A stretch of 64,000 bases of DNA, taken from assembly GCA_910575005.1 (NCBI GenBank), contig CAJTCL010000010.1:1-64000 (forward strand), written 5' to 3'. Below, piece by piece: positions 1 to 64,000 of this stretch. This stretch comes from Lachnospiraceae bacterium (GTDB lineage: Bacteria; Bacillota; Clostridia; Lachnospirales; Lachnospiraceae). A program made the translations under genes and the position numbers. Each line of letters opens with the position of its first letter. Position 1 is the stretch's first letter. Below the pieces are notes generated by a model. The model ran no database searches. It was not told the DNA's origin and saw only the letters and a list, made by a program, of their open reading frames with translations.

Positions 1-56
1 GGTATGCAATCGGTACGAATCCAGAAAAACATCTGGAGCAGATTATAAATTTATAA
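1..56 (+). CDS. C-terminal end of an unidentified protein (partial)
   Basis: The window opens inside a reading frame that ends at a TAA at 54-56. The last residues read YAIGTNPEKHLEQIINL. This has ordinary coding character, and a strong terminator lies about 160 bases downstream. Too little is present to name the product, and the other two frames also stop close by, so the frame choice is an inference. Confidence 0.4.
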   Translation, partial: YAIGTNPEKHLEQIINL

Positions 57-216
57 AAATTTATTAGTTGTATGGATTTGGTCGTGAAACACATTCGTGC
101 GTTTGTCGTGATCGGCGTTCTTGAATACGTTGACATTGATGGTAAAATATGCTAATCTGTAGATCATAGAAGATTGCCAGAATCATTCTTGAATAGAAAG
201 AAAATACAGGCGACTT

Positions 217-244
217 AGAATCCTGCGCAGCAGGATTCTTTTTA
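217..244 (+). terminator. Rho-independent terminator
   Basis: A perfect 10-bp stem, AGAATCCTGC (217-226) with GCAGGATTCT (230-239), closes a three-base loop and runs into a T tract at 239-243. It lies about 160 bases after the partial gene at the window start and separates it from the peptidase gene at 359. Nothing else coding is supported between 57 and 358. Confidence 0.85.
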
Positions 245-358
245 TCATCTGATAGGATATCAGTAGGAAACAGTTTCATATTTTCTCTGATATAAAAACC
301 CCCAAGCGGGTTATGCCATTTGGCGTATTATAAGGTATAATCGAAAGGAAATAACAAT

Positions 359-3274
359 ATGGATTTAAGTAATTGTACAGCATATGAAGTGCTGCAAGAA
401 AAAAAATTGGATGATATCAAATCTACAGGCTGTCTGCTGCGTCATAAGAAGAGCGGAGCCAGAATCAGTCTGATTTCCAATGAAGATGAGAATAAGGTTT
501 TTTATATTGGTTTTCGTACTCCATCTCTAGATAGTACTGGTGCAGCACACATTCTAGAGCACTCTGTGTTGTGTGGATCCAAGAAATTTCCAGCAAAGGA
601 TCCCTTTGTGGAGCTGGTGAAAAGTTCATTGAACACATTCTTAAATGCTATGACTTATCCTGATAAAACAATTTATCCAGTGGCGAGTTGTAATGGCAAG
701 GATTTTCAAAATTTGATGGAAGTCTATCTGGATGCTGTATTCTATCCCAATATCTATCAGCACAAAGAGATTTTCTGTCAGGAGGGCTGGCATTATGAGA
801 TGGAGGATTTGCAGTCACCACTCACCGTCAATGGTGTGGTTTACAATGAGATGAAAGGCGCTTTTTCATCACCAGATGAAGTGTTAAGCAGACAAATTTT
901 GAGTACTCTCTATCCAGAGACTTCCTATGCCTATGAATCGGGTGGAGATCCAGAAGTGATTCCTGAGCTGTCTTATGAACAGTTTATGGCTTTTCATCAG
1001 AAATATTATCATCCCAGTAATTCCTATATTTACCTCTATGGTGATATGGATATGGAGGAGAAATTAAACTGGATGGATCAGGAATATCTCAGCAAATTTG
1101 AGGAGATTAAGGTTGAATCTCAGGTAAAAGAGCAGAAACCTTTTGATAAAGTGCGTGAAGTGGAAATTCCTTATCATATCGCCAGTGGAGAGCCGCTTGA
1201 GGATAATACCTACCTCTCTTATAATGTGAGCACAGGGACAATTTTAGATAAAACCTTATACGTAGCTTTTGATATTTTGGATTATGCCTTGCTCAGTGCA
1301 CCGGGCGCGCCTTTAAAGCAGGCACTTTTAGATGCCAAAATTGGAAAGGATATCATGGCTTCTTTTGACAGTTATACCTTGCAGCCAATGTTGTCTATTG
1401 TGGCTAAAAACAGCAATCTGGAACGTAAAGAAGAGTTTTTGTCAATTATTCGTAAAGTTTTGGAGGAGCAAGTTGAGCAGGGCATCAATAAGAAATCTCT
1501 GCTTGCAGGTATTAATAGTTTTGAATTTCGCTATCGGGAGGCAGATTATGGCTCCTACCCAAAAGGATTAATGTTTGGCATTAAGTGTCTAGATAGTTGG
1601 CTGTATGATGATTGTGAGCCGTTTTTGCATCTAGAAGAATTGGAGATTATTGAAAATCTAAAGCAGCAGGTAGAGAAGGGATATTTTGAAGAATTGGTGC
1701 AGAAATATCTGTTGGATAACCCTCATGCAGCAGTGGTCATTGCCAGGCCGGAATATGGACTGAATACCAGAAAAGAGGAGGCTTTGGCAAAGAAGCTTCA
1801 GGAATATAAGGAATCGCTAACCGTTGAGCAGCAACAGGAAGTGGTTGATTTTACACATCATTTAAAAAAATACCAGGAAGAGCCCTCGGCGCCAGAAGAT
1901 CTAGATAAGATTCCTACTTTGACAAGAAATGATATTAAGAAAGAGGGAGAAAAGCTCTATATCCGTGAGAAATATGCAGAAGATACACTACTTTTGTGTC
2001 ATGATGTGGATACCAATGGAATTGCTTATTTTAGTCTGATGTTTGATGTGACAACACTTCCATTAGAACAGATTCCTTATCTTGGTATTTTAAATGCTGT
2101 TTTGGGTTATGTAGATACTGCATCATACAGTTTCTCAGAGCTGGCCAATGAAATCAACCTGCATACAGGGGGGATTTTCAGCAATATTGGCATTTATCCG
2201 CATGTGCAAGAAGAGCGCATTTCTCTGAAATATGAGGTTAAGGTAAAGGTTCTCTACCATGAGATTGCAAAGGCAATGGAGCTTATTCGAGATATTTTGT
2301 GCAGCAGTAATTTCCGAAAACAAGAGCGTCTCTATGAGATCCTGGCACAGTTAAAATCAAGATTACAGATGAGCATGAGTTCCGCTGGCCATACCGTCTC
2401 TTCCATGCGTGCAATGTCCTATTTTTCGGAGAGCGCAAAATATACAGATATGACACAGGGGATTGCATTTTATCAGCTTGTAAAGGAGCTAGAAGAAAAC
2501 TTTGAACAAAAGAAAGATGCATTAAGCCAGAATTTAGAAGATCTGATGAAGCTGATCTTCTGTAAAGAAAACTTAATGCTTAGTATTGGCGCAGAACCTC
2601 AGGGAATGGAACAAGTGGAACAGGAAGTGAAACAATTGAAAGAAATCCTGCATTCTCAAGAAAAAATGCAGGAGAAAAAGTCTTTACCTCTGGAAAAGAA
2701 AAATGAGGGCTTCTTGGATGCTTCCCAGGTGCAGTATGTCTCCAGAGCTGGAAATTTCAAGCAAGCCGGCTATGAATATACGGGAACACTGCGTATCTTA
2801 AAGGTGCTTCTCAGTTATGATTATCTGTGGATCAACATTCGTGTCAAAGGCGGTGCTTATGGCTGTATGAGTGGATTTACCAGAAAAGGAGATGCTTATT
2901 TTACATCTTACCGCGATCCCAATCTGGGCAGAACCAATGAGGTATATGAAGGAATTCCAGAGTATTTGGAACAATTTACAGCCGAAGAAAAGGAAATGGC
3001 AAAATATATTATTGGTACATTTAGCAGTATCGATGCTCCCTTAACGCCAGGAAGTAAAATCGGGCGCAGTGCCACGGCATATCTCACTGGAGTGACTGAA
3101 GAAATGCTGCAAAAGGAGCGTGAGGAGATTTTGCATGCCAATCAGGAGGATATTCGCAAGCTGTCTGGCATTGTTCGATCTGTACTAAATGAAAATGCCT
3201 TTTGTGTAATTGGAAATGAAGAGAAGCTTACAGAAGAGAAAAAGCTGTTCTTGGAGTTAAAGAATCTTTATTAA
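359..3274 (+). CDS. M16C-family zinc peptidase (PreP/Cym1-like insulinase superfamily)
   Basis: A 971-residue protein of the insulinase (M16) superfamily, C subfamily, the group that holds presequence protease PreP and yeast Cym1. The inverted zinc motif HxxEH is visible as H64-ILE-H68 inside AAHILEHSVLCGS, and the conserved NEMKG segment follows near residue 165. The length fits a single polypeptide carrying the four M16 half-domains that close around short peptides. Known members degrade peptides of roughly 10-65 residues; the cellular substrate here is unknown. No signal peptide is present, so it is probably cytoplasmic. The ATG at 359 follows AAAGGAA at good spacing. It is followed 128 bases later by era. 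Confidence 0.93.
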   Translation: MDLSNCTAYEVLQEKKLDDIKSTGCLLRHKKSGARISLISNEDENKVFYIGFRTPSLDSTGAAHILEHSVLCGSKKFPAKDPFVELVKSSLNTFLNAMTYPDKTIYPVASCNGKDFQNLMEVYLDAVFYPNIYQHKEIFCQEGWHYEMEDLQSPLTVNGVVYNEMKGAFSSPDEVLSRQILSTLYPETSYAYESGGDPEVIPELSYEQFMAFHQKYYHPSNSYIYLYGDMDMEEKLNWMDQEYLSKFEEIKVESQVKEQKPFDKVREVEIPYHIASGEPLEDNTYLSYNVSTGTILDKTLYVAFDILDYALLSAPGAPLKQALLDAKIGKDIMASFDSYTLQPMLSIVAKNSNLERKEEFLSIIRKVLEEQVEQGINKKSLLAGINSFEFRYREADYGSYPKGLMFGIKCLDSWLYDDCEPFLHLEELEIIENLKQQVEKGYFEELVQKYLLDNPHAAVVIARPEYGLNTRKEEALAKKLQEYKESLTVEQQQEVVDFTHHLKKYQEEPSAPEDLDKIPTLTRNDIKKEGEKLYIREKYAEDTLLLCHDVDTNGIAYFSLMFDVTTLPLEQIPYLGILNAVLGYVDTASYSFSELANEINLHTGGIFSNIGIYPHVQEERISLKYEVKVKVLYHEIAKAMELIRDILCSSNFRKQERLYEILAQLKSRLQMSMSSAGHTVSSMRAMSYFSESAKYTDMTQGIAFYQLVKELEENFEQKKDALSQNLEDLMKLIFCKENLMLSIGAEPQGMEQVEQEVKQLKEILHSQEKMQEKKSLPLEKKNEGFLDASQVQYVSRAGNFKQAGYEYTGTLRILKVLLSYDYLWINIRVKGGAYGCMSGFTRKGDAYFTSYRDPNLGRTNEVYEGIPEYLEQFTAEEKEMAKYIIGTFSSIDAPLTPGSKIGRSATAYLTGVTEEMLQKEREEILHANQEDIRKLSGIVRSVLNENAFCVIGNEEKLTEEKKLFLELKNLY

Positions 3275-3286
3275 GAGCCAAAGGAG

Positions 3287-3390
3287 AAAGGGTGAAAGAA
3301 AAAAGAAGGAAAGGATAAAATGCAAACACAGATCTTTCACCCTTTGTGTTTGCGCCTCAAACTGAAAATGTTTGTATTTTTACTTGAGGC
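3287..3390 (+). promoter_or_regulatory. Nested and competing hairpins upstream of era
   Basis: Three pairings crowd the 128-bp gap before era. A 13-bp perfect inverted repeat pairs AAAGGGTGAAAGA (3287-3299) with TCTTTCACCCTTT (3333-3345). GCAAACACA (3322-3330) pairs with TGTGTTTGC (3345-3353). GCCTCAA (3354-3360) pairs with TTGAGGC (3384-3390), which contains the only GAGG upstream of the era start. The first two pairings cannot form together as simple nested stems because the arms interleave. No T tract follows, so this is not an ordinary terminator. It may control era translation or be an RNA processing site; both are inferences. Confidence 0.55.
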
Positions 3391-3402
3391 TTGGTTCAAA
3401 CT

Positions 3403-4314
3403 ATGGAAGCAAATTTTAAGTCTGGTTTTGTGACCTTGATTGGAAGGCCCAATGTGGGCAAGTCCACATTAATGAATCGTTTGATTGGCCAGAAAATAGC
3501 AATTACTTCTAAAAAACCTCAGACTACCCGCAACCGGATTCAGACAGTATATACCGATGAGGAACGTGGACAGATTGTATTCTTGGACACACCTGGCATT
3601 CACAAAGCCAAGAATAAATTGGGAGAATACATGGTCAATGCGGCTGAGCGCACGTTGAATGAAGTGGATGTAGTACTCTGGTTGGTGGAACCCAGCAATT
3701 TTATTGGTGCTGGAGAACGGCATATTTTAGAAAAATTAAAAAAGGTGAATACGCCAGTTATTTTGATTATCAATAAGACAGATACCGTTAAAAAAGAGCA
3801 AATTTTTGGTTTTATTGATACTTACCGCAAAGAATATGATTTTGCAGAGATTGTACCTCTCTCAGCATTGAGAGGGGAAAATACAGAGATTTTGCCGGAA
3901 TTGATATTTAAATATCTTCCTTATGGTCCAATGTTTTTTGATGCTGATACCGTGACAGATCAACCAGAGCGTCAGATTGTAGCAGAGATCATACGGGAGA
4001 AATCTCTCCATGCACTGCAGGAAGAGATTCCTCATGGTATTGCCGTAGTGATTGATCGCATGAGGGAGCGTGAAAAGGGAGGAATTACAGATATTGAGGC
4101 TACGATTATCTGTGAGCGTGATTCCCACAAAGGAATTATTATTGGCAAAGGCGGCAGTATGCTCAAGAAAATTGGCACCAACGCCCGCTTTGAGATAGAA
4201 CGCCTTTTGGAGTGCCAGGTTCATTTAAAGCTCTGGGTTAAGGTTAAGAAGGACTGGAGAGACAGTGAATTTTTACTGAAGAATTTTGGTTACCAGGAGG
4301 AAAAGGAATATTAG
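3403..4314 (+). CDS. era: GTPase Era
   Basis: Era is a ribosome assembly GTPase that binds the 3' end of 16S rRNA. From the ATG at 3403 the protein is 303 residues. It shows the G1 motif GRPNVGKS (about residues 14-21), the G3 motif DTPG near residue 60, the G4 motif NKTD and G5 SAL, followed by a C-terminal KH domain with IIGKGGSMLKKIG. I prefer the ATG at 3403 because it gives the family N-terminus (MEANFKSGF). A TTG at 3391 is in frame, but it lies only two bases after the GAGG. The RBS is itself in a predicted hairpin. The neighbours YqzL-like and recO match the conserved Firmicutes order. Confidence 0.97.
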   Translation: MEANFKSGFVTLIGRPNVGKSTLMNRLIGQKIAITSKKPQTTRNRIQTVYTDEERGQIVFLDTPGIHKAKNKLGEYMVNAAERTLNEVDVVLWLVEPSNFIGAGERHILEKLKKVNTPVILIINKTDTVKKEQIFGFIDTYRKEYDFAEIVPLSALRGENTEILPELIFKYLPYGPMFFDADTVTDQPERQIVAEIIREKSLHALQEEIPHGIAVVIDRMREREKGGITDIEATIICERDSHKGIIIGKGGSMLKKIGTNARFEIERLLECQVHLKLWVKVKKDWRDSEFLLKNFGYQEEKEY

Positions 4315-4591
4315 TACACGAATAGTAAATAAGGTACATATTTACTTGTCAAATTGTCCAGTTACTGTGTTGGAAAATCAAACAATAATCATCAAGTATC
4401 TGAATAATTATCTTGCGTGAGTATATCAAAAGATTCAATTTTGTTGTACTAGATTATGGAAGCATGAAACATTTCTGCCATATTTTTGTCAGTATAAGAG
4501 CATGTGAACGGGAAACCCTAATAAGGATAACACTGTGTTAAGTTGTTTAAAGTTAATACAGCAGAGAAACAGAAGAACAGGGGGAATCCGC

Positions 4592-4807
4592 ATGATTGAG
4601 CAGGAATGGATGAAATTTGCAAGTACAGGAAGTGTGAAAGATTATTTAAACTATAAGAGCCATCAGGAAGCAGAAGGGATCTATGGAGATGCCACAAGCT
4701 CCATGCTGGCGGGCAGGAACAGCACAGGCAGGAGTGTGAACGGATATGGGGCAAGCCATAGAGCTGACGGGTATGGTGTTGTCAGCAATCCCAGTGGGGG
4801 AATATGA
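4592..4807 (+). CDS. yqzL: YqzL-like small protein
   Basis: A 71-residue reading frame starting at the ATG at 4592, behind AGGGGGAA. It opens MIEQEWMKFASTGSVKDYLNYK, cut here to the family hallmark W..F..TGS...YL.YK seen in YqzL, which sits between era and recO in Bacillus and many Clostridia. The usual protein is about 47 residues. This one runs on with a Gly/Ser-rich tail and overlaps the start of recO by 62 bases in another frame. The function of the family is unknown. Position and N-terminus make the assignment likely. The 277 bases between era and this gene show no clear promoter or hairpin. Confidence 0.7.
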   Translation: MIEQEWMKFASTGSVKDYLNYKSHQEAEGIYGDATSSMLAGRNSTGRSVNGYGASHRADGYGVVSNPSGGI

Positions 4808-5510
4808 CAAAAGAATAACACTTTTGACGAAGGAGAGAGGAAAAATTGCCGCTTTTGCACGTGGGGCCAGGCGTCCAAACAATCCGCTGATGGCGGCAAG
4901 CAATCCTTTTTCTTTTGGAAAATTTCAAGCTTATGAAGGACGAAGTTCTTATACTGTGGTAAAAGCAGAGATTTCTAATTATTTTCGTGAACTGGCCCTG
5001 GATATGGAAGGTGCCTGTTATGGGTTTTATTTTATGGAAATAGCAGATTATTATACAAGAGAAAATATTGAAGAGATACATATGCTAAAACTTCTCTATC
5101 AGTCTCTGCGGGCATTGGAGAAAATAAGTCTTGATAATCGACTGGTGCGGCGAATTTTTGAATTAAAAACAATGGTGGTTAATGGGGAATATCCCAATGT
5201 GTTTTCTTGCATGAAATGTAAAAATGAAGATCATTTAGAGTATTTTCATGTCAATAGTGGCGGAACGCTCTGCGGAAAATGTGGGAAAACAGCACAAGCA
5301 TTGCATTTAGATCCGTCCACACTCTATACACTTCAGTATATTATTACGGCCAAGATTGAAAAATTGTATACTTTTGCTGTATCAGAGGAAGTGTTAGTGA
5401 ATTTGGAACAGATTTTGGATAGTTATATGAGGTATTATATAGACCAGAAGTTTCATGCCCTAGAGGTATTAGAAGAAAATCAAGGGTTTGCATTAAAGTT
5501 CGGCCTATGA
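4746..5510 (+). CDS. recO: DNA repair protein RecO
   Basis: RecO (254 residues) loads RecA on SSB-coated single-stranded DNA in the RecFOR pathway. The N-terminal OB-fold begins MGQAIELTGMVLSAIPVGEYD. The C-terminal part carries a zinc ribbon with C155/C158 and C176/C179 (SCMKC and LCGKC). The ATG at 4746 lies inside the 3' part of the YqzL-like gene, so translation of the two is probably coupled. GGAG at 4731-4734 is the likely ribosome binding site. The era-yqzL-recO order supports the call. Confidence 0.95.
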   Translation: MGQAIELTGMVLSAIPVGEYDKRITLLTKERGKIAAFARGARRPNNPLMAASNPFSFGKFQAYEGRSSYTVVKAEISNYFRELALDMEGACYGFYFMEIADYYTRENIEEIHMLKLLYQSLRALEKISLDNRLVRRIFELKTMVVNGEYPNVFSCMKCKNEDHLEYFHVNSGGTLCGKCGKTAQALHLDPSTLYTLQYIITAKIEKLYTFAVSEEVLVNLEQILDSYMRYYIDQKFHALEVLEENQGFALKFGL

Positions 5511-5516
5511 AAATAG

Positions 5517-5545
5517 TTGCAATAGATTATGGAAAAGGTTATAAT
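5517..5545 (+). promoter_or_regulatory. Sigma-A promoter for the lipoprotein/glyQS transcript
   Basis: TTGCAA (5517-5522), a 17-base spacer and TATAAT (5540-5545) form a near-consensus housekeeping promoter about 40 bases upstream of the ATG at 5584. It starts directly after the recO stop codon. Confidence 0.8.
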
Positions 5546-5583
5546 ATTTTAGATTCACGATAAGACTTTGGAGGAGGTTGCTT

Positions 5584-6204
5584 ATGAAAAAAATAATTTC
5601 CATCAGTCTGGTTTGTCTGTTGATGGCCGGATTATTCAGCGCATGCGGAAAATCTTTGGAAGCAGACCGTGATACTGTTTACGTACAGAAAAAAGGTACC
5701 GTAATCGGTGCAGCTATTGCGGATTTTGACAAGGATTATTATGACCAGGAAGAGCTGAAAGCATTTGCTGAAGAAAAAGTGGAAGCTTATCAGAAGGAGC
5801 ATGGGAAAGACAGTGTGAAAATTGATGAGTTCTCCGTAGAGGAGAAAGTTGCAAAACTTTATATGAAATATGCAAGTTGTGAGGACTATCAGTCGTTTAA
5901 TGAAGTGACTTTGTTCTCAGGTACAATCCCACAGGCATTGGCGGCAGGCTATGACTTTAATACAGGATTTACCGAAATCAAAGATGGCAAGGCTGCCGGA
6001 GCAGTAGACAATAAGACGATCGTTGATACAGACTACAAGGTGGTGATTCTCAGCGAAAAGGTAGATGTTAAGGTGGATGGTACGATATTGTATATGTCTT
6101 CGGATTATACCACATTAAAATCAAAGGATACGGTAACTGTGCAGCTCCCTGAAGATGCCGGAGATGGAGAAGAATTGTCTCTGGTTTATGTTGTTTATAA
6201 GTAA
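5584..6204 (+). CDS. Predicted lipoprotein of unknown function
   Basis: A 206-residue protein with a type II signal peptide: a short KK-containing N-region, a hydrophobic stretch and the lipobox LFSAC, so the mature protein would begin at the Cys near residue 21 and be anchored to the outer face of the membrane. The rest is soluble, with alternating charged segments and several beta-prone stretches. I do not recognise a domain. The ATG at 5584 sits seven bases after GGAGGA; a TTG two codons earlier is less likely. It has its own promoter and lies 44 bases ahead of glyQS, so the two may share a transcript. Confidence 0.8.
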   Translation: MKKIISISLVCLLMAGLFSACGKSLEADRDTVYVQKKGTVIGAAIADFDKDYYDQEELKAFAEEKVEAYQKEHGKDSVKIDEFSVEEKVAKLYMKYASCEDYQSFNEVTLFSGTIPQALAAGYDFNTGFTEIKDGKAAGAVDNKTIVDTDYKVVILSEKVDVKVDGTILYMSSDYTTLKSKDTVTVQLPEDAGDGEELSLVYVVYK

Positions 6205-6248
6205 GATATCCCACAATTATTTGGGAATAAAATGAAAGAGGTAACATT

Positions 6249-7646
6249 ATGGAAAAAACAATGGAAAAAATTGTAGCCTTGGCCAAAGCAAGGGGATTTG
6301 TATACCCTGGCTCTGAGATCTATGGCGGACTAGCCAATACCTGGGATTATGGCAATCTGGGGGTTGAGCTTAAAAATAATGTCAAGAAGGCATGGTGGCA
6401 AAAATTTGTGATGGAGAATCCATACAATGTGGGGGTTGACTGTGCGATTTTAATGAATCCACAGACTTGGGTAGCTTCTGGACATTTGGGAGGGTTTTCT
6501 GATCCGCTGATGGATTGTAAAGAATGTCATGAGCGTTTCCGCGCAGATAAGATTATTGAGGATTTTGCTGAGGAAAAAGGTATGAAGCTGGAATCTTCTG
6601 TGGATGGCTGGAGTCAGGAAGAGATGCATCAGTTTATTGAGGATAATCAAATTCCTTGTCCAACTTGTGGAAAACATAATTTTACAGATATCCGCCAATT
6701 TAACCTGATGTTTAAAACGTTTCAGGGCGTCACTGAGGATGCCAAAAATACGGTGTACTTAAGACCAGAGACCGCACAGGGAATTTTTGTGAATTTTAAA
6801 AATGTACAGAGGACTTCCCGCAAAAAGATTCCGTTTGGCATTGCACAGATTGGAAAGTCTTTCCGTAATGAGATTACGCCAGGTAATTTTACATTCCGTA
6901 CCAGAGAATTTGAGCAGATGGAACTGGAATTTTTCTGTGAACCAGGTACCGACTTGGAGTGGTTCCAGTATTGGAGAGGTTTTTGTCGTGATTGGCTTCT
7001 CTCTTTGGGTATGAAAGAGGAGGAACTGCGTCTGCGTGACCACGATCCGGCAGAGCTGGCATTTTACAGCAAAGCCACCACAGACTTTGAGTTTTTATTT
7101 CCATTTGGCTGGGGAGAACTGTGGGGAATTGCCGATCGTACTGACTATGATCTCACGCAGCATCAGAATACTTCTGGTCAAGATATGGGATATTTTGATG
7201 ATGAGAAGAAGGAAAAATACATTCCGTATGTCATTGAGCCGTCTTTGGGTGCGGACCGCGTAGTGCTTGCTTTTCTATGTGCTGCCTATGATGAGGAGAA
7301 TCTGGGTACTGAGGATAAACCGGATATGAGGACTGTGCTTCATTTTCATCCGGCGCTTGCTCCGGTGAAAATTGGTGTGCTGCCGCTCTCTAAGAAATTA
7401 AATGAGGGTGCCGAAAAGATTTTTGCACAGTTGTCTAAGAAATATAACTGTGAGTTTGATGACAGGGGAAATATTGGAAAGCGTTACCGCAGGCAGGATG
7501 AAATCGGAACACCATTCTGTGTTACATACGATTTTGATTCTGAAAATGATGCCGCAGTGACTGTGCGCGACCGTGACAGCATGGAACAGGAGCGTATCAA
7601 GATCAAGGATTTGGAGGCATATTTTAGGGATAAATTTGATTTTTAA
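6249..7646 (+). CDS. glyQS: Glycyl-tRNA synthetase, single-chain dimeric type
   Basis: Class II aminoacyl-tRNA synthetase charging tRNA-Gly, of the archaeal/eukaryal-like alpha2 type common in Firmicutes. The 465-residue protein opens with [23 protein letters not shown]. It contains a zinc-binding region (CKECH and CPTCG), motif 2 ([21 protein letters not shown] in the middle, given here by its key residues R-E-F-E-Q-M-E) and motif 3 ([14 protein letters not shown]), then an anticodon-binding domain. No T-box fits the 44-base upstream gap, unlike many Firmicutes glyQS genes. Length is normal. Confidence 0.97.
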
Positions 7647-7688
7647 GAGAATGTAAGCAAAACGGAACATGGAGAAGGAGGCGGGGCG

Positions 7689-9290
7689 ATGAAACTTGAG
7701 TTTTTAGGGGCGGCTCATGAAGTTACAGGAAGCTGTCACTATCTGAAAATCGGTGACATCAACCTTTTGGTTGATTGTGGTATGGAACAGGGCGCAGATT
7801 TGTATGTCAATCAGGAGATACCAGTGAATGCAACGCAAATTGATTTTGTATTGGTAACACATGCGCATATTGACCATTCAGGGCTTCTGCCCTTGTTGTA
7901 CAGCCACGGATTTCGGGGAAGCATCTATGCAACCAAGGCGACGACAGAGCTTTGTAACATTATGCTGAAGGATTCCGCGCATATTCAGATGTTTGAGGCT
8001 GAGTGGAAGAACCGCAAGGCCCGCCGTGCAGGAAAACCGCTGGTAGAACCTATGTACAATATGGAGGATGCGCAAGGGGTACTCACACATTTTATTCCCT
8101 GTGAGTATGAGGAGAAGATTACGCTCTGTCCTGAAGTGACAATTCGTTTTATTGATGCTGGACATCTACTGGGTTCTTCTAGTATAGAGGTGTGGGCTGA
8201 CGAGGGAGAAGATCAGGTGAAACTGGTATTTTCAGGTGATATTGGACCTGGTGACAGGCCTTTGATTCGTGATCCACAGTACATAAAAGAAGCAGATTAT
8301 GTGGTGATGGAGTCTACTTATGGAGACAGAATGCGCAAGCACCCGCCAGATTATGCCACAGAACTGGCAAAGGTCTGCCATGAGACTTTTACCAGAGGGG
8401 GAAATGTGGTGATTCCTGCATTTTCAGTAGGAAGAACGCAAGAAATGTTGTTTTTTTTGAGAAAGATCAAAACAGAAAATATGCTGCCTGAATTTGCAGA
8501 TTTTGAAGTCTATATTGACAGTCCTCTGGCAGTGGAGGCTACCAATATTTTTCATAAAAATGTCAGAGAGTGTTTTCGGGAACGAGCGTTACAACTGATT
8601 GAAAAGGGCATCAATCCCATTAGTTTTCCAGGATTGAAGATTGCTGTTACAAGTGACGAATCTAAGATGATCAATTTTATTCAAAAACCGATTGTCATTA
8701 TCTCTGCCTCTGGTATGTGTGAAGCTGGAAGAATCCGCCATCATTTAAAACATAATTTATGGCGGGCAGATTCAACAATTCTTTTTGTGGGCTATCAGGT
8801 GCCAGGAACGTTGGGCAATCATCTGCTGGACGGAGCCAAAGAGGTCAGGTTATTTGGGGAAACCATTGAAGTACGTGCACGAATTGCCAATCTTGCCGGA
8901 ATCAGCGGCCATGCTGACCAGGAACATCTGTTAAATTGGGTCAAAGCTTTTGGTCATTCACCGAAACGAGTTTTTGTTGTACATGGTCAGGACAGTGTCT
9001 GTGATGTCTTTGCTGATCTTGTGGAAAAAGAGACAGGTATTCAGACTTCAGCGCCTTACAGTGGGGATATCTATGATCTGAAGGCCAATACCTGTATTGC
9101 CAAAGGCAGCCGAGAACGTGTAGTAAAGAAAAAGAAGGATTCTCGTGTGGTTTCCAATGTATTTGCAAGGCTTGTGGCGGCGGGAGAACGTCTTTTAGCT
9201 GTGATCCGCAAATCAGAGGGGCGTCCCAACAAAGAATTGGGCAAGTTTGCAGATCAGATCAATTCCCTCTGTGATAAGTGGGACCAATAG
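7689..9290 (+). CDS. MBL-fold hydrolase with beta-CASP and RMMBL domains (putative RNase)
   Basis: A 533-residue protein with the metallo-beta-lactamase signature HAHIDHSG near residue 58 and a downstream GHLLGSSS metal-ligand segment, an inserted beta-CASP domain, and the C-terminal RMMBL motif with SGHADQ. This architecture is shared with CPSF73 and bacterial exo/endoribonucleases of the YmdB/YsdB-like COG1236 group, so an RNA processing role is likely, though the substrate is unknown. The ATG at 7689 follows GGAGGCGGGG. Its last 32 bases overlap the convergent sigG gene. Confidence 0.88.
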   Translation: MKLEFLGAAHEVTGSCHYLKIGDINLLVDCGMEQGADLYVNQEIPVNATQIDFVLVTHAHIDHSGLLPLLYSHGFRGSIYATKATTELCNIMLKDSAHIQMFEAEWKNRKARRAGKPLVEPMYNMEDAQGVLTHFIPCEYEEKITLCPEVTIRFIDAGHLLGSSSIEVWADEGEDQVKLVFSGDIGPGDRPLIRDPQYIKEADYVVMESTYGDRMRKHPPDYATELAKVCHETFTRGGNVVIPAFSVGRTQEMLFFLRKIKTENMLPEFADFEVYIDSPLAVEATNIFHKNVRECFRERALQLIEKGINPISFPGLKIAVTSDESKMINFIQKPIVIISASGMCEAGRIRHHLKHNLWRADSTILFVGYQVPGTLGNHLLDGAKEVRLFGETIEVRARIANLAGISGHADQEHLLNWVKAFGHSPKRVFVVHGQDSVCDVFADLVEKETGIQTSAPYSGDIYDLKANTCIAKGSRERVVKKKKDSRVVSNVFARLVAAGERLLAVIRKSEGRPNKELGKFADQINSLCDKWDQ

Positions 9291-10062
9291 AGAGATAATT
9301 TTTCATATTTTTTAAGGCAGATTTTTCCAATCTGCTGACCTGAGCCTGGGAGATGTGAATTTCTTCGGCGACCTCCATCTGGGTTTTACCCTCAAAGAAA
9401 CGGAGTTTGATGATATAGTTTTCACGTTCATTTAACCGTTTCATGGCGTCGCTTAAGGAGAGTTCCTCTACCCAGGTTTCTTCTTTATTCTTTTTGTCGC
9501 TGATCTGGTCCATAACATAGAGCGTGTCTCCACCATCTGTGTAGACGGGATCATACAGGCTTACTGGACATTGAATGGCGTCAAGTGCAAATACAATGTC
9601 TTCTTTAGGGATCTCGATTTTTTCTGCAATATCCTCAATCGTTGGTTCTCTGGACAATTCTTTGGACAGTACTTCTCTGGCATGAATGGCTTTGTATGCG
9701 GTATCTCTGAGAGAACGACTGACACGGATGGAATTGTTATCCCTAAGATAGCGCCGAATTTCTCCGATAATCATCGGAACAGCATAAGTTGAAAATTTGA
9801 CACCGATTTCCGGGTTAAAATTATCAATAGATTTGATCAATCCTATACAGCCGATTTGGAACAGATCGTCCACATTTTCATTGCTGTTGGAAAAACGTTT
9901 GATAACGCTTAAGACAAGACGGAGATTCCCTTTGATATAGGTTTCTCGTGCTTCCATATCCCCTGCTTTGATTCGAGAAAAGAGGTCATTTTTTTCCTCT
10001 TCTTTTAGCACAGGGAGCTTTGATGTGTTGACTCCGCAGATTTCTACTTTGTATGCAGCCAT
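9259..10062 (-). CDS. sigG: Sporulation sigma factor SigG
   Basis: Sigma-G directs late gene expression in the forespore. The 267-residue protein starts MAAYKVEICGVNTSKLPVL, the characteristic SigG N-terminus. Region 2 (DDLFQIGCIGLIKSIDNF, FSTYAVPMIIGEIRRYLRD) and region 4 (ISQAQVSRLEKSALKNMK) are complete. A GGAGG lies six bases upstream of the start on this strand. It stands alone rather than beside spoIIGA-sigE as in Bacillus, and its 3' end overlaps the MBL hydrolase tail-to-tail by 32 bases. I could not place a convincing sigma-F promoter in the 243-base upstream gap. Confidence 0.97.
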   Translation of the reverse strand: MAAYKVEICGVNTSKLPVLKEEEKNDLFSRIKAGDMEARETYIKGNLRLVLSVIKRFSNSNENVDDLFQIGCIGLIKSIDNFNPEIGVKFSTYAVPMIIGEIRRYLRDNNSIRVSRSLRDTAYKAIHAREVLSKELSREPTIEDIAEKIEIPKEDIVFALDAIQCPVSLYDPVYTDGGDTLYVMDQISDKKNKEETWVEELSLSDAMKRLNERENYIIKLRFFEGKTQMEVAEEIHISQAQVSRLEKSALKNMKNYLSIGPTYHRGN

Positions 10063-10224
10063 GATGTTACCTCCGGGAAGTTTAGGTTATAGTTTACTCG
10101 TCAGCCAATATTTAGCAACGACCGAAGCAGAGAAACTTTGCGAATGGCGTGGGAGTGAATTATAACAAGATTAGTGTATTAACAGAATGCACGTAATTTA
10201 CTACTTTTATTCATGGAATTTTCG

Positions 10225-10233
10225 TGGTATACT
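10225..10233 (+). promoter_or_regulatory. Extended -10 promoter element
   Basis: TGGTATACT (TGn plus TATACT at 10228-10233) forms an extended -10 element 72 bases upstream of the gene at 10306. No good -35 is seen, which is usual for this class. A short inverted repeat, CTAGTG near 10260 with CACTAG near 10285, lies between it and the start codon. Confidence 0.5.
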
Positions 10234-10305
10234 CTTCCATATAGAAAAGAATTTAACGCTAGTGTACTGACAAATAGATCAATCACTAGGGATTAGGAGA
10301 TTAGT

Positions 10306-10854
10306 ATGAAGGATGCTATTGATAAGAGAAACGAGAGAGAAAAAATTGCGAAGAGTATTGTGAAACGTAGGAACATCGTATATACCAGTAAGGAAGAGTT
10401 AGAGCGCAGAGAGCAAGAAGAGAAGCGTCAGGAAAACCGTGAAGCTGCGGAAGAGATGGTTAAGAAATTAAAAGAAGATGAACATAATAAGCAGGCAATG
10501 CAGATTCAAAGGCTGCTGGCAGAACAGCAAATGTTGGAACAGCAGCTAAAAACAGGTATGGATGCAACAGGAAAACATCCAATGGATGATGTAACCCAGG
10601 AGAGAGTAGAGGCGATTTTAAGTGAGAAAAGTAAACAGCTTCAAGATATCATTGCTGCCCACAATGTGGAGAACAGGCAAGAAGATCAGACGTTGGAGCC
10701 GGCAGTATCAAAAAATCATGAACCGCATGGAACCCACACAGAAGAAGGAGCTGCACAGACAGATATACAGGATGCGGCGCCAGTCGTACAATCGGATTTG
10801 CCAGATATGGAAGTGCTGCTTCCAGAAGAAGAGGGGGATATAAGCTATGAATAG
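10306..10854 (+). CDS. Unknown charged coiled-coil protein
   Basis: A 182-residue, highly charged, cytoplasmic protein that I do not recognise. Residues 1-85 are Lys/Glu/Arg-rich with heptad-like spacing (ELERREQEEKRQENREAAEEM), predicting a long alpha-helix or coiled coil. A linker with TGMDATGKHPMDD follows, then an acidic, Pro/Gln/Glu-rich tail. AGGAGA precedes the ATG. The end overlaps the next small gene by eight bases, which indicates translational coupling. It is divergent from sigG, but no sporulation link is shown. Confidence 0.7.
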   Translation: MKDAIDKRNEREKIAKSIVKRRNIVYTSKEELERREQEEKRQENREAAEEMVKKLKEDEHNKQAMQIQRLLAEQQMLEQQLKTGMDATGKHPMDDVTQERVEAILSEKSKQLQDIIAAHNVENRQEDQTLEPAVSKNHEPHGTHTEEGAAQTDIQDAAPVVQSDLPDMEVLLPEEEGDISYE

Positions 10855-10987
10855 GTCAAAAGAGAATGAAGAGACACAAGTACAAGAAAAAAAAGAACAA
10901 TATCCTCTCAATGAGACTTGGTCACAAGATGCACAGGATGAGCTGGAAGATTTTATTGAGCAACAGGGAATTTATATTCGGCAATAG
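10847..10987 (+). CDS. Small acidic protein coupled to the upstream gene
   Basis: A 46-codon frame starts at the ATG at 10847, inside the last codons of the upstream gene (arrangement ATGAATAG), with GAGGGGG about ten bases before it. The product is hydrophilic, with runs such as KENEETQVQEKKEQ and DELEDFIEQQGIYIRQ. Composition resembles the upstream protein, and the overlapping start argues for coupled translation. No family is recognised. The 269 bases from here to dapF show no convincing gene or terminator. Confidence 0.6.
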   Translation: MNRSKENEETQVQEKKEQYPLNETWSQDAQDELEDFIEQQGIYIRQ

Positions 10988-11256
10988 GGAAAATTTAATA
11001 GTGTGTTCAAGAGAACCGTTTGGTTTTTATTTTATCAAAGAAGCCTCCTACATCTATATGTAGTGAGTAAAACCAATCACATCATGAAAGCCAATAGTGT
11101 TCTTTTATTGTAGAGACTATAGAAACAGCTAATACCCAACATAAAAATACTGATGGTTTATGGAATAGTACAATTTGTTTTAACATATATGGCAAGAATA
11201 CTGCATAGGATAGCTAAAAACCAATGGCGTTTTTAATGGATGGAGGGATAGGTGGA

Positions 11257-12102
11257 ATGACTCAGGTGACACTGAAGAAATACCACGGTTTGGGCAACGA
11301 CTATCTGGTATTGGACCCCAATAAAAATGAATTAGCTCTACAAACTAGAAATATTGAAATGTTGTGCCGAAGGAATTTTGGAGTAGGTGCGGACGGGCTT
11401 TTGTATGGTCCAATTTTGGAAAATGATAAAATCAGAGTACGGATTTTTAACTCTGATGGTTCAGAGGCAGAGCGAAGCGGCAATGGTGTCCGTATTTTTG
11501 CAAAATATCTGTTGGATGAAGGGTATGTCCAAGATAAAAAGTTTACTTTGGATATGTTGGCCGGTGAAGTGGAAGTCGAATTTTTACAACAGGATGGAAG
11601 TTTAATGAGGGTCAAGATGGGAAAACCAGTATATGCTGGCACACAGATGCCTCTGACTGGTTTGGAAGGAGAAATTGTCAACGCTCATCTGCGTTTTGAA
11701 GATAATATTTATAATACAACCTGTCTGTCTGTGGGAAATCCCAACTGTGTCATCATGATGGAAGAGGTGACACCACAGAAAGCAAAAGATCTTGGTCCCT
11801 ATGTAGAGCAAGCTTCTTATTTTCCCAATCGAATCAATATGCAGATCTGCAAGGTGATAGACCGCGAAAATCTTGTGATTGAGATTTATGAGCGTGGTGC
11901 TGGCTATACACTTGCTTCCGGTACAGGAGCTTGTGCGGCGGCGGCAGCAGCAAGGCGTATGGGACTTGTCGATGAAAAGGTTGTCGTTCACATGCAGGGC
12001 GGAGATTTAACAGTTGAGATTGACCAGACAAATACCATTTATATGACTGGAAGTGTAGAAAAGGTGGGGACGTTTACAGTGGCGGAGAATTTTTTTGCTT
12101 AA
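11257..12102 (+). CDS. dapF: DapF-family isomerase with both catalytic Cys replaced by Ser
   Basis: A 281-residue member of the diaminopimelate epimerase fold, which is two pseudo-symmetric halves with one catalytic residue each. The N-terminus KKYHGLGNDYLVLD and the segment RRNFGVGADG are typical. In classical DapF the acid/base pair is two cysteines, in xCGNGxR and xCGTGxCA. Here the positions read AERSGNGVRIF (Ser74) and LASGTGACA (Ser221), so both are serine. It may be a divergent DapF, a racemase acting on another amino acid, or a different isomerase. The ATG at 11257 is chosen because GGAGGG lies nine bases upstream; an earlier ATG at 11224 lacks a ribosome binding site. The annotation as DAP epimerase should be treated as family-level. 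Confidence 0.8.
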   Translation: MTQVTLKKYHGLGNDYLVLDPNKNELALQTRNIEMLCRRNFGVGADGLLYGPILENDKIRVRIFNSDGSEAERSGNGVRIFAKYLLDEGYVQDKKFTLDMLAGEVEVEFLQQDGSLMRVKMGKPVYAGTQMPLTGLEGEIVNAHLRFEDNIYNTTCLSVGNPNCVIMMEEVTPQKAKDLGPYVEQASYFPNRINMQICKVIDRENLVIEIYERGAGYTLASGTGACAAAAAARRMGLVDEKVVVHMQGGDLTVEIDQTNTIYMTGSVEKVGTFTVAENFFA

Positions 12103-12357
12103 TTGTTTTACGGTAAATTTGGGAGATGTTATATTAGTACATGAATATTTGAGATGCTAATTTCTATGATTATAAAAAACTGTAAATTATGATGATAGGT
12201 ATTAGTAAGAAAAATCATATTGGTGATATATACTAGAGCCTTATTAACATTATTGCCGCAATACTGAGTGCCAATAGAACTGCCAGTGGGGATGAAAATA
12301 GATGCTGGTGGTACAAGTTAGAATTGTAGACATAAATTTAAAATTTTTGTTATCTAT
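12103..12357. other. Intergenic stretch before the insertion sequence
   Basis: This 255-base AT-rich gap between dapF and the IS left end holds no reading frame I can support, no strong terminator and no recognisable RNA. It may contain sequence displaced from its original neighbour by the insertion. Confidence 0.4.
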
Positions 12358-12409
12358 GGGGCTGTCGCACGAAGCAATTAGTGCGCAGTTCCTTTTCTGT
12401 GAAAAAATA

Positions 12410-12435
12410 CAGCCGGACTTCGAAAAATCCGGCTG
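12410..12435 (+). terminator. Hairpin at the IS left end
   Basis: CAGCCGGA (12410-12417) pairs with TCCGGCTG (12428-12435) in a perfect eight-bp GC-rich stem about 20 bases upstream of the transposase start. No T tract follows. Such structures often shield transposase genes from read-through transcription and translation; this role is inferred. Confidence 0.5.
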
Positions 12436-12453
12436 TTGGTGTAAAATATAAGT

Positions 12454-13665
12454 ATGCAAACCCTTATATCATTACACAAGAATTATACTTTGAATGGGGA
12501 AGGATATCAACTAAAACTTCTCTTAAATTTAGAAACAATTATTCTGGTAGATGATTCTGTGCGATTACTGAGTCAGTTTGTGGAGGCCATGGATTTAACT
12601 GATTTATATCCTACTTACAAAAGAATAAATACGTTTTCTCCAAGAACTCTCCTGAAGATTGTTTTGTACTCATACATGAATGGTGACTATTCCTCCCGCT
12701 CTATGGAGCTTAACTGTAAGCGGGATATTAACTTTATGTATCTTTTAGAAGGAAAGCCAGTTTGTGACCACGCCACTTTTGCACGGTTTCGTAGCATTCA
12801 TTTTGCTCCATGCGCGAAACGCATTCCCGCTGAAATGTCCCACCTTCTTTATGATCTCGGGGAAATCTCAGGGGAAACGATTTTTATTGATGGCACAAAA
12901 ATCGAGGCTTGCGCCAATAGATATACATTTGTTTGGAAAAAGGCTGTCACAAGAAACCAGGGAAAAATGTTGATAAAAATCGCTGGCCTCATTGCCGAAT
13001 GTGAGCAGCTTTACGGGATTCGGATTGTCCATGGAGATACCGTCAAAATGAAACATGTAAAACGGTTGCGCAAAAAACTGTATGCATTAAAACAGGAGGA
13101 AAACATTGCGTTTGTACATGGAATAGGCAAGAGAAAATCTGCGCTGCAAAAGAGCATTGAAACACTGGAAGGTTACCTGGGGCGTTTGAGCAGAAATGGG
13201 AAAAAACTATCGTTTGCATATGTACGCTGGTCAAAGTCAAAAACAGGGTATGCCAGCGAAAAAAGTATTTATCAATGTAGCGAATGTAAAGGCTGCCCTT
13301 ACAAAAAGGACTACATCAAAGGGAATAACTGCAAAACGCCAATGGAAGAACGCAACAAGGTTCTTTCTGTGGCAAAGACATTTCTAAAGTATCGAAAAAA
13401 GGATTTGGAGAGGATTGTCTCTGAGGAAGGAATTCTGCTTTGTACAAACAGGAGCATCCAGGCGGAAGGTTCTTTTGGCGAGTTGAAACAGGACATGCAG
13501 TTCCGAAGATATTTGAGTCGGGGTACACCAAATGTTCTTGCCGAAAGTGTTTTACTTGCAATGGCAAGAAATGTGAACAAGCTTCATAATAAGATACAAA
13601 AAGGAAGAATAGGTGTGTTAAAGTGCGTCCTTTTTTATTTCAGGACAACTTTTCTAATAGAATAG
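12454..13665 (+). pseudogene. IS1182-family transposase lacking its central catalytic region
   Basis: A 403-residue open frame whose N-terminal DUF772-type domain runs to about residue 240 and holds the first catalytic Asp (IFIDGTKIEA, D146). The C-terminal part, with the CxxCxxCPYK zinc segment and NRSIQAEGSFGELKQD (third acidic residue), is also present. Known IS1182 transposases are about 480-560 residues and have the second Asp in a VADxGY segment between these parts. That segment is missing: the sequence passes directly from EGYLGRLSR to NGKKLSFAYVR, near 13190. The deletion kept the frame. The copy is therefore probably inactive. Confidence 0.8.
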
Positions 13666-13740
13666 CGTGAATATAGACATAAAAAAGTCAAAAAGGAAGC
13701 TGCCGCTTCACGAATTTTCATTCGTTAAAGCGACACCCCC

Positions 13741-13869
13741 TTACTTGGTATTGAAGAAATGCAGAACTTAGTGGAAAGGTTGAGAATATGCTGTCAAAAG
13801 TGAAAATATTTGCATCAGATACACTTAGAATTAATAGATTTCCCCAATTTTTGGGAATATATACCGATG
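13741..13869. other. AT-rich gap between the IS and rex control region
   Basis: No gene is supported here. CCCCAATTTTTGGGA at about 13840-13855 is a short palindrome upstream of the Rex operator; its meaning is unknown. Confidence 0.35.
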
Positions 13870-13916
13870 TGTTAAATTTTTCACAGATTGACATTCATTG
13901 CCAGATTTATTATAAT
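13870..13916 (+). promoter_or_regulatory. rex promoter with overlapping Rex operator
   Basis: TTGACA (13888-13893), a 17-base spacer and TATAAT (13911-13916) form a consensus promoter. Just upstream, TGTTAA-ATTT-TTCACA (13870-13885) matches the known Rex operator core TGTTAA-N4-TTAACA at 11 of 12 positions. This placement would let Rex repress its own gene when NADH is low, as known in other Gram-positives. Confidence 0.8.
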
Positions 13917-13960
13917 AGAAATGAGTGTATGCAGGAAAGCCGTGTGTAGGAGGAAGGGCA

Positions 13961-14605
13961 ATGGAAAAGGAGATATCCCAAGCAGTGATTCGAAGGATGC
14001 CTAGATATTACAGACATTTAGGGGAACTTCTGGATGATGGGGTAGAGAGGATCTCATCCAATGAGTTGAGCGCTAGAATGCGTGTCACGGCATCTCAAAT
14101 TCGTCAAGATTTGAATAATTTTGGCGGGTTCGGGCAGCAGGGATACGGATATAATGTCAAATATCTCTACGATGAGATTGGAAAAATTTTGGGGATCAAC
14201 CAACAACATAATATCATTGTCATTGGTGCCGGCAACTTGGGGCAGGCGCTTGCGAATTATGTCAAATTTGAGAAGAGAGGGTTTGTGATTATCGGTCTTT
14301 TTGATGTAAATCCTGCTTTTCAAGAGATTTCTGTGAGAGGAATCAAGGTACGCATGATGGATCAATTGGAAGCTTTTGTCAAGGAAAACCGAGTGGATAT
14401 TGCAGCACTTACTATGCCTAAGGAAAATGCAGATGAAATCGCAAATATGCTGGTGAACCTGGGCATTGGAGCCATATGGAATTTTGCGCATCTGGATCTG
14501 GAACTGCCAGAGCATGTGGTGGTAGAAAATGTTCATCTTTCTGACAGCCTGATGCAGTTGTCGTACAATATTGCAAAACAGAGAAAACAAAGAGATAAGA
14601 AGTGA
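13961..14605 (+). CDS. rex: Redox-sensing transcriptional repressor Rex
   Basis: Rex senses the NADH/NAD+ ratio and represses fermentation and reductive genes when NADH is low. The 214-residue protein has an N-terminal winged helix (MPRYYRHLGELL...SNELSARMRVTASQIRQDLNNFG) and a Rossmann domain with GAGNLGQAL. The ATG at 13961 follows GTAGGAGGAAGGG; the GTG at 13925 would add residues foreign to the family. The start of the next gene lies four bases after the stop, so they probably form one transcript. Confidence 0.97.
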   Translation: MEKEISQAVIRRMPRYYRHLGELLDDGVERISSNELSARMRVTASQIRQDLNNFGGFGQQGYGYNVKYLYDEIGKILGINQQHNIIVIGAGNLGQALANYVKFEKRGFVIIGLFDVNPAFQEISVRGIKVRMMDQLEAFVKENRVDIAALTMPKENADEIANMLVNLGIGAIWNFAHLDLELPEHVVVENVHLSDSLMQLSYNIAKQRKQRDKK

Positions 14606-14609
14606 TCAT

Positions 14610-15230
14610 ATGGGAAAAAGAAAGAATACCGTTCCAGGATTTGAGAGAATGGTCAAGAATCAAGAGATCCCACTTTTGATTTTAGATCAGAAATGGCATC
14701 ATTTATTTTCGCAGGACAGTAAGCCAAAAGAAGTGGAACGGTTAGAGCAGAAGCTCAAAAAGCAATTATCAGGACAGGGTAGGCTCAGACAGGAAATAAA
14801 AGAGCTGAAAGGTCTTAAAGCCAAATTAATGAAAAATATTCTTGTGAATATGGATGAGATTGGGGAACATGGACAAGAGACAAAAAAACTTCAGGAGGAT
14901 CATCGTCTGATTACTGAAATCAATGGAAAATTGGAGGATAAAGAGGAGGAGCTTCGGAAGATGGAGCAGGAGATGGAGCAGGACAATTCTCTTTTGATGG
15001 TACAGACAATGGAATTCTGTTATCGTATTATGAGCAGTAACGAAGTAGAGCGCGAACATCTCGCTTCCTGGATTGACCAAATGCGTGAGGAATTAAAGCA
15101 AAAAATTGTCAGAAAAGACGCCATCGACGGTAAAAATCGAGAAATCTACGCATATTTGCATGATATTTTCGGGGCGCAGGTGTTAGAAGCATTTGATCTA
15201 AAGTATGAAGATGAATATAAAGTAGAATAA
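14610..15230 (+). CDS. Unknown coiled-coil protein downstream of rex
   Basis: A 206-residue hydrophilic protein. Residues about 50-125 are rich in Glu, Lys, Leu and Gln with heptad spacing (EVERLEQKLKKQLSGQGRLR, KLEDKEEELRKMEQEMEQD), predicting a coiled coil. The C-terminal third carries aromatic residues and ends acidic. No domain is recognised and there is no signal peptide. The ATG at 14610 lies four bases after the rex stop and has only a weak ribosome binding site, so translational coupling is likely. The transcript ends in the hairpin at 15262. Confidence 0.75.
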   Translation: MGKRKNTVPGFERMVKNQEIPLLILDQKWHHLFSQDSKPKEVERLEQKLKKQLSGQGRLRQEIKELKGLKAKLMKNILVNMDEIGEHGQETKKLQEDHRLITEINGKLEDKEEELRKMEQEMEQDNSLLMVQTMEFCYRIMSSNEVEREHLASWIDQMREELKQKIVRKDAIDGKNREIYAYLHDIFGAQVLEAFDLKYEDEYKVE

Positions 15231-15261
15231 AAGACAGTCTTACAGCAATGATAAGAATGTC

Positions 15262-15307
15262 TTTTTGTCGTCTAGATAATTCCTTTGGATTTCCTAGATG
15301 ACAAAAG
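15262..15307. repeat. Dispersed hairpin repeat, copy A (terminator-like)
   Basis: An imperfect inverted repeat: a 19-base left arm (15262-15280, T-rich outer end, GTCGTCTAG centre), the eight-base loop TCCTTTGG (15281-15288) and a 19-base right arm (15289-15307). The loop and the adjoining AAT/ATTTCC match copies B and C, while the outer stem differs but still pairs. It separates the rex transcript from nnr. Confidence 0.65.
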
Positions 15308-15345
15308 CGTTCCATTAGAATCGCATTTGCGCAAGGAGTATGAAC

Positions 15346-16875
15346 ATGGATATTTTGGTTGATAAAGGACAGATGAAGCAGTGTGATAAAAATACGATTG
15401 AGCATTTTGGAGTTCCCTCTCTGGTACTGATGGAACGTGCTGCATTGGCGGTGATGGAGGAAATCGAAAAAAATTTCCAACAGTATACCTGCACAAATGA
15501 ATCACAGAATAATAGAGTAATGGCAGGGAAAAAGGTATTGGTTGTCTGTGGTTTTGGAAATAATGGCGGAGATGGGTTTGCAGTTGGCCGTCTGCTCTGG
15601 CAGAAAGGTGCAGTGGTAACATTTGTAATACCGCCAGACTCAAGTGTGATGTCAAAGGAGACAAAAACGCAGAAAGATATTGTTGATAAATATCAGATTC
15701 CAATCGTCAATGAGATACCAGAACAGGACTTTGATGTGGTGGTGGATGCTCTGTTTGGTATAGGCTTGACCAGGGATTTGAAAGGGATATACCAGGATTA
15801 TATACTGAAAATGAATGGAATGTCAGGGCTTAAGGTGGCAGTGGATATCCCCTCTGGAATTCAGGCAGATACTGGTGCTGTCATGGGGAAAGCATTTCAA
15901 GCGGATTTGACCGTAACATTTGCTTTTGTCAAATTAGGACTTTTATTGTTCCCAGGGGCAGAGTATGCAGGTGAGGTTATTGTGAGAGATATTGGCATTG
16001 ACAGCCACAGTTTTTTGCCAGAACAACCAGTGTATTTTCGTTTTACAACGGAGGATTTGAAGAAAATTCCTGCACGTAGAGTGCGTTTTAATAAAGGAAG
16101 CTATGGCAAAGTACTGGTTGTGGCAGGCAAAAAAAATATGGCGGGGGCAGCATTTCTCAGTGGAAAAGCTGCCTATCTTACTGGAGCAGGGCTGGTGAAA
16201 GTGCTGACAGCAGAAGAAAATCGGGTCATTTTACAGCAACTGTTACCAGAAGCGATTTTAGGAACATTTCAGGAGCCAGATATCGTTAAAATGTTAAAGG
16301 AGGCTTTGGACTGGGCCTCTGTTGTGGCGGCAGGGCCAGGGATTGGAACTGGAAAAAATGCGGAGTCTCTGGTCAAATGTATTTTAAAACATGCCAAGGT
16401 GCCAGTGGTTTTGGATGCAGATGGATTAAATATTGTCTCAGAGCATTTAGAATGGCTGAGAGAGTGCAAAGTGCCTGTGATTGTGACGCCACATCTTGGT
16501 GAAATGGGCAGACTTACGCATCAGGAAGTTGATACCATCAAGAAACGATTACTGCAGACTGCAAAAGAGTTTGCGACAAAATATCAGGTGGTCTGTGTAC
16601 TTAAGGATGCACGCACAGTAACTGCATTGCCAGATGGCAGAGCATGGATCAATACCAGTGGAAATAATGGTATGGCCACAGCCGGCTCTGGAGATGTATT
16701 GACGGGAATCATCGCCGGACTGTTGGCACAAGGCATGGAGCCAGGAGCAGCTGCCGCTATGGGAGCCAGTCTGCATGGACTTGCCGGTGACAGACAGGCA
16801 AAGAAGCAAGGCGTTTATGGACTGATGGCACAGGATATCTTGTCTGGGATCCCACAAGTGCTTAAGGAAATATAA
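15346..16875 (+). CDS. nnr: Bifunctional NAD(P)H-hydrate epimerase/dehydratase
   Basis: Nnr repairs hydrated NADH and NADPH. The 509-residue protein fuses an N-terminal YjeF_N epimerase domain (CGFGNNGGDGFAVGRLL near residue 70, VDALFGIGL) to a C-terminal ADP-dependent dehydratase of the ribokinase superfamily (GKVLVVAGKKNMAGAA, AGPGIGTG, GNNGMATAGSGDVLTGI). The second ATG at 15346 is preferred, seven bases after AAGGAG; the first at 15340 is too close to it. It is followed 14 bases later by alr, an order common in Firmicutes. Confidence 0.95.
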   Translation: MDILVDKGQMKQCDKNTIEHFGVPSLVLMERAALAVMEEIEKNFQQYTCTNESQNNRVMAGKKVLVVCGFGNNGGDGFAVGRLLWQKGAVVTFVIPPDSSVMSKETKTQKDIVDKYQIPIVNEIPEQDFDVVVDALFGIGLTRDLKGIYQDYILKMNGMSGLKVAVDIPSGIQADTGAVMGKAFQADLTVTFAFVKLGLLLFPGAEYAGEVIVRDIGIDSHSFLPEQPVYFRFTTEDLKKIPARRVRFNKGSYGKVLVVAGKKNMAGAAFLSGKAAYLTGAGLVKVLTAEENRVILQQLLPEAILGTFQEPDIVKMLKEALDWASVVAAGPGIGTGKNAESLVKCILKHAKVPVVLDADGLNIVSEHLEWLRECKVPVIVTPHLGEMGRLTHQEVDTIKKRLLQTAKEFATKYQVVCVLKDARTVTALPDGRAWINTSGNNGMATAGSGDVLTGIIAGLLAQGMEPGAAAAMGASLHGLAGDRQAKKQGVYGLMAQDILSGIPQVLKEI

Positions 16876-16889
16876 GGAAGGTAATCGAC

Positions 16890-18059
16890 ATGAAAACATA
16901 CAGTAGGGTCTATGCAGAGATTGATTTGAATGCTATTCTTCACAATATGGCGCAGATGCAGAGCCATATCAGCAAAGAAACAAAAATCATGAGTGTGATT
17001 AAAACGGATGGTTATGGTCATGGTGCAGTGCCGATTGGACGAGAATTGGAATCGCTTGCTGTGACTTGGGGATATGCAACTGCTACCATAGAGGAAGCGC
17101 AAATTTTGCGCAGAAATGGATTGCAGAAACCAATTCTGGTATTGGGTGCAGTTTTTCCAGAACAATATAGCGCACTTATGACAGAGAGCATACGGGCTAC
17201 TGTATTTTCTCTGCGTCAGGCACAGGAAATGGAGAAAGCCGCGGCACAGGCAGGGGCACAAATTACAGTTCATGTGAAAATTGATACAGGCCTCAGCCGT
17301 CTTGGATTTCAGGTGATGGAGGAAGCGGTGGAGGAAATTGCACAGATTGCTGCTATGCCGCATATGATAATGGAGGGAATGTTTACCCATTTTGCCAAGT
17401 CAGATGCGAAAGATAAGACGATGGCAAAGGAACAAATGGAGAAATTTTCTAAGATCAGAGAGCTTTTAGCGTCCCGTCAGGTTACAGTGCCAATGATCCA
17501 CTGTTCCAATAGTGCCGCAATCATTGATATGCCAGAAGCAAATATGGATGTGGTGCGTGCCGGAATCAGTCTCTATGGATTATGGCCCTCAGATGAAGTA
17601 CAAAAAGAAAATTTGGACTTAAAACCAGTCTTGTCCTTAAAAAGCCGTATTGTTTTTTTAAAGGATTTAGAGCCAGATAGAACTGTCAGCTATGGAGCTA
17701 CTTATCAGACAAATGGCTGGCAGAAGATTGCCACCATTCCAGTGGGATATGGAGATGGTTATCCAAGAAGCCTTTCTAACAAGGGCTATGTATTGATTCA
17801 TGGTAAAAGAGCCCCAATCTGCGGAAGAATCTGCATGGATCAGTTTATGGTGGATGTGACCCATATTCCAGAGGCCAGAGAGGGTGATACCGTAGTTTTA
17901 GTGGGAACAGATGGTAAAGAATGTATCTCAATGGAAGATATTGGGGAGCTTTCTGGCAGATTTAATTATGAATTTGCCTGTGATCTGGGCAAGCGAATCC
18001 CCAGAGTTTATGTAAAAAATGGCAGGGTGACAGAGACCAGAGATTATTTTGAAGAATAA
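16890..18059 (+). CDS. alr: Alanine racemase
   Basis: PLP-dependent racemase making D-alanine for peptidoglycan. The 389-residue protein has the PLP lysine at K38 in SVIKTDGYGHG, and the second catalytic residue, Tyr, in VSYGATY near residue 270. GRICMDQFMVDVT is the usual C-terminal signature. The sequence KTDGYGHG differs slightly from the common KANAYGHG. GGAAGGTAAT precedes the ATG. It lies between nnr and a mazF toxin gene, echoing the alr-ndoAI-ndoA order of Bacillus but without the antitoxin. Confidence 0.96.
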   Translation: MKTYSRVYAEIDLNAILHNMAQMQSHISKETKIMSVIKTDGYGHGAVPIGRELESLAVTWGYATATIEEAQILRRNGLQKPILVLGAVFPEQYSALMTESIRATVFSLRQAQEMEKAAAQAGAQITVHVKIDTGLSRLGFQVMEEAVEEIAQIAAMPHMIMEGMFTHFAKSDAKDKTMAKEQMEKFSKIRELLASRQVTVPMIHCSNSAAIIDMPEANMDVVRAGISLYGLWPSDEVQKENLDLKPVLSLKSRIVFLKDLEPDRTVSYGATYQTNGWQKIATIPVGYGDGYPRSLSNKGYVLIHGKRAPICGRICMDQFMVDVTHIPEAREGDTVVLVGTDGKECISMEDIGELSGRFNYEFACDLGKRIPRVYVKNGRVTETRDYFEE

Positions 18060-18133
18060 ATCTGAATACACACGAAAAAATTTGGAAATAATAGGACATG
18101 AAAGAACCTATAAAGTTTTGGAGTGTGAGAAAA

Positions 18134-18481
18134 ATGATTATTCATAGAGGAGATATTTATTATGCAGACCTGCGTCCAGTGATAGGCTCGGAGCAAGGTG
18201 GAATCCGCCCCGTTCTGGTGATACAGAATGATGTTGGGAATCGGCACAGTCCTACTGTGATCTGTGCAGCTATCACATCAAAGATGAACAAAGCAAAGCT
18301 TCCTACACATGTGGAGCTTGATGCCGAAAAATATGATTTGATGAAAGATTCTGTTGTTTTGCTAGAACAGCTTCGAACAATTGATAAACAAAGACTGAAG
18401 GACAAAGTATGCCGTTTAGACAATGAAATTCTCAAAAAAGTAGATAGGGCGCTTGAAATCAGTCTGGAATTGTATACATAA
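18134..18481 (+). CDS. mazF: MazF/PemK-type endoribonuclease toxin without adjacent antitoxin
   Basis: A 115-residue MazF (EndoA/NdoA-like) toxin, which cleaves mRNA at short sequences. It begins [20 protein letters not shown] and includes [12 protein letters not shown] and [10 protein letters not shown], all family signatures. The ATG at 18134 follows GGAG at 18120; an upstream in-frame ATG at 18098 adds a non-family tail. The 74 bases between alr and this start cannot hold a MazE/EndoAI antitoxin and no such frame is visible. Whether an antitoxin is encoded elsewhere or the enzyme acts alone is unknown. Confidence 0.92.
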
Positions 18482-18484
18482 ATC

Positions 18485-18513
18485 TTGACGAATATACTGT
18501 AAAATGGTATATT
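18485..18513 (+). promoter_or_regulatory. Sigma-A promoter upstream of the CNNM/CBS gene
   Basis: TTGACG (18485-18490), a 17-base spacer and TATATT (18508-18513), placed about 95 bases before the next start codon and directly after the mazF stop. Confidence 0.65.
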
Positions 18514-18608
18514 TCAAGTGTTTGTAGAAAATATCTGTCCGAACTGTAAAACATGTCTCGAGACAGATGGGGTGCAGGAAAGTACAAAGGGAAAAAGGAG
18601 TCAAAGGA

Positions 18609-19958
18609 ATGGATGATGGCGAAAGTCCGGTCATAGGGCTATTAGTATTTTTGGGGTTGACAGTCATAAACAGTATTTTATATGGATTTCTGATCGCATT
18701 GGAGGAGACAAGCGAGAGTGAAGTGCAGAAACACGCACAGGAGGGAGACAAACATGCCGCCTGGCTGCTACAGGTAAAGGATTCACCTTATAAGACCAAG
18801 CATGCACTTCAGATTATGACTGCATTTGTTAGTGGTGTGTTTGGAATTTACCAGATTCGTCTGATTGGCAGAGCCTTGATGCAGAGTTTTCTCTCAGGGA
18901 AGACAGAGCCATATCAGCAGATACTGTGTTATGGAGTAGCAGCTGTTTTAGGAATTTTTTTATTTGCTGTGCTGGGAATTATCGCGCCTCAAAAAATCGC
19001 TGCTAGGAAATCACAAAAATGGCTGTTTCATCTTGCCGGTGCGATTCACAGCATGGTCTGTGTGATGAAACCATATACGGTCCTTGCAGAGGCAGTGTCT
19101 GATCTTGTAGTGCGTCTGTTGGGGGTTGACCCAAATGCCAGTATTGATGATGTGACTGAAGAAGAGATTATCTCTATGGTAAAAGAAGGCCATGAACAAG
19201 GTGTCTTGCAAGCGAGTGAAGCTGAGATGATTCACAATATATTTGAGTTTGATGACAAAGAAGCTAAGGACATCATGACACATCGCAAAAATGTGGCAGC
19301 GGTGGATGGGAGTATGAATCTGCGACAGGTACTGGAAATGGTGCTGGAAGGGAACAATTCTCGCTTTCCAGTGTATCGGGATGATATTGATCATATTATC
19401 GGGATCATACATATGAAGGACGTAATGATTGAGAGCAGAAAGGAGCAGTATCTAGATCAGGCAGTGCAGGATATTCCAGGGCTGGTGCGGGAGGCAGTAT
19501 TTATTCCCGAGACCAGGAATATCAATGAGCTTTTCAAAGGAATGCAATCTCAGAAAAATCATATGGTGATAGTGGTAGATGAATATGGACAGACAGCCGG
19601 TATTGTGGCAATGGAGGATATTCTAGAAGAGATTGTCGGAAATATTTTTGACGAGTATGACAAGGAAGAAACTGTGATTGTCTCTCAGGGGGATGGAAGT
19701 TATCTGATGAGTGGGATGGCATCCTTTGATGAAGTGTGTGAGCTTCTGCAGATTTCTATGGTGGATAAGGATTTTGAGACTTTAAACGGATTTCTAATTT
19801 CCCTGATTGGCAAGATACCAGGGGACCATGAACAGTTTGACCTAATTTCTGAAGGATGGAGATTTCAGGTAGAATCTGTGCGGGATAAGATGATTCATAC
19901 CGTAAAAGTAACGAGACATCAACAAGAAGTGGAAGAGGGGCAGCAAGTACCTGTTTAG
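18609..19958 (+). CDS. CNNM/HlyC/CorC-family membrane protein with CBS pair
   Basis: A 449-residue membrane protein. The N-terminal part has about three hydrophobic segments (IGLLVFLGLTVINSILYGFL, ITAFVSGVFGIYQI region, VAAVLGIFLFAVLGIIAP) forming a CNNM domain. Two CBS domains follow (DIMTHRKNVAAVDG, FIPETRNINELFKG, MVIVVDEYGQTAGIVAMEDI), then a C-terminal CorC/HlyC transporter-associated domain. Related proteins export or sense magnesium; a haemolysin role is a historic label and not implied. The start at 18609 follows AAAAAGGAG. It has its own promoter. Confidence 0.9.
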   Translation: MDDGESPVIGLLVFLGLTVINSILYGFLIALEETSESEVQKHAQEGDKHAAWLLQVKDSPYKTKHALQIMTAFVSGVFGIYQIRLIGRALMQSFLSGKTEPYQQILCYGVAAVLGIFLFAVLGIIAPQKIAARKSQKWLFHLAGAIHSMVCVMKPYTVLAEAVSDLVVRLLGVDPNASIDDVTEEEIISMVKEGHEQGVLQASEAEMIHNIFEFDDKEAKDIMTHRKNVAAVDGSMNLRQVLEMVLEGNNSRFPVYRDDIDHIIGIIHMKDVMIESRKEQYLDQAVQDIPGLVREAVFIPETRNINELFKGMQSQKNHMVIVVDEYGQTAGIVAMEDILEEIVGNIFDEYDKEETVIVSQGDGSYLMSGMASFDEVCELLQISMVDKDFETLNGFLISLIGKIPGDHEQFDLISEGWRFQVESVRDKMIHTVKVTRHQQEVEEGQQVPV

Positions 19959-20018
19959 ACCAGGACAGCTTATAGTATTTTAATAAACATTAACAAGAAA
20001 CAGAAAAGAGGAAAATAT

Positions 20019-20747
20019 ATGTCAGGACATTCTAAATTTGCAAATATTAAACATAAAAAGGAAAAAAATGATGCTGCTAAGGGCAAGATTTTTACAATCA
20101 TTGGACGTGAGATTGCAGTCGCAGTGAAAGAAGGCGGTTCCGATCCGGCAAATAACAGCAGACTTCGTGATGTGATTGCTAAGGCTAAGGCTAATAATAT
20201 GCCAAATGATACTATTGAACGCGGAATTAAGAAGGCAGCAGGAGATGCCAATTCCGTGAATTATGAATTTGTATCATATGAAGGCTATGGACCCAATGGG
20301 ACGGCAATTATTGTCGACGCTCTGACTGATAATAAGAACCGCACAGCTGCCAATGTGAGAAGTGCTTTTACTAAAGGGTATGGAAATGTAGGAACGCCAG
20401 GCTGTGTATCTTATATGTTTGATAAAAAAGGGCAGATTATCATTGCTAAAGAAGAATGCGAAATGGATCCAGATGATCTAATGATGACCGCATTAGATGC
20501 TGGAGCAGAAGATTTCAATGAGGAGGAGGATAGTTTTGAGATCCTTACAGAACCAGAGGCATTTAGTGAAGTCCGCCAGCAATTAGAGGAGGCAGGCATT
20601 GTCATGGCTTCTGCCGAAGTGACAATGATTCCACAGACATGGGTAGAATTGACCGATGAAACAGCAATTAAGAATTTACAGAAAACATTAGATCTTCTGG
20701 AAGAAGATGATGATGTTCAAGCCGTATATCATAATTGGGATGAATAG
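20019..20747 (+). CDS. yebC: YebC/PmpR (TACO1) family protein
   Basis: A 242-residue YebC-family protein starting [18 protein letters not shown], the family signature, with conserved [18 protein letters not shown]. Family members have been described as transcriptional regulators, and more recently as ribosome-associated factors that help translation of proline-rich stretches. Which applies here is not shown. AAAGAGG precedes the ATG. Length is normal. Confidence 0.96.
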
Positions 20748-20981
20748 TCCAATTTGTACCTAAAAATTCAATAAATTTATCCAAACTAATAAACAATTCC
20801 CTTGTATTTACCGAAATAAACAGTGTAGAGTTTGGTTTGCCTGATTGAATGGCAGGTGCGAGGATTTGTTGATGATAGAAACAGCCCACGCGCCACCGTC
20901 AAAACGCTGGCGATGTCTTGAATTTGGGCAAGGTAGTGATGGAAACGGATTTCCATCTGTATAGATCAAGGAGGGAATAGC
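20748..20981. other. Intergenic stretch with short hairpins
   Basis: This 234-base gap holds two short stem-loops: CGCCA/TGGCG near 20890-20912, and GATGGAAA with TTTCCATC around CGGA near 20937-20956, the latter just before the ribosome binding site of the next gene. I could not match it to a known riboswitch. No gene is supported. Confidence 0.4.
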
Positions 20982-21971
20982 ATGTCATTAACAATCAAAG
21001 CAGTACAAAATGGTATCAATGATACAGATAACCTCAAACAAGGCACAGTTCAAAAACAGACTGCAAATAAAGGAAAATCTGTATTTGCTGGGAGAATCCC
21101 AGTTGCAACCAAGGCGGACATTCTTGTGCAAGAAAAACGCAAAAGTGTTCAGAAAGAGGCAATGCGGCTTGTCAGTGATGCCTGGGGCAAAGATCAGAGA
21201 GCAGATCAGAAAATTGATGATAAGAGACAGCTGAGACAAACGTTGTTATCTCGGATTGATGATACCAAAGAGCGTTTAAAAGATTTTGACGACGCAAAAG
21301 CGCGGCTGCAGGAGCAGTATGAGGTTGACCCTGAGTCACAGGAGCAGAAAGATCTGGAATTATTGGAGAAGTACCAGGATTATTTAAAAGGTTTGGAGAA
21401 TCCTGGATTTACGGAGGAAGAGCGTGACCGTCTGAAAGAACTTCAAAATATGTCAAGGACGGATTATCAGGTAGAAGTTTTAAAATTAAATGAGGAAGCC
21501 GGACAAGAAAAGAAAAAAATTGAAAAACTGCAGTTGCAGGAAGAGATCTTGAGAGGGGCTATCGCCGGCGCGAAGAACGACAAGTTGAAATCAAAGGATA
21601 TGCTGAATGCAAATGAAGCGAAAGATCAGATTATGGATGCGGCCAGCAAAGATATTATGAATCTTCTGGTTCAGGAGGGCAAAGATAATATTGACGCGAA
21701 GGTTGAGGAAGATCAAAAGAAGGCTGAAGAAGCAGAGGAGAAGCAGGAAGAACAGCAGGAACGTATTGATGAAGCCAAAGAAAACCGCAAAGATCAAAAA
21801 GAGATCATTGAAGGAGAGCTGAAATCAGATAAGCTGGAAATGGAAGCTTCCTTTAAGCAGCAAGAGACAGGCGAGATGGAACAAGCACAGAACAGCATCC
21901 AGAAGATCCTCAAGAAGAACAAACTGATCGATGAGGATCTGAAAGGCATTGAGATTGACTTTGGATTTTAA
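20982..21971 (+). CDS. Unknown long coiled-coil protein
   Basis: A 329-residue, highly charged protein without signal peptide or membrane segment. Residues 1-45 are a low-complexity lead with SVFAGRIPVATKAD. From about residue 75 to the end the sequence is Glu/Lys/Gln/Asp-rich with heptad spacing (EDQKKAEEAEEKQEEQQERI), predicting extended coiled coils broken near residue 140 (LENPGFTEEERDRL). AAGGAGGG precedes the ATG and a good terminator follows, so it appears to be a single-gene unit. I do not recognise a family; a structural or scaffold role is only a guess. Confidence 0.75.
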   Translation: MSLTIKAVQNGINDTDNLKQGTVQKQTANKGKSVFAGRIPVATKADILVQEKRKSVQKEAMRLVSDAWGKDQRADQKIDDKRQLRQTLLSRIDDTKERLKDFDDAKARLQEQYEVDPESQEQKDLELLEKYQDYLKGLENPGFTEEERDRLKELQNMSRTDYQVEVLKLNEEAGQEKKKIEKLQLQEEILRGAIAGAKNDKLKSKDMLNANEAKDQIMDAASKDIMNLLVQEGKDNIDAKVEEDQKKAEEAEEKQEEQQERIDEAKENRKDQKEIIEGELKSDKLEMEASFKQQETGEMEQAQNSIQKILKKNKLIDEDLKGIEIDFGF

Positions 21972-22027
21972 TAGATGAGATGGGAATTCATTTAATGTAA
22001 TATAAACGTATTGGATTAGCAAACTAA

Positions 22028-22062
22028 AGTCGGAGGAATGGAAGATTCCTCTGGCTTTTTTC
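22028..22062 (+). terminator. Rho-independent terminator
   Basis: AGTCGGAGGAAT (22028-22039) pairs, with two GU pairs, to ATTCCTCTGGCT (22045-22056), closing a five-base loop and running into a T tract. It ends the transcript of the coiled-coil gene. Confidence 0.85.
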
Positions 22063-22109
22063 TATATAGCTAATTTCTATAGGAATGAGGGATTTTTTTG
22101 CCATGAAAC

Positions 22110-22138
22110 TTGCTATTAAGCCTTGATTGGTATATGAT
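22110..22138 (+). promoter_or_regulatory. Sigma-A promoter for pheA
   Basis: TTGCTA (22110-22115), a 17-base spacer and TATGAT (22133-22138), about 28 bases before the pheA start codon. No leader peptide or attenuator fits between. Confidence 0.65.
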
Positions 22139-22166
22139 AATAGAAAATACTTTAAGGATGTGACGT

Positions 22167-23297
22167 ATGAAAGATCTGAATAAAATCAGGGAAGAAATTG
22201 ATGAGATTGACCGCCAGATGGTCGCCCTGTATGAAGAGCGGATGCGGCGCACCACAGAGGTTGCAGAGTACAAGATTTCTGTGGGCAGGCAGGTGCTGGA
22301 TAAGGAGCGGGAGGCAGAAAAGCTGGCAAAGGTAAAAGCGCAGGTTCAGGCCCAGGAAAATCGTTATGGTGTGGGTGAACTGTTTGAACAGATTATGGCG
22401 TTGAGCCGCAAACGGCAGTATCAGCTTATGAATCAGCATGGACAAGTACAGGAGTTGGGATTTAGGCAGGTGGACAATCTTCCCTTTGAGACACAGAAAG
22501 TTGTTTATCAGGGGACAGAAGGGGCATACAGCCAGATTGCTATGCAGACATATTTTGGAAAGGATGTAGAAAATTATCATGTAGATACCTGGCGGGAGGC
22601 AATGGAAGAGATACAAAGTGGAGAGGCGGATTATGCAGTACTGCCAATTGAAAATTCTTCGGCAGGGATTGTGGGAGAGAATTTTGATCTAATGTTGGAA
22701 TATGATAATTACATAGTGGCAGAACAGATGATACCCATAGAACATATGTTGTTGGGACTTCCAGAGGCAGAGCTATCGGATATTAGAACAGTCTATTCTC
22801 ATCCACAGGCATTGATGCAGAGCATAGATTTTTTAGAGGAGCATCAGGAATGGGAAGCAGTTCCTGTTAAAAATACGGCGGGTGCTGCCAAGCAGGTACT
22901 TAGGGAGAACCGCAAAGATCAGGCGGCAATTGCCAGCAAAATGACAGCAGAACTTTATGGGTTGAAGATCTTAAAGGATAACATTAACTTTAGTGAAGAG
23001 AATCGCACCCGTTTTATTATTGTCGGAGGAAAAAAGCTCAGGTTAGATGGAGCAAATAAGGTTAGCATTTGTTTTGAGGTATCTCATGAGAGCGGTTCTT
23101 TGTATCATATGCTTTCCCATTTTATGTTTAACAACTTAAACATGGTTAAGATTGAGTCAAGGCCAATTAAAGATAAGAGTTTCGAGTATCGTTTTTTTGT
23201 GGATCTGGAAGGTAATCTTGGGGAGGGAGCCGTGCAGAATGCCCTTAAGGGATTAATGGAAGAAGCTTTGTATGTAAAGGTATTAGGGAATTACTAA
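22167..23297 (+). CDS. pheA: Chorismate mutase / prephenate dehydratase (P-protein)
   Basis: A bifunctional enzyme of phenylalanine synthesis, 376 residues. Residues 1-90 are an AroQ-type chorismate mutase (KIREEIDEIDRQMVALYEER). The prephenate dehydratase domain starts near residue 110 (VVYQGTEGAYSQIAM) and has the catalytic Thr in NRTRFIIVGG. A C-terminal ACT domain contains the phenylalanine-sensing ESRP motif (VKIESRPIKD), predicting feedback inhibition. It is a single gene with its own promoter, and the decayed island starts about 115 bases downstream. Confidence 0.96.
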   Translation: MKDLNKIREEIDEIDRQMVALYEERMRRTTEVAEYKISVGRQVLDKEREAEKLAKVKAQVQAQENRYGVGELFEQIMALSRKRQYQLMNQHGQVQELGFRQVDNLPFETQKVVYQGTEGAYSQIAMQTYFGKDVENYHVDTWREAMEEIQSGEADYAVLPIENSSAGIVGENFDLMLEYDNYIVAEQMIPIEHMLLGLPEAELSDIRTVYSHPQALMQSIDFLEEHQEWEAVPVKNTAGAAKQVLRENRKDQAAIASKMTAELYGLKILKDNINFSEENRTRFIIVGGKKLRLDGANKVSICFEVSHESGSLYHMLSHFMFNNLNMVKIESRPIKDKSFEYRFFVDLEGNLGEGAVQNALKGLMEEALYVKVLGNY

Positions 23298-23366
23298 GAT
23301 TGTAATATTTATAGAAGTGTTGATTATATGAGGAAGAACGGCGGAAATACAAGGTTTCAGGCTATT

Positions 23367-24377
23367 TTAAAGCAGGCTGTAAGTGGGCAAAAAAGTACCA
23401 AAAATGGATATAATTAGCAACAAATTAGCAACAAGCCATGGGGCCTTTATTTTTTCAATTTCTTTTCGTAGGTCATCAAGACTGCGGTGTCCATAAATGG
23501 CATTAGTGATGTCACTACCAAACTTATACATCCGAGTACGGAAGTAAGAGGTGCTAGCTAAAAGAAGATTCTTGCTGCCATTGTAACGGCGTGATACCAT
23601 AGGGTAGATAGCAGAGTGAATAGGGACAATACGTTCTTTACTGTTGTCCGTTTTCACGCCGCCTTTAAAGTAGCCGTTTTTTAAGTCTACCTTTATGTCA
23701 GTATAGGATATTATACGAAAACCGCTATAACACATAATCAGCAGCATTTCCACTACTGGATGCTGCTGATGTTTCCATAAGATATTCATTTCTTCCTCAG
23801 TAAAAGGCTCCCCTGATTCGTCGTCTTCTGGTTTCGGAATGTAGAGGAATGCAGAATAATCTTTTTCAACAATTTCATATTTTAGTGCGTATTTATACAT
23901 TTGATGCAGCAGGCTGACAATCAATTCAAGAGATGAATGTTTCAGGGGACACTTATTTAAAATGTTCTGCAGGTCGTCATACCGAAGCTGACCAAAAGGA
24001 ATTTGATGTATGGCAGAACAGTTTTTGTAAGCAGCTCTAGTAGAATTGATGGCCGATTGTGAAAGTTTTTTGGGAGAGTTGTAGAATTTTTCTTGGAAAA
24101 ATCTTTCATATACTTCTGAAAATGCGGGTGAGCGGTCAATGAAAGTTCCATAGCCTACTTTGAGTTTTCCTTTTCTTTCCATGTTATAGGCAGTCAGAAT
24201 TTCATATCCCTCTTCCCAGGTTTCTGCGTATGCCAATGCTTTGGGAGAAACTGGACCAGAAAAACTCCATTCTTCTACTGGTGGATATACGCCATAAGGC
24301 CTGCGTCTGCCTTTCCCTAAGTACTTGATACTGCCAAAGTTGTTAGGAAGTTTCATTCTTTTCTTTCGTTTTGCCAT
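23367..24377 (-). pseudogene. Tyrosine recombinase (integrase), internally deleted
   Basis: A 336-residue open frame. The N-terminal arm-binding and SAM-like domain reads normally up to about residue 175. The catalytic domain shows the first Arg (CYSGFRI), the beta-hairpin Lys (KTDNSKERIVPIH) and the C-terminal catalytic Tyr region (DITNAIYGHRSLDDLRKEIE). The HxxRH box and the GH(S) box, which lie between them in related phage and conjugative-element integrases, are absent: YFRTRMYK passes straight to FGSDITNAIYGHR. The tail after EIEKIKA also looks foreign and reads through the att-like repeat. The enzyme is probably inactive. AGGTATTATAC precedes the start on this strand. Confidence 0.7.
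23414..23453. repeat. Left end repeat of the island (att-like)
   Basis: TTAGCA, two variable bases, AAATTAGC, then AC, GCCA, GCCTT and ATTTT blocks occur here in the same order as at 27902-27943. The repeat overlaps the 3' end of the integrase frame, the usual place for an attachment site. The match is imperfect, about 70 percent by eye. Confidence 0.5.
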
Positions 24378-24442
24378 GTATAATACCTCCGTTTGCTAAA
24401 AATGATATAAAAAATGGCAGCGAGTCGGAACAAGAGTTCCGC

Positions 24443-24471
24443 TTGTAAGCTGTCTCCAGAGATGATATAAT
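24443..24471 (+). promoter_or_regulatory. Sigma-A promoter of candidate small RNA 1
   Basis: TTGTAA (24443-24448), a 17-base spacer and a perfect TATAAT (24466-24471). No open frame starts between it and the terminator at 24515-24544. A perfect six-bp hairpin, CGGAAC with GTTCCG, lies immediately upstream. Confidence 0.65.
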
Positions 24472-24477
24472 ATTCGT

Positions 24478-24544
24478 GAGTTGTAGGTATCATCTTCTGG
24501 GTATCTATGAAAGGCCGTCCCTGTTGGCGCAGGGGCGGTTTTTT
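24478..24544 (+). ncRNA. Candidate small RNA 1 (about 67 nt)
   Basis: A strong promoter is followed after about 40 bases by a GC-rich terminator: CCGTCCCTG (24515-24523), loop TTGGCG, CAGGGGCGG (24530-24538) and a six-T run. The unit contains no supported coding frame and ends eight bases before the stop codon of the convergent Rpn pseudogene. The 5' end is estimated from the -10 position. It could be a short regulatory RNA, or the decayed leader of a lost gene. Confidence 0.45.
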
Positions 24545-24551
24545 GTTTTTG

Positions 24552-25108
24552 TTACAGTTTTTCAATGTCTTCTTTGGAAAGAAGTGTGATTTTTTCGATT
24601 TCATCTGTCGGGTAGCCCATATCTATAAGTTTTTTAGCGATAGAAAGGGTTCCGTGTTTTCTGCCGCGTTCTTCTGCCTCCAGCAATCCCTCATTATAAT
24701 CTCGGATAGCCTTTTCTCTGAATTCTGCTTCTTCTGGGAAAAGTGTAAAATTCAATATACTTATACTCACACATTTCTTAAAAACGCGGTAGCTTTCTCC
24801 AGGTTTTATCTGGTCTGTAAACATCTTAGCAAGGTAGAAGAGAGAGCGATCAGCCCATACCTTCAACTCTGAAAGCTGAATTTCAATATCTATTTCCCTG
24901 TCATTATTCATCAAAAGCCGAACATCTAGGATTCTTGCTTATCGTCATCATGTTCTTTCCGCAGGTTAGTGTTTAGGACTTGTGTTTCCTTGATCTCCTC
25001 TGGCTTGATCTTGAGTACCGCAGACAGGAATCCAATGCGTGCTTTTTCATCCATCATAATTTCTTTAAATGCAAAGTCAATTTTGGGTTTCATTAGAAAT
25101 TCTGCCAT
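24552..25108 (-). pseudogene. Rpn-family PD-(D/E)XK nuclease, frameshifted and shortened
   Basis: Two adjacent frames together spell an Rpn (recombination-promoting nuclease) protein. The first, 24926-25108, encodes PKIDFAFKEIMMDEKARIGF and ends with KEHDDDKQES before a stop. Adding one base near 24933 restores KQGILDVRLLMNND and joins it to the second frame, 24552-24914, with the catalytic-domain IDIEIQ segment. The second frame also jumps from FTLFPEEAEF to the C-terminal REKAIRDYNEGLLEAEERG, omitting roughly 100-150 residues found in full-length members. The gene is inactive on both counts. Confidence 0.8.
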
Positions 25109-25234
25109 AAGTGTCCAGTCCCCCTCTTTTATTTTTATGTGTATATGGTTATTAGTATAGGAATAGTTTTTGTTATAAAAAGTCTACTTTTGTCAATAGG
25201 TGTTTTTGGAAATCGAAAAACAGGACAAGGTGCC

Positions 25235-25263
25235 TTGACGGTTAGAATTGCAGATGATACAAT
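25235..25263 (+). promoter_or_regulatory. Sigma-A promoter of candidate small RNA 2
   Basis: TTGACG (25235-25240), a 17-base spacer and TACAAT (25258-25263). The bases around the -10 (AGATGATAYAAT) resemble those of the promoter at 24443-24471. Confidence 0.6.
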
Positions 25264-25269
25264 GCACCC

Positions 25270-25354
25270 ATAGTTCCTACATATCAACTTTTCCCCCTAA
25301 GTTAAGTTGATATGCATTCCGCCCTAGTGCAGTGCACTGGGGCGGGGGTTTTTT
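25270..25354 (+). ncRNA. Candidate small RNA 2 (about 85 nt, two stem-loops)
   Basis: Downstream of the promoter come two strong hairpins. The first pairs CATATCAACTT (25280-25290) with AAGTTGATATG (25304-25314), 11 perfect base pairs with a C-rich loop. The second is a terminator pairing CCGCCCTAGTGC (25319-25330) with GCACTGGGGCGG (25334-25345), followed by six T. No open frame fits. The transcript would end at the stop codon of the convergent lipoprotein gene. The layout is the same as candidate 1. Confidence 0.5.
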
Positions 25355-25973
25355 AAATTCCATCAGAATTTCCTATTTTATTTAGTTCTTCATATAGGTC
25401 TATTTCATGATATTCTTTTAAAAAATCATTAAATGTATTAGTAACAAAAGAATTGCTTTTTGTTGAATAAATAATTCCGTATACGTCTGTTATACAGATA
25501 AAATTTTGATTATCATCAATCCAAATAGTGCAAGGTCCCCAACCAGTACTTTCCTTTTCAACAGTAGGAGCACCATATTTAGCTGTATATTTTTCAATTA
25601 AATCAGTATAATCGTCATCTTCAATATCTAAATCATAACAGCCCATTTCTAGTCCATTATTTGAGAAAAGAAACCCAATATCAGTTTTGTATCCTGCAAC
25701 TTCTTTTCCAGTTATTGTTAGCATGACTGAATCATCAGTAGTATCTTCCATATAATCAATATTTTCTTCCATATCTGATGTAATTTCGTTCTTTTTGATC
25801 TTATCAATAGTGGTTCCCCATGTATAATCCATAAAGGAATTTATTTGCTGATTTTCAGAAACATTATCGGATGTTTCTGATTGTTTCATTGATGGTGCGC
25901 AAGCAATACATTGAAATGATAAAGCAATAGCGCAAATTGCTGCGAAACATTTTTTCAATTCTTTTCTTCTCAT
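25353..25973 (-). CDS. Island-encoded lipoprotein of unknown function
   Basis: A 206-residue secreted lipoprotein: a KK-rich N-region, a hydrophobic core and the lipobox CIAC, followed by an acidic Ser/Asn-rich linker. The mature part has alternating aromatic and acidic residues (YTWGTTIDKIKKNE, GCYDLDIEDDDYTDLIEKY, GWGPCTIWIDD) and may be an all-beta or mixed fold. I do not recognise a family. AAAGGGG lies before the start on this strand. It is one of the few intact island genes, and its AT-rich codon use differs from the flanking chromosome. Confidence 0.75.
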   Translation of the reverse strand: MRRKELKKCFAAICAIALSFQCIACAPSMKQSETSDNVSENQQINSFMDYTWGTTIDKIKKNEITSDMEENIDYMEDTTDDSVMLTITGKEVAGYKTDIGFLFSNNGLEMGCYDLDIEDDDYTDLIEKYTAKYGAPTVEKESTGWGPCTIWIDDNQNFICITDVYGIIYSTKSNSFVTNTFNDFLKEYHEIDLYEELNKIGNSDGI

Positions 25974-26124
25974 TAGTTATTACCCCTTTCAGAAGTTGTT
26001 TAAATGACTTTTTTAATATATTCGTATATATCATATCAGAATATATTAAATTTTTCCATATTTTTGTTTAAATATGTATAAATTATCTAAATCGTGCACA
26101 CTATCCCAAAAGGAGGTGGACACG

Positions 26125-26322
26125 ATGAAAGTTTTGATCAACAAAATGCGAAAAGAAAAAGGAATAACTTTGAGACAGTTAGAACAAATGACCGGAATTA
26201 GCAAAGCGACTTTAAATTTTATTGAAAATGAGAGATTCTCGCCAAAATTGGCTCAGCTAGAGAAGATCCCAATCGCGTTAGGTGTCAAGATCACAGACTT
26301 GTTTGAATCAGAAAATAAATAA
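26125..26322 (+). CDS. Small XRE-family DNA-binding protein
   Basis: A 65-residue protein that is essentially one helix-turn-helix: KMRKEKGITLRQLEQMTGIS then KATLNFIENERFSPKLAQLE. This is a Cro/C1-type HTH as in phage and mobile-element regulators. The ATG at 26125 follows AAAGGAGGTGG; the ATG at 26074 has no ribosome binding site. It lies between the divergent lipoprotein and a 48-residue protein gene. The target sites are unknown. Confidence 0.85.
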   Translation: MKVLINKMRKEKGITLRQLEQMTGISKATLNFIENERFSPKLAQLEKIPIALGVKITDLFESENK

Positions 26323-26471
26323 AAATTGCTCTATATTTTCATGGGATTGGCAAGTGGTAAAAAACTTGTCTAACTTTTTAGATAAATAAGAAAAACTCTT
26401 TTAATTTTCAGATTTTTATGTTATATTTTGGTAAGAGGAGAAAATAAGATAAGTAGGGGGTAAGTATACAA

Positions 26472-26618
26472 ATGAGAAAAAGCAACAAAAACGAAAAAGA
26501 ATTTTGTAAACAAAAAACTATTGAAATGGTGGAAAAAATTGAAAATCCAGTAATTTTAAAACTAATATATGGATTTGTTAAAAGTGGGTACAAAGAAGAA
26601 AAGGCAGGGAGCGAATAA
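26472..26618 (+). CDS. Small charged protein of mobile-element type
   Basis: A 48-codon frame starts at the ATG at 26472, a few bases after GTAGGGGGTAAG. It reads MRKSNKNEKEFCKQKTIEMV and then ENPVILKLIYGFVKSGYKEE. Similar short proteins with an I-N-P-x-x-L-K-x-I-Y-x-F core are common beside XRE regulators in Firmicutes mobile elements; their role is unknown to me. The stop codon lies in the loop of a terminator, supporting a discrete gene. Confidence 0.65.
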   Translation: MRKSNKNEKEFCKQKTIEMVEKIENPVILKLIYGFVKSGYKEEKAGSE

Positions 26619-26632
26619 CTCCCCTGCTTTTT
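26604..26632. terminator. Terminator between convergent island genes
   Basis: GCAGGGAG (26604-26611) pairs with CTCCCCTGC (26619-26627), with one bulged base, followed by TTTTT. It serves the + strand small gene and, given A-rich flanking sequence, may also serve the convergent repressor gene that ends at 26633. Confidence 0.7.
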
Positions 26633-27001
26633 CTATAAGATGAATTTTTCAAAGAAATCGCAGATTAAATCTCTTTTATCTGTTTGAAGTTTACTATATG
26701 CTATAACTATTTTAGCAAATCTCTTATCATTCAATGCAATTTTCATCACTGTATCAGTAAATTCAAGATCAACATCACTATCTTCTTTTTCGTCCGTCAA
26801 ATCGGACTTTCCTATCCTAAAATAATCTGCCAATTTTTGAATTTTGCCAACATTAGGCATCGAATTCCCATTACACCACATATTTAAAGTAGTCGGGTTT
26901 ATCCCTAAATCATCCGCCACCTCTTTTTGCTGCTTTTGATTAAGCGATATATACTTATTCAAATTTTTTGCAAATATCTTCTTTTGCTCATTGTCTGTCA
27001 T
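26633..27001 (-). CDS. CI-like XRE repressor
   Basis: A 122-residue regulator with an N-terminal helix-turn-helix (NQKQQKEVADDLGINPTTLNMW, cut here to its core KEVADDLGINPTTLNMW) and a C-terminal helical part without a visible LexA-type protease motif. It resembles short repressors of phages and integrative elements. AAAGGAGG precedes its start on this strand. It is divergent from a Cro-like gene, with AT-rich operators between them, the standard lysogeny-switch layout. Confidence 0.85.
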   Translation of the reverse strand: MTDNEQKKIFAKNLNKYISLNQKQQKEVADDLGINPTTLNMWCNGNSMPNVGKIQKLADYFRIGKSDLTDEKEDSDVDLEFTDTVMKIALNDKRFAKIVIAYSKLQTDKRDLICDFFEKFIL

Positions 27002-27049
27002 GTTATGAATACCTCCTTTATGACTGTTATTATATATCTAACTCAAAAT

Positions 27050-27120
27050 AAATTCAATATTAAATTCAATAATTTTGGATTTAATGCTTGACAAATCCGA
27101 ATAATTCAATTAAAATGAAT
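27050..27120 (+). promoter_or_regulatory. Divergent switch region with operator-like repeats
   Basis: TTGACA (27088-27093), a 17-base spacer and TAAAAT (27111-27116) form the rightward promoter. The half-site AATTCAAT recurs, and two imperfect palindromes are seen: ATTAAATTC with GGATTTAAT around 27059-27085, and ATTCA with TGAAT around 27104-27120, the second covering the -10. These are good candidates for CI/Cro operators. Confidence 0.65.
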
Positions 27121-27147
27121 TTAACAATTAAGAAGGGAGTGGTATAA

Positions 27148-27362
27148 ATGCCAAGAATTTCATTAGAAGCAGTAAGAGTAAATGAAAAAATGAAACAGAA
27201 AGAATGGGCAAAAGAGCTTGTATTTTCGCAGAATACAGTGATTAATTGGAAAAGGGAAATACAGAGCCAACTTTATCTCAGTTAAGAAAAATGAGTGAAC
27301 TTTCTGGTATTTCAATGGACTTTATTTTTGTACCTGATAAATTCAATTTAATTGAATTATAG
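27148..27362 (+). pseudogene. Cro-like XRE protein, frameshifted
   Basis: After AAGGGAG the ATG at 27148 begins MPRISLEAVRVNEKMKQKEW, a known start of small XRE proteins in Firmicutes mobile elements, and reaches the HTH segment SQNTVINWKR. The frame then stops early. One extra G near 27249 restores NWEKGNTEPTLSQLRKMSEL and a natural end at 27362. The single-base deletion destroys the second half of the HTH. The intact CI-like gene opposite may therefore lack its antagonist. Confidence 0.75.
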
Positions 27363-27540
27363 AAGAAGTGTAGATGAAAGGACAGGAAGCCACCACAGCA
27401 GCCAGTATGAGAGTAAGAAGCGTAGGAGATGTCAGTAAATAAATGTAACCAATGACAGATATAAGGACAGACAACTAAAAAAGTGAAATCGAATAAAGGA
27501 GCAGGCAAAGTTGATGGGATAAGACAAGGTAATTGTGAGG

Positions 27541-27657
27541 ATGCAAAAAGGTACGAAAGATCATGTACAAGCCATTAGCGAGAGAATAAACAGATATATG
27601 ATAAAAAGTATTCTGGATAGTTTTCAAAAAGATGAAATAATGCTTGATATTATATAA
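27541..27657 (+). pseudogene. Remnant of a ribbon-helix-helix (Arc-like) protein
   Basis: A 38-codon frame reads MQKGTKDHVQAISERINRYM and then IKSILDSFQKDE. This resembles the V-x-K-G-T-K-D-x-x-x-x-x-A pattern of small Arc-type proteins in Clostridia, but lacks the N-terminal strand and has a shortened middle. No ribosome binding site of quality is seen. The rest of 27363-27901 holds no supported gene, so this is probably decayed. Confidence 0.35.
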
Positions 27658-27754
27658 CGATAGAATTATAATTGAATTATGGTTCAGGCAAGAATTATAC
27701 CAAAGATCTAAAGATGATTTTATCAGATCAGATGACGCAGTGCAAATAGAGATT

Positions 27755-27776
27755 ACCGTCAGTAATGACGGTTTTC
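27755..27776 (+). terminator. Short terminator-like hairpin
   Basis: ACCGTCA (27755-27761) pairs with TGACGGT (27766-27772) around GTAA and is followed by a short T-rich run. It follows the decayed stretch of the island. Confidence 0.5.
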
Positions 27777-27901
27777 TTTATATAAAAAAATCCCTTAGAT
27801 ATTCTTATATTTCTAAAAGATTTTATCAGGTATTTTGAGAGGATTTATGCGATATTTATTTTGGATTATGTGTCATAAAAATGGGCTTATGTGCTTAATG
27901 G

Positions 27902-27943
27902 TTAGCAGTAAATTAGCCACGAAACGCCAAAAGCCTTGATTTT
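27902..27943. repeat. Right end repeat of the island (att-like)
   Basis: This matches the block order of 23414-23453: TTAGCA, AAATTAGC, AC, GCCA, GCCTT, ATTTT, with two extra bases in the middle. It lies 52 bases before the DUF815 gene, whose sequence is intact. Confidence 0.5.
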
Positions 27944-27994
27944 ATATGGCAGATACATATAATTCTTAAGAAATTTTAAGTGAAGGAAGAGAAA

Positions 27995-29293
27995 ATGAGA
28001 CAAGAAGCAGATTTCATATTGTATAGGGGTTTGAAACAAGGGAAAATTTTAGAAGATATTGTCTGGATTATGGAGAATTATCAGAATGAACAAGAGTATT
28101 GCAGAGAAATTCGTGTTCTGTGCTGTGAGAGTTTACACAACTTAATTGAATTGGCGGCAAGCCACGGATTTGAGGGTAACTTGTGGCAGAATTATCTGAC
28201 TTTTTTAATGGTTAATCATGAGAACGCATACAGCAGGGCATGTGAAATGCGGGGCAGCGTCTCTGGCACGATCAATGAATTGGCGCTGCATGATTTTCAG
28301 ATATTTCAGAGATTGTTTGCCTATGACTTCCATGAGATGGCAACAGTTTTGGGGATGCCTGAATTTCATGCGATTAAGCATTACCAGCGTTCTGATCATG
28401 ATCAGGAGGGAAATGTATTTAACCGCCGCATCAGGGACCGCATTTGTGATCTCAGCGTTCGTTTGGGACAGACTAAAACTGTCACAGAGTTTCAAGAAGA
28501 AGTTACAGAGTTTTATCGGGAATTTGGGGTCGGAAAACTGGGACTGCACAAGGCTTTTCGGATAGAACATGAAAAAGAGGAAGTACAGATTGTGCCCATC
28601 ACCAATATCAATCATGTCCATCTTTCCGATTTGGTGGGTTATGAGGCAGCAAAACAGAAGCTGATTGATAATACAGAAGCTTTTGTGCGCGGCAAACGGG
28701 CAAATAACTGTCTGTTGTTTGGGGATGCTGGGACCGGAAAATCCACCAGTATCAAAGCCATTATCAATCAATATTATGACCAAGGACTGAGAATGATTGA
28801 GATCTATAAACACCAATTTCAAGATTTGAATGAGGTGATTGCTCAGATTAAGAATCGAAATTATAAATTTATCATATATATGGATGATCTGTCTTTTGAG
28901 GAGTTTGAGATTGAGTATAAGTACTTAAAGGCTGTCATTGAAGGTGGGCTTGAAAAAAAGCCAGATAATGTGTTAATCTATGCCACCTCCAATCGGCGGC
29001 ATCTAATTCGGGAGAAATTCAGTGATAAACAAGAGCGTGATGATGAGCTTCATACACGCGATACCGTGCAGGAAAAATTGTCACTGGTGAAAAGATTTGG
29101 CGTTACGATTTATTTTGGAGCGCCTGATCAGAAGGAATTTCAGAATATTGTAAAATGCCTGGCAGAGAGATATCAAATACAGATGGATGAAGAGACGCTG
29201 CTTTTGGAAGCAAACAAATGGGAATTAAGTCATGGAGGGCTTTCTGGAAGGACAGCGCAGCAGTTTATCAATTATCTGCTGGGAAAACAGTAA
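27995..29293 (+). CDS. DUF815-family AAA+ ATPase
   Basis: A 432-residue ATP-binding protein. The N-terminal 210 residues are a helical DUF815-type region. The ATPase domain follows, with Walker A GDAGTGKS near residue 245, Walker B IIYMDDLSFEEFE, and sensor region VLIYATSNRRHLIREKFSD, all diagnostic of DUF815. The biological role of the family is unknown. The ATG at 27995 follows AAGGAAGAG. It ends 17 bases before ppx, so it is probably cotranscribed with the polyphosphate genes, an association that may be informative. Confidence 0.9.
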   Translation: MRQEADFILYRGLKQGKILEDIVWIMENYQNEQEYCREIRVLCCESLHNLIELAASHGFEGNLWQNYLTFLMVNHENAYSRACEMRGSVSGTINELALHDFQIFQRLFAYDFHEMATVLGMPEFHAIKHYQRSDHDQEGNVFNRRIRDRICDLSVRLGQTKTVTEFQEEVTEFYREFGVGKLGLHKAFRIEHEKEEVQIVPITNINHVHLSDLVGYEAAKQKLIDNTEAFVRGKRANNCLLFGDAGTGKSTSIKAIINQYYDQGLRMIEIYKHQFQDLNEVIAQIKNRNYKFIIYMDDLSFEEFEIEYKYLKAVIEGGLEKKPDNVLIYATSNRRHLIREKFSDKQERDDELHTRDTVQEKLSLVKRFGVTIYFGAPDQKEFQNIVKCLAERYQIQMDEETLLLEANKWELSHGGLSGRTAQQFINYLLGKQ

Positions 29294-29310
29294 ATTGGGA
29301 AGGAGAGTCT

Positions 29311-30846
29311 ATGAAAATTACGACATTTGCAGCAATTTATATTGGTTCTTATGAAGTGAGCCTTAAGGTATTTGAGATTAGTCCCAATCGTAAAATTCGG
29401 CCAGTAGATTATGTGCGCAGCCGTCTCGAACTTGGGCGGGATGCTTATCGCAAGGGTGTGATTGGATATGAATTGGTGGAGGAACTTTGTCTGATATTAA
29501 AAGAATTTTATTCTATTATGGATGGCTATAAGGTGGATGCTTACAAGGCATATGCGGGAAATGTCATGCGGGTGGCTGGCAATGCACTGTTTATTTTAGA
29601 TCAGATTCGCCTGCGCACCAAGATAGAGGTGTCTGTGATTAGCAATTCAGAACAGCGCTTTATGGGTTATAAATCTCTTGCAGCTACCAGTGAGTTTGAG
29701 AAGATGATTCAAAAAGGAACCGTTGTCGTGGATGTAGGCGGCGGGAGTATGCAGATCACTCTGTTTCAGAAGGGACGTGCTGTTACCACACAGCATATTG
29801 AATTGGGCATTATGCAGATCTGGGAAAAGCTGGCCAAGATCCGCAATATGGTCTCTCATTATGAGATGCAGATTCAAGAATTGATTGATAAAGAATTAGA
29901 GATTTTCAAGCGCATTTATTTGCAGAAAAAAGAGATTGAATATGTAATTGTCATGGGGGATTATATTGGTGAGATGGTCAAGGGCTTCTCTAAGAAGGAA
30001 GATGATGGAACCATTGAGACAGAACGTTTCTTAAAGCTGCTTAAAAAATGGCATAAGAAATCCCCAGAAGAGATTAACCGTGAGCTAAATCTTGCCAATG
30101 AACAAGATCCGCTGGTTCTGCCCTCGGTGGTATTATATAAGAGGCTTACAGAAGAGATGGGCGCTCGATACATCTGGGTGCCAGGGGTAAATATTACCGA
30201 TGGAATTGTCTGCGATTACGCAGAAAGAAACCATATGATTCGTTTCTCTCATGATTTTGAGAAAGATATCCTGGCAGCTTCCAGAAATTTGGCAGAGCGT
30301 TATCAAAGTTATTCCAGTCATACAGAGGCAGTGCTTTCTATGAGTACTACAATATTTGATGCGATGAAGAAAGTGCATGGCATGGGCAAACGTGAGCGCT
30401 TGTTGCTTCAGGTGGCTTCCATTCTGCATGACTGTGGACGTTATATGAGTCTTGTCAATCAGTCTGAGTGTTCCTATCATATTATTATGGCCTCTGAAAT
30501 TATTGGCATGAGCCATTTAGAGCGTGAGATTGTGGCAACAATTGCCAAGCATGATGCATTATCAATGCAGCCTTATGATAGTGTCATAGGCAAGATGAAT
30601 CGAGAAAGTTATATGGTGGTTTCTAAGCTGACAGCAATCTTAAAAATTGCCAACGCGATGGATCGCAGCCATAAACAGAAATTTAAAAATATAAAAGCTG
30701 TATTAAAGGGCAGAGAGCTGATCATAACTGTAGAGGCAGAAGAGAGTATTGTATTGGAAAAAGGACTTTTTTCAACCTATGCGGATTCCTTTGAGGAAGT
30801 ATTTAGCATTATGCCAAAAATTAGAGAAAAAAGAGTGTTTCAGTAG
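29311..30846 (+). CDS. ppx: Ppx/GppA phosphatase with HD domain (exopolyphosphatase)
   Basis: A 511-residue enzyme with two ASKHA (actin-like) domains and a C-terminal HD domain. The phosphate-binding VVVDVGGGSMQITLF is near residue 145, and the HD site lies in VASILHDCGRYMS. Such proteins hydrolyse polyphosphate or pppGpp; the neighbour ppk1 favours polyphosphate. The ATG at 29311 follows AAGGAGAG; the upstream in-frame start at 29218 would overlap DUF815 widely. It ends 10 bases before ppk1. Confidence 0.92.
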   Translation: MKITTFAAIYIGSYEVSLKVFEISPNRKIRPVDYVRSRLELGRDAYRKGVIGYELVEELCLILKEFYSIMDGYKVDAYKAYAGNVMRVAGNALFILDQIRLRTKIEVSVISNSEQRFMGYKSLAATSEFEKMIQKGTVVVDVGGGSMQITLFQKGRAVTTQHIELGIMQIWEKLAKIRNMVSHYEMQIQELIDKELEIFKRIYLQKKEIEYVIVMGDYIGEMVKGFSKKEDDGTIETERFLKLLKKWHKKSPEEINRELNLANEQDPLVLPSVVLYKRLTEEMGARYIWVPGVNITDGIVCDYAERNHMIRFSHDFEKDILAASRNLAERYQSYSSHTEAVLSMSTTIFDAMKKVHGMGKRERLLLQVASILHDCGRYMSLVNQSECSYHIIMASEIIGMSHLEREIVATIAKHDALSMQPYDSVIGKMNRESYMVVSKLTAILKIANAMDRSHKQKFKNIKAVLKGRELIITVEAEESIVLEKGLFSTYADSFEEVFSIMPKIREKRVFQ

Positions 30847-30856
30847 GAGGTAACAT

Positions 30857-32989
30857 ATGGAAAAAGAGAAGGAGTTTCTGAAACCAGAATATTATGAAAA
30901 TCGGGAATTGAGCTGGCTTAAGTTTGACCATCGTGTCTTGAATGAGGCGAGAGACAAGACCATTCCCTTGTTGGAGAGATTGAAATTTGTCAGTATCACT
31001 TCCTCCAATTTGGATGAATTTTTTATGGTGCGAGTAGCTTCCTTAAAGGATATGGTTCATGCAGGTTATAAGAAGACGGATATTGCAGGCATGACAGCGC
31101 AGGAGCAGTTGGAGGCCATCAATAAGGACACACGTGCTTTGGTAGAATTGCAATATTCTACATATAACCGCTCCTTGGTTCCATTGCTGAGCAATCATGG
31201 CATTGAGATCCTGGGAACCCATGAGGAACTGAATCAAGAGCAAAAGGAATATGTAGATCATTATTTCCAGGAAAATGTCTATCCAGTACTTACGCCAATG
31301 GCGGTGGATGCTTCGCGTCCGTTTCCGTTGATTCAGAATAAATCCTTAAATATCGCAGCGCTTCTCTCTAAGAAGGACGAGAAGAAAGGGGAGACTGAAT
31401 TTGCCACCGTGCAGGTGCCGTCCGTGCTCTCAAGAATTGTGCAGATTCCATCTGCGAAAGAAGGAGTAAAGACATTTCTGTTGTTAGAACAGATCATTGA
31501 GCGCAATATTCAGCAATTGTTTTTAAATTATAATGTACTCTGTGCTTATCCTTATCGGATTATGCGTAATGCCGACCTTAGTATTGATGAGGATGAAGCA
31601 GAAGATTTACTCCAAGAGATTCAAAAGCAGTTGAAGAAACGCCAGTGGGGAGAAGTAATCCGTCTGGAGGTGGAGGAAAAAATTGATAAGCGTCTGCTTC
31701 AAATTTTAAAACAGGATCTGCACATTGCACAGGAAGATATCTTTAAGATTGGCGGGCCTTTGGATCTGACTTTCTTAATGAAAATGTATGGTCTGGAAGG
31801 AGCGGATGATCTGCGTTATGCCCCCTATAAGCCGCAGCGTGTGCCTCAGATTACACCAGGGGAGGATATTTTTGCAGTAATTCGCAAGGGCGATGTTTTA
31901 CTGCACCATCCTTATCAGACGTTTGACCCAGTGGTTGATTTTATTCGGCAGGCTTCCGTAGATCCCAACGTTCTTGCAATCAAACAGACGCTTTACCGTG
32001 TCAGCGGCAATTCTCCAATTATCGCTTCTTTGGCACAAGCAGCAGAGAATGGCAAACAAGTTTCAGTATTGGTAGAGTTAAAAGCACGATTTGACGAGGA
32101 GAACAATATTGTCTGGGCAAAAAAACTGGAGAAGGCAGGATGCCATGTTATTTATGGATTGGTAGGATTAAAGACCCACAGTAAGATTGCGCTGGTGGTA
32201 CGCAGAGAAGAGGACGGTATTCGCAGATATGTGCACCTGGGAACCGGAAATTACAATGATTCTACCGCAAAATTATATACAGATTTGGGAATATTTACTT
32301 GTTCAGAGGCGATTGGAGAAGATGCCACAGCCGTGTTCAACATGCTTTCTGGTTATTCCGAACCATTGTCCTGGAATAAGCTGGTGGTAGCACCGATCTG
32401 GCTTCGGAAGCGTTTCTTAAAGCTGATTAAGCGGGAGATGAAACACGCACAAGAAGGGAAAGAATCTTTTATCAAAGCAAAGATGAATTCCCTATGCGAC
32501 CGTGATGTGATTGCAGCCTTGTATGAGGCTTCTGCGGCAGGTGTGAAGATAGAATTGGTAGTGCGTGGAATTTGCTGCCTGAAGACAGGGATTCCTGGAA
32601 TTAGTGAGAATATCACGGTGCATTCCATTGTTGGAAATTTCTTGGAGCACAGCCGTATTTTCTGGTTCCATAATGACGGACAGGAGGAGATCTATATGGG
32701 CAGTGCAGATTGGATGCCAAGAAATCTTGACCGCCGTGTGGAAATTATGTTCCCAGTGGAAGATGAACAGCTGATGGATCAGGTACGCCATGTATTGGAG
32801 ACGCAGCTCGCAGACAATACCAAAGCGCATATCCTGAAACCAGACGGAACTTATGAAAAAGTGGATAAGAGGGGAAAGAAATTAGTTGATTCACAACAGC
32901 AATTTTGTGAGGAGGCAAATGCTGCGATCCCCAAACAGGCAAATGCCTATCAGGATCGACTCTTTATCCCTGCGGAGCCGATGGAATAG
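30857..32989 (+). CDS. ppk1: Polyphosphate kinase 1
   Basis: PPK1 makes polyphosphate from ATP, reversibly. The 710-residue protein has the N-terminal signature NRELSWLKFDHRVLNEA, and SSNLDEFFMVRVA. The phospholipase-D-like catalytic domains include IKQTLYRVSGNSPI, and the autophosphorylated His is in GLKTHSKIALV near residue 440. HLGTGNYND and FHNDGQEEIYMGSADW follow. AGGAGGTAAC precedes the ATG. Together with ppx and the DUF815 ATPase it forms a polyphosphate operon. The last 26 bases overlap the convergent PHP gene. Confidence 0.97.
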   Translation: MEKEKEFLKPEYYENRELSWLKFDHRVLNEARDKTIPLLERLKFVSITSSNLDEFFMVRVASLKDMVHAGYKKTDIAGMTAQEQLEAINKDTRALVELQYSTYNRSLVPLLSNHGIEILGTHEELNQEQKEYVDHYFQENVYPVLTPMAVDASRPFPLIQNKSLNIAALLSKKDEKKGETEFATVQVPSVLSRIVQIPSAKEGVKTFLLLEQIIERNIQQLFLNYNVLCAYPYRIMRNADLSIDEDEAEDLLQEIQKQLKKRQWGEVIRLEVEEKIDKRLLQILKQDLHIAQEDIFKIGGPLDLTFLMKMYGLEGADDLRYAPYKPQRVPQITPGEDIFAVIRKGDVLLHHPYQTFDPVVDFIRQASVDPNVLAIKQTLYRVSGNSPIIASLAQAAENGKQVSVLVELKARFDEENNIVWAKKLEKAGCHVIYGLVGLKTHSKIALVVRREEDGIRRYVHLGTGNYNDSTAKLYTDLGIFTCSEAIGEDATAVFNMLSGYSEPLSWNKLVVAPIWLRKRFLKLIKREMKHAQEGKESFIKAKMNSLCDRDVIAALYEASAAGVKIELVVRGICCLKTGIPGISENITVHSIVGNFLEHSRIFWFHNDGQEEIYMGSADWMPRNLDRRVEIMFPVEDEQLMDQVRHVLETQLADNTKAHILKPDGTYEKVDKRGKKLVDSQQQFCEEANAAIPKQANAYQDRLFIPAEPME

Positions 32990-33848
32990 AGAGATGTTTT
33001 TTGATATCTGCTAAGACTTGGTAAGGGATGCGCAAGTTTCCCTTTCCAGAACCCAAATGGATAAAAGGTTTATTGCTGCCGTGGAAATCAGAACCTCCAC
33101 TGACTAACAGATCAAATTCCTGAGCAATCTGCAGCATGTTTTTTTCTTCTCTAGGTGTATTTGTGGAATAGATTGCTTCTATTCCGTTTAATCCATTGTG
33201 TTTTAAGTTTTTCAGAAGAGAACACAATTTATTATGATTCATACGACAGAGGGCAGGGTGGGCAAAAAAAGACAGTCCGCCGCCCATTTTAATGAGCTTA
33301 ACAGCTTCAAAAGGAGTAATTTTTTCTCTTGGTACATAACAGCGGCGGCCATCGCCCAGATATTTGGCGAACGCAGTTTCTCGATCTTTTACAAAACCGT
33401 GTTCTACCAGATATCTGCCAAAATGTGCCCGAGTGATTACACTGTGGGGATATTCTTGATAGACAGCTTCCATTGTAATGTCAAAGCCCTCCTGTCGTAA
33501 TAGCTGTGTCATTTTTGCATTACGTTTGTCTCTGCCGTCTACAAATTCTTTTAATTTTGCAAGAAATCCTGGATGAGTCTCATCCATATAATATCCTAAA
33601 ATATGTACTTCTTGTTTTTGGTAATCTGTGGAAAGTTCAATTCCCGGCACAAGCTCCAATCCCAGTTTTTTTGCCACAGGGCGAGCTTTGGCAATGCCGC
33701 TGATGGAATCATGGTCTGTGAGGGCGATTGCGGACAGCCCCACTTCTTTGGCATGAAACATCAATTCCTCTGGCGTCAGAGTGCCGTCAGATTCTGTGGA
33801 ATGTGTATGCAAGTCAATCAATTTATTATCGTTTGAAAAGTATTTCAT
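32964..33848 (-). CDS. PHP-domain phosphoesterase (YciV/RNase AM-like)
   Basis: A 294-residue metal-dependent phosphoesterase of the PHP family. The first motif is DLHTHSTESDGTLTPEEL; LTDHDSISG, GIELST, and later FAHPAL and GGSDFHG complete the metal sites. Relatives such as E. coli YciV remove nucleotides from 3'-phosphoadenosine 5'-phosphate or 5' RNA ends. The insert around residues 100-190 is typical. AAAGGA lies upstream on this strand. It converges on ppk1. Confidence 0.9.
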   Translation of the reverse strand: MKYFSNDNKLIDLHTHSTESDGTLTPEELMFHAKEVGLSAIALTDHDSISGIAKARPVAKKLGLELVPGIELSTDYQKQEVHILGYYMDETHPGFLAKLKEFVDGRDKRNAKMTQLLRQEGFDITMEAVYQEYPHSVITRAHFGRYLVEHGFVKDRETAFAKYLGDGRRCYVPREKITPFEAVKLIKMGGGLSFFAHPALCRMNHNKLCSLLKNLKHNGLNGIEAIYSTNTPREEKNMLQIAQEFDLLVSGGSDFHGSNKPFIHLGSGKGNLRIPYQVLADIKKHLSIPSAPQG

Positions 33849-33961
33849 AGTAAGTCCTTTCTGACATAATAATCTGTTCTATGTGATATTAGTCTAACAG
33901 AAATGATGGTATTTGAAAAGATATATTAAATGTACAAGACATACCCATGAATGAATAAATT

Positions 33962-33990
33962 TTGAACAATCCAAAAATCTATGCTATAAT
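33962..33990 (+). promoter_or_regulatory. Sigma-A promoter for a small membrane protein
   Basis: TTGAAC (33962-33967), a 17-base spacer and TATAAT (33985-33990), 24 bases before the start codon at 34015. Confidence 0.75.
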
Positions 33991-34014
33991 CATTCTAAAA
34001 GGAGGGGAGATTAT

Positions 34015-34266
34015 ATGGAAAAATTTCTTGTGAAGTTTTGTTGCATAAAGCAAAAAGAGGATTGTCAAATGAAAAATAGAAAGACATTCACAGGTATCAT
34101 GGTTAATTTTATGATTGTAATTATAGGATTTTATATACAAATTGAAAATATGATATTTTATACTGAAGATGTAAATATTTTTTTTCTAATAATCTTATGT
34201 ATTGCTTTGATATTGAATAGTAGTGCGTTAATCATTTGGTATAAAGAAGATAGAAAAGAAAAGTAG
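34015..34266 (+). CDS. Small two-helix membrane protein of unknown function
   Basis: An 83-residue protein with its own strong promoter and AAAAGGAGGGG ribosome binding site. Two hydrophobic segments are visible, about residues 27-43 (FTGIMVNFMIVIIGFYIQI region) and 55-76 (FFLIILCIALILNSSALIIW), with a basic Cys-containing N-terminus and a charged C-terminus (KEDRKEK). I do not recognise it. AT-rich base use suggests possible recent acquisition. Confidence 0.7.
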   Translation: MEKFLVKFCCIKQKEDCQMKNRKTFTGIMVNFMIVIIGFYIQIENMIFYTEDVNIFFLIILCIALILNSSALIIWYKEDRKEK

Positions 34267-34343
34267 ATAGAGGTTTGTTTTGGAAGAGATATTTTTGGTA
34301 TTATATAGTTGATTCGTTTACAAACTAAAATACAAAAATAATC

Positions 34344-34372
34344 TTGACATTTCTATTCATATATGATAGAGT
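34344..34372 (+). promoter_or_regulatory. Promoter of the infC-rpmI-rplT operon
   Basis: TTGACA (34344-34349), a 17-base spacer and TAGAGT (34367-34372). It lies about 300 bases before infC, leaving a long leader. Confidence 0.6.
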
Positions 34373-34377
34373 AATGA

Positions 34378-34643
34378 AGTTGTAAGGAAAATAAAGTAGA
34401 GTATCCACTCTCACCTTAGCACAATTGGGTGACTAATGGTTTATATTCAGATCAGAGATGGTTTCTGGCAGTAAGAATAAATTGTAGCAAAAATTTGTCC
34501 GTAAAATAGATTGATGTGTTTGCATTATATTTTGATTTGGGCAAGTGCAGCAGTTCATTTAGTTGAAATAGCAATTAGATTCAGGAAGCATTGTTCTGAT
34601 ACTTTATGGAATATAAGTGGATAGTCTGCCTATCCACTTTTTT
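34378..34643 (+). ncRNA. L20-type leader with attenuator
   Basis: The leader contains the segment TATCCACTCTCACC near 34400 and GGGTGACTAATGG near 34430, in the pattern of Firmicutes L20 leaders, through which ribosomal protein L20 represses infC-rpmI-rplT. It ends in a strong intrinsic terminator, AGTGGATAG (34616-34624) with CTATCCACT (34630-34638) and six T, placed 27 bases before infC. This is an attenuation layout. The identity of the leader is by context and pattern; I could not run a covariance model. Confidence 0.65.
34616..34643 (+). terminator. Attenuator terminator before infC
   Basis: Perfect nine-bp stem with five-base loop TCTGC and a T6 tract, located in the leader rather than after a gene. 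Confidence 0.85.
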
Positions 34644-34670
34644 GAAATTAATTTTTGGAGGTGCAAGACA

Positions 34671-35177
34671 ATTAGCGAGTTAATGATTAATGGACAAATC
34701 AAAGATAAGGAAGTTCGACTGATTGGTCAGGACGGAGAACAGCTTGGCATCATGCCTACAAGGGAGGCTATGAAGCTTGCGCAGGAAGCTGAATTAGATT
34801 TAGTAAAGATTGCTCCTACCGCAAAGCCGCCTGTATGTAAGATTATTGATTATGGGAAATACCGGTATGAGCTTGTAAGAAAAGAAAAAGAGGCCAAGAA
34901 AAAACAGAAAACTGTTGAGATTAAGGAAATCCGCTTGTCACCGAATATTGAGGCTAATGATCTCAATACCAAGGTTAATGCAGCAAAGAAATTTATTTCA
35001 AAGGGCAATAAGGTAAAGGTAACTTTACGTTTTCGTGGCAGGGAAATGGCACACATGCAGAAGAGCAAACATATTCTGGATGATTTTGCTGAGGAATTGA
35101 CAGATATTGCTGTTGTGGAGAAGGCACCTAAATTGGAAGGACGCAGCATGAGCATTGTGCTCACAGAGAAGAAGTAG
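34671..35177 (+). CDS. infC: Translation initiation factor IF-3 with ATT start codon
   Basis: IF-3 (168 residues) binds the 30S subunit and proofreads start codons. The frame begins at ATT 34671, seven bases after GGAGGTG (34657-34663), and would read M-ISELMINGQIKDKEVRLIG with Met inserted at the ATT. The first ATG at 34683 lies about 20 bases from the ribosome binding site and would remove conserved residues. A non-ATG start allows known autoregulation by IF-3 itself. The C-terminal domain includes SPNIEANDLNTK and VTLRFRGREMAH. It heads the infC-rpmI-rplT operon. Confidence 0.95.
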   Translation: MSELMINGQIKDKEVRLIGQDGEQLGIMPTREAMKLAQEAELDLVKIAPTAKPPVCKIIDYGKYRYELVRKEKEAKKKQKTVEIKEIRLSPNIEANDLNTKVNAAKKFISKGNKVKVTLRFRGREMAHMQKSKHILDDFAEELTDIAVVEKAPKLEGRSMSIVLTEKK

Positions 35178-35269
35178 CGATACCATCCGCTCTTTTTAGA
35201 GTGGATTATGATAATGATGTGCACGAATGCACAGAGGAATTATGCCGCTTTGCGGCGTGCATCCGGCAC

Positions 35270-35307
35270 AGGAAACGATTCAAAACGCAAGTGTTTTTTC
35301 GTTTCCT
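35270..35307 (+). promoter_or_regulatory. Long hairpin between infC and rpmI
   Basis: AGGAAACGA (35270-35278) pairs with TCGTTTCCT (35299-35307), and inside it AAAACGC pairs with GTGTTTT. It ends about 15 bases before the rpmI ribosome binding site. Other short stems (GCCGC/GCGGC near 35245) lie upstream. It could be an RNA processing site or a second L20 target; not proven. Confidence 0.5.
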
Positions 35308-35336
35308 AATAATTGGAGTTTAAGGAGGAAATAAAA

Positions 35337-35534
35337 ATGCCAAAAATTAAGACAAGCAGAGCAGCAGCAAAACGTTTCAAAAAAACGGGTACTGGAAAGT
35401 TAAAAAGAAATAAAGCTTATAAAAGCCATATCTTAACAAAGAAATCCACAAAGAGAAAGCGCAATCTGAGAAAGTCAATTATTACAGACGCTTCCAATGT
35501 TAAGAATATGAAGAAGATTTTACCATATCTGTAG
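35337..35534 (+). CDS. rpmI: 50S ribosomal protein L35
   Basis: A 65-residue basic protein beginning [20 protein letters not shown], the L35 signature, and ending [15 protein letters not shown]. The start at 35337 follows AAGGAGGAAATAAAA. The upstream in-frame ATG at 35313 is outside the family. Confidence 0.98.
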
Positions 35535-35560
35535 GAATGAGTTAAGGAGGAATAGAAGTC

Positions 35561-35917
35561 ATGGCAAGAATCAAAGGTGGATTAAACGCTAAGAAGAGAC
35601 ATAATAGAACCTTAAAGCTGGCAAAAGGATATAGAGGAGCACGCTCTAAGCAATACAGAGTGGCAAAGCAATCTGTGATGAGAGCATTGGCAAGCTCCTA
35701 CGCAGGAAGAAAAGAGAGAAAGAGACAGTTTAGACGTCTATGGATTGCCAGAATTAATGCAGCAGCAAGACTCAATGGCCTTTCCTACAGTAAATTTATG
35801 TATGGACTGAAGCTGGCAGAAGTGGATGTAAACCGTAAGATGCTGGCAGAGTTGGCTGTAAATGATGCAGAAGGCTTTGCAGAGCTGGCAAAATTGGCTC
35901 AGAGTAAGCTGGCATAA
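35561..35917 (+). CDS. rplT: 50S ribosomal protein L20
   Basis: A 118-residue rRNA-binding protein with [16 protein letters not shown] and [19 protein letters not shown]20 nucleates 50S assembly and represses its own operon by binding the leader RNA. AAGGAGGAATAG precedes the start. Confidence 0.98.
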
Positions 35918-35969
35918 TGCTGTCTTACAACGGCAATCGACATTTTTTGAAAAAAATTTAAAAAAGTAC

Positions 35970-35998
35970 TTGACTTTCTCGAACCCAGCATGTATAAT
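35970..35998 (+). promoter_or_regulatory. Promoter of tRNA-Glu
   Basis: TTGACT (35970-35975), a 17-base spacer and TATAAT (35993-35998), about 36 bases before the tRNA 5' end. Confidence 0.8.
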
Positions 35999-36033
35999 AA
36001 GCTTGTTGAGTTCGAGAGAACAAGAAACAATGA

Positions 36034-36105
36034 GGCTCGTTGGTCAAGCGGTTAAGACGCCGCCCTCTCACGGCGGAAACAGGGGTTCGATTCCCCTACG
36101 AGCTG
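36034..36105 (+). tRNA. tRNA-Glu (anticodon CTC)
   Basis: A full cloverleaf: acceptor GGCTCGT/ACGAGCT (first pair G-U), D-stem GTC/GAC, anticodon stem CCGCC/GGCGG with loop CTCTCAC (anticodon CTC at 36067-36069), four-base variable loop and T-stem AGGGG/CCCCT with loop TTCGATT. The discriminator is G36105 and CCA is not encoded. It has its own promoter and terminator. Confidence 0.93.
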
Positions 36106-36141
36106 TTAGCTATGAATTGAATAGCCCAACCCTATAAGACG

Positions 36142-36177
36142 CTGGAATTACCTGAGATATGGTAGTTCCAGTTTTTT
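36142..36177 (+). terminator. Terminator after tRNA-Glu
   Basis: CTGGAATTACC (36142-36152) pairs with GGTAGTTCCAG (36161-36171), one GU pair, followed by TTTTTT. The T tract is also the first part of hairpin repeat copy B. Confidence 0.85.
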
Positions 36178-36219
36178 ATGTTATAGGAAATCTAAAGGAA
36201 TTTCATATAACATAAAAAA
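36172..36219. repeat. Dispersed hairpin repeat, copy B
   Basis: Twenty-base arms at 36172-36191 and 36200-36219 pair with one mismatch around the eight-base loop CTAAAGGA. The loop read on the other strand is TCCTTTAG, close to TCCTYTGG of copies A and C. The next bases, ACAATGATCGCAGGGTCT, recur after copy C with one change. Confidence 0.75.
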
Positions 36220-36533
36220 CAATGATCGCAGGGTCTATCTTCTCTTAGCAATCCAGCGAAGCGAGAGTACTGTGGCGGAAATGAAATATATCGCGAAAGC
36301 GTACTCGCCTATTTGGACAAGCTACAAAATCACATCATAGGAACATGCGACAGATTATATTTTTTTTTGCATCAAATTCACACAGATACAAAATTACATA
36401 ATATCAAAATCTTATTTAAAAATATCTTTACTTTTTAGACAGACAAGAATAAAATGTTGTGAAGAGGAAGGGAGGGAAAATTTGGAAATAATTTATATTA
36501 AGGAAAGATAATACTAAGATGAAGGAGGAGCAT
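36220..36533. other. Intergenic region before the surface protein gene
   Basis: This 314-base stretch holds no supported gene. It includes the conserved flank of repeat B and an AT-rich tract with a promoter candidate: TTTACT (36427-36432), 17-base spacer, TAAAAT (36450-36455). Confidence 0.5.
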
Positions 36534-39500
36534 ATGGTAAATCATAATGGGACAAAAAGACGTTTGATCAGCATTTTATTGACATTTGCGCTTGTGTTTA
36601 CAAGCTTTATGCTGCCCACACATTCCGTGCAGGCGGCATCCAAAAAACAAATAAAAAGTGTTACATTGACAATCAATAAGACAAAGGTGACAAATAAAAA
36701 AGTGACATTGTATCTTGGTGAAAAATGTAAGCTGCTTGTCACAGTAAAGCCAAGTGCGGCAAAAAAATCTGTGAAATATAAATCCAGCAATACCAAAGTA
36801 GTAAGTGTGGACAAGAAAGGAAACCTTACAGCGAAAAAGGCTGGAAAAGCAACAGTAACTGTGACAGTTAGTCCTAAAAAGGGAAAGAAGAAAACAACAA
36901 AAGTGACGATCACAGTGAGTAAGAAATTTTCATTAAATAAGAAATCCCTTACAATGACAAAAGGTACTACTGCAAAGTTAAAGGCAAATGCAGCATCGTT
37001 TCATACGGTAAAATGGAAATCCAGTAATACAAAAGTTGCAACAGTAAAAAATGGTTCTATCAAAGCAAAGAATGTGGGTACATCGACGATAACAGCCACA
37101 ATTGGCAAGGTAAAGGTCAGTATAAAGGCGAAAGTTATCAAGAAATCTACCACGCCGACACCTCAACCAACGATCAGTGTTACAGGCGTAGAGCTTGACG
37201 AGAATGGTATATCTCTGGACATTGGACAGACGAAACAGTTAAAAGCAATTGTGAAGCCGTCAAATGCAACTGATAAAAGTGTCAGTTGGAAATCCGAAGA
37301 CACAACAATTGCAACAGTAAATGCTCAGGGGATTGTGGAAGCAAAAGCAGCAGGAGAGACCAAGATCATTGTCACAACCAATCAGAAAGCTTTTAAAGCG
37401 GAGTGTAATGTCAAGGTCAATGCCAAAGAAGCAGACGGCCTAAAGATTGAGGTGCCAAACCAGCTTTCAAAATACAGCAGTACAGGAAAAGCTGTCATTA
37501 TGATGGGAAATGACGCCAATGTTCAGGTGCGCTGTATCAATCATGGTTCTCCAATGACCAACGTGAACGTCAAGCTGACAATGGAACCGCAATATGGCAA
37601 TGCAAATGACGCCTATGCCATCAAGGGTGTGGAAAATCAATGGTCTGCTTTTGAGAAGACAAATGAGAATGGATATGTTACATTTCCAATCAGCTTGATC
37701 ACAGCACATAAGGATTTAAATGCTTTGAGTGGATATTATCAAAGTTACAAACTGACCGTTTCTTGTCAGGATAATGGAACAGATTTTACTTCCTCAGCAG
37801 CACTTTGTTTTGCATCTGTGGAATATTCTGCACCAAACACGGAAGATACCGTTTATGTGGCAAACCAATATGACGAAACGCTTCCAGCAATCGAGCCAAG
37901 CTTAAATGCAACTGGCAGCGGTGTGGCGCGGACGAAATCAAAAAATGGGGAATTTGGCGTGCAGTATGTGACAAGCCAGCAAGTTTCCACCAATGAGCGC
38001 CCTCATGCTGTGACGTTGGTAGTTTCTCCGGTTTTGACAATCCCTGCAACCACATTAGAAGCAGAGATGGGAAATTATGAAAAGTTAATTAATCGCAAAT
38101 CTGGCAGCTACAGTGTTTACAATGATGAAACAAATGAAAAGACAACAACCATAATTGAGAGCATTCCAGCAGGGCTGGAGTGGGCTAGGATTTATTTTAA
38201 TGATATCCGTATCTCTCAGTATACCAAGATCCAAATAAAGTTTTTTGACCGAATCACAAAGGAACAAATCGGAAAGACAGTGGAAATTAATGCAAATTCC
38301 TTTACAGAGGATTCCAAGATTGTACAGATTCCGGTACAGCAGGATCATGATGTATATGCAGAGATTGCCTTGATTTCTGCCGGACAGGTGGATGAGGGAA
38401 ATAATGATGGATATGATATCGCTAAAATTGCTGGTGAGTGGAAGAGCAGCGCCAAAGATTTCTATAGCTTTGAGAATTTAGACAATGCAGTGACCTGGGA
38501 GAAGGACAGCAATTTTGCACGCAGTACATCTGTAGATCTGGCATATCAGCAAGCACAGCAATATTTACCGAGAAATTCACAGTATTTGTCTGAAAATAAT
38601 ACCTATACGTATCGTGTACCAGCCTTTCCGTCTGTGGGGAATGCAGTGTTGGACGTTAAAAATCCAGATCAGAAGGTAGTGGCAACTTTCCTTTACCCAT
38701 CCATAAATACCAAAGAAAATGGAATTTATCAAAATAAAAATGTAATTGCTGACCCCTTGGCTAGTGTCAAAGCGTTTAACGCCAGCAGTCAGGAAGTGGA
38801 GCAGTCTGTAGGTATGCTGACCATTGAAAAAAGCGGTGTTACAGTTGATTCCAGAAATGCTGGCTATACGCCGTTAAAAGCAACCATTGATTATTCTTCT
38901 TTGGGGGTAAAGACAGAGAAGACTGTATTATATACCAGTGTCCAGTGGTCTCCAGTGGAGAACAGCGAGACGATAGAGACCCAAAATTTCTATGCGGTAA
39001 AAGGCCAGCAGGTAGAAGTAATTGTTCAGTTGTATGACAGCAGAAATAATAAGGTGGCGATGGAAGGGCAGCAGATTACTTTGTATCAAGGTGCAGAGGA
39101 ACTGGATGAATCCTTTATTGTTGGAACACCAAATTATACAACTGGAAAAGATGGCAACTGTCTCATTAAGATTAAGAACCCCAACGCCAGTGTGCTGGCA
39201 TTGGAAGATTTGAATGCCAAAGCAAAATCTTATAATATTAAGCTGATGATTAAATCAGATCAGGGTGTAGAACATGCAAATATTTATTGGGCAGATTTGG
39301 GGTTATATTTCTGCAGTGATGTCTTGGACAGCGATGAGAAGAGCACAGAGCAGAAGGCTTTTCTGGAGACACAGCACAGCAGACATCCAGGTGTGGTGGA
39401 GACCAGAGTATTTGCTGGCAGTAAGTCGTTGGGTAAACATACAGAAAAACTAGATGTCACAGATACCGGAGAGGATATTTCGCTGTCACGTGAAGTAGGC

Positions 39501-40496
39501 CATACATGGATATTTGGTATGCCGGTGGTTGGATATGTCAAGGATGGCACACAGGAGAAGATTGCTGAGATTTCTGGCGTCAATGTACAATTTGCCAAAA
39601 AAGGCGTGGGAGAAAAAGTCAGTGAAGACAATGAAAATGCTACTTATACATTGAATTCAGAAAAAATCGGAGACAGCGTTTTAACTGGTACGATAGACAA
39701 TGCATCTCTTGGAGATGATATTGTATTTACGATTTTGGATGAAGCAGGCCAGGAGAGACGTTATCAAAATGTTGGGACAGGAACTTCTGAGATCAATGCC
39801 TCTATTGATCTGGTGCTGAACTGGACACCTGTGGGAATGAATTTGAACATTATTTCACCACTGGGAGAGCAATTAGATATCACAACTAAGACAAAATTAT
39901 ATTTCTCCTTGAAGGACAGTTTTGACAATCCATTGTCTGGCAAAACGATTACATACAGTATTAAATCCGCAGAGATTCCAGAACTTGTTGTAACAGATGC
40001 TTCAGCAGTTACAGACAGTAAAGGAGTGGCCATGATTGAAATAGATGCGCCTGGAAAATCTGGAAATCTGACGATTGATGCAAAATATGACAGTGCATTG
40101 AGCACAAAGACAATTGTCTATGCAGACAGCGGGATTCAGGAGAAATTTAGTCTGCAGAAGGCTGTGATCAATAAAGTATCTTCCCCATACAAAGTGGCTG
40201 TTGAATTTTCACATGCCCTGGATGCAAAATCAGTCCAGAAAGATGCCTTCCGAATTTATAAAACGGCAGCACCAACCGATGAATATCAGATTGCGTCTGC
40301 TCAGATTGATCCAAATAACAGTAATATTGTAATTTTGACATTGGATGGAGAAGGATTGAAGGATGTGAAATCTTCTGAGGTAACGCTGGCAGTCAGCCCT
40401 TATGAGGATGCAGATGGTATTGAATATCAAATTATAGACAATAAACACAGATTATTGCCAGAGGTATCAACGGTCACTTTAGAAGATCAGAAATAG
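36534..40496 (+). CDS. Secreted multi-domain Big2 (Ig-like) surface protein
   Basis: A 1320-residue secreted protein. The signal peptide has a KRR N-region, a hydrophobic core and a likely cleavage after VQA near residue 34. At least three Big2-like domains follow, at about residues 40-125, 130-200 and 215-295, with hallmarks such as VKYKSSNTKVVSVDKKGNLT, VKWKSSNTKVATVKNG and SVSWKSEDTTIATVNAQGIV. The rest is a long series of beta-rich segments without clear family. There is no LPxTG motif or S-layer domain, so the anchoring is unknown. The N-terminal part is Lys-rich. The start at 36534 follows AGGAGG; an ATG at 36519 lies in the ribosome binding region. It probably binds the cell wall or host glycans, as inferred from Big2 proteins. 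Confidence 0.85.
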   Translation: MVNHNGTKRRLISILLTFALVFTSFMLPTHSVQAASKKQIKSVTLTINKTKVTNKKVTLYLGEKCKLLVTVKPSAAKKSVKYKSSNTKVVSVDKKGNLTAKKAGKATVTVTVSPKKGKKKTTKVTITVSKKFSLNKKSLTMTKGTTAKLKANAASFHTVKWKSSNTKVATVKNGSIKAKNVGTSTITATIGKVKVSIKAKVIKKSTTPTPQPTISVTGVELDENGISLDIGQTKQLKAIVKPSNATDKSVSWKSEDTTIATVNAQGIVEAKAAGETKIIVTTNQKAFKAECNVKVNAKEADGLKIEVPNQLSKYSSTGKAVIMMGNDANVQVRCINHGSPMTNVNVKLTMEPQYGNANDAYAIKGVENQWSAFEKTNENGYVTFPISLITAHKDLNALSGYYQSYKLTVSCQDNGTDFTSSAALCFASVEYSAPNTEDTVYVANQYDETLPAIEPSLNATGSGVARTKSKNGEFGVQYVTSQQVSTNERPHAVTLVVSPVLTIPATTLEAEMGNYEKLINRKSGSYSVYNDETNEKTTTIIESIPAGLEWARIYFNDIRISQYTKIQIKFFDRITKEQIGKTVEINANSFTEDSKIVQIPVQQDHDVYAEIALISAGQVDEGNNDGYDIAKIAGEWKSSAKDFYSFENLDNAVTWEKDSNFARSTSVDLAYQQAQQYLPRNSQYLSENNTYTYRVPAFPSVGNAVLDVKNPDQKVVATFLYPSINTKENGIYQNKNVIADPLASVKAFNASSQEVEQSVGMLTIEKSGVTVDSRNAGYTPLKATIDYSSLGVKTEKTVLYTSVQWSPVENSETIETQNFYAVKGQQVEVIVQLYDSRNNKVAMEGQQITLYQGAEELDESFIVGTPNYTTGKDGNCLIKIKNPNASVLALEDLNAKAKSYNIKLMIKSDQGVEHANIYWADLGLYFCSDVLDSDEKSTEQKAFLETQHSRHPGVVETRVFAGSKSLGKHTEKLDVTDTGEDISLSREVGHTWIFGMPVVGYVKDGTQEKIAEISGVNVQFAKKGVGEKVSEDNENATYTLNSEKIGDSVLTGTIDNASLGDDIVFTILDEAGQERRYQNVGTGTSEINASIDLVLNWTPVGMNLNIISPLGEQLDITTKTKLYFSLKDSFDNPLSGKTITYSIKSAEIPELVVTDASAVTDSKGVAMIEIDAPGKSGNLTIDAKYDSALSTKTIVYADSGIQEKFSLQKAVINKVSSPYKVAVEFSHALDAKSVQKDAFRIYKTAAPTDEYQIASAQIDPNNSNIVILTLDGEGLKDVKSSEVTLAVSPYEDADGIEYQIIDNKHRLLPEVSTVTLEDQK

Positions 40497-40520
40497 TACC
40501 AAATAATATAAAATTTTATA

Positions 40521-40567
40521 ACACCAGAGAGAAATTTCAGAAATGGAAAATCTCTCTGGTGTTTTTT
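40521..40567 (+). terminator. Strong terminator after the surface protein gene
   Basis: ACACCAGAGAGA (40521-40532) pairs perfectly with TCTCTCTGGTGT (40551-40562) and is followed by TTTTTT. It isolates spoIIIAF-AG-AH from the preceding gene. Confidence 0.9.
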
Positions 40568-40635
40568 GGAATAATTTTTGTCTTGTCCTCATATATTTGA
40601 AATCAGGTACAGGCAATGGGAGGAAAGGAGAAGTA

Positions 40636-41175
40636 ATGAGTTACATATATTCCTGGGTCAAAAATCTGGTATGTTTTTATATACTTCTGACTGTGGTGCT
40701 GCATTTGCTCCCCAAACAAAATTATCAAAAATATGTACGTTTCTTTTCTGGAATGTTACTGACAATTCTAGTGACATCTCCTATTTTATCATTGATGGGA
40801 AATGAGGAACTAATCCGAGAAAAGATTAATCAGGCAGAATTTTTTCAGGGGTTGGATAATTTAAAATTGGACACAGCGCATTTAGAAGACCAGCAGAAGG
40901 AGCTATACCGAGAGGAATATGAACGTGCCCTAGGAATGGATGTAAGTCGAATGGCAGAAGATAAGCAATTGATTCCAAGGCAGGTCAAAGTGCAGTTATC
41001 TGAGGATTATGAGGTGGAATCCATTGAGATGACCGTATCATTGGGGGAGGATGAGATATTTTTGACTGACTTTGCAGAGAATAGGAAGGAAGATCAAAAG
41101 ATAAACGAGCTAAAACAAGAATTGATGGAATTTTATCGCTTGACAAAGGGACAGGTTAGCATTGGGATTGTGTGA
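40636..41175 (+). CDS. spoIIIAF: Stage III sporulation protein AF
   Basis: SpoIIIAF is part of the SpoIIIA-SpoIIQ channel linking mother cell and forespore. The 179-residue protein has two N-terminal membrane segments (YSWVKNLVCFYILLTVVLHL, and FFSGMLLTILVTSPIL near residue 40) and a soluble C-terminal domain with VKVQLSEDYEVESIEM. The ATG at 40636 follows AAAGGAG; the in-frame start at 40543 lies in the terminator. It heads the AF-AG-AH group, and no spoIIIAA-AE lie upstream. Confidence 0.9.
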   Translation: MSYIYSWVKNLVCFYILLTVVLHLLPKQNYQKYVRFFSGMLLTILVTSPILSLMGNEELIREKINQAEFFQGLDNLKLDTAHLEDQQKELYREEYERALGMDVSRMAEDKQLIPRQVKVQLSEDYEVESIEMTVSLGEDEIFLTDFAENRKEDQKINELKQELMEFYRLTKGQVSIGIV

Positions 41176-41192
41176 GGAGATGGTGAACAAGG

Positions 41193-41762
41193 ATGAAAAA
41201 ACAGAGATTTTCATTAAATAAGTTAAAAAAAATACCAAAAAACCAGCTTCTAATTGGCGGCTTGGCAGGTATTCTGCTTCTGGTGATTGCAATCCCAGTG
41301 GATAAGAAAGAAAAAGTACAGCAGGATCAGATGCAGGAATTGACACAGGGGCAGTCTTCTTATGAGGACACTGGAGATTACGGTAAGCGGCTGGAGCGAA
41401 AATTGGAACAAGTATTGGAACAGATGGAAGGTGTGGGAAACGTGGAGGTGATGATTACTTTAAAAGATCAGGGGGAGCATGTGGTGGAGAAAGATGATAC
41501 CCGCAGCAGCCAAGATATCTCAGAGGAGGATGGGACTGTAAAACGAACCACTGCAGAACGACAGCATCAGGAGCAGACAATCTATGCGCAGGGGAACAGC
41601 GGAGAACCATTTGTGTCCAAAGAGATGACACCTAAGGTGGAAGGGGTGCTAGTTGTTGCAGAGGGAGGTGAAAATGCAAAGACAGCAAAAAATATTTCCG
41701 ATGCAGTTTTGGCATTATTTCCAGTGGAAGTACATAAAATTAAGGTAGTTAAGATGAATTGA
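41193..41762 (+). CDS. spoIIIAG: Stage III sporulation protein AG
   Basis: SpoIIIAG forms a ring in the mother cell-forespore channel. The 189-residue protein has one N-terminal membrane segment (LLIGGLAGILLLVIAIPV) and a C-terminal ring-building domain with LEQMEGVGNVEVMITL and KVEGVLVVAEGGENAKTAKN, both characteristic. Between them lies a charged insert. GGAGATGG precedes the start, 17 bases after spoIIIAF. Confidence 0.93.
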   Translation: MKKQRFSLNKLKKIPKNQLLIGGLAGILLLVIAIPVDKKEKVQQDQMQELTQGQSSYEDTGDYGKRLERKLEQVLEQMEGVGNVEVMITLKDQGEHVVEKDDTRSSQDISEEDGTVKRTTAERQHQEQTIYAQGNSGEPFVSKEMTPKVEGVLVVAEGGENAKTAKNISDAVLALFPVEVHKIKVVKMN

Positions 41763-41777
41763 CAGGAGGGCATCAAT

Positions 41778-42614
41778 TTGAGAAAAGTTTTTAAGAAAAA
41801 CCAGATCATTATCACAGCTTTGGCTCTAATGATCGCCGTGGCAGGTTATTTGCAATATACGGGAAGCCAAAAAGACAGTGACCTGGCGAAAGAGGCAAGC
41901 GCAGATACGAATGAGGGTACATATGAAATCTCCGACGAGGATATGTATAGCGCGGAGGATATTTTTACAGATACCGAGGAAAGTACCGAGACAGGCGCGG
42001 AGGCTTTAGGAGTACAGACGGGTGAGCAGATTGCTCAGAGTCAGGCAGAGGATGCAGAAAATCCAGGAGAAGCAGTATTAACCAGCACCAATGTAAGCAA
42101 CGTAGACTTTGTATCTGAAGTAAAACTCAATCGAGAACAGATCCGTTCTCAGAATAAGGCATCTTTGTTGGAGATGATCAACAATACCAATATTTCTGAG
42201 GAGCAGAAACAGGATGCAATCAATACTATGATTGCTATGACAGACATTGCAGAGCGGGAGGCCGCTGCGGAGATGTTATTGCAGGCAAAGGGATTTACGG
42301 ATGTGGTAGTGAGTATCACCGATAACAATGCAGATGTAGTACTAAATATGGGTGAGGTGACAGACGCCAAACGTGCGCAGGTTGAGGATATTGTAAAGCG
42401 CAAGACTAACGTAGAAGCACAGAATATTGTGATCACACCGATTTCTTCAGCAGCAGGAACAGAAGATGGAACTGGAACAACAGAGGGAAATACAGATGGA
42501 ACTGCCACAGAGACACCGGAAGCTACAGATGAAGCACCCGCACAGGATAATGCGGGAGATGCAGCAGGAACAGAAGATGGAACTGGAACAACAGAGAGTA
42601 CACCGATAGAATAG
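41778..42614 (+). CDS. spoIIIAH: Stage III sporulation protein AH, TTG start
   Basis: SpoIIIAH interacts with the forespore protein SpoIIQ. The 278-residue protein begins at TTG 41778, nine bases after GGAGGG, with RKVFKKNQIIITALALMIAV as its membrane anchor; no ATG is near. The YscJ/FliF-like domain lies near residues 110-215 (DFVSEVKLNREQIRS, TDVVVSITDNNADVVLNMGE). The C-terminal 60 residues are Thr/Glu/Gly-rich and unusual, created by a 36-bp duplication (42450-42485 and 42561-42596). Confidence 0.93.
   Translation: MRKVFKKNQIIITALALMIAVAGYLQYTGSQKDSDLAKEASADTNEGTYEISDEDMYSAEDIFTDTEESTETGAEALGVQTGEQIAQSQAEDAENPGEAVLTSTNVSNVDFVSEVKLNREQIRSQNKASLLEMINNTNISEEQKQDAINTMIAMTDIAEREAAAEMLLQAKGFTDVVVSITDNNADVVLNMGEVTDAKRAQVEDIVKRKTNVEAQNIVITPISSAAGTEDGTGTTEGNTDGTATETPEATDEAPAQDNAGDAAGTEDGTGTTESTPIE
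42450..42596 (+). repeat. 36-bp direct repeat within spoIIIAH
   Basis: Identical 36-base segments occupy 42450-42485 and 42561-42596, encoding the repeated peptide AGTEDGTGTTE. The spacer is 75 bases, so slippage or recombination could expand or contract it in frame. Confidence 0.85.
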
Positions 42615-42702
42615 ACGTTTTACCATATACTTGAACGCCATTTGCAAAGGCGCTGACAGCTGAAATGTAACTTACAAATGTATCTGGATTTTTGAAAAGC
42701 AC

Positions 42703-42731
42703 TTGCGTTTACTGCAAAAAGGTATTATCAT
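42703..42731 (+). promoter_or_regulatory. Promoter for the Ig-like lipoprotein gene
   Basis: TTGCGT (42703-42708), a 17-base spacer and TATCAT (42726-42731). The leader of about 130 bases contains a GC-rich hairpin (AAGGGGA-CCG pairing CGG-TCCCCTT around GAAA near 42770-42797) without T tract. Confidence 0.5.
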
Positions 42732-42866
42732 AAAAAACAGAATACGGGTTATTCCAGATGATACAGACCAAGGGGAACCGGAAACGGCTCCCCTTAATGC
42801 ATTTGTGTGAATGCCAAGAAATAGAAGAAAAGATGCTATACAAGTATTATAAAAGGAGAGGAATGT

Positions 42867-43850
42867 ATGAGACGAAGAAAATTAATGTGGCTCATGATGA
42901 TAGTGGCTGGAGTGCTGCTGTCGGGATGCGGCCTGGAGGAGAGTATGGAAATCAATGGTGATCTGTCGTCTAAGGTGACAAATCAGATTTGTACCACAGA
43001 TGAGGAGGAGAAAGAGATCAATAAGGAATTGAGCCAGGAGGGGATGGGTAACTTACAGGAAATGATGAAAGAAATAGGCTATACCCGTGCTGGGAAGAAA
43101 AAGCTGAATGGTGTAGAACATAATGTTTACCAGATCACTGAAAGAATGTCAGTGAAAGACACCAAAGAAGAATTTGTAGTTTTAAATAAAAATCAGGCAG
43201 TTATGGATATGTCAGTACTTTCAGAGACACTTAATGAGAATATGGGGGAGATGGAAGGCGTTCGTTTTGATGAGATCGGGAGTCTGACGGTTCGTATCAA
43301 ATATCCGTTTTCCATATATAAAACCAATGGAAAACTACAAAAGGACGGCTGTACAGTTGAATATCCTCTAAATATGTTGCGAAAGCTAGAACGTGCCTAT
43401 GCGGTCAGCAGCGCAAAATATGCGAACAACAAGAAATGTACATTTTATGGTGTGAAAAACAAATCCTATTATCGGACAAGTAAGAATGTCAAGGCAGAAT
43501 CGGAAGGTGTAATTACCAGTTTTAAGGTCAATAAGGTCAGCCAGGGCGATAATAGTTATAAGGCGGAAAAAGAAGGTGTCTATGTTGTAAAGGCAAAATT
43601 GCTGGCAGGAAATACCAAGACGGTTAAATTTACGATAGATAAGACAAAACCTGTTACCAATATGAAAGCCAAGAAATACAGCCAGAAAGTGACCGTCAAT
43701 TTTCGGGATAAGCTTTCTGGTGTAAAGAAGGCAACTCTGAACGGCAAAAAAATCAGCAATGGAAAGGTTGTAACCAAAAAGGGAAATTATCTGCTTAAGA
43801 TAACAGATCGAGCAGGAAATGTCAGAACTGTTAAATTTTCTATAAAATAG
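42867..43850 (+). CDS. Lipoprotein with C-terminal Ig-like domain
   Basis: A 327-residue lipoprotein: MRRRK N-region, hydrophobic core and lipobox LLSGC (Cys near residue 21). The middle part has no family I recognise. The C-terminal third contains two beta-rich units, the last of the Big/HYR-like kind with FTIDKTKPVTNMKAK and LLKITDRAGNVRTVKFSI. AAAAGGAGAGG precedes the start. Function unknown; an extracellular adhesive or enzyme-supporting role is a guess. Confidence 0.75.
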   Translation: MRRRKLMWLMMIVAGVLLSGCGLEESMEINGDLSSKVTNQICTTDEEEKEINKELSQEGMGNLQEMMKEIGYTRAGKKKLNGVEHNVYQITERMSVKDTKEEFVVLNKNQAVMDMSVLSETLNENMGEMEGVRFDEIGSLTVRIKYPFSIYKTNGKLQKDGCTVEYPLNMLRKLERAYAVSSAKYANNKKCTFYGVKNKSYYRTSKNVKAESEGVITSFKVNKVSQGDNSYKAEKEGVYVVKAKLLAGNTKTVKFTIDKTKPVTNMKAKKYSQKVTVNFRDKLSGVKKATLNGKKISNGKVVTKKGNYLLKITDRAGNVRTVKFSIK

Positions 43851-43860
43851 ATGTGATTTA

Positions 43861-43910
43861 AAGGAGGAAAGGAAGCTGCTGCAGATTAGTCTGCGGCAGC
43901 TTCCTGTTGA
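43861..43910 (+). promoter_or_regulatory. Hairpin between ribosome binding site and start codon of the MATE gene
   Basis: AAGGAGG sits at 43861-43867, far from the start. Between them GGAAGCTGC (43871-43879) pairs with GCAGCTTCC (43896-43904), and inside it GCAGA pairs with TCTGC around TTAG. If folded, only about ten unpaired bases separate the ribosome binding site from the GTG at 43911. No T tract follows, so it is not a normal terminator. Confidence 0.55.
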
Positions 43911-45278
43911 GTGAAAATGAAAACAAAATCTTATGAAATTGACATGTGCAATGGCGACTTGTTCCCCAAAATTCTGGCATTTTCTATCCCTTTGATGTTA
44001 TCTAGTATTCTGCAGCTTTTATTTAATGCTGCGGATATGGTGGTGGTTGGAAGATTTGCAGGCAGTACGGCATTGGCAGCAGTGGGGGCAAATGCTTCGT
44101 TGATCAATCTTTTGACAAACCTATTTATTGGATTTTCCGTGGGAGCTAATGTTATGGTAGCGCAATCTTATGGCGCCAAAAAACAGAGAGAAATGAGTGA
44201 GACCGTGCACAGTGCCATTGTATTAAGTCTAATTTGTGGGTGTGTGCTGCTTGCATTGGGTATAGTGGCTGCGCCTGAAATTTTGATATTAATGGGAACC
44301 CCTGAAGATGTACTAGGGCAGGCGGTATTATATATTCGTATCTATTTTAGTGGTATGCCAGTAATTCTTTTGTATAATTTTGGAAGCTCTATCTTGCGTG
44401 CTGTGGGAGATACTAGGCGTCCTTTGTATTATCTTCTGGCGGCAGGTGTGATCAATATTATCTTAAATTTATTGTTTGTGATAGGTTTTGGCATTGGTGT
44501 GGCAGGTGTGGCTCTGGCCACCGTGATTTCTCAGTGCGTGTCTGCCGCTTTGATTGTGCGTTGCATGATGCATATGGAGGGCGGCTGTCGGCTGGAAATC
44601 AAGAAACTTGGCATGAAGCGGGATCAGGTGATACAGATTATACGCATAGGGCTTCCGGCAGGTCTGCAGGGAACAGTATTTTCTCTATCCAATGTCTTGA
44701 TACAATCTTCTGTCAATGCATTTGGTTCAGTGGCAATGGCTGGAAATACTGCGGCTTCCAATATTGAGGGATTTATCTATATGGCTATGAACGCTTATCA
44801 TCAGACTGCACTCAGTTTTTGCAGTCAGAATCTTGGAGCCGGAAATTATAAACGGATTCGCAAGGTACTCTTAGAATGCCTGGCAATGGTAACATTCGTG
44901 GGTCTGACAATGGGATGGGCCGCATATCTTTTTGGAAATCAGCTTTTAGGAATATATTCCTCAGATCCAAAAGTGATTGAAATAGGTTTGCTGCGTCTGT
45001 CGGTGATCTGTACCACTTACTGTTTGTGTGGAATTATGGATGTGCTGGTTGGGGGACTGAGGGGCATTGGCTCCGCGGTACTGCCAATGGTTGTGTCGTT
45101 GTTAGGGGCCTGCGGATTTCGGATTTTGTGGATTTTTACAATTTTTCAATGGGAACACAGCTTGTGGATGCTCTATTTATCTTACCCTGTTTCTTGGTTA
45201 TTGACTGCGGTAGTACATGCAGGCTGCTTTGTATTTTTGATTGGCAGACGAAATTCCAACTCGGTGTTAAACACATAG
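43911..45278 (+). CDS. MATE-family multidrug efflux transporter
   Basis: A 455-residue inner membrane exporter with about twelve hydrophobic segments. The start reads MKMKTKSYEIDMCNGDLFPK and then FSIPLMLSSILQLLFNAADM, the usual NorM/DinF-type opening with VVVGRFAGSTALAAVGA. MATE proteins expel cationic drugs and metabolites by sodium or proton antiport; the substrate here cannot be predicted. The GTG at 43911 and the ATG at 43917 are both possible; see the hairpin upstream. It is followed by the arylpyruvate operon after 136 bases. Confidence 0.92.
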   Translation: MKMKTKSYEIDMCNGDLFPKILAFSIPLMLSSILQLLFNAADMVVVGRFAGSTALAAVGANASLINLLTNLFIGFSVGANVMVAQSYGAKKQREMSETVHSAIVLSLICGCVLLALGIVAAPEILILMGTPEDVLGQAVLYIRIYFSGMPVILLYNFGSSILRAVGDTRRPLYYLLAAGVINIILNLLFVIGFGIGVAGVALATVISQCVSAALIVRCMMHMEGGCRLEIKKLGMKRDQVIQIIRIGLPAGLQGTVFSLSNVLIQSSVNAFGSVAMAGNTAASNIEGFIYMAMNAYHQTALSFCSQNLGAGNYKRIRKVLLECLAMVTFVGLTMGWAAYLFGNQLLGIYSSDPKVIEIGLLRLSVICTTYCLCGIMDVLVGGLRGIGSAVLPMVVSLLGACGFRILWIFTIFQWEHSLWMLYLSYPVSWLLTAVVHAGCFVFLIGRRNSNSVLNT

Positions 45279-45303
45279 AATTATAAAAATTTTAGTTTAT
45301 AAG

Positions 45304-45402
45304 TTTAACTGGTTCCAGTAAAATTTTACTTCCTTAAAGTGAACATTTATGCTAAAATAGTAACATCTGTGTCTTAGTATAAGTGTTAAAATACCAGTTA
45401 AA
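45304..45402 (+). promoter_or_regulatory. Inverted repeats upstream of the arylpyruvate operon
   Basis: TTTAACTGGT (45304-45313) and its exact complement ACCAGTTAAA (45393-45402) lie 79 bases apart, the second touching the ribosome binding site. The first is part of the palindrome ACTGG-TT-CCAGT. A -10-like TAAAAT lies at 45353-45358 with no good -35. These may be operators for a regulator of the operon, which is not encoded next to it. Confidence 0.45.
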
Positions 45403-45414
45403 GGAGAAAATAGA

Positions 45415-46716
45415 ATGATTTGGGCAAAAGAAGAAACGATGTCTAGGGCTGAGATCGAAGCCATTCAATTACAACGGCTTCAGGAGACAGTAAAACGGGT
45501 ATATGAAAAGGTTGCGCCATATCGCCAGAAAATGGAGGAGGCTAAAGTAAAACCTGAAGATATTAAGAACCTAAAGGATCTCAGAAGACTGCCATTTATT
45601 ACCAAACAGGATATGCGGGATAATTATCCTTTTGGATTGTTCGCAGTGCCAAAAGATCAGTTGGTGCGCATTCATGCCTCCAGTGGAACCACTGGCAAGC
45701 CGACCGTTGTAGGATATACCAAGAAGGATTTGGAGATTTGGACAGAATGTGTCTCACGAATTGCCGCAATGGGCGGCGCTACTGAAAAAGATGTGGCACA
45801 GATCTGCTTTGGATATGGTATGTTTACCGGAGCGCTGGGACTGCATTTTGGATTGGAGAACATGGGAGCGGCGATTGTGCCTTCTTCCACTGGCAATACA
45901 GAGAAACAAATCATGTTTATGAAAGATTTTGGCACCACGCTTCTGGTGGCCACACCATCTTATGCGCTGCGTATTGGAGAAGTGGCAAAACAGATGGGTA
46001 TTGACCCAAAGACGGATTTACAGGTCAAAATCGGTCTGGTAGGCAGTGAGCTTCTCACTGAGGCAATGCGTACCGAAATGCATAAGCTTTGGGGCGAGGA
46101 TATGTTGGTGACTTCCAATTATGGCATGAGTGAGCTGATGGGACCAGGGGTATCTGGAGAGTGTGAACAGCTCTGTGGAATGCATGTCAATGAGGATTTC
46201 TTTATACCAGAAATTATTGATCCCAAGACAGAGGAGGTACTGCCGCCGGGAGAGAAGGGTGAGTTAGTGATTACCTGTATCTATAAGGAGGCGCTGCCGC
46301 TGATTCGTTATCGCACTAAGGATATAACCCGTTTGAATTATGAACCATGTAAATGTGGCAGAACTACTGTGCGCATGGAAAATCTCGATGGCAGAACAGA
46401 TGATATGCTGAAAATTCGTGGCGTCAATGTATTCCCCAGCCAGATTGAGGAAGTGTTGCTGGGCATTGATGAGATTGGCCCTCATTATGAGATTATTGTC
46501 ACCAGGAAAGATCATTCTGATATCCTAAAGATTCGGGTAGAACTGATGGAGCCGATGGATGCATATAAGGAACTGCAGGCATTGGAGAAAAAAATCAAAC
46601 AGAGATTACGTATTGTTCTGGGGTTAGATGCTAAAATACGCATGGAATCCCCCAATACCTTACAGAGATTTGAGGGAAAAGCCCAGAGAGTCAAAGATTT
46701 GAGAAAGGAAGTGTAA
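45415..46716 (+). CDS. paaK: Phenylacetate-CoA ligase family protein 1
   Basis: An adenylate-forming ligase of 433 residues that interconverts aryl acids and aryl-CoA with ATP. It shows [16 protein letters not shown] near residue 88, the central YGMSELMGPGVSGEC, CKCGRT with a metal-binding look, and [12 protein letters not shown]. In this operon it probably runs in reverse, making ATP from arylacetyl-CoA. AAAGGAGAAAA precedes the ATG. It is followed four bases later by iorA. Confidence 0.93.
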   Translation: MIWAKEETMSRAEIEAIQLQRLQETVKRVYEKVAPYRQKMEEAKVKPEDIKNLKDLRRLPFITKQDMRDNYPFGLFAVPKDQLVRIHASSGTTGKPTVVGYTKKDLEIWTECVSRIAAMGGATEKDVAQICFGYGMFTGALGLHFGLENMGAAIVPSSTGNTEKQIMFMKDFGTTLLVATPSYALRIGEVAKQMGIDPKTDLQVKIGLVGSELLTEAMRTEMHKLWGEDMLVTSNYGMSELMGPGVSGECEQLCGMHVNEDFFIPEIIDPKTEEVLPPGEKGELVITCIYKEALPLIRYRTKDITRLNYEPCKCGRTTVRMENLDGRTDDMLKIRGVNVFPSQIEEVLLGIDEIGPHYEIIVTRKDHSDILKIRVELMEPMDAYKELQALEKKIKQRLRIVLGLDAKIRMESPNTLQRFEGKAQRVKDLRKEV

Positions 46717-46719
46717 TCA

Positions 46720-48456
46720 GTGGAAAAGAAGATTATGTTGGGAAATGAGGCAATTGCCAGAGGTGCTTATGAAGCTGGAGTAAAAGTTTCAGCGGCTTAT
46801 CCGGGAACGCCAAGTACAGAAATCAGTGAGAATATTGCCAAATATGAGGAAATTTATGCAGAGTGGTCGCCCAATGAAAAGGTCGCCACAGAAGTTGCAA
46901 TTGGTGCTTCGATCAGTGGTGTTCGGGCAATGGCCTCCATGAAACATGTAGGAGTGAACGTGGCCAGCGATCCTTTATATACCATTTCCTATGGCGGTGT
47001 CAATGGCGGGCTGGTGTTGGTAGCAGCAGATGATCCAGGACTCTACAGCTCACAGAATGAACAAGATACCAGATGTGTGGCAAGAGCGGCGATGGTTCCT
47101 GTGTTAGAACCTTCTGATAGTCAGGAAGCCAAGGATTTTGTAAAGTTTGCCTATGAGCTCAGTGAGAAATATGATACACCAGTGATTGTCCGCACAACAA
47201 CCCGTCTGGCGCATTCTCAGGGTACTGTAACCTTAGAGGAGCGGGTGGAACCTGAGGACAAACCATATGAGAGAAATCCAGCCAAATATGTGATGATGCC
47301 AGCCAATGCGATTGGACGCCATGTCTATGTGGAGCAGCGACTGAAAGCGATGGCAGAAGACGGCAATGAGTTTGCCATCAATAAGGCTGAATATCAAGAT
47401 ACATCCATTGGATTTATCACCAGCGGGATTCCCTATCAGTATGTAAAGGAAGCCTGTCCCAATGCCTCTGTATTAAAGCTTGGCATGGTACATCCTCTTC
47501 CTAGAAAGCTGATAGAAGAATTTGCTTCCAAAGTGGATAAGCTTTACATATTTGAAGAATTGGAGCCGGTGATTGAGGAGCAGGTAAAATCCTGGGGGAT
47601 TGAAGCTGTTGGAAAAGAAATATTTACGGTACAGGGTGAATATTCTGCCAATATGATTCGTGAGAAGATATTAAAACAGGAGATTAACATTAAAAATCCG
47701 GCGAAAGTTCCAGCAAGACCGCCAATTTTATGTCCAGGCTGCCCGCACAGAAGTGTCTATTCCGTTTTAAACAAATTAAAAATTCATGCTGCGGGAGATA
47801 TTGGATGTTATACGCTCGGGGCAGTGCCCCCATTAAATGTCATTGATACTACAATATGTATGGGTGCCAGCATTTCCACACTTCATGGCATGGAAAAGGC
47901 AAAGGGCAAGGAATATATCAAGAACTGGGTAGCAGTGATTGGTGATTCGACCTTTATGCATACAGGTGTCAATTCTCTGATGAATATGGTATATAATCAG
48001 GGGACAGGGACAGTGGTAATTTTAGATAATTCTACCACGGGAATGACCGGACATCAGGATCACGCGGCAACTGGAAAGACACTGAAGGGCGAGACGGTTC
48101 CAGCAATTAATATTTATCATCTCTGTAAAGCAATGGGAATTGAGCATGTGGTGGAAGTAGATGCATTTGACACTCAAAAATTAGAACAGATTGTCAAAGA
48201 AGAGGTGGCCAGAGATGCTGTTTCTGTGATTATTACAAAATCTCCCTGTGTGCTCTTAAAGGGAAATGTATTTCCTTACAAATGCAAGCCTGTGGCAGAT
48301 GCCTGCAAAAAATGTGGCGCCTGTTTAAAGCCTGGCTGTCCAGCATTGACCAAACAGGCAGATGGAAGTATTGCCATTGATGATACTATGTGCAATGGCT
48401 GCGGGCTTTGTGAACAGTTGTGTAAATTTGGCGCTATAGAGCGGGTAGAAGCATAG
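46720..48456 (+). CDS. iorA: Indolepyruvate:ferredoxin oxidoreductase, alpha subunit
   Basis: The 578-residue alpha subunit of the thiamine-diphosphate enzyme that oxidises indole-, phenyl- and hydroxyphenylpyruvate to arylacetyl-CoA, reducing ferredoxin. It has the N-terminal GNEAIARGAYEAGVKVSAAY pyrimidine-binding part, the thiamine site with GDIGCYTLG and GDSTFMHTGVNSL, and a C-terminal ferredoxin domain (CKKCGACLKPGCP and CNGCGLCEQLC) for two [4Fe-4S] clusters. It starts at GTG 46720 and follows paaK closely. Confidence 0.96.
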   Translation: MEKKIMLGNEAIARGAYEAGVKVSAAYPGTPSTEISENIAKYEEIYAEWSPNEKVATEVAIGASISGVRAMASMKHVGVNVASDPLYTISYGGVNGGLVLVAADDPGLYSSQNEQDTRCVARAAMVPVLEPSDSQEAKDFVKFAYELSEKYDTPVIVRTTTRLAHSQGTVTLEERVEPEDKPYERNPAKYVMMPANAIGRHVYVEQRLKAMAEDGNEFAINKAEYQDTSIGFITSGIPYQYVKEACPNASVLKLGMVHPLPRKLIEEFASKVDKLYIFEELEPVIEEQVKSWGIEAVGKEIFTVQGEYSANMIREKILKQEINIKNPAKVPARPPILCPGCPHRSVYSVLNKLKIHAAGDIGCYTLGAVPPLNVIDTTICMGASISTLHGMEKAKGKEYIKNWVAVIGDSTFMHTGVNSLMNMVYNQGTGTVVILDNSTTGMTGHQDHAATGKTLKGETVPAINIYHLCKAMGIEHVVEVDAFDTQKLEQIVKEEVARDAVSVIITKSPCVLLKGNVFPYKCKPVADACKKCGACLKPGCPALTKQADGSIAIDDTMCNGCGLCEQLCKFGAIERVEA

Positions 48457-48475
48457 GATTGATTGGAGGCAGAAC

Positions 48476-49042
48476 ATGACAAAGAATATAATGATTGTAG
48501 GTGTGGGCGGACAAGGAACACTTTTGACCAGCCGGATTTTAGGCGGAATTATGCTGGATGCCAGATATGATGTAAAGTTGTCTGAAGTACACGGTATGGC
48601 ACAGAGAGGCGGAAGTGTGGTAACATTCGTGCGTTATGGAGAAAAGGTTTCTGAGCCGATTGTGGAAGAAGGACAGGCAGATGTGCTGATTGCTTTTGAG
48701 CAGTTGGAAGCGCTGCGCTATGCGCATTTTTTGAAAAAAGATGGTGTTCTTGTCGTGAATGAACAGCAGATTGAGCCAATTACGGTTGTCACTGGAGCGG
48801 CAGAATATCCAGAGGATATCATCAAAGGATTAGAGCAGGAGCATACTGTGTATAAAATTGACGCTATGGAGGAAGCAAAGAAGCTTGGAAATGCCAAGGT
48901 TTTTAATATTATTGTTCTTGGCATGGCCGCAAAACATATGGATTTCTCCAAGGAGGCTTGGCTTGAGGTAATCGAAAAGACTGTGCCGCCTAAGACGGTA
49001 GCAGTCAATCAGAAGGCGTTTTTGAAGGGCTATGAAGGATAA
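48476..49042 (+). CDS. iorB: Indolepyruvate:ferredoxin oxidoreductase, beta subunit
   Basis: The 188-residue gamma/beta-type subunit, opening MTKNIMIVGVGGQGTLLTSR with HGMAQRGGSVVTFVRYG, typical of IorB. It binds CoA and forms the active enzyme with IorA. GGAGGCAGAAC precedes the start, 19 bases after iorA. Confidence 0.96.
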   Translation: MTKNIMIVGVGGQGTLLTSRILGGIMLDARYDVKLSEVHGMAQRGGSVVTFVRYGEKVSEPIVEEGQADVLIAFEQLEALRYAHFLKKDGVLVVNEQQIEPITVVTGAAEYPEDIIKGLEQEHTVYKIDAMEEAKKLGNAKVFNIIVLGMAAKHMDFSKEAWLEVIEKTVPPKTVAVNQKAFLKGYEG

Positions 49043-49084
49043 TAGATCAGAATATAAGGAGAATAAGCAGGAGGTTTCACAGAC

Positions 49085-50383
49085 ATGATTTGGAATGAGA
49101 CGAAGGAATGTATGAGCAGGGATGAACTGGAATTTCTGCAGGGCAAACGTCTGGTTAAGGTGGTAGACAGAGTATACCACAATGTAGAATTTTACCGCAA
49201 AAAGATGCAGCAGATGGGGATTGAGCCGGGAGATATCAAGGGAATTGAGGATCTTCATAAGCTGCCCTATACCACAAAGAATGATTTGCGGGACACTTAT
49301 CCATTTGGATTATTTGCCGCACCGCAATCTGAAATTGTCCGTATTCATGCATCTTCAGGAACTACTGGAAAAGCTACAGTTGTGGGATATACCAGAAGAG
49401 ATTTGGAAATCTGGAGCGAGTGTGTGGCCAGGGCTCTGGCACAGGCAGGCGTTACCAGAAATGATATCATTCAGGTTGCCTATGGCTATGGATTATTTAC
49501 TGGTGGACTTGGCGCACATGGCGGTGCGGAAAAGCTTGGAGCGATGGTTGTACCCATGTCTACAGGAAACACCAAGAAATTGACCACAATGATGAAAGAT
49601 TTTGGCGTTACTGCGATTGCCTGCACTCCTTCCTACCTGCTTCATATTGCAGAGGTACTTGAGGAGGCTGGGGATATCCCAAACATCAAGCTTAAGGCGG
49701 CAATCTGCGGTGCAGAGCCTTGGACCGACAACATGCGTAAGCAGATAGAAGAAAAATTACATATCCATGCGTTTGATATTTATGGACTGTCTGAGGTGAT
49801 GGGACCAGGTGTGGCCTGTGACTGTGAGTACCATAAAGGCCTGCATGTATACGAAGATCATTTTCTGCCAGAGATCATTGACCCTAATACTTTAAAGCCA
49901 ATAGGAAAAGGAGAGAGCGGGGAATTGGTATTTACAACCTTGACGAAGGAAGGACTGCCGCTGCTTCGCTATCGTACCAAAGATTTGACAAGTATTTCTT
50001 ATGACAAATGTGAGTGTGGCAGGACACTGGCAAGAATTAGCCGTTTTAAGGGACGTTCGGATGATATGTTGATTATCCGCGGCGTCAATGTATTTCCGTC
50101 ACAGATTGAGGCTGCTCTGCTGGAGATGGGTGGTATTACGCCACACTATATGATGATTGTGGATCGTAAGAATAATCTTGATACTCTGGAAATCCAGGTG
50201 GAAGTAGAAGAGCGCTTCTTCTCCGATGAGATTAAAGAGTTGGAGAGCCTCACCAAAAAGATTGCACATGTGGTTCAAAATGCCATTGGACTGGCGGCAA
50301 AGATTAAGCTGGTAGCGCCAAAAACCTTGGAGCGCAGTATGGGTAAAGCAGTTCATGTGATGGACAAGCGTAATTTAGTCTAA
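49085..50383 (+). CDS. paaK: Phenylacetate-CoA ligase family protein 2
   Basis: A second PaaK-like ligase of 432 residues, paralogous to the one at 45415. It keeps [39 protein letters not shown] and [12 protein letters not shown]. Having two ligases flanking iorAB suggests different aryl substrates or directions. GGAGGTTTCAC precedes the ATG. It leads directly into the ACT protein gene. Confidence 0.94.
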
Positions 50384-50396
50384 AGGAGGGTTTGTT

Positions 50397-50831
50397 ATGT
50401 TTATTAAACAATTGTCAGTATTTATTGAAAATCAGGAAGGACGTCTGGAAGAGGTATTAGATGTATTAAGAGAAGAGCAAGTGAGCATTATTTCATTGAG
50501 CCTTGCTGATACCAGCGAGTATGGCTTGCTGCGTATGATTACCTCTAATCCAGAAGCAGGGCAGGCCGCATTGAAAGAAAAAGGATTTGCGGCAATGTTG
50601 ACAGATGTGTTGGCGGTAAGACTTTCTCATCAGGTTGGCAAGCTGCAGGAGATTTTAAGCCATGTCTGCAAGGCTGGATTAAATGTAGAATATATGTATG
50701 CGTTGTCCAATAAGGATGATGAGGCTTCTATTATCTGTAAAATTTCCAATGGGGATGAGGCGGCAGAGCTTTTAAAGAGTAAAGAAGTTGCCTTGTATAG
50801 CCAGGATGATATTATGAGGATATTTTGTTGA
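50397..50831 (+). CDS. Tandem ACT-domain protein
   Basis: A 144-residue protein made of two ACT domains (FIKQLSVFIENQEGRLEEVL and a second from about residue 70 with VGKLQEILSHVCKAGLNVEY). ACT domains bind amino acids; here it may sense an aromatic amino acid and regulate the ligases or oxidoreductase. AAGGAGGG precedes the start. Similar proteins are found beside iorAB-paaK in other anaerobes. Confidence 0.88.
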   Translation: MFIKQLSVFIENQEGRLEEVLDVLREEQVSIISLSLADTSEYGLLRMITSNPEAGQAALKEKGFAAMLTDVLAVRLSHQVGKLQEILSHVCKAGLNVEYMYALSNKDDEASIICKISNGDEAAELLKSKEVALYSQDDIMRIFC

Positions 50832-50849
50832 TGGGAGTGAAATTGTGTA

Positions 50850-51662
50850 ATGATTGTTGATTTTCATACCCATATTTTTCCAGATAAAATTGCGGCAAGA
50901 ACGATTGAAAAATTGGAAAATATTGCCAATATAAAGGCTTTCACGGACGGCAGGGAGCACAGTCTTTCTGCTTCCATGCAGAAGGCCGGTGTTGATTTAT
51001 CGGTGGTTCTTCCGGTGGTCACAAAGCCAGAACAATTTGATACGGTCAATGAGTTTGCAATGCAGCTTAATGAAAAATATCAGCAGCAGAAAACGCGTTT
51101 GCTGTCTTTTGGTGGCATTCATCCAGATACTTTGGATTTTAGAAGAGAACTGCGTGTAATTAAAGAACTCGGGCTTTTGGGGATTAAGCTGCACCCAGAC
51201 TACCAAAACACCTATTTTGATGATATCAAGTATATGCGAATCTTAGATTATGCTTCGGAATTGGGCTTGATCAGTGTTATCCATGCTGGGGTGGATATTG
51301 GTTTTCCAGACCATGTGCGCTGTAACCCTGAGCGCATCCGCAAGGTGATCGACCAAGTGCAGCCTGAAAATATGGTATTAGCCCATTATGGCAGTTTTGA
51401 TTTGTGGCGGGGCGTGGAGGAATTGTTGGTCGGGGAAAATGTGTACCTGGACACAGCATATACCTTTGGCTTTATTGAGGACAGCACATTCTTGCGGATT
51501 CTCAAAAATCATGGTGCAGATAAAATTCTCTTTGCTACGGACAGCCCTTGGAGCGGACAGAAGGAGTCATTGGAGTATTTGAGAGCTCTGGGTCTTACCA
51601 AAGAAGAGCTTCAACAGATTTCGGGCGAAAATGCCCAAAATCTGTTAGGCCATAATTTCTAG
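50850..51662 (+). CDS. Amidohydrolase-family TIM-barrel hydrolase
   Basis: A 270-residue protein of the amidohydrolase-2 group, with the metal-binding start MIVDFHTHIFPDKI, KLHPDYQ, ISVIHAGVDIG and LFATDSPW near the end. This group includes decarboxylases and hydrolases acting on aromatic or heterocyclic acids, so a role in arylpyruvate or indole metabolism is possible, but not shown. GGGAGTGA precedes the ATG. Confidence 0.85.
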   Translation: MIVDFHTHIFPDKIAARTIEKLENIANIKAFTDGREHSLSASMQKAGVDLSVVLPVVTKPEQFDTVNEFAMQLNEKYQQQKTRLLSFGGIHPDTLDFRRELRVIKELGLLGIKLHPDYQNTYFDDIKYMRILDYASELGLISVIHAGVDIGFPDHVRCNPERIRKVIDQVQPENMVLAHYGSFDLWRGVEELLVGENVYLDTAYTFGFIEDSTFLRILKNHGADKILFATDSPWSGQKESLEYLRALGLTKEELQQISGENAQNLLGHNF

Positions 51663-51748
51663 GATTATGAAAGAGTCTTCTATTGAGCTTTTCTTTCATA
51701 CAATCTGTATAAGTACTGCTTTGAGTGCTTGAACTTAGGAGGAAAAAC

Positions 51749-53305
51749 GTGTTAGTTAAGGTAATATTTCTAATTATATTTTTTGCAGTGATGATTGGCG
51801 TCGGCCTGTATTCCCGAAAACATGCTACAAATGTAAATGATTTTGTATTGGGCGGCCGAAGTGTCGGACCTTGGCTGACGGCATTTGCCTATGGAACGTC
51901 TTATTTTTCGGCGGTTGTTTTTGTGGGATATGCGGGACAGTTTGGCTATAAGTACGGTTTGGCTTCCACCTGGATTGGCATTGGCAATGCTCTGATTGGT
52001 TCTCTTTTGGCCTGGGTGATATTGGGACGGCGTACCCGTATTATGAGTAATCATCTGTCAGCGACAACGATGCCAGATTATTTTGGAAAGCGCTATCAGA
52101 GTAATGCTTTGCGTATTGCAGCTTCAGCCATTGCCTTTGTGTTTTTAATTCCCTATACCGCCTCTGTTTACAATGGTTTATCCCGCTTGTTTGGCATGGC
52201 CTTTGACATCCCTTATGAGGTTTGTGTCATTGTGATGGCAGTATTGACGTGTGTCTATGTTATTTTAGGTGGATATATGGCCACAGCGATCAATGATTTT
52301 ATTCAGGGATTGATTATGCTGGGCGGAATCGTGGCAGTGATCGGGGCTGTTTTAAATGGTCGTGGCGGTTTTATCAGTGCTATTGGTTCACTGTCAGAAC
52401 TGGAAAGTGATGTGGCGGTGACAATGGGGCAAAAAGGAGCATTTACCTCGTTCTTTGGGCCGGATCCGCTAAATCTTCTGGGCGTCATTATCCTTACTTC
52501 TCTGGGAACTTGGGGACTGCCACAGATGATACATAAATTTTATGCAATTAAGGATGAGAAATCCATCCAGTCAGGGACAATTATTTCTACCTTTTTTGCA
52601 GTGATTGTCTCAGGTGGATGTTATTTTCTGGGTGGATTTGGGCGTTTGTTTGACACCGCGGCTATTCACAAGGAGGATGGGAGTGTGATTTACGATGCTA
52701 TTATCCCGCAAATGCTCTCTACCTTGCCGGATATCTTGGTTGGAGTGGTTATTGTATTGGTGCTTTCTGCGTCCATGTCCACATTGTCCTCATTGGTATT
52801 GACTTCAAGTTCTACTTTAACTTTGGATTTTTTAAAGGATAATATCATTAAAAAGATGGATGACAAGAAACAGCTTTTCTGTATGCGGATTTTGCTGATA
52901 TTCTTTATCGCTTGTTCTGTGATACTGGCGCTCTTTCCGCCAAAATCCATTGCGCAGTTTATCGCGCAGCTTATGGGTATCTCCTGGGGAGCGTTGGCGG
53001 GTGCTTTCCTGGCGCCCTTCCTCTATGGACTGTATTGGAAAGGTGTGACACGGGCCGCAGTCTGGGCAAGTTTTGTCTGCGGCATTGGAATAACAGTATC
53101 GAATTTATTCTTGTCCTATATTGCTTCTCCAATCAATGCTGGGGCAATTGCTATGGTAGTTGGTCTGATTGTAGTGCCAATTGTCAGTTTCGTGACGCCA
53201 AAAATAAGTCGAAAAGAGGTAGAGAAAATTTTCTCCTGTTTGGAAGAGCAGGTTGTGGTGGATAAGAAAATCGCACTGCCGAAAAATAGTCGGGAGAAAA
53301 AATGA
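51749..53305 (+). CDS. Sodium:solute symporter (SSF family)
   Basis: A 518-residue transporter with about thirteen hydrophobic segments and the SSF signature GGRSVGPWLTAFAYG, then NDFIQGLIM. The start is the GTG at 51749, seven bases after AGGAGG; the in-frame GTG at 51725 lies before the ribosome binding site. Position at the end of the aryl acid operon suggests transport of an aryl or amino acid with Na+, though SSF substrates vary widely. A terminator follows at 53401. Confidence 0.9.
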   Translation: MLVKVIFLIIFFAVMIGVGLYSRKHATNVNDFVLGGRSVGPWLTAFAYGTSYFSAVVFVGYAGQFGYKYGLASTWIGIGNALIGSLLAWVILGRRTRIMSNHLSATTMPDYFGKRYQSNALRIAASAIAFVFLIPYTASVYNGLSRLFGMAFDIPYEVCVIVMAVLTCVYVILGGYMATAINDFIQGLIMLGGIVAVIGAVLNGRGGFISAIGSLSELESDVAVTMGQKGAFTSFFGPDPLNLLGVIILTSLGTWGLPQMIHKFYAIKDEKSIQSGTIISTFFAVIVSGGCYFLGGFGRLFDTAAIHKEDGSVIYDAIIPQMLSTLPDILVGVVIVLVLSASMSTLSSLVLTSSSTLTLDFLKDNIIKKMDDKKQLFCMRILLIFFIACSVILALFPPKSIAQFIAQLMGISWGALAGAFLAPFLYGLYWKGVTRAAVWASFVCGIGITVSNLFLSYIASPINAGAIAMVVGLIVVPIVSFVTPKISRKEVEKIFSCLEEQVVVDKKIALPKNSREKK

Positions 53306-53400
53306 AACGGCAACAGTAGAATATAAAGGTGATTTAACCAATGTCCAGAAGAGAAAATGAGAGAATAGCAAATTGAAAAATATATCAGTACGATAAGAGG

Positions 53401-53437
53401 AAAGGCATATGCAGCAGGGCACATGCCTTTTCTTTTG
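53401..53437. terminator. Terminator between convergent genes
   Basis: AAAGGCAT (53401-53408) pairs with ATGCCTTT (53423-53430), followed by TTTTCTTTT. It ends the aryl acid operon and lies two bases from the Uma2-type gene stop. Confidence 0.75.
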
Positions 53438-53438
53438 G

Positions 53439-53999
53439 CTAAATATGCAGCAGTTTTTTAATATCAGAGAAGTTGATATACAAATCCTCATAGATGTCAG
53501 CTTTTATTGAATCGGAAAAAGTATAGTCCTCAGTATCCTCTGATTCAAAGTTATAAACAAAAATGCGGTCTTTCTCTGGGTCAACAATCCAGTATTCCCT
53601 AACACCTGCCGTACGGTATTTAAAAAGTTTCGTGAAATAGTCCATGCGCCTGCTGCTTGGTGATACGATTTCAATTATCCAGTCTGGCGCACCAGAACAT
53701 CCTTTGTCAGTAAGCTTATTAGGATCACATATAACAGAGATATCCGGCTCAACATAGTTTGTATCGTTTTCGTTCAAAAATACTGCAAATGGGGCTATAT
53801 CTACTTCACAGGAGCCATTATTGGTGTTAATGTATGCACGGATGATTGCAAATATTTCCCCGACAATACGCTGATGTTTTCTGGTTGGCGGTGCCATATA
53901 ATATATTTGGCCGTCTATCAGCTCTGCGCGTTCTCCATCCGGTAGTGCATAAATATCATCAATGGTATATAGCTTTTCTTGTGCGAATGCTGGTGGCAT
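53439..53999 (-). CDS. Uma2-family (DUF820) putative endonuclease
   Basis: A 186-residue protein with the PD-(D/E)XK fold of Uma2. It starts MPPAFAQEKLYTIDDIYALP, with ELIDGQIYYMAPPTRKHQRI, YVEPDISVICDPNK and PDWIIEIVSPSSRRMDYFTK; the Asp in EPDI and the Glu and Ser of IEIVSPS are the usual active-site residues. AAAGGAAG lies before the ATG on this strand. The family is often mobile and multicopy; its function is unknown. Confidence 0.88.
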   Translation of the reverse strand: MPPAFAQEKLYTIDDIYALPDGERAELIDGQIYYMAPPTRKHQRIVGEIFAIIRAYINTNNGSCEVDIAPFAVFLNENDTNYVEPDISVICDPNKLTDKGCSGAPDWIIEIVSPSSRRMDYFTKLFKYRTAGVREYWIVDPEKDRIFVYNFESEDTEDYTFSDSIKADIYEDLYINFSDIKKLLHI

Positions 54000-54126
54000 A
54001 ATATACACTTCCTTTCTAGGATGTCATTTCGTTTCTTCTTTATTAAACATAATACATAATTATGTACAATAAATCAATGGATTTACAAATCATACACAAA
54101 TATTTTTTACAAAGAAGTTTTTTGTA

Positions 54127-54155
54127 TTGACATATACCCCTTATGGGTATATAAT
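54127..54155 (+). promoter_or_regulatory. csoR promoter with CsoR operator in the spacer
   Basis: TTGACA (54127-54132), 17 bases and TATAAT (54150-54155). The spacer contains the palindrome TATACCC-CTTAT-GGGTATA (54133-54151), matching known CsoR operators with ATACCCC and GGGTAT half-sites. Binding there would block RNA polymerase, released by copper. Confidence 0.88.
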
Positions 54156-54198
54156 GCAATTATTCAAAAGGCATAATGCACAAAAAGGAGGCAATAAT

Positions 54199-54507
54199 AT
54201 GGCTCAGGAATATACAGAAGATTGCTGTCATAAGACGAAAGAACGTTCTGAGAAGGAATATAAGGATTTGATCAATCGTCTAAACCGCATTGAGGGACAG
54301 GTACGGGGAATCAAAGGTATGGTAGAACGGGATGTCTATTGTACCGATATTTTAGTTCAAGTAGCGGCAGTGAATGCAGCACTGAACAGTTTTAATAGAG
54401 TACTTTTGTCAAATCATATCAAGACTTGTGTGACAAGAGATATTCGAGAAGGCAAAGAGGAGACCGTGGATGAGTTAGTACAGACACTGCAGAAACTGAT
54501 GAAATAA
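54199..54507 (+). CDS. csoR: Copper-sensing repressor CsoR
   Basis: A 102-residue all-helical metal sensor. The Cu(I) ligands are in the Y-C...H...C pattern: VERDVYCTDILVQ, then SNHIKTCV. The N-terminal CCHKTKERSEKEYK is somewhat Cys-rich. Its operator lies in its own promoter, so it is autoregulated together with copA. The ATG at 54199 follows AAAGGAGGCAA; the start at 54127 overlaps the promoter. Confidence 0.94.
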   Translation: MAQEYTEDCCHKTKERSEKEYKDLINRLNRIEGQVRGIKGMVERDVYCTDILVQVAAVNAALNSFNRVLLSNHIKTCVTRDIREGKEETVDELVQTLQKLMK

Positions 54508-54704
54508 GAAATTGATGGAAATAAGAGATAGATGAAAGAGAAATAAGAATCTGATAATTGACAGAAAGTAAGAAGTAAATGAAATAGAAAATAAGAAACT
54601 GATAGTAAGTAAAAACATTAACAGAAATAAGAGATTAAAATAAGAGATTAATAGAAATATAGAGATAGATGAAAGAGTAGAGATTTAGAAAGTAGGAGGG
54701 ATAG
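54508..54704 (+). repeat. Purine-rich degenerate repeats between csoR and copA
   Basis: About 200 bases of almost pure A/G/T with repeated units of the kind AAATAAGAGATAGATGAAAG and AATAAGAGATTAA. AGAGATAGATGAAAGAG occurs at about 54523 and 54661. No gene is supported. There are few C residues, so the RNA would be unstructured. It ends with the copA ribosome binding site. Confidence 0.7.
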
Positions 54705-57284
54705 ATGGAACAATTTAATGTGACGGGAATGAGTTGTGCCGCCTGCAGCGCCCGAGTAGAAAAAGCTGTATCTAAAATACCAGGTGTTACATCCTGTTCA
54801 GTGAGTCTGTTGACAAACTCAATGGGAGTGGAGGGTTCAGCTTCGGAGACAGAGATTATCCATGCAGTGGAGGAAGCAGGATATGGTGCAGCCAAGAAGG
54901 GAACAGAACAGGTGCAAGCTTCCCCAGCAGCGGCTGGAGAGGACGCTTTACAGGATCGGGAAACGCCTCTGTTAAAACAGCGGCTATATTATTCCTTGGG
55001 ATTTCTTATCGTTTTAATGTACTTATCAATGGGGCATATGATGTGGAATTGGCCCCTGCCAGGATTTTTGGCCGAAAACCATATTGCAATGGGATTACTA
55101 CAGCTTTTATTGACGATTATTATTATGGTCATCAATCAAAAATTTTTCATCAGCGGTTTTAAGAGCTTAATGCATGGGGCGCCAAATATGGACACATTGG
55201 TAGCGCTTGGCGCTGGGGCAGCGTTTGTCTATAGCACTTATGCATTATTTGCCATGACGGATGCGCAGATGCGGGGAGATATGGGTCAAGTTATGGGGTA
55301 TATGCATGAGTTTTACTTTGAGTCGGCAGCAATGATTTTGACTTTGATCACTGTGGGAAAGATGCTGGAGGCCAGATCAAAAGGAAAGACGACAGATGCC
55401 TTGAAAGGATTGATGAAACTAGCGCCAAAGACGGCTGTTATTGTTAAAAATGGCACAGAGACAGAGGTCTCCATTGAACAGGTCAAGAAAGGTGATATTT
55501 TTGTGGTTCGTCCTGGAGAAAATATTCCAGTGGATGGCGTCGTGCTGGAAGGAAGCAGCGCTGTCAATGAGGCGGCACTGACTGGAGAGAGTATTCCAGT
55601 GGATAAAGCTGTCGGTGATCTGGTATCTGCGGCGACTGCAAATCAGTCTGGATTTCTAAAGTGTGAAGCCTCCAGAGTGGGGGAGGACACTACATTATCC
55701 CAAATTATCCGCATGGTCAGTGATGCGGCAGCTACCAAAGCCCCAATTGCGAAGGTTGCTGACAAAGTATCTGGCGTTTTTGTGCCGACAGTAATTGGGA
55801 TTGCACTGTTGACAATGGTTGTGTGGATGCTTGCCGGGGCTGGACTGGGCTTTGCTCTGGCAAGAGGAATTTCAGTGCTGGTGATCAGTTGCCCTTGTGC
55901 CCTGGGACTGGCAACACCAGTGGCAATTATGGTTGGCAATGGTGTTGGCGCCAGAAATGGCATATTATTTAAGACGGCTGTTTCTTTAGAAGAAGCTGGA
56001 AAGATGGAGATTGTAGCCCTGGATAAGACAGGGACGATTACCAGAGGGGAACCGAGAGTGACAGATTTGCTGCCAATGGAGGGAATATCTGAGGAGGAAT
56101 TGTTGTCCTCTGCCGCAGCACTGGAACAGAAGAGTGAACATCCGCTGGCAAAAGCAGTACTGGCATATGCCAAAGAACGCCAGATTATCTCAGAAGAAGT
56201 CACAGATTTTACCGCTCTTCCTGGAAATGGACTTTCTGGAAAATATCAAGATGTTGATCTCTGTGGAGGAAATGAGTCATTTATCCGCACACAGGCACAA
56301 ATTCCAGAAGCGGTAAAACGACAGGCAGAACGTCTGGCGGAGGAAGGAAAAACGCCGTTATTTTTTGCCAAAGATGGCAATCTGTCAGGAATAATTGCGG
56401 TGGCGGATGTGATCAAGGAAGACAGTCCTCGTGCAGTTCAGGAGCTAAAGAAATTGGGGTTACATGTGGTAATGCTCACTGGTGATAATGAACGTACTGC
56501 AAATGCGATTGGCAAGCAGGCAGGTGTTGATCAGGTGATTGCCGGAGTACTGCCAGAGGGCAAAGAGTCTGCCATCCGTTCTCTTCAGCAAAATGGCAAG
56601 GTGACAATGGTAGGGGATGGGATCAATGACGCCCCAGCGCTTACCCGAGCAGATATTGGAATTGCCATTGGCGCAGGAACAGATGTGGCTATTGATGCTG
56701 CGGATGTGGTGCTGATGAAAAGCAGGCTCAGTGATGTTCCAGCGGCAATTCGTCTAAGCCGTGCCGCCTTAAAAAACATTCATGAAAATTTGTTTTGGGC
56801 ATTTATCTATAATGTGATCGGAATTCCGCTGGCGGCAGGGGTTTGGATTCCAATCTTTGGCTGGCAGTTAAACCCAATGTTTGGGGCGGCAGCCATGAGC
56901 TTGTCAAGCTTTTGTGTTGTTACCAATGCATTGCGTCTGAATATGCAAAATATCCATAGCAGCAAGAAAGATCGGCCGCTCAAAAAGAGGCATACAAAAC
57001 AGCAGGAGCCTTTGGCAGACAATGGTCAAGCGGTACAAAAACTAGAACAGACAATGAAGAAGGAGGAACAAAAAATGGAGAAGACAATGAAGATTGAAGG
57101 TATGATGTGTGGGCATTGTGAGGCGAGAGTAAAGAAATGTTTAGAAGCGCTTCCAGAAGTGGAAAAGGCAGAAGTAAGCCATGAAGCTGGAACGGCTGTT
57201 GTGGCGTTAAGCGCTGCAGTTGATGATGCAGTTTTGAAAAAAACAGTTGAAGATCAGGATTATCAAGTATTATCCATTCAGTAA
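54705..57284 (+). CDS. copA: Copper-exporting P1B-type ATPase with C-terminal CopZ-like domain
   Basis: An 859-residue Cu(I) efflux ATPase. The N-terminal HMA domain has GMSCAAC (C11, C14). The membrane site is CPC at 396-398, the phosphorylated Asp is D440 in DKTGT, and [10 protein letters not shown] closes the P-domain. A linker rich in Lys and Gln leads to a second HMA domain with GMMCGHC (C802, C805) at the C-terminus, where CopA normally ends. That last domain is 69 residues from an internal Met791, the size of the chaperone CopZ. GTAGGAGGG precedes the start. Controlled by CsoR by position. Confidence 0.95.
57075..57284 (+). CDS. copZ: Possible free CopZ copper chaperone from an internal start in copA
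   Basis: Within copA and in its frame, AAGGAGG (57060-57066) lies eight bases before the ATG at 57075. Translation from here would yield 69 residues, [20 protein letters not shown] at the front, which is a complete CopZ-type HMA protein. E. coli also produces a free copper chaperone from copA, though by frameshifting. Whether the internal site is used is not known. Confidence 0.5.
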
Positions 57285-57291
57285 GATGAAA

Positions 57292-57390
57292 GGGGCTGTT
57301 GCAAAATGAAGCTTATATACAATATATGGATAAAATTCTTGTGTTCTAAATGCTATATTTTGCATATACCAGCTATTTTGCAACAGCCCC
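57292..57390. mobile_element. MITE-like element with 16-bp perfect inverted repeats
   Basis: A 99-base element bounded by GGGGCTGTTGCAAAAT (57292-57307) and its exact complement (57375-57390). The interior is AT-rich and non-coding. The ends resemble those of IS elements with GGGGCTGT termini, including the copy at 12358, but differ in the inner bases. It is inserted between convergent genes and may also act as a terminator. No clear target duplication is seen. Confidence 0.7.
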
Positions 57391-57392
57391 AA

Positions 57393-57440
57393 TTTTTTAT
57401 CTTATAGGAAATTCCTCTGGATTTCCTATAAGATAAAAAA
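57393..57440. repeat. Dispersed hairpin repeat, copy C (perfect bidirectional terminator)
   Basis: A perfect 20-bp inverted repeat (57393-57412 and 57421-57440) with the eight-base loop TCCTCTGG. T6 begins one arm and A6 ends the other, so it can terminate transcription from both sides, between copA and the convergent DUF4179 gene. It is followed by ACAATGATTGCAGGGTCT as in copy B. Confidence 0.85.
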
Positions 57441-57495
57441 CAATGATTGCAGGGTCTTTCTTCACTTCATTTCGGTCGTTTTACAGGATTCTTTG

Positions 57496-58908
57496 TTATT
57501 TATCAAAGGTAATTTCTTTGTGATATAGAGCACGCTCATCAAGAAGTTGTTTAAACGTCTTTTCTTTCGACTTTTCTTCATAATCATCTGACCACAAATA
57601 TGCCTTCAGTTCATCCATATATTCTATATAGTCGCAGATATAAACATCTATCTTTGAGGTATCATGATCATTGGCAGCTACTGTGCAAGTATAACCAGTG
57701 AATCCTCCTTCTTCCATTTCATTTCCATCTGCATCAAGGATGGTTACATAATAATCTGGATTTTGTTCTACCTCAACCGTAATCTCCATTGGTGTTTTGG
57801 TGACTGAAATCAGTCCCAGACCATTTTCATCCACATCATTGATATCTTTACGGATGACATCCTCCTTATTTTTTGTAACATCAAATTCAAACTTCCACGG
57901 ACCATCCAGCAGCCAATCCCGATATTTGTTGATCAACTGAGTTGTCTCAGGGTACATTTCATGATAAGCATTCTGCATAGCAGAAAAAAGCTGATGTTCT
58001 ATGTCTTTTTGTTCTTCTGTAAACTGCTTATAGTCTTCTTCCGTCAGTCCAAGACCGTTTTCTTTCATGCCAGCTTCATATTGATCTCTGAGTTCTTTGG
58101 GCATTTCAGGGCTTAAATCTTCTTCTCTTGATCCGGCAATCTGATCAACTGATAATTTGACCTGAAACTGATCGGGTATCTCTATGTTTTGACCTGAAAA
58201 ATATTGTCGCATATCATACCGAAGCACTCCGGCAAAAGTATGTTCATCAACCATCTTGCCATCTATATAGGGGTCGCCGCCAATTGCCCAGTCAATATCC
58301 CCTTCTTGGTCAAAGTCAAAATCTATCAGATTTTTCATATAGATAATGGGCTTGTTGTCCTGATTGAGCTGAGTCTTTGGAATCTTTTCCTCAGAATGAA
58401 TCATCAAGCTTAGATAGAGTGCAGCATCATTACAATAAACTTCTGAGAGAGTGATTGTATTTCCATTGACAGTGATACTCTCAATTTCTGTTCCAGCTTT
58501 TTGTACTGGTTTGGCCAGAGTTGAAAAGTCTCCTGCAAATCCCAGTGATTCCTCTAGGTGTTTAAATATATTTCCTACCGTAAGAATTTGTGCGGCATAA
58601 GCTGGATTGGAAATAAAAATACAGAAGAAAACTGCTGCCGCCACACCTGTTCCGACAAATCCTCGAAAAAATATCTTGCTGATTTTGGTATGGTGTTTTT
58701 TGTTCTTTGTGTTTTTCATTGTAGTATTTAAATTGTGCTGTTCTTCTTTATTTTCTTGTTCTGCTGTCATCGCACGAATTTTATCAAATGCTTTATTTTG
58801 GGCTTCCTCTACCTTTGGCGGAAGAGGAAATGTACCATTCAGAATTTTTTGAACCTGATCGTCCAATGGTTGATGATCTGATTGTGAAACGTCAATTTGT
58901 TTTTTCAT
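57496..58908 (-). CDS. DUF4179-type membrane protein, probable anti-sigma factor
   Basis: A 470-residue protein with a cytoplasmic N-terminus of about 85 residues, one membrane segment (FFRGFVGTGVAAAVFFCIFI) and a long extracytoplasmic domain of DUF4179 type. It lies 47 bases downstream of an ECF sigma factor gene on the same strand, the standard sigma/anti-sigma pair. The outer domain has an acidic composition with aromatic residues and would sense the signal. GGAGGGAC precedes the start. The signal is unknown. Confidence 0.8.
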   Translation of the reverse strand: MKKQIDVSQSDHQPLDDQVQKILNGTFPLPPKVEEAQNKAFDKIRAMTAEQENKEEQHNLNTTMKNTKNKKHHTKISKIFFRGFVGTGVAAAVFFCIFISNPAYAAQILTVGNIFKHLEESLGFAGDFSTLAKPVQKAGTEIESITVNGNTITLSEVYCNDAALYLSLMIHSEEKIPKTQLNQDNKPIIYMKNLIDFDFDQEGDIDWAIGGDPYIDGKMVDEHTFAGVLRYDMRQYFSGQNIEIPDQFQVKLSVDQIAGSREEDLSPEMPKELRDQYEAGMKENGLGLTEEDYKQFTEEQKDIEHQLFSAMQNAYHEMYPETTQLINKYRDWLLDGPWKFEFDVTKNKEDVIRKDINDVDENGLGLISVTKTPMEITVEVEQNPDYYVTILDADGNEMEEGGFTGYTCTVAANDHDTSKIDVYICDYIEYMDELKAYLWSDDYEEKSKEKTFKQLLDERALYHKEITFDK

Positions 58909-58955
58909 CTGAGTCCCTCCTTGTTTCTGTTTCGTTTCAATACAATTTGTAACTT

Positions 58956-59453
58956 TTATTTTTCCAGATATGCAGAACGAATCTGTTCTCTTGCTCTTGT
59001 AAGTCTTGTCTTTACGGTATTTTCATTCATTTCCAGAAGTTCTGCAATTTCTGAAATCTTAAATCCTTCCAGATAATAAAAAATTAAAATGAGACGATAT
59101 TTTTCGTCAACTAAATTTAACATTTCTTTAAATTCAAATTCTGCCAGTGACTGATCTTGTCTCATTGTTTCTGGTAGTTCACCAGGCAGATTTGTTTTCT
59201 GATAATGGCGCAAAATACTATTACATTTGTTGATCAATATTCGGATTAGCCATGTTTTGAAATACTCTTGTTTTTTCAAAGTATGTATTTTTTCAAAACA
59301 AGTCAGAATGGTGTCTTGAATAGCGTCTGCCGCATTATCATCATTATTTAAGATTGCACGTGCTACTTTATACATTGCCAAAGAATTTCTGTTCATCAAT
59401 TCCAAAAATGCCTCCACATCTCCTTGGACAGCTTTTTTAATGAGAATTTGCAT
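58956..59453 (-). CDS. ECF-type RNA polymerase sigma factor
   Basis: A 165-residue sigma-70 family protein with only regions 2 and 4: region 2 (YKVARAILNNDDNAADAIQD, then FKTWLIRILINKCNSILR) and region 4 (ILIFYYLEGFKISEIAELLE, NTVKTRLTRAREQ). The ATG at 59453 on this strand follows GGAAGGGGACAGGG; the upstream start at 59501 would add a non-family part. TGAAAC, a typical ECF -35 core, lies at 59554-59559 on this strand and may be its autoregulated promoter. Pairs with the DUF4179 protein. Confidence 0.9.
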   Translation of the reverse strand: MQILIKKAVQGDVEAFLELMNRNSLAMYKVARAILNNDDNAADAIQDTILTCFEKIHTLKKQEYFKTWLIRILINKCNSILRHYQKTNLPGELPETMRQDQSLAEFEFKEMLNLVDEKYRLILIFYYLEGFKISEIAELLEMNENTVKTRLTRAREQIRSAYLEK

Positions 59454-59582
59454 ATGCCCTGTCCCCTTCCTTCCAACAGCTTTTGTCGCTGTTTTTATCA
59501 TTCGAATGATTAGTTGCTTTTTATACTTATTAGATAAAAATATTCGGTAAAAAGTTTCAAATAAATATAATTTTTAATTCAA

Positions 59583-59611
59583 TTGAGATCATGGTATCAT
59601 TATGGTATAAT
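59583..59611 (+). promoter_or_regulatory. Promoter for nfi-pnuC-nadR
   Basis: TTGAGA (59583-59588), a 17-base spacer, and TATAAT (59606-59611) with TGG before it, an extended -10. It lies about 79 bases before nfi. Confidence 0.75.
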
Positions 59612-59689
59612 TTATATCCATAAGAAATTTAAATATAGATGAATAGCGCAAACTGACCTTATTTTAGTTCATCAAAGGAGGAAGAAAAA

Positions 59690-60397
59690 ATGCACCCATC
59701 GTTTTCTTTGGAGAAAGCCATTTGTATACAACAGAAGCTGCGCAGAGGTATTGTCCTTGAGAATAGGCAACAGGAAGCTTTGCAACGTGTGGCTGGTGTG
59801 GATTTGGCCTATTGGAAACAAGCAGAACAAGAATATGCCGTATGTTGTATTGTGGTGCTTGACCGAGCAACCAAACAGGTGGTTGAACATCAGTATGCAT
59901 GGGGGAGAATCGAGATTCCCTATATCCCAGGATGTTTGGCTTTTCGGGAACTGCCTTTGGTATTAAAGACCGTGAAAAAACTAGAGATAGAGCCTGATTT
60001 GTATATATTTGACGGAAATGGATATCTGCATCCACGTCATATGGGGATCGCCACACATGCTTCTTTTGATCTTAGAAAGCCCACGATTGGGGTTGCAAAA
60101 CATTATTATAAGATAGGTGAAACAGATTTTATTATGCCTGAAAATCAAAAATTTGCTTTTACTGATATTGTGATAAAGGAAGAAATATATGGACGAGTTT
60201 TGCGGACAATGAAAGATGTAAAACCAGTATTTATATCTGTGGGAAATTTTATTGATTTGGATCAGACAACGGAACTTGTCTGTGAATTTGTCGGTCAAGA
60301 GGGACATATTCCACTGCCTACTAGACTAGCAGATATTGAGACACATAAGATGAGAAAGTTAATTCAGAGCCAGCAAAGGGTAAAAAAAACCATATAG
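59690..60397 (+). CDS. nfi: Endonuclease V (deoxyinosine 3'-endonuclease)
   Basis: A 235-residue DNA repair nuclease that cuts near deoxyinosine. The metal sites are visible: D38 in GVDLAYW, E87 in YIPGCLAFRE, and D108 in DGNGYLHPRHMGIA. The last motif is usually DGHG; here His is Asn. The wedge PYIPG is present. AAAGGAGGAAG precedes the ATG. It is probably cotranscribed with pnuC and nadR, genes without a clear functional link to repair. Confidence 0.94.
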   Translation: MHPSFSLEKAICIQQKLRRGIVLENRQQEALQRVAGVDLAYWKQAEQEYAVCCIVVLDRATKQVVEHQYAWGRIEIPYIPGCLAFRELPLVLKTVKKLEIEPDLYIFDGNGYLHPRHMGIATHASFDLRKPTIGVAKHYYKIGETDFIMPENQKFAFTDIVIKEEIYGRVLRTMKDVKPVFISVGNFIDLDQTTELVCEFVGQEGHIPLPTRLADIETHKMRKLIQSQQRVKKTI

Positions 60398-60469
60398 GAG
60401 AACTGAATATAAGATGGTTAAATTTTTATATCAGCAAAAGACTGAGAAAATTGTGCAGGAGAACATAAA

Positions 60470-61174
60470 GTGAATACGATCAAAAATTTTCTAAGGAATG
60501 AATTAAAGGGTTGGAAGAAATGGGAAGTAGCCTGGTTACTGTTTACTTGTGCAGTTATTATGGGCTTAAGTATTTATTGGGGCGATACGGTAATGGGGAT
60601 GATTTCGGCAGTGACAGGAGTTGCTTGTGTTGTCTGTACTGGCAAAGGAAAATTATCGGCTTATATTTTTGGGCTGGTCAACACAATATTATATGCCATT
60701 ATTTCTTATCAAGCAGCATTATATGGTGAAACCATGTTGAATGCTCTATATTATGCGCCTATGCAGTTTGTGGGTTTTTACGTATGGAAGAAGCATATCA
60801 ATCAGGAAACACAGGAAGTCGAAAAAAGACGCATGAATTGGAAAAATAGGATTATTTTATTGATATCTATTCTTGGTTTCACATATTTATATGGATTACT
60901 TTTAGATTATTTAAAAGATGCCATGCCATTTGTAGATTCATTCACAACGGTATCATCCGTAATTGCTATGGTGATCAGTATCAAAATGTTTGCAGAGCAG
61001 TGGTGGATCTGGGCAGTGGTGGATGCATTTAGTGTATATATGTGGTGGTGTGATTTTTCATCGGGAAGTGATAATATGGCGACTTTTTTAATGTGGGTGA
61101 TTTATCTTGCAAATGCATTTATCATGCTCTATAGATGGGAAAAAGAAGCTGTACTCAAACAGAGAAAGATATAG
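60470..61174 (+). CDS. pnuC: Nicotinamide riboside transporter PnuC
   Basis: A 234-residue membrane protein with about seven hydrophobic segments. The family signature is present: GKLSAYIFGLVNTILYAIIS and NALYYAPMQFVGFYVWKKH. The GTG start at 60470 follows CAGGAGAAC. It takes up nicotinamide riboside by facilitated diffusion, driven by phosphorylation by NadR encoded next to it. Confidence 0.95.
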   Translation: MNTIKNFLRNELKGWKKWEVAWLLFTCAVIMGLSIYWGDTVMGMISAVTGVACVVCTGKGKLSAYIFGLVNTILYAIISYQAALYGETMLNALYYAPMQFVGFYVWKKHINQETQEVEKRRMNWKNRIILLISILGFTYLYGLLLDYLKDAMPFVDSFTTVSSVIAMVISIKMFAEQWWIWAVVDAFSVYMWWCDFSSGSDNMATFLMWVIYLANAFIMLYRWEKEAVLKQRKI

Positions 61175-61176
61175 GT

Positions 61177-62220
61177 ATGGATATGAGATACAAAGTGGGC
61201 ATGTATGGCGGGTCATTTGATCCGCTTCATCTTGGACATATACATGATATCATTAAAGCTTCGGCAGTTTGTGAACTACTATATGTGGTGATTAGTTGGT
61301 GTGAAGGACGCGAAAGTACAAGCAAAGAACTGCGTTATCGCTGGATTTTAAACAGCACCAAGCACTTATCTAATATTAAGATTATTTTTATAGAAGATCA
61401 AGCGGTCAGTAAAGAGGTATATGATACAGATTTTTATTGGCAAAAGGGTGCAGATGATATCAAAAAAGCCATTGGAACACCTATAGACGCCGTATTTTGT
61501 GGAGATGATTACAAGGGCACAAATAGATTTGAAAGTTTGTATTGTCCTGAATCAGAGATAATTTATTTTAAACGCAGGGAAGTTCCAATCAGCTCTACCG
61601 AGATTAGAGAATGGGCCAGTAATAATTGGGATTATATTCCAACTGTCTGCAAAGCGTATTATACTAGAAAAGTTTTGATTTTAGGTGGCGAAAGTACTGG
61701 CAAATCAACCCTAGTACAAAATTTGGCATCTGCATTTAATACGAATTTTGTGGCAGAAGTGGGGAGAGATACTTGTGCATATGCAGGTGGTGAGGAATTG
61801 ATGATTGTGGATGATTTCTATGAAAATCTGATCCGGCAGAAAATTAATATTATGGATGCAGCCAAACAAAGTAATCGTATTTTATTTGTAGATACAGATG
61901 CGTTGACAACATTGTTTTATTCTGAATTTTTGTTAAAAAACAAAAATGAAATTGCTAATTGTACGAAATTAGCAGAAGTTATTCATACAATTACAGAATG
62001 GGATCTTGTTTTATTCTTAGAACCATCTGTTGCATTTGTGCAGGATGGTACCAGAAATGAGACCATTGCAAATGACAGAGAAAAATATAGTAGACAAATT
62101 AAGGATTTATTAGAGAAATATCGTGTCAATTATTGTAGTATTGATGGAGATTATTTGGATAGGTTTGTGAAAGCAAAGGAATTAATTGGAAAACATCTGA
62201 AAATTGATACAAAATGGTAA
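61177..62220 (+). CDS. nadR: NadR-like bifunctional NMN adenylyltransferase / ribosylnicotinamide kinase
   Basis: A 347-residue enzyme with an N-terminal nucleotidyltransferase domain (KVGMYGGSFDPLHLGHIHD, and SSTEIR) and a C-terminal kinase domain with P-loop LGGESTGKST near residue 185. It turns nicotinamide riboside into NMN and then NAD. The DNA-binding N-terminus of enterobacterial NadR is absent. The ATG at 61177 is two bases after the pnuC stop; ATG 61183 is also possible. Together with pnuC it forms a NAD salvage pair. Confidence 0.93.
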   Translation: MDMRYKVGMYGGSFDPLHLGHIHDIIKASAVCELLYVVISWCEGRESTSKELRYRWILNSTKHLSNIKIIFIEDQAVSKEVYDTDFYWQKGADDIKKAIGTPIDAVFCGDDYKGTNRFESLYCPESEIIYFKRREVPISSTEIREWASNNWDYIPTVCKAYYTRKVLILGGESTGKSTLVQNLASAFNTNFVAEVGRDTCAYAGGEELMIVDDFYENLIRQKINIMDAAKQSNRILFVDTDALTTLFYSEFLLKNKNEIANCTKLAEVIHTITEWDLVLFLEPSVAFVQDGTRNETIANDREKYSRQIKDLLEKYRVNYCSIDGDYLDRFVKAKELIGKHLKIDTKW

Positions 62221-62256
62221 TAATTCGACAAAAATTGACATTACATCAGAAAATGA

Positions 62257-62285
62257 TTGACTTAAGTTATAAAAAATAGTAAAAT
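62257..62285 (+). promoter_or_regulatory. Promoter for the chemotaxis receptor gene
   Basis: TTGACT (62257-62262), a 17-base spacer, and TAAAAT (62280-62285). It is followed by a leader of about 280 bases. Confidence 0.6.
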
Positions 62286-62291
62286 TTTAAT

Positions 62292-62570
62292 TAGGATGTT
62301 GCAGAAAAGCACAAATATACATCAATGCAAGAGGAGAGTACATATACAGGGCTGAGTGATGAAAGAGGTTTCTTACAGTTTGTCTTCTAGTACATAATCG
62401 GTTGTGACAGGCCTTTTCTGTTTAACCTATGCATATGTAATACTTCATATTTACTGGAAGGGCGGCTTTCCGAATATGACATCCTTCCGAGATTATTTTA
62501 CAGCGAGAGCAGTGACAGTGTTCTTATATTGTCAGATAAGATCGGAGCTAAATAATAAAGGATGGAGAGA
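62292..62570 (+). other. Long leader of the chemotaxis receptor gene
   Basis: No gene is supported in these 279 bases. They hold several possible stems: GGAAGG with CCTTCC near 62457-62498 and TGACA with TGTCA near 62516-62537. I could not match it to the cyclic-di-GMP riboswitch consensus. It ends with GGATGGAGAG, the ribosome binding site. Confidence 0.45.
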
Positions 62571-64000
62571 ATGAATGGTATGTTAAAAAGATTGAACAAC
62601 ATGCAGATTAAGGAACGATTGACAAAGGCCTTTTTAGTGGTCGCAGGTATGTTGACTCTGGTGTCAGTGATAGGACTGGTTACGCTGATTATTGTGTCTA
62701 ATACCTATTCTAAAGCATTGGTAGACTATGGGTTTGCCCAGGGAGATGTGGGCAAGGCAATGGCTGTTTTTGCAGATACTAGATCTGCACTGCGTGGTGC
62801 TATTGGCTATGAGAGACAGGAAGATATCGATAAAATGGTAAACGAACATGCTAACAGCAAAGAAGAATTTTTACAGGCATTTGCTAGTATGGAACGTACT
62901 ATGGTGACAGCTGCAAATAAAAAATTGTATCAAGAAATAGGACAAGAGTTAGAAAGTTACTGGAAACTGGAACAGCAGATTATGGAACTCGGCGCTACAG
63001 AGGAACAGGAAAAATGTGCTGAGGCACAGAAGATTGCAATTGAAGAACTAATGCCCATGTATGAACATATCTACAGTGATTTGACAGAGATTATGGATTT
63101 AAAGGTTTCATTTGGTAATCAACGTTCTCAGCAGCTTACAATTCTTTGTACGGTGCTTTCTTTTGCGATTGGTGCGGTTATTATTCTAGCAATTTTCGTT
63201 GCCATGCGGATTGGGACAGCAATTGCTAATAGTATTTCCGTTCCATTACAGGAGATCAAAGATCGTTTGGTTGTTTTTGCAAAGGGAGATCTCTCCTCAT
63301 CCTTCCCAGAGGTACATACTAAGGATGAGCTTGCAGATATGGTAGATGCTGCAAAAGATATGGCAGAGGTATTGAATTTTGTGATTGCTGATGAGGGAAA
63401 GATACTTGGAGCAATGGCAGAGGCCGATTATTCTGTTACATCTGAGGATCCAGATCGATATAGCGGAGATTTTGAAAAAATATTATTGGCGTTGCGGGCT
63501 TTGAAGAAACAGATGGTTGCCACTATAGAATCCATAGAGGAAGCTTCTTCACAGGTTTCTGCTGGTTCTACTAATTTAGCCGATGCATCTCAAAGCCTGG
63601 CTGAAGGAGCAACAGATCAGGCTGGCGCTGTTCAACAGATGCAGGCAACCATTATGACAATCACAGAGAATATTGAATTAGCGGCAGAACAAGCACAGAG
63701 TTCTTATAAAGAAGCACAGAAATATGCAGATGAGGCACAACACAGCCGTGCCGAAATGGAATTGATGGTATCAGCGATGACTCGTATCAATGAGACCTCC
63801 CAGAAAATTGAAGATATTATCTCTGAGATTGAGGATATTGCTTCTCAGACCAATCTTCTTTCTCTGAATGCTTCCATTGAAGCTGCGAGAGCAGGAGAGG
63901 CAGGACGTGGATTTGCAGTTGTGGCAGATCAGATTCGCCAGCTTGCAGAGCAGAGTTCTAAGGCGGCAGTAGAGACAAGAGAATTGATTGAAGGTGCACT
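62571..64000 (+). CDS. Methyl-accepting chemotaxis protein (cut by window end)
   Basis: The frame from the ATG at 62571 is open to the end of the window, 476 codons. A membrane segment near residues 20-42 ([20 protein letters not shown]) is followed by a four-helix-bundle sensor domain of about 150 residues, a second membrane segment near residue 200 ([15 protein letters not shown]), a HAMP domain ([19 protein letters not shown]), and the signalling hairpin with [20 protein letters not shown] and [18 protein letters not shown]. The C-terminus is missing. It senses an unknown ligand and signals to CheA. Confidence 0.95.

Follow-up and report, generated by a model that had tools for sequence, protein, structure and literature searches.

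A clade of DapF homologues with serine in place of both catalytic cysteines, found in Lachnospiraceae and other bacteria of the phylum

INTRODUCTION

The chemistry of diaminopimelate (DAP) epimerase, DapF, is based upon a thiol–thiolate pair, in which a proton with a pKa of about 29 has to be abstracted by a weak base (PMC12039745, in its accessible text). Single substitutions of the catalytic cysteines in the DapF-like racemase PddB leave <0.1% activity, and a similar loss for Cys-to-Ser DapF is cited in the accessible part of the same report (PMC8225329). The deposited entries 2q9h and 2q9j are single mutants of H. influenzae DapF, with serine in place of Cys73 in one and of Cys217 in the other.

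Several enzymes share the DapF fold with the protein described here and have altered substrates. These are DcsC (O-ureidoserine racemase, 7vdy, 30% identical to it), PddB, CntK and HisR. In the available accounts PddB, CntK and HisR use a cysteine pair, as presumably does DcsC, where our protein has a serine pair; PddB is described there as an accessory paralogue that accompanies a DapF presumed to be the housekeeping enzyme, and in this it resembles our protein. DapF2 is an alanine-racemase-type PLP enzyme, unrelated in fold to DapF. A PLP-dependent DAP epimerase proposed for staphylococci, it is like the present clade in that, according to the available text of PMC9026213, the proposed replacement of DapF was placed by gene neighbours and co-occurrence.

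Natural serine at a catalytic position is found in the proline racemase superfamily, whose members act on other substrates and carry Ser/Cys or Ser/Thr pairs, with no Ser/Ser pair in the parts of the literature examined. Among enzymes of this fold, PMC4113996 describes a 4-hydroxyproline epimerase with a Ser/Cys pair and a dehydratase with a Ser/Thr pair, so serine can act as a base in this architecture. The serine at the first catalytic position is common to these enzymes and to our protein (Ser74); they are nevertheless a separate sequence family, and our protein scores 19.6 bits against PF05544 (Pro_racemase), below the cut-off of 27. No description of a Ser/Ser racemase or a Ser/Ser DapF was found in the literature searched, a scope outside which most subscription journals lay. 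Here we describe a DapF homologue with such a pair, encoded in the window (the whole analysed stretch of 64,000 nucleotides of DNA from a gut bacterium of the Lachnospiraceae), together with its relatives.

RESULTS

Serine at both catalytic positions

The gene encodes a protein with the two-domain fold of DapF, and its scores against the DapF profiles (Table 1) lie above both cut-offs (114.65 bits, curated, for TIGR00652 and 34.7 bits for PF01678). In the profile alignment Ser74, in the motif AERSGNG, and Ser221, in LASGTGACA, stand at the places of the two catalytic cysteines, and the coordinates, frame and numbering given for them in a preliminary description made from the sequence alone are right. 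The cysteine of the PROSITE active-site signature, as quoted in the accessible part of PMC8225329, is likewise absent. Since cysteine is lacking at both catalytic positions, the protein is not filed here as a DapF.

Three other cysteines that are conserved in the clade (C37, C156 and C226) were considered as substitutes and rejected, as Arabidopsis DapF has cysteine at the same three places; no new catalytic cysteine was seen on comparing the clade alignment with Arabidopsis DapF.

Table 1. Positions of the DapF homologue, its marked residues and other genes in the window
Feature	Position	Strand	Remarks
Beta-CASP metallo-beta-lactamase protein	7689-9290	+	best NCBIfam: type VII CRISPR Cas14 415 bits (cut-off 800), aCPSF1 307 (580); both below
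182-aa gene, upstream; also beside the Ser gene in several relatives	10306..10854	+	cluster in 31/80 related loci (best 80 of 552)
Ser/Ser DapF homologue gene	11257..12102	+	281 aa, intact frame; TIGR00652 240.2 bits, PF01678 192.8 bits
Ser74 codon AGC	11476..11478	+	at catalytic Cys73 of H. influenzae DapF; Ser in 117/119 clade sequences
Tyr217 codon TAT	11905..11907	+	clade-specific residue, 119/119; canonical DapF mostly Glu/Ile/Leu/Ala
Ser221 codon TCC	11917..11919	+	at catalytic Cys217 of H. influenzae DapF; Ser in 115/119
IS1182-like transposase, downstream, context only	12454..13665	+	PF13751, PF05598 over cut-off; NF033551 165.8 bits, below 270

DAP-contact residues and selection

All six DAP-contact residues are present in the window protein; in H. 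influenzae numbering we take these to be Asn11, Asn64, Asn157, Asn190, Glu208 and Arg209. The matches to N11, N64, N190, E208 and R209 are invariant (119/119 clade sequences). Asn157 is the loosest of the six, being kept in 113/119 sequences of the clade and in 74/79 of canonical DapF. The alpha-carboxylate-binding loops are preserved. Against this background the clade is marked, in contrast to DapF, by I80 (canonical Cys), E209 (Arg/Lys), Y217 and M246 (Leu), and further by G51-P52 and Y9.

Comparison of the window gene with its nearest named relative (L039, 93% identical) gives dN/dS of 0.03 (NG86) and 0.04 (YN00). In five further NG86 comparisons dN/dS was 0.03-0.06 for three, where dS was saturated, and could not be usefully estimated for the other two. 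Serine 74 is encoded by AGY in 114/119 sequences and by TCN in 3/119, while codon 221 is TCN in 115/119. From the kept DAP contacts and the low dN/dS the clade looks active and directed to DAP.

The serine pair follows a separate clade

At the two catalytic positions the 119 distinct clade sequences have Ser/Ser in 113 cases, Ser/Thr in three, and Ser/Asn, Gly/Ser and Cys/Ser in one each. The other DapFs (79 distinct sequences) comprise 77 Cys/Cys, one Ser/Cys and one Cys/Asn, the last being a canonical-clade protein of G270 (L137) with cysteine at the first and asparagine at the second position. The 198 sequences were thinned to 103 for a tree, rooted at the midpoint only, which sets the clade apart from other DapFs by a 100/100 branch (45 versus 58 rows), and the window protein does not group with Cys/Cys DapF. 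The earlier proposal of a distinct subgroup is borne out by this branch and by the residue counts, and mapping of the two positions upon the tree shows that the serine pair tracks the separate clade. The first branch inside the clade is the Cys/Ser protein of genome G219, which would fit replacement of the second cysteine ahead of the first, an order that depends upon the midpoint root.

The clade is separated from other DapFs in profile searches by a clean gap in score. In an order-level sample 5/246 genomes match at >=367 bits, all with Ser/Ser, after which the score drops to 262 bits for a Cys/Ser protein; in a phylum-level sample, which shares some genomes with the former, 8/398 match at >=371 bits, again all Ser/Ser, and the next scores 268. 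Within the sample of the window's own family a clade-level match (E <=1e-60) occurs in 38/200 genomes, with residues checked in 37 of the 38 (G092 left out). Among the whole genomes searched outside the family nine have a Ser/Ser gene (G203, G706, G743, G517, G764, G679, G786, G859 and G864), and both serines are kept in all nine proteins in the tree. A scan of named genomes counted 552 relatives, residue types unsorted, of which the best 80 were kept; by title these are mostly Lachnospiraceae (Roseburia, Blautia, Hespellia, Acetitomaculum and others), together with Clostridium cibarium.

Among plasmid records 43 match, all at <60% identity, and the eight listed are 34-39% identical, two of them naming dapF. 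One contig filed as viral matches (L264:2923-3765, + strand), with a product that shares 82% identity with the window protein; this may be bacterial DNA. Matching solved structures comprise 17 distinct sequences, named DapF or O-ureidoserine racemase, and no clade member is apparent among them, the identities listed by Foldseek being <=38%. A Ser-clade protein of G028 (L253:7356-8198, - strand) has glycine at position 74 and alanine at 222, and is possibly a degenerate member.

Other DapF genes and the DAP pathway in the same genomes

The genome of the window contains three genes that match PF01678. In addition to the Ser/Ser gene there is a second DapF on contig C6, with AEMCGNG and TLACGTGACA and thus a Cys/Cys pair, adjoining a DapL-like aminotransferase gene. 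The third match is weak and below cut-off, in an ORF that we take to encode a PhzF-like protein. The two checks suggested at the outset, for a second dapF and for ddh, therefore gave a Cys/Cys copy and no match to ddh (TIGR01921, profile search), respectively. In this genome murE, with a DNPR motif, and dapB are over cut-off, and the lysA match is below it (282.7 against 297.9 bits). More generally, there are at least two DapF matches in 38/38 genomes of the family sample with a clade-level match, the second being counted as a match irrespective of residue type.

In four of the nine genomes outside the family (G203, G706, G517 and G764; 90-97% complete) the Ser/Ser gene is the sole match to TIGR00652 (E 0.001); the other five have two. 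No ddh over cut-off was found in these four, with weak partial matches of ~20 bits in G517 and G764. All four have MurE over cut-off with the DNPR motif, which we take as a mark of meso-DAP ligases. A lysA match is present in all four, over cut-off in three and below it in G203, and dapB is over cut-off in three of the four, being partial in G764; G706 is without dapB over cut-off. Lysine synthesis via LysA needs meso-DAP, so these bacteria must either have an enzyme that produces it or import it. For such an enzyme the Ser/Ser protein is the obvious candidate, and with DapF2 known in other bacteria this is suggestive and not conclusive.

Gene neighbourhoods

In two genomes of different genera (G743 and G859) the Ser/Ser gene lies on one strand in the order TrmB-type regulator, LysA, Ser/Ser DapF and DapL. 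The flanking genes score 372 and 364 bits for LysA (cut-off 297.9) and 657 and 620 bits for DapL (cut-off 585) with the NCBIfam equivalogs, while the regulator was identified by Pfam in G743 and by likeness in G859. In these, the best contexts, the Ser/Ser gene sits where DapF should sit. LysA and DapL are both found within 5 kb at these two loci only, out of 104 (105 sources given, with L196 dropped for want of a match over threshold; some genomes may occur twice), and so in two of the nine genomes outside the family.

The remaining arrangements are varied. The lysA gene of G219 has a lysine riboswitch before it (75.9 bits against a gathering threshold of 30), both on the same strand as the Cys/Ser gene, which follows ~1.3 kb past lysA behind two other frames. 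No lysine riboswitch was found in the window at the gathering threshold, the only hit being a tRNA. Genes other than lysA and dapL flank the Ser/Ser gene in G203, G706, G679 and G786, and in G517, G764 and G864 it is located on short contigs; no DapL lies near it in the stretch of G864 examined, and in G764 lysA adjoins dapA. In G119 and G149 the Ser-clade gene is followed by a canonical dapF and then by a DapL gene, and in G046 it overlaps the end of a D-Ala-D-Ala ligase gene.

The commonest partner seen in the window's family is a divergent AraC-type regulator, lying <=5 kb away in 41/104 loci and <=400 bases away in 39/104. No divergent AraC-type gene over 90 bits is found beside the Ser/Ser gene in the window or in its closest relatives, L039 and L040. 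An ArgRS gene in the same orientation occurs within 5 kb in 36/104 loci, which we read as local gene order. Aspartokinase (<=5 kb on the same strand in 5/104 loci) was given little weight, as three of the five share one layout behind a prfB-like gene; in L081 the latter was identified from its N-terminus and is presumably prfB-like.

In G054 (L250:4609-8299, + strand) an adenylation-type enzyme and an aminotransferase-like gene precede the Ser-clade gene, with ABC-transporter-like genes following; the adenylation-type and transporter genes were assigned by likeness, and this is possibly a small biosynthetic cluster. Within the window, the 182-aa gene has no Pfam or NCBIfam match, and it adjoins a sigG-type sigma factor gene.

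Fused relatives

A 537-aa frame in G219 (L266:2689-4302, - strand) encodes both a CysK-like PLP enzyme and, fused to it, a DapF-like domain that is closer to the Ser clade (174.7 versus 106.0 bits). This domain has alanine at position 74 and no longer has the Gly-Asn loop there, but retains the second site and the distal DAP residues. In G245 (L265:4190-8245, - strand) the large subunit of carbamoyl-phosphate synthase is fused in frame to a Ser/Cys DapF. Among the matches listed, 16 including this one lie in open frames of 1,175-1,404 aa, the fusion partner being checked in L265 only.

DISCUSSION

The gene is a real, conserved and ancient variant of dapF, and its serines may perform chemistry that is thought to need cysteines. 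From the observations above we infer a substrate and a reaction, a role for the serines as an acid/base pair, and the manner of regulation. The window protein belongs to an ancient subfamily that is sister to DapF, in which a DAP-like diamino diacid is predicted to bind in the usual cleft between the two domains. The alpha-carbon proton would then be transferred by one serine on each face, Ser74 and Ser221, replacing the two cysteines. Elsewhere in the phylum the protein is, in some lineages, most likely a DAP epimerase working at the step that links DapL to LysA. Members of the window's family have it in addition to another DapF, in many cases alongside a divergent AraC-type gene, and there its role may be conditional or altered.

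The lysA-dapF(Ser/Ser)-dapL operon of two genera, taken with the retained DAP contacts, makes a link of the clade to DAP or a DAP-like compound likely, and the doubt raised in the preliminary description over the dap label is on the same evidence less well supported. The wider reading, serine-based chemistry at the alpha proton with DAP epimerisation in some lineages, is one that we favour tentatively, at a little short of an even chance. The stricter version is somewhat less probable, namely that the Ser/Ser pair alone catalyses a cofactor-independent 1,1-proton transfer at the alpha carbon of an amino acid. The protein would then be a cysteine-free DAP epimerase, on which some bacteria rely as their only DapF and which many gut Lachnospiraceae have as an accessory copy under separate regulation. 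Counting against the reading we favour are the <0.1% activity of the PddB mutants, the second DapF match in 38/38 family genomes and in five of the nine outside it, the presence of LysA with DapL at only 2/104 loci, and the change of Ser221 to threonine (three) or asparagine (one) and of Ser74 to glycine (one) among 119 sequences. To these are added the existence of DapF2 in other bacteria, the 90-97% completeness of the Ser-only genomes, and the failure of dapB in G706 and lysA in G203 to pass cut-off.

The tolerance of threonine and asparagine at position 221, with serine at position 74 in 117/119 sequences, would also be consistent with a distinct reaction on a DAP-like substrate, by a dehydratase, a lyase or another isomerase. 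Ser74 would then take the alpha proton while residue 221 only aids binding or departure of a leaving group, as in the Ser/Thr trans-3-hydroxyproline dehydratase; the accessible texts of PMC4113996 and PMC4364671 describe the Ser/Thr enzymes of this fold as dehydratases with one catalytic serine. The clade-specific Y9, I80, E209 and Y217 hint at an altered site, and some loci adjoin aminotransferase-like or AMP-binding-like genes or Ddl and not lysA. However, the epimerase step itself is indicated by the operon with lysA and dapL and by the genomes in which the Ser/Ser gene is the sole DapF match, and both serines are kept in all nine Ser/Ser proteins from whole genomes outside the family, so that we regard a distinct reaction as rather unlikely.

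Somewhat less probable again is a non-catalytic, DAP-binding protein that serves as a sensor, as a partner of canonical DapF, or in a moonlighting role of the kind suggested by E. coli DapF, which binds RppH (PMC4227774, accessible part). The near-complete inactivity reported for the cysteine mutants of PddB would fit such a role, as would the universal second DapF match in the family sample, the AraC-type gene within 400 bases at 39/104 loci, and the complete loss of the first site in the relative fused to a CysK-like enzyme. It would leave near-invariant serines on both faces and intact alpha-carboxylate loops hard to explain, and four genomes have no other DapF match. Plain loss of activity, one of the three options in the preliminary description, is disfavoured by the strong purifying selection and the near-complete conservation of both serines, and keeps a small probability because a few members have Asn or Thr for Ser221 or Gly for Ser74; the option of a serine pair is the one now preferred. 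The original interpretation is supported in part.

An ordinary DapF misread through an error of sequencing or assembly, or a decaying pseudogene, is refuted by the 113/119 distinct Ser/Ser sequences from many assemblies, by the dN/dS of 0.03-0.04 and by the intact frame, and a check of 30 proteins (the window protein included) found serine at the first position in 30/30 and at the second in 27/30 (two Thr, one Asn).

For annotation, the Ser/Ser proteins that were scored lie above the cut-off of the DapF equivalog, and annotation by that model would label them diaminopimelate epimerase. Cysteine-alkylating inhibitors of DapF, for example aziDAP, would presumably not act on them. A natural and conserved Ser/Ser clade, located in part within a DAP operon, would mean either that hydroxyl groups can work here without a cofactor, or that a new reaction is carried out on DAP-like compounds.
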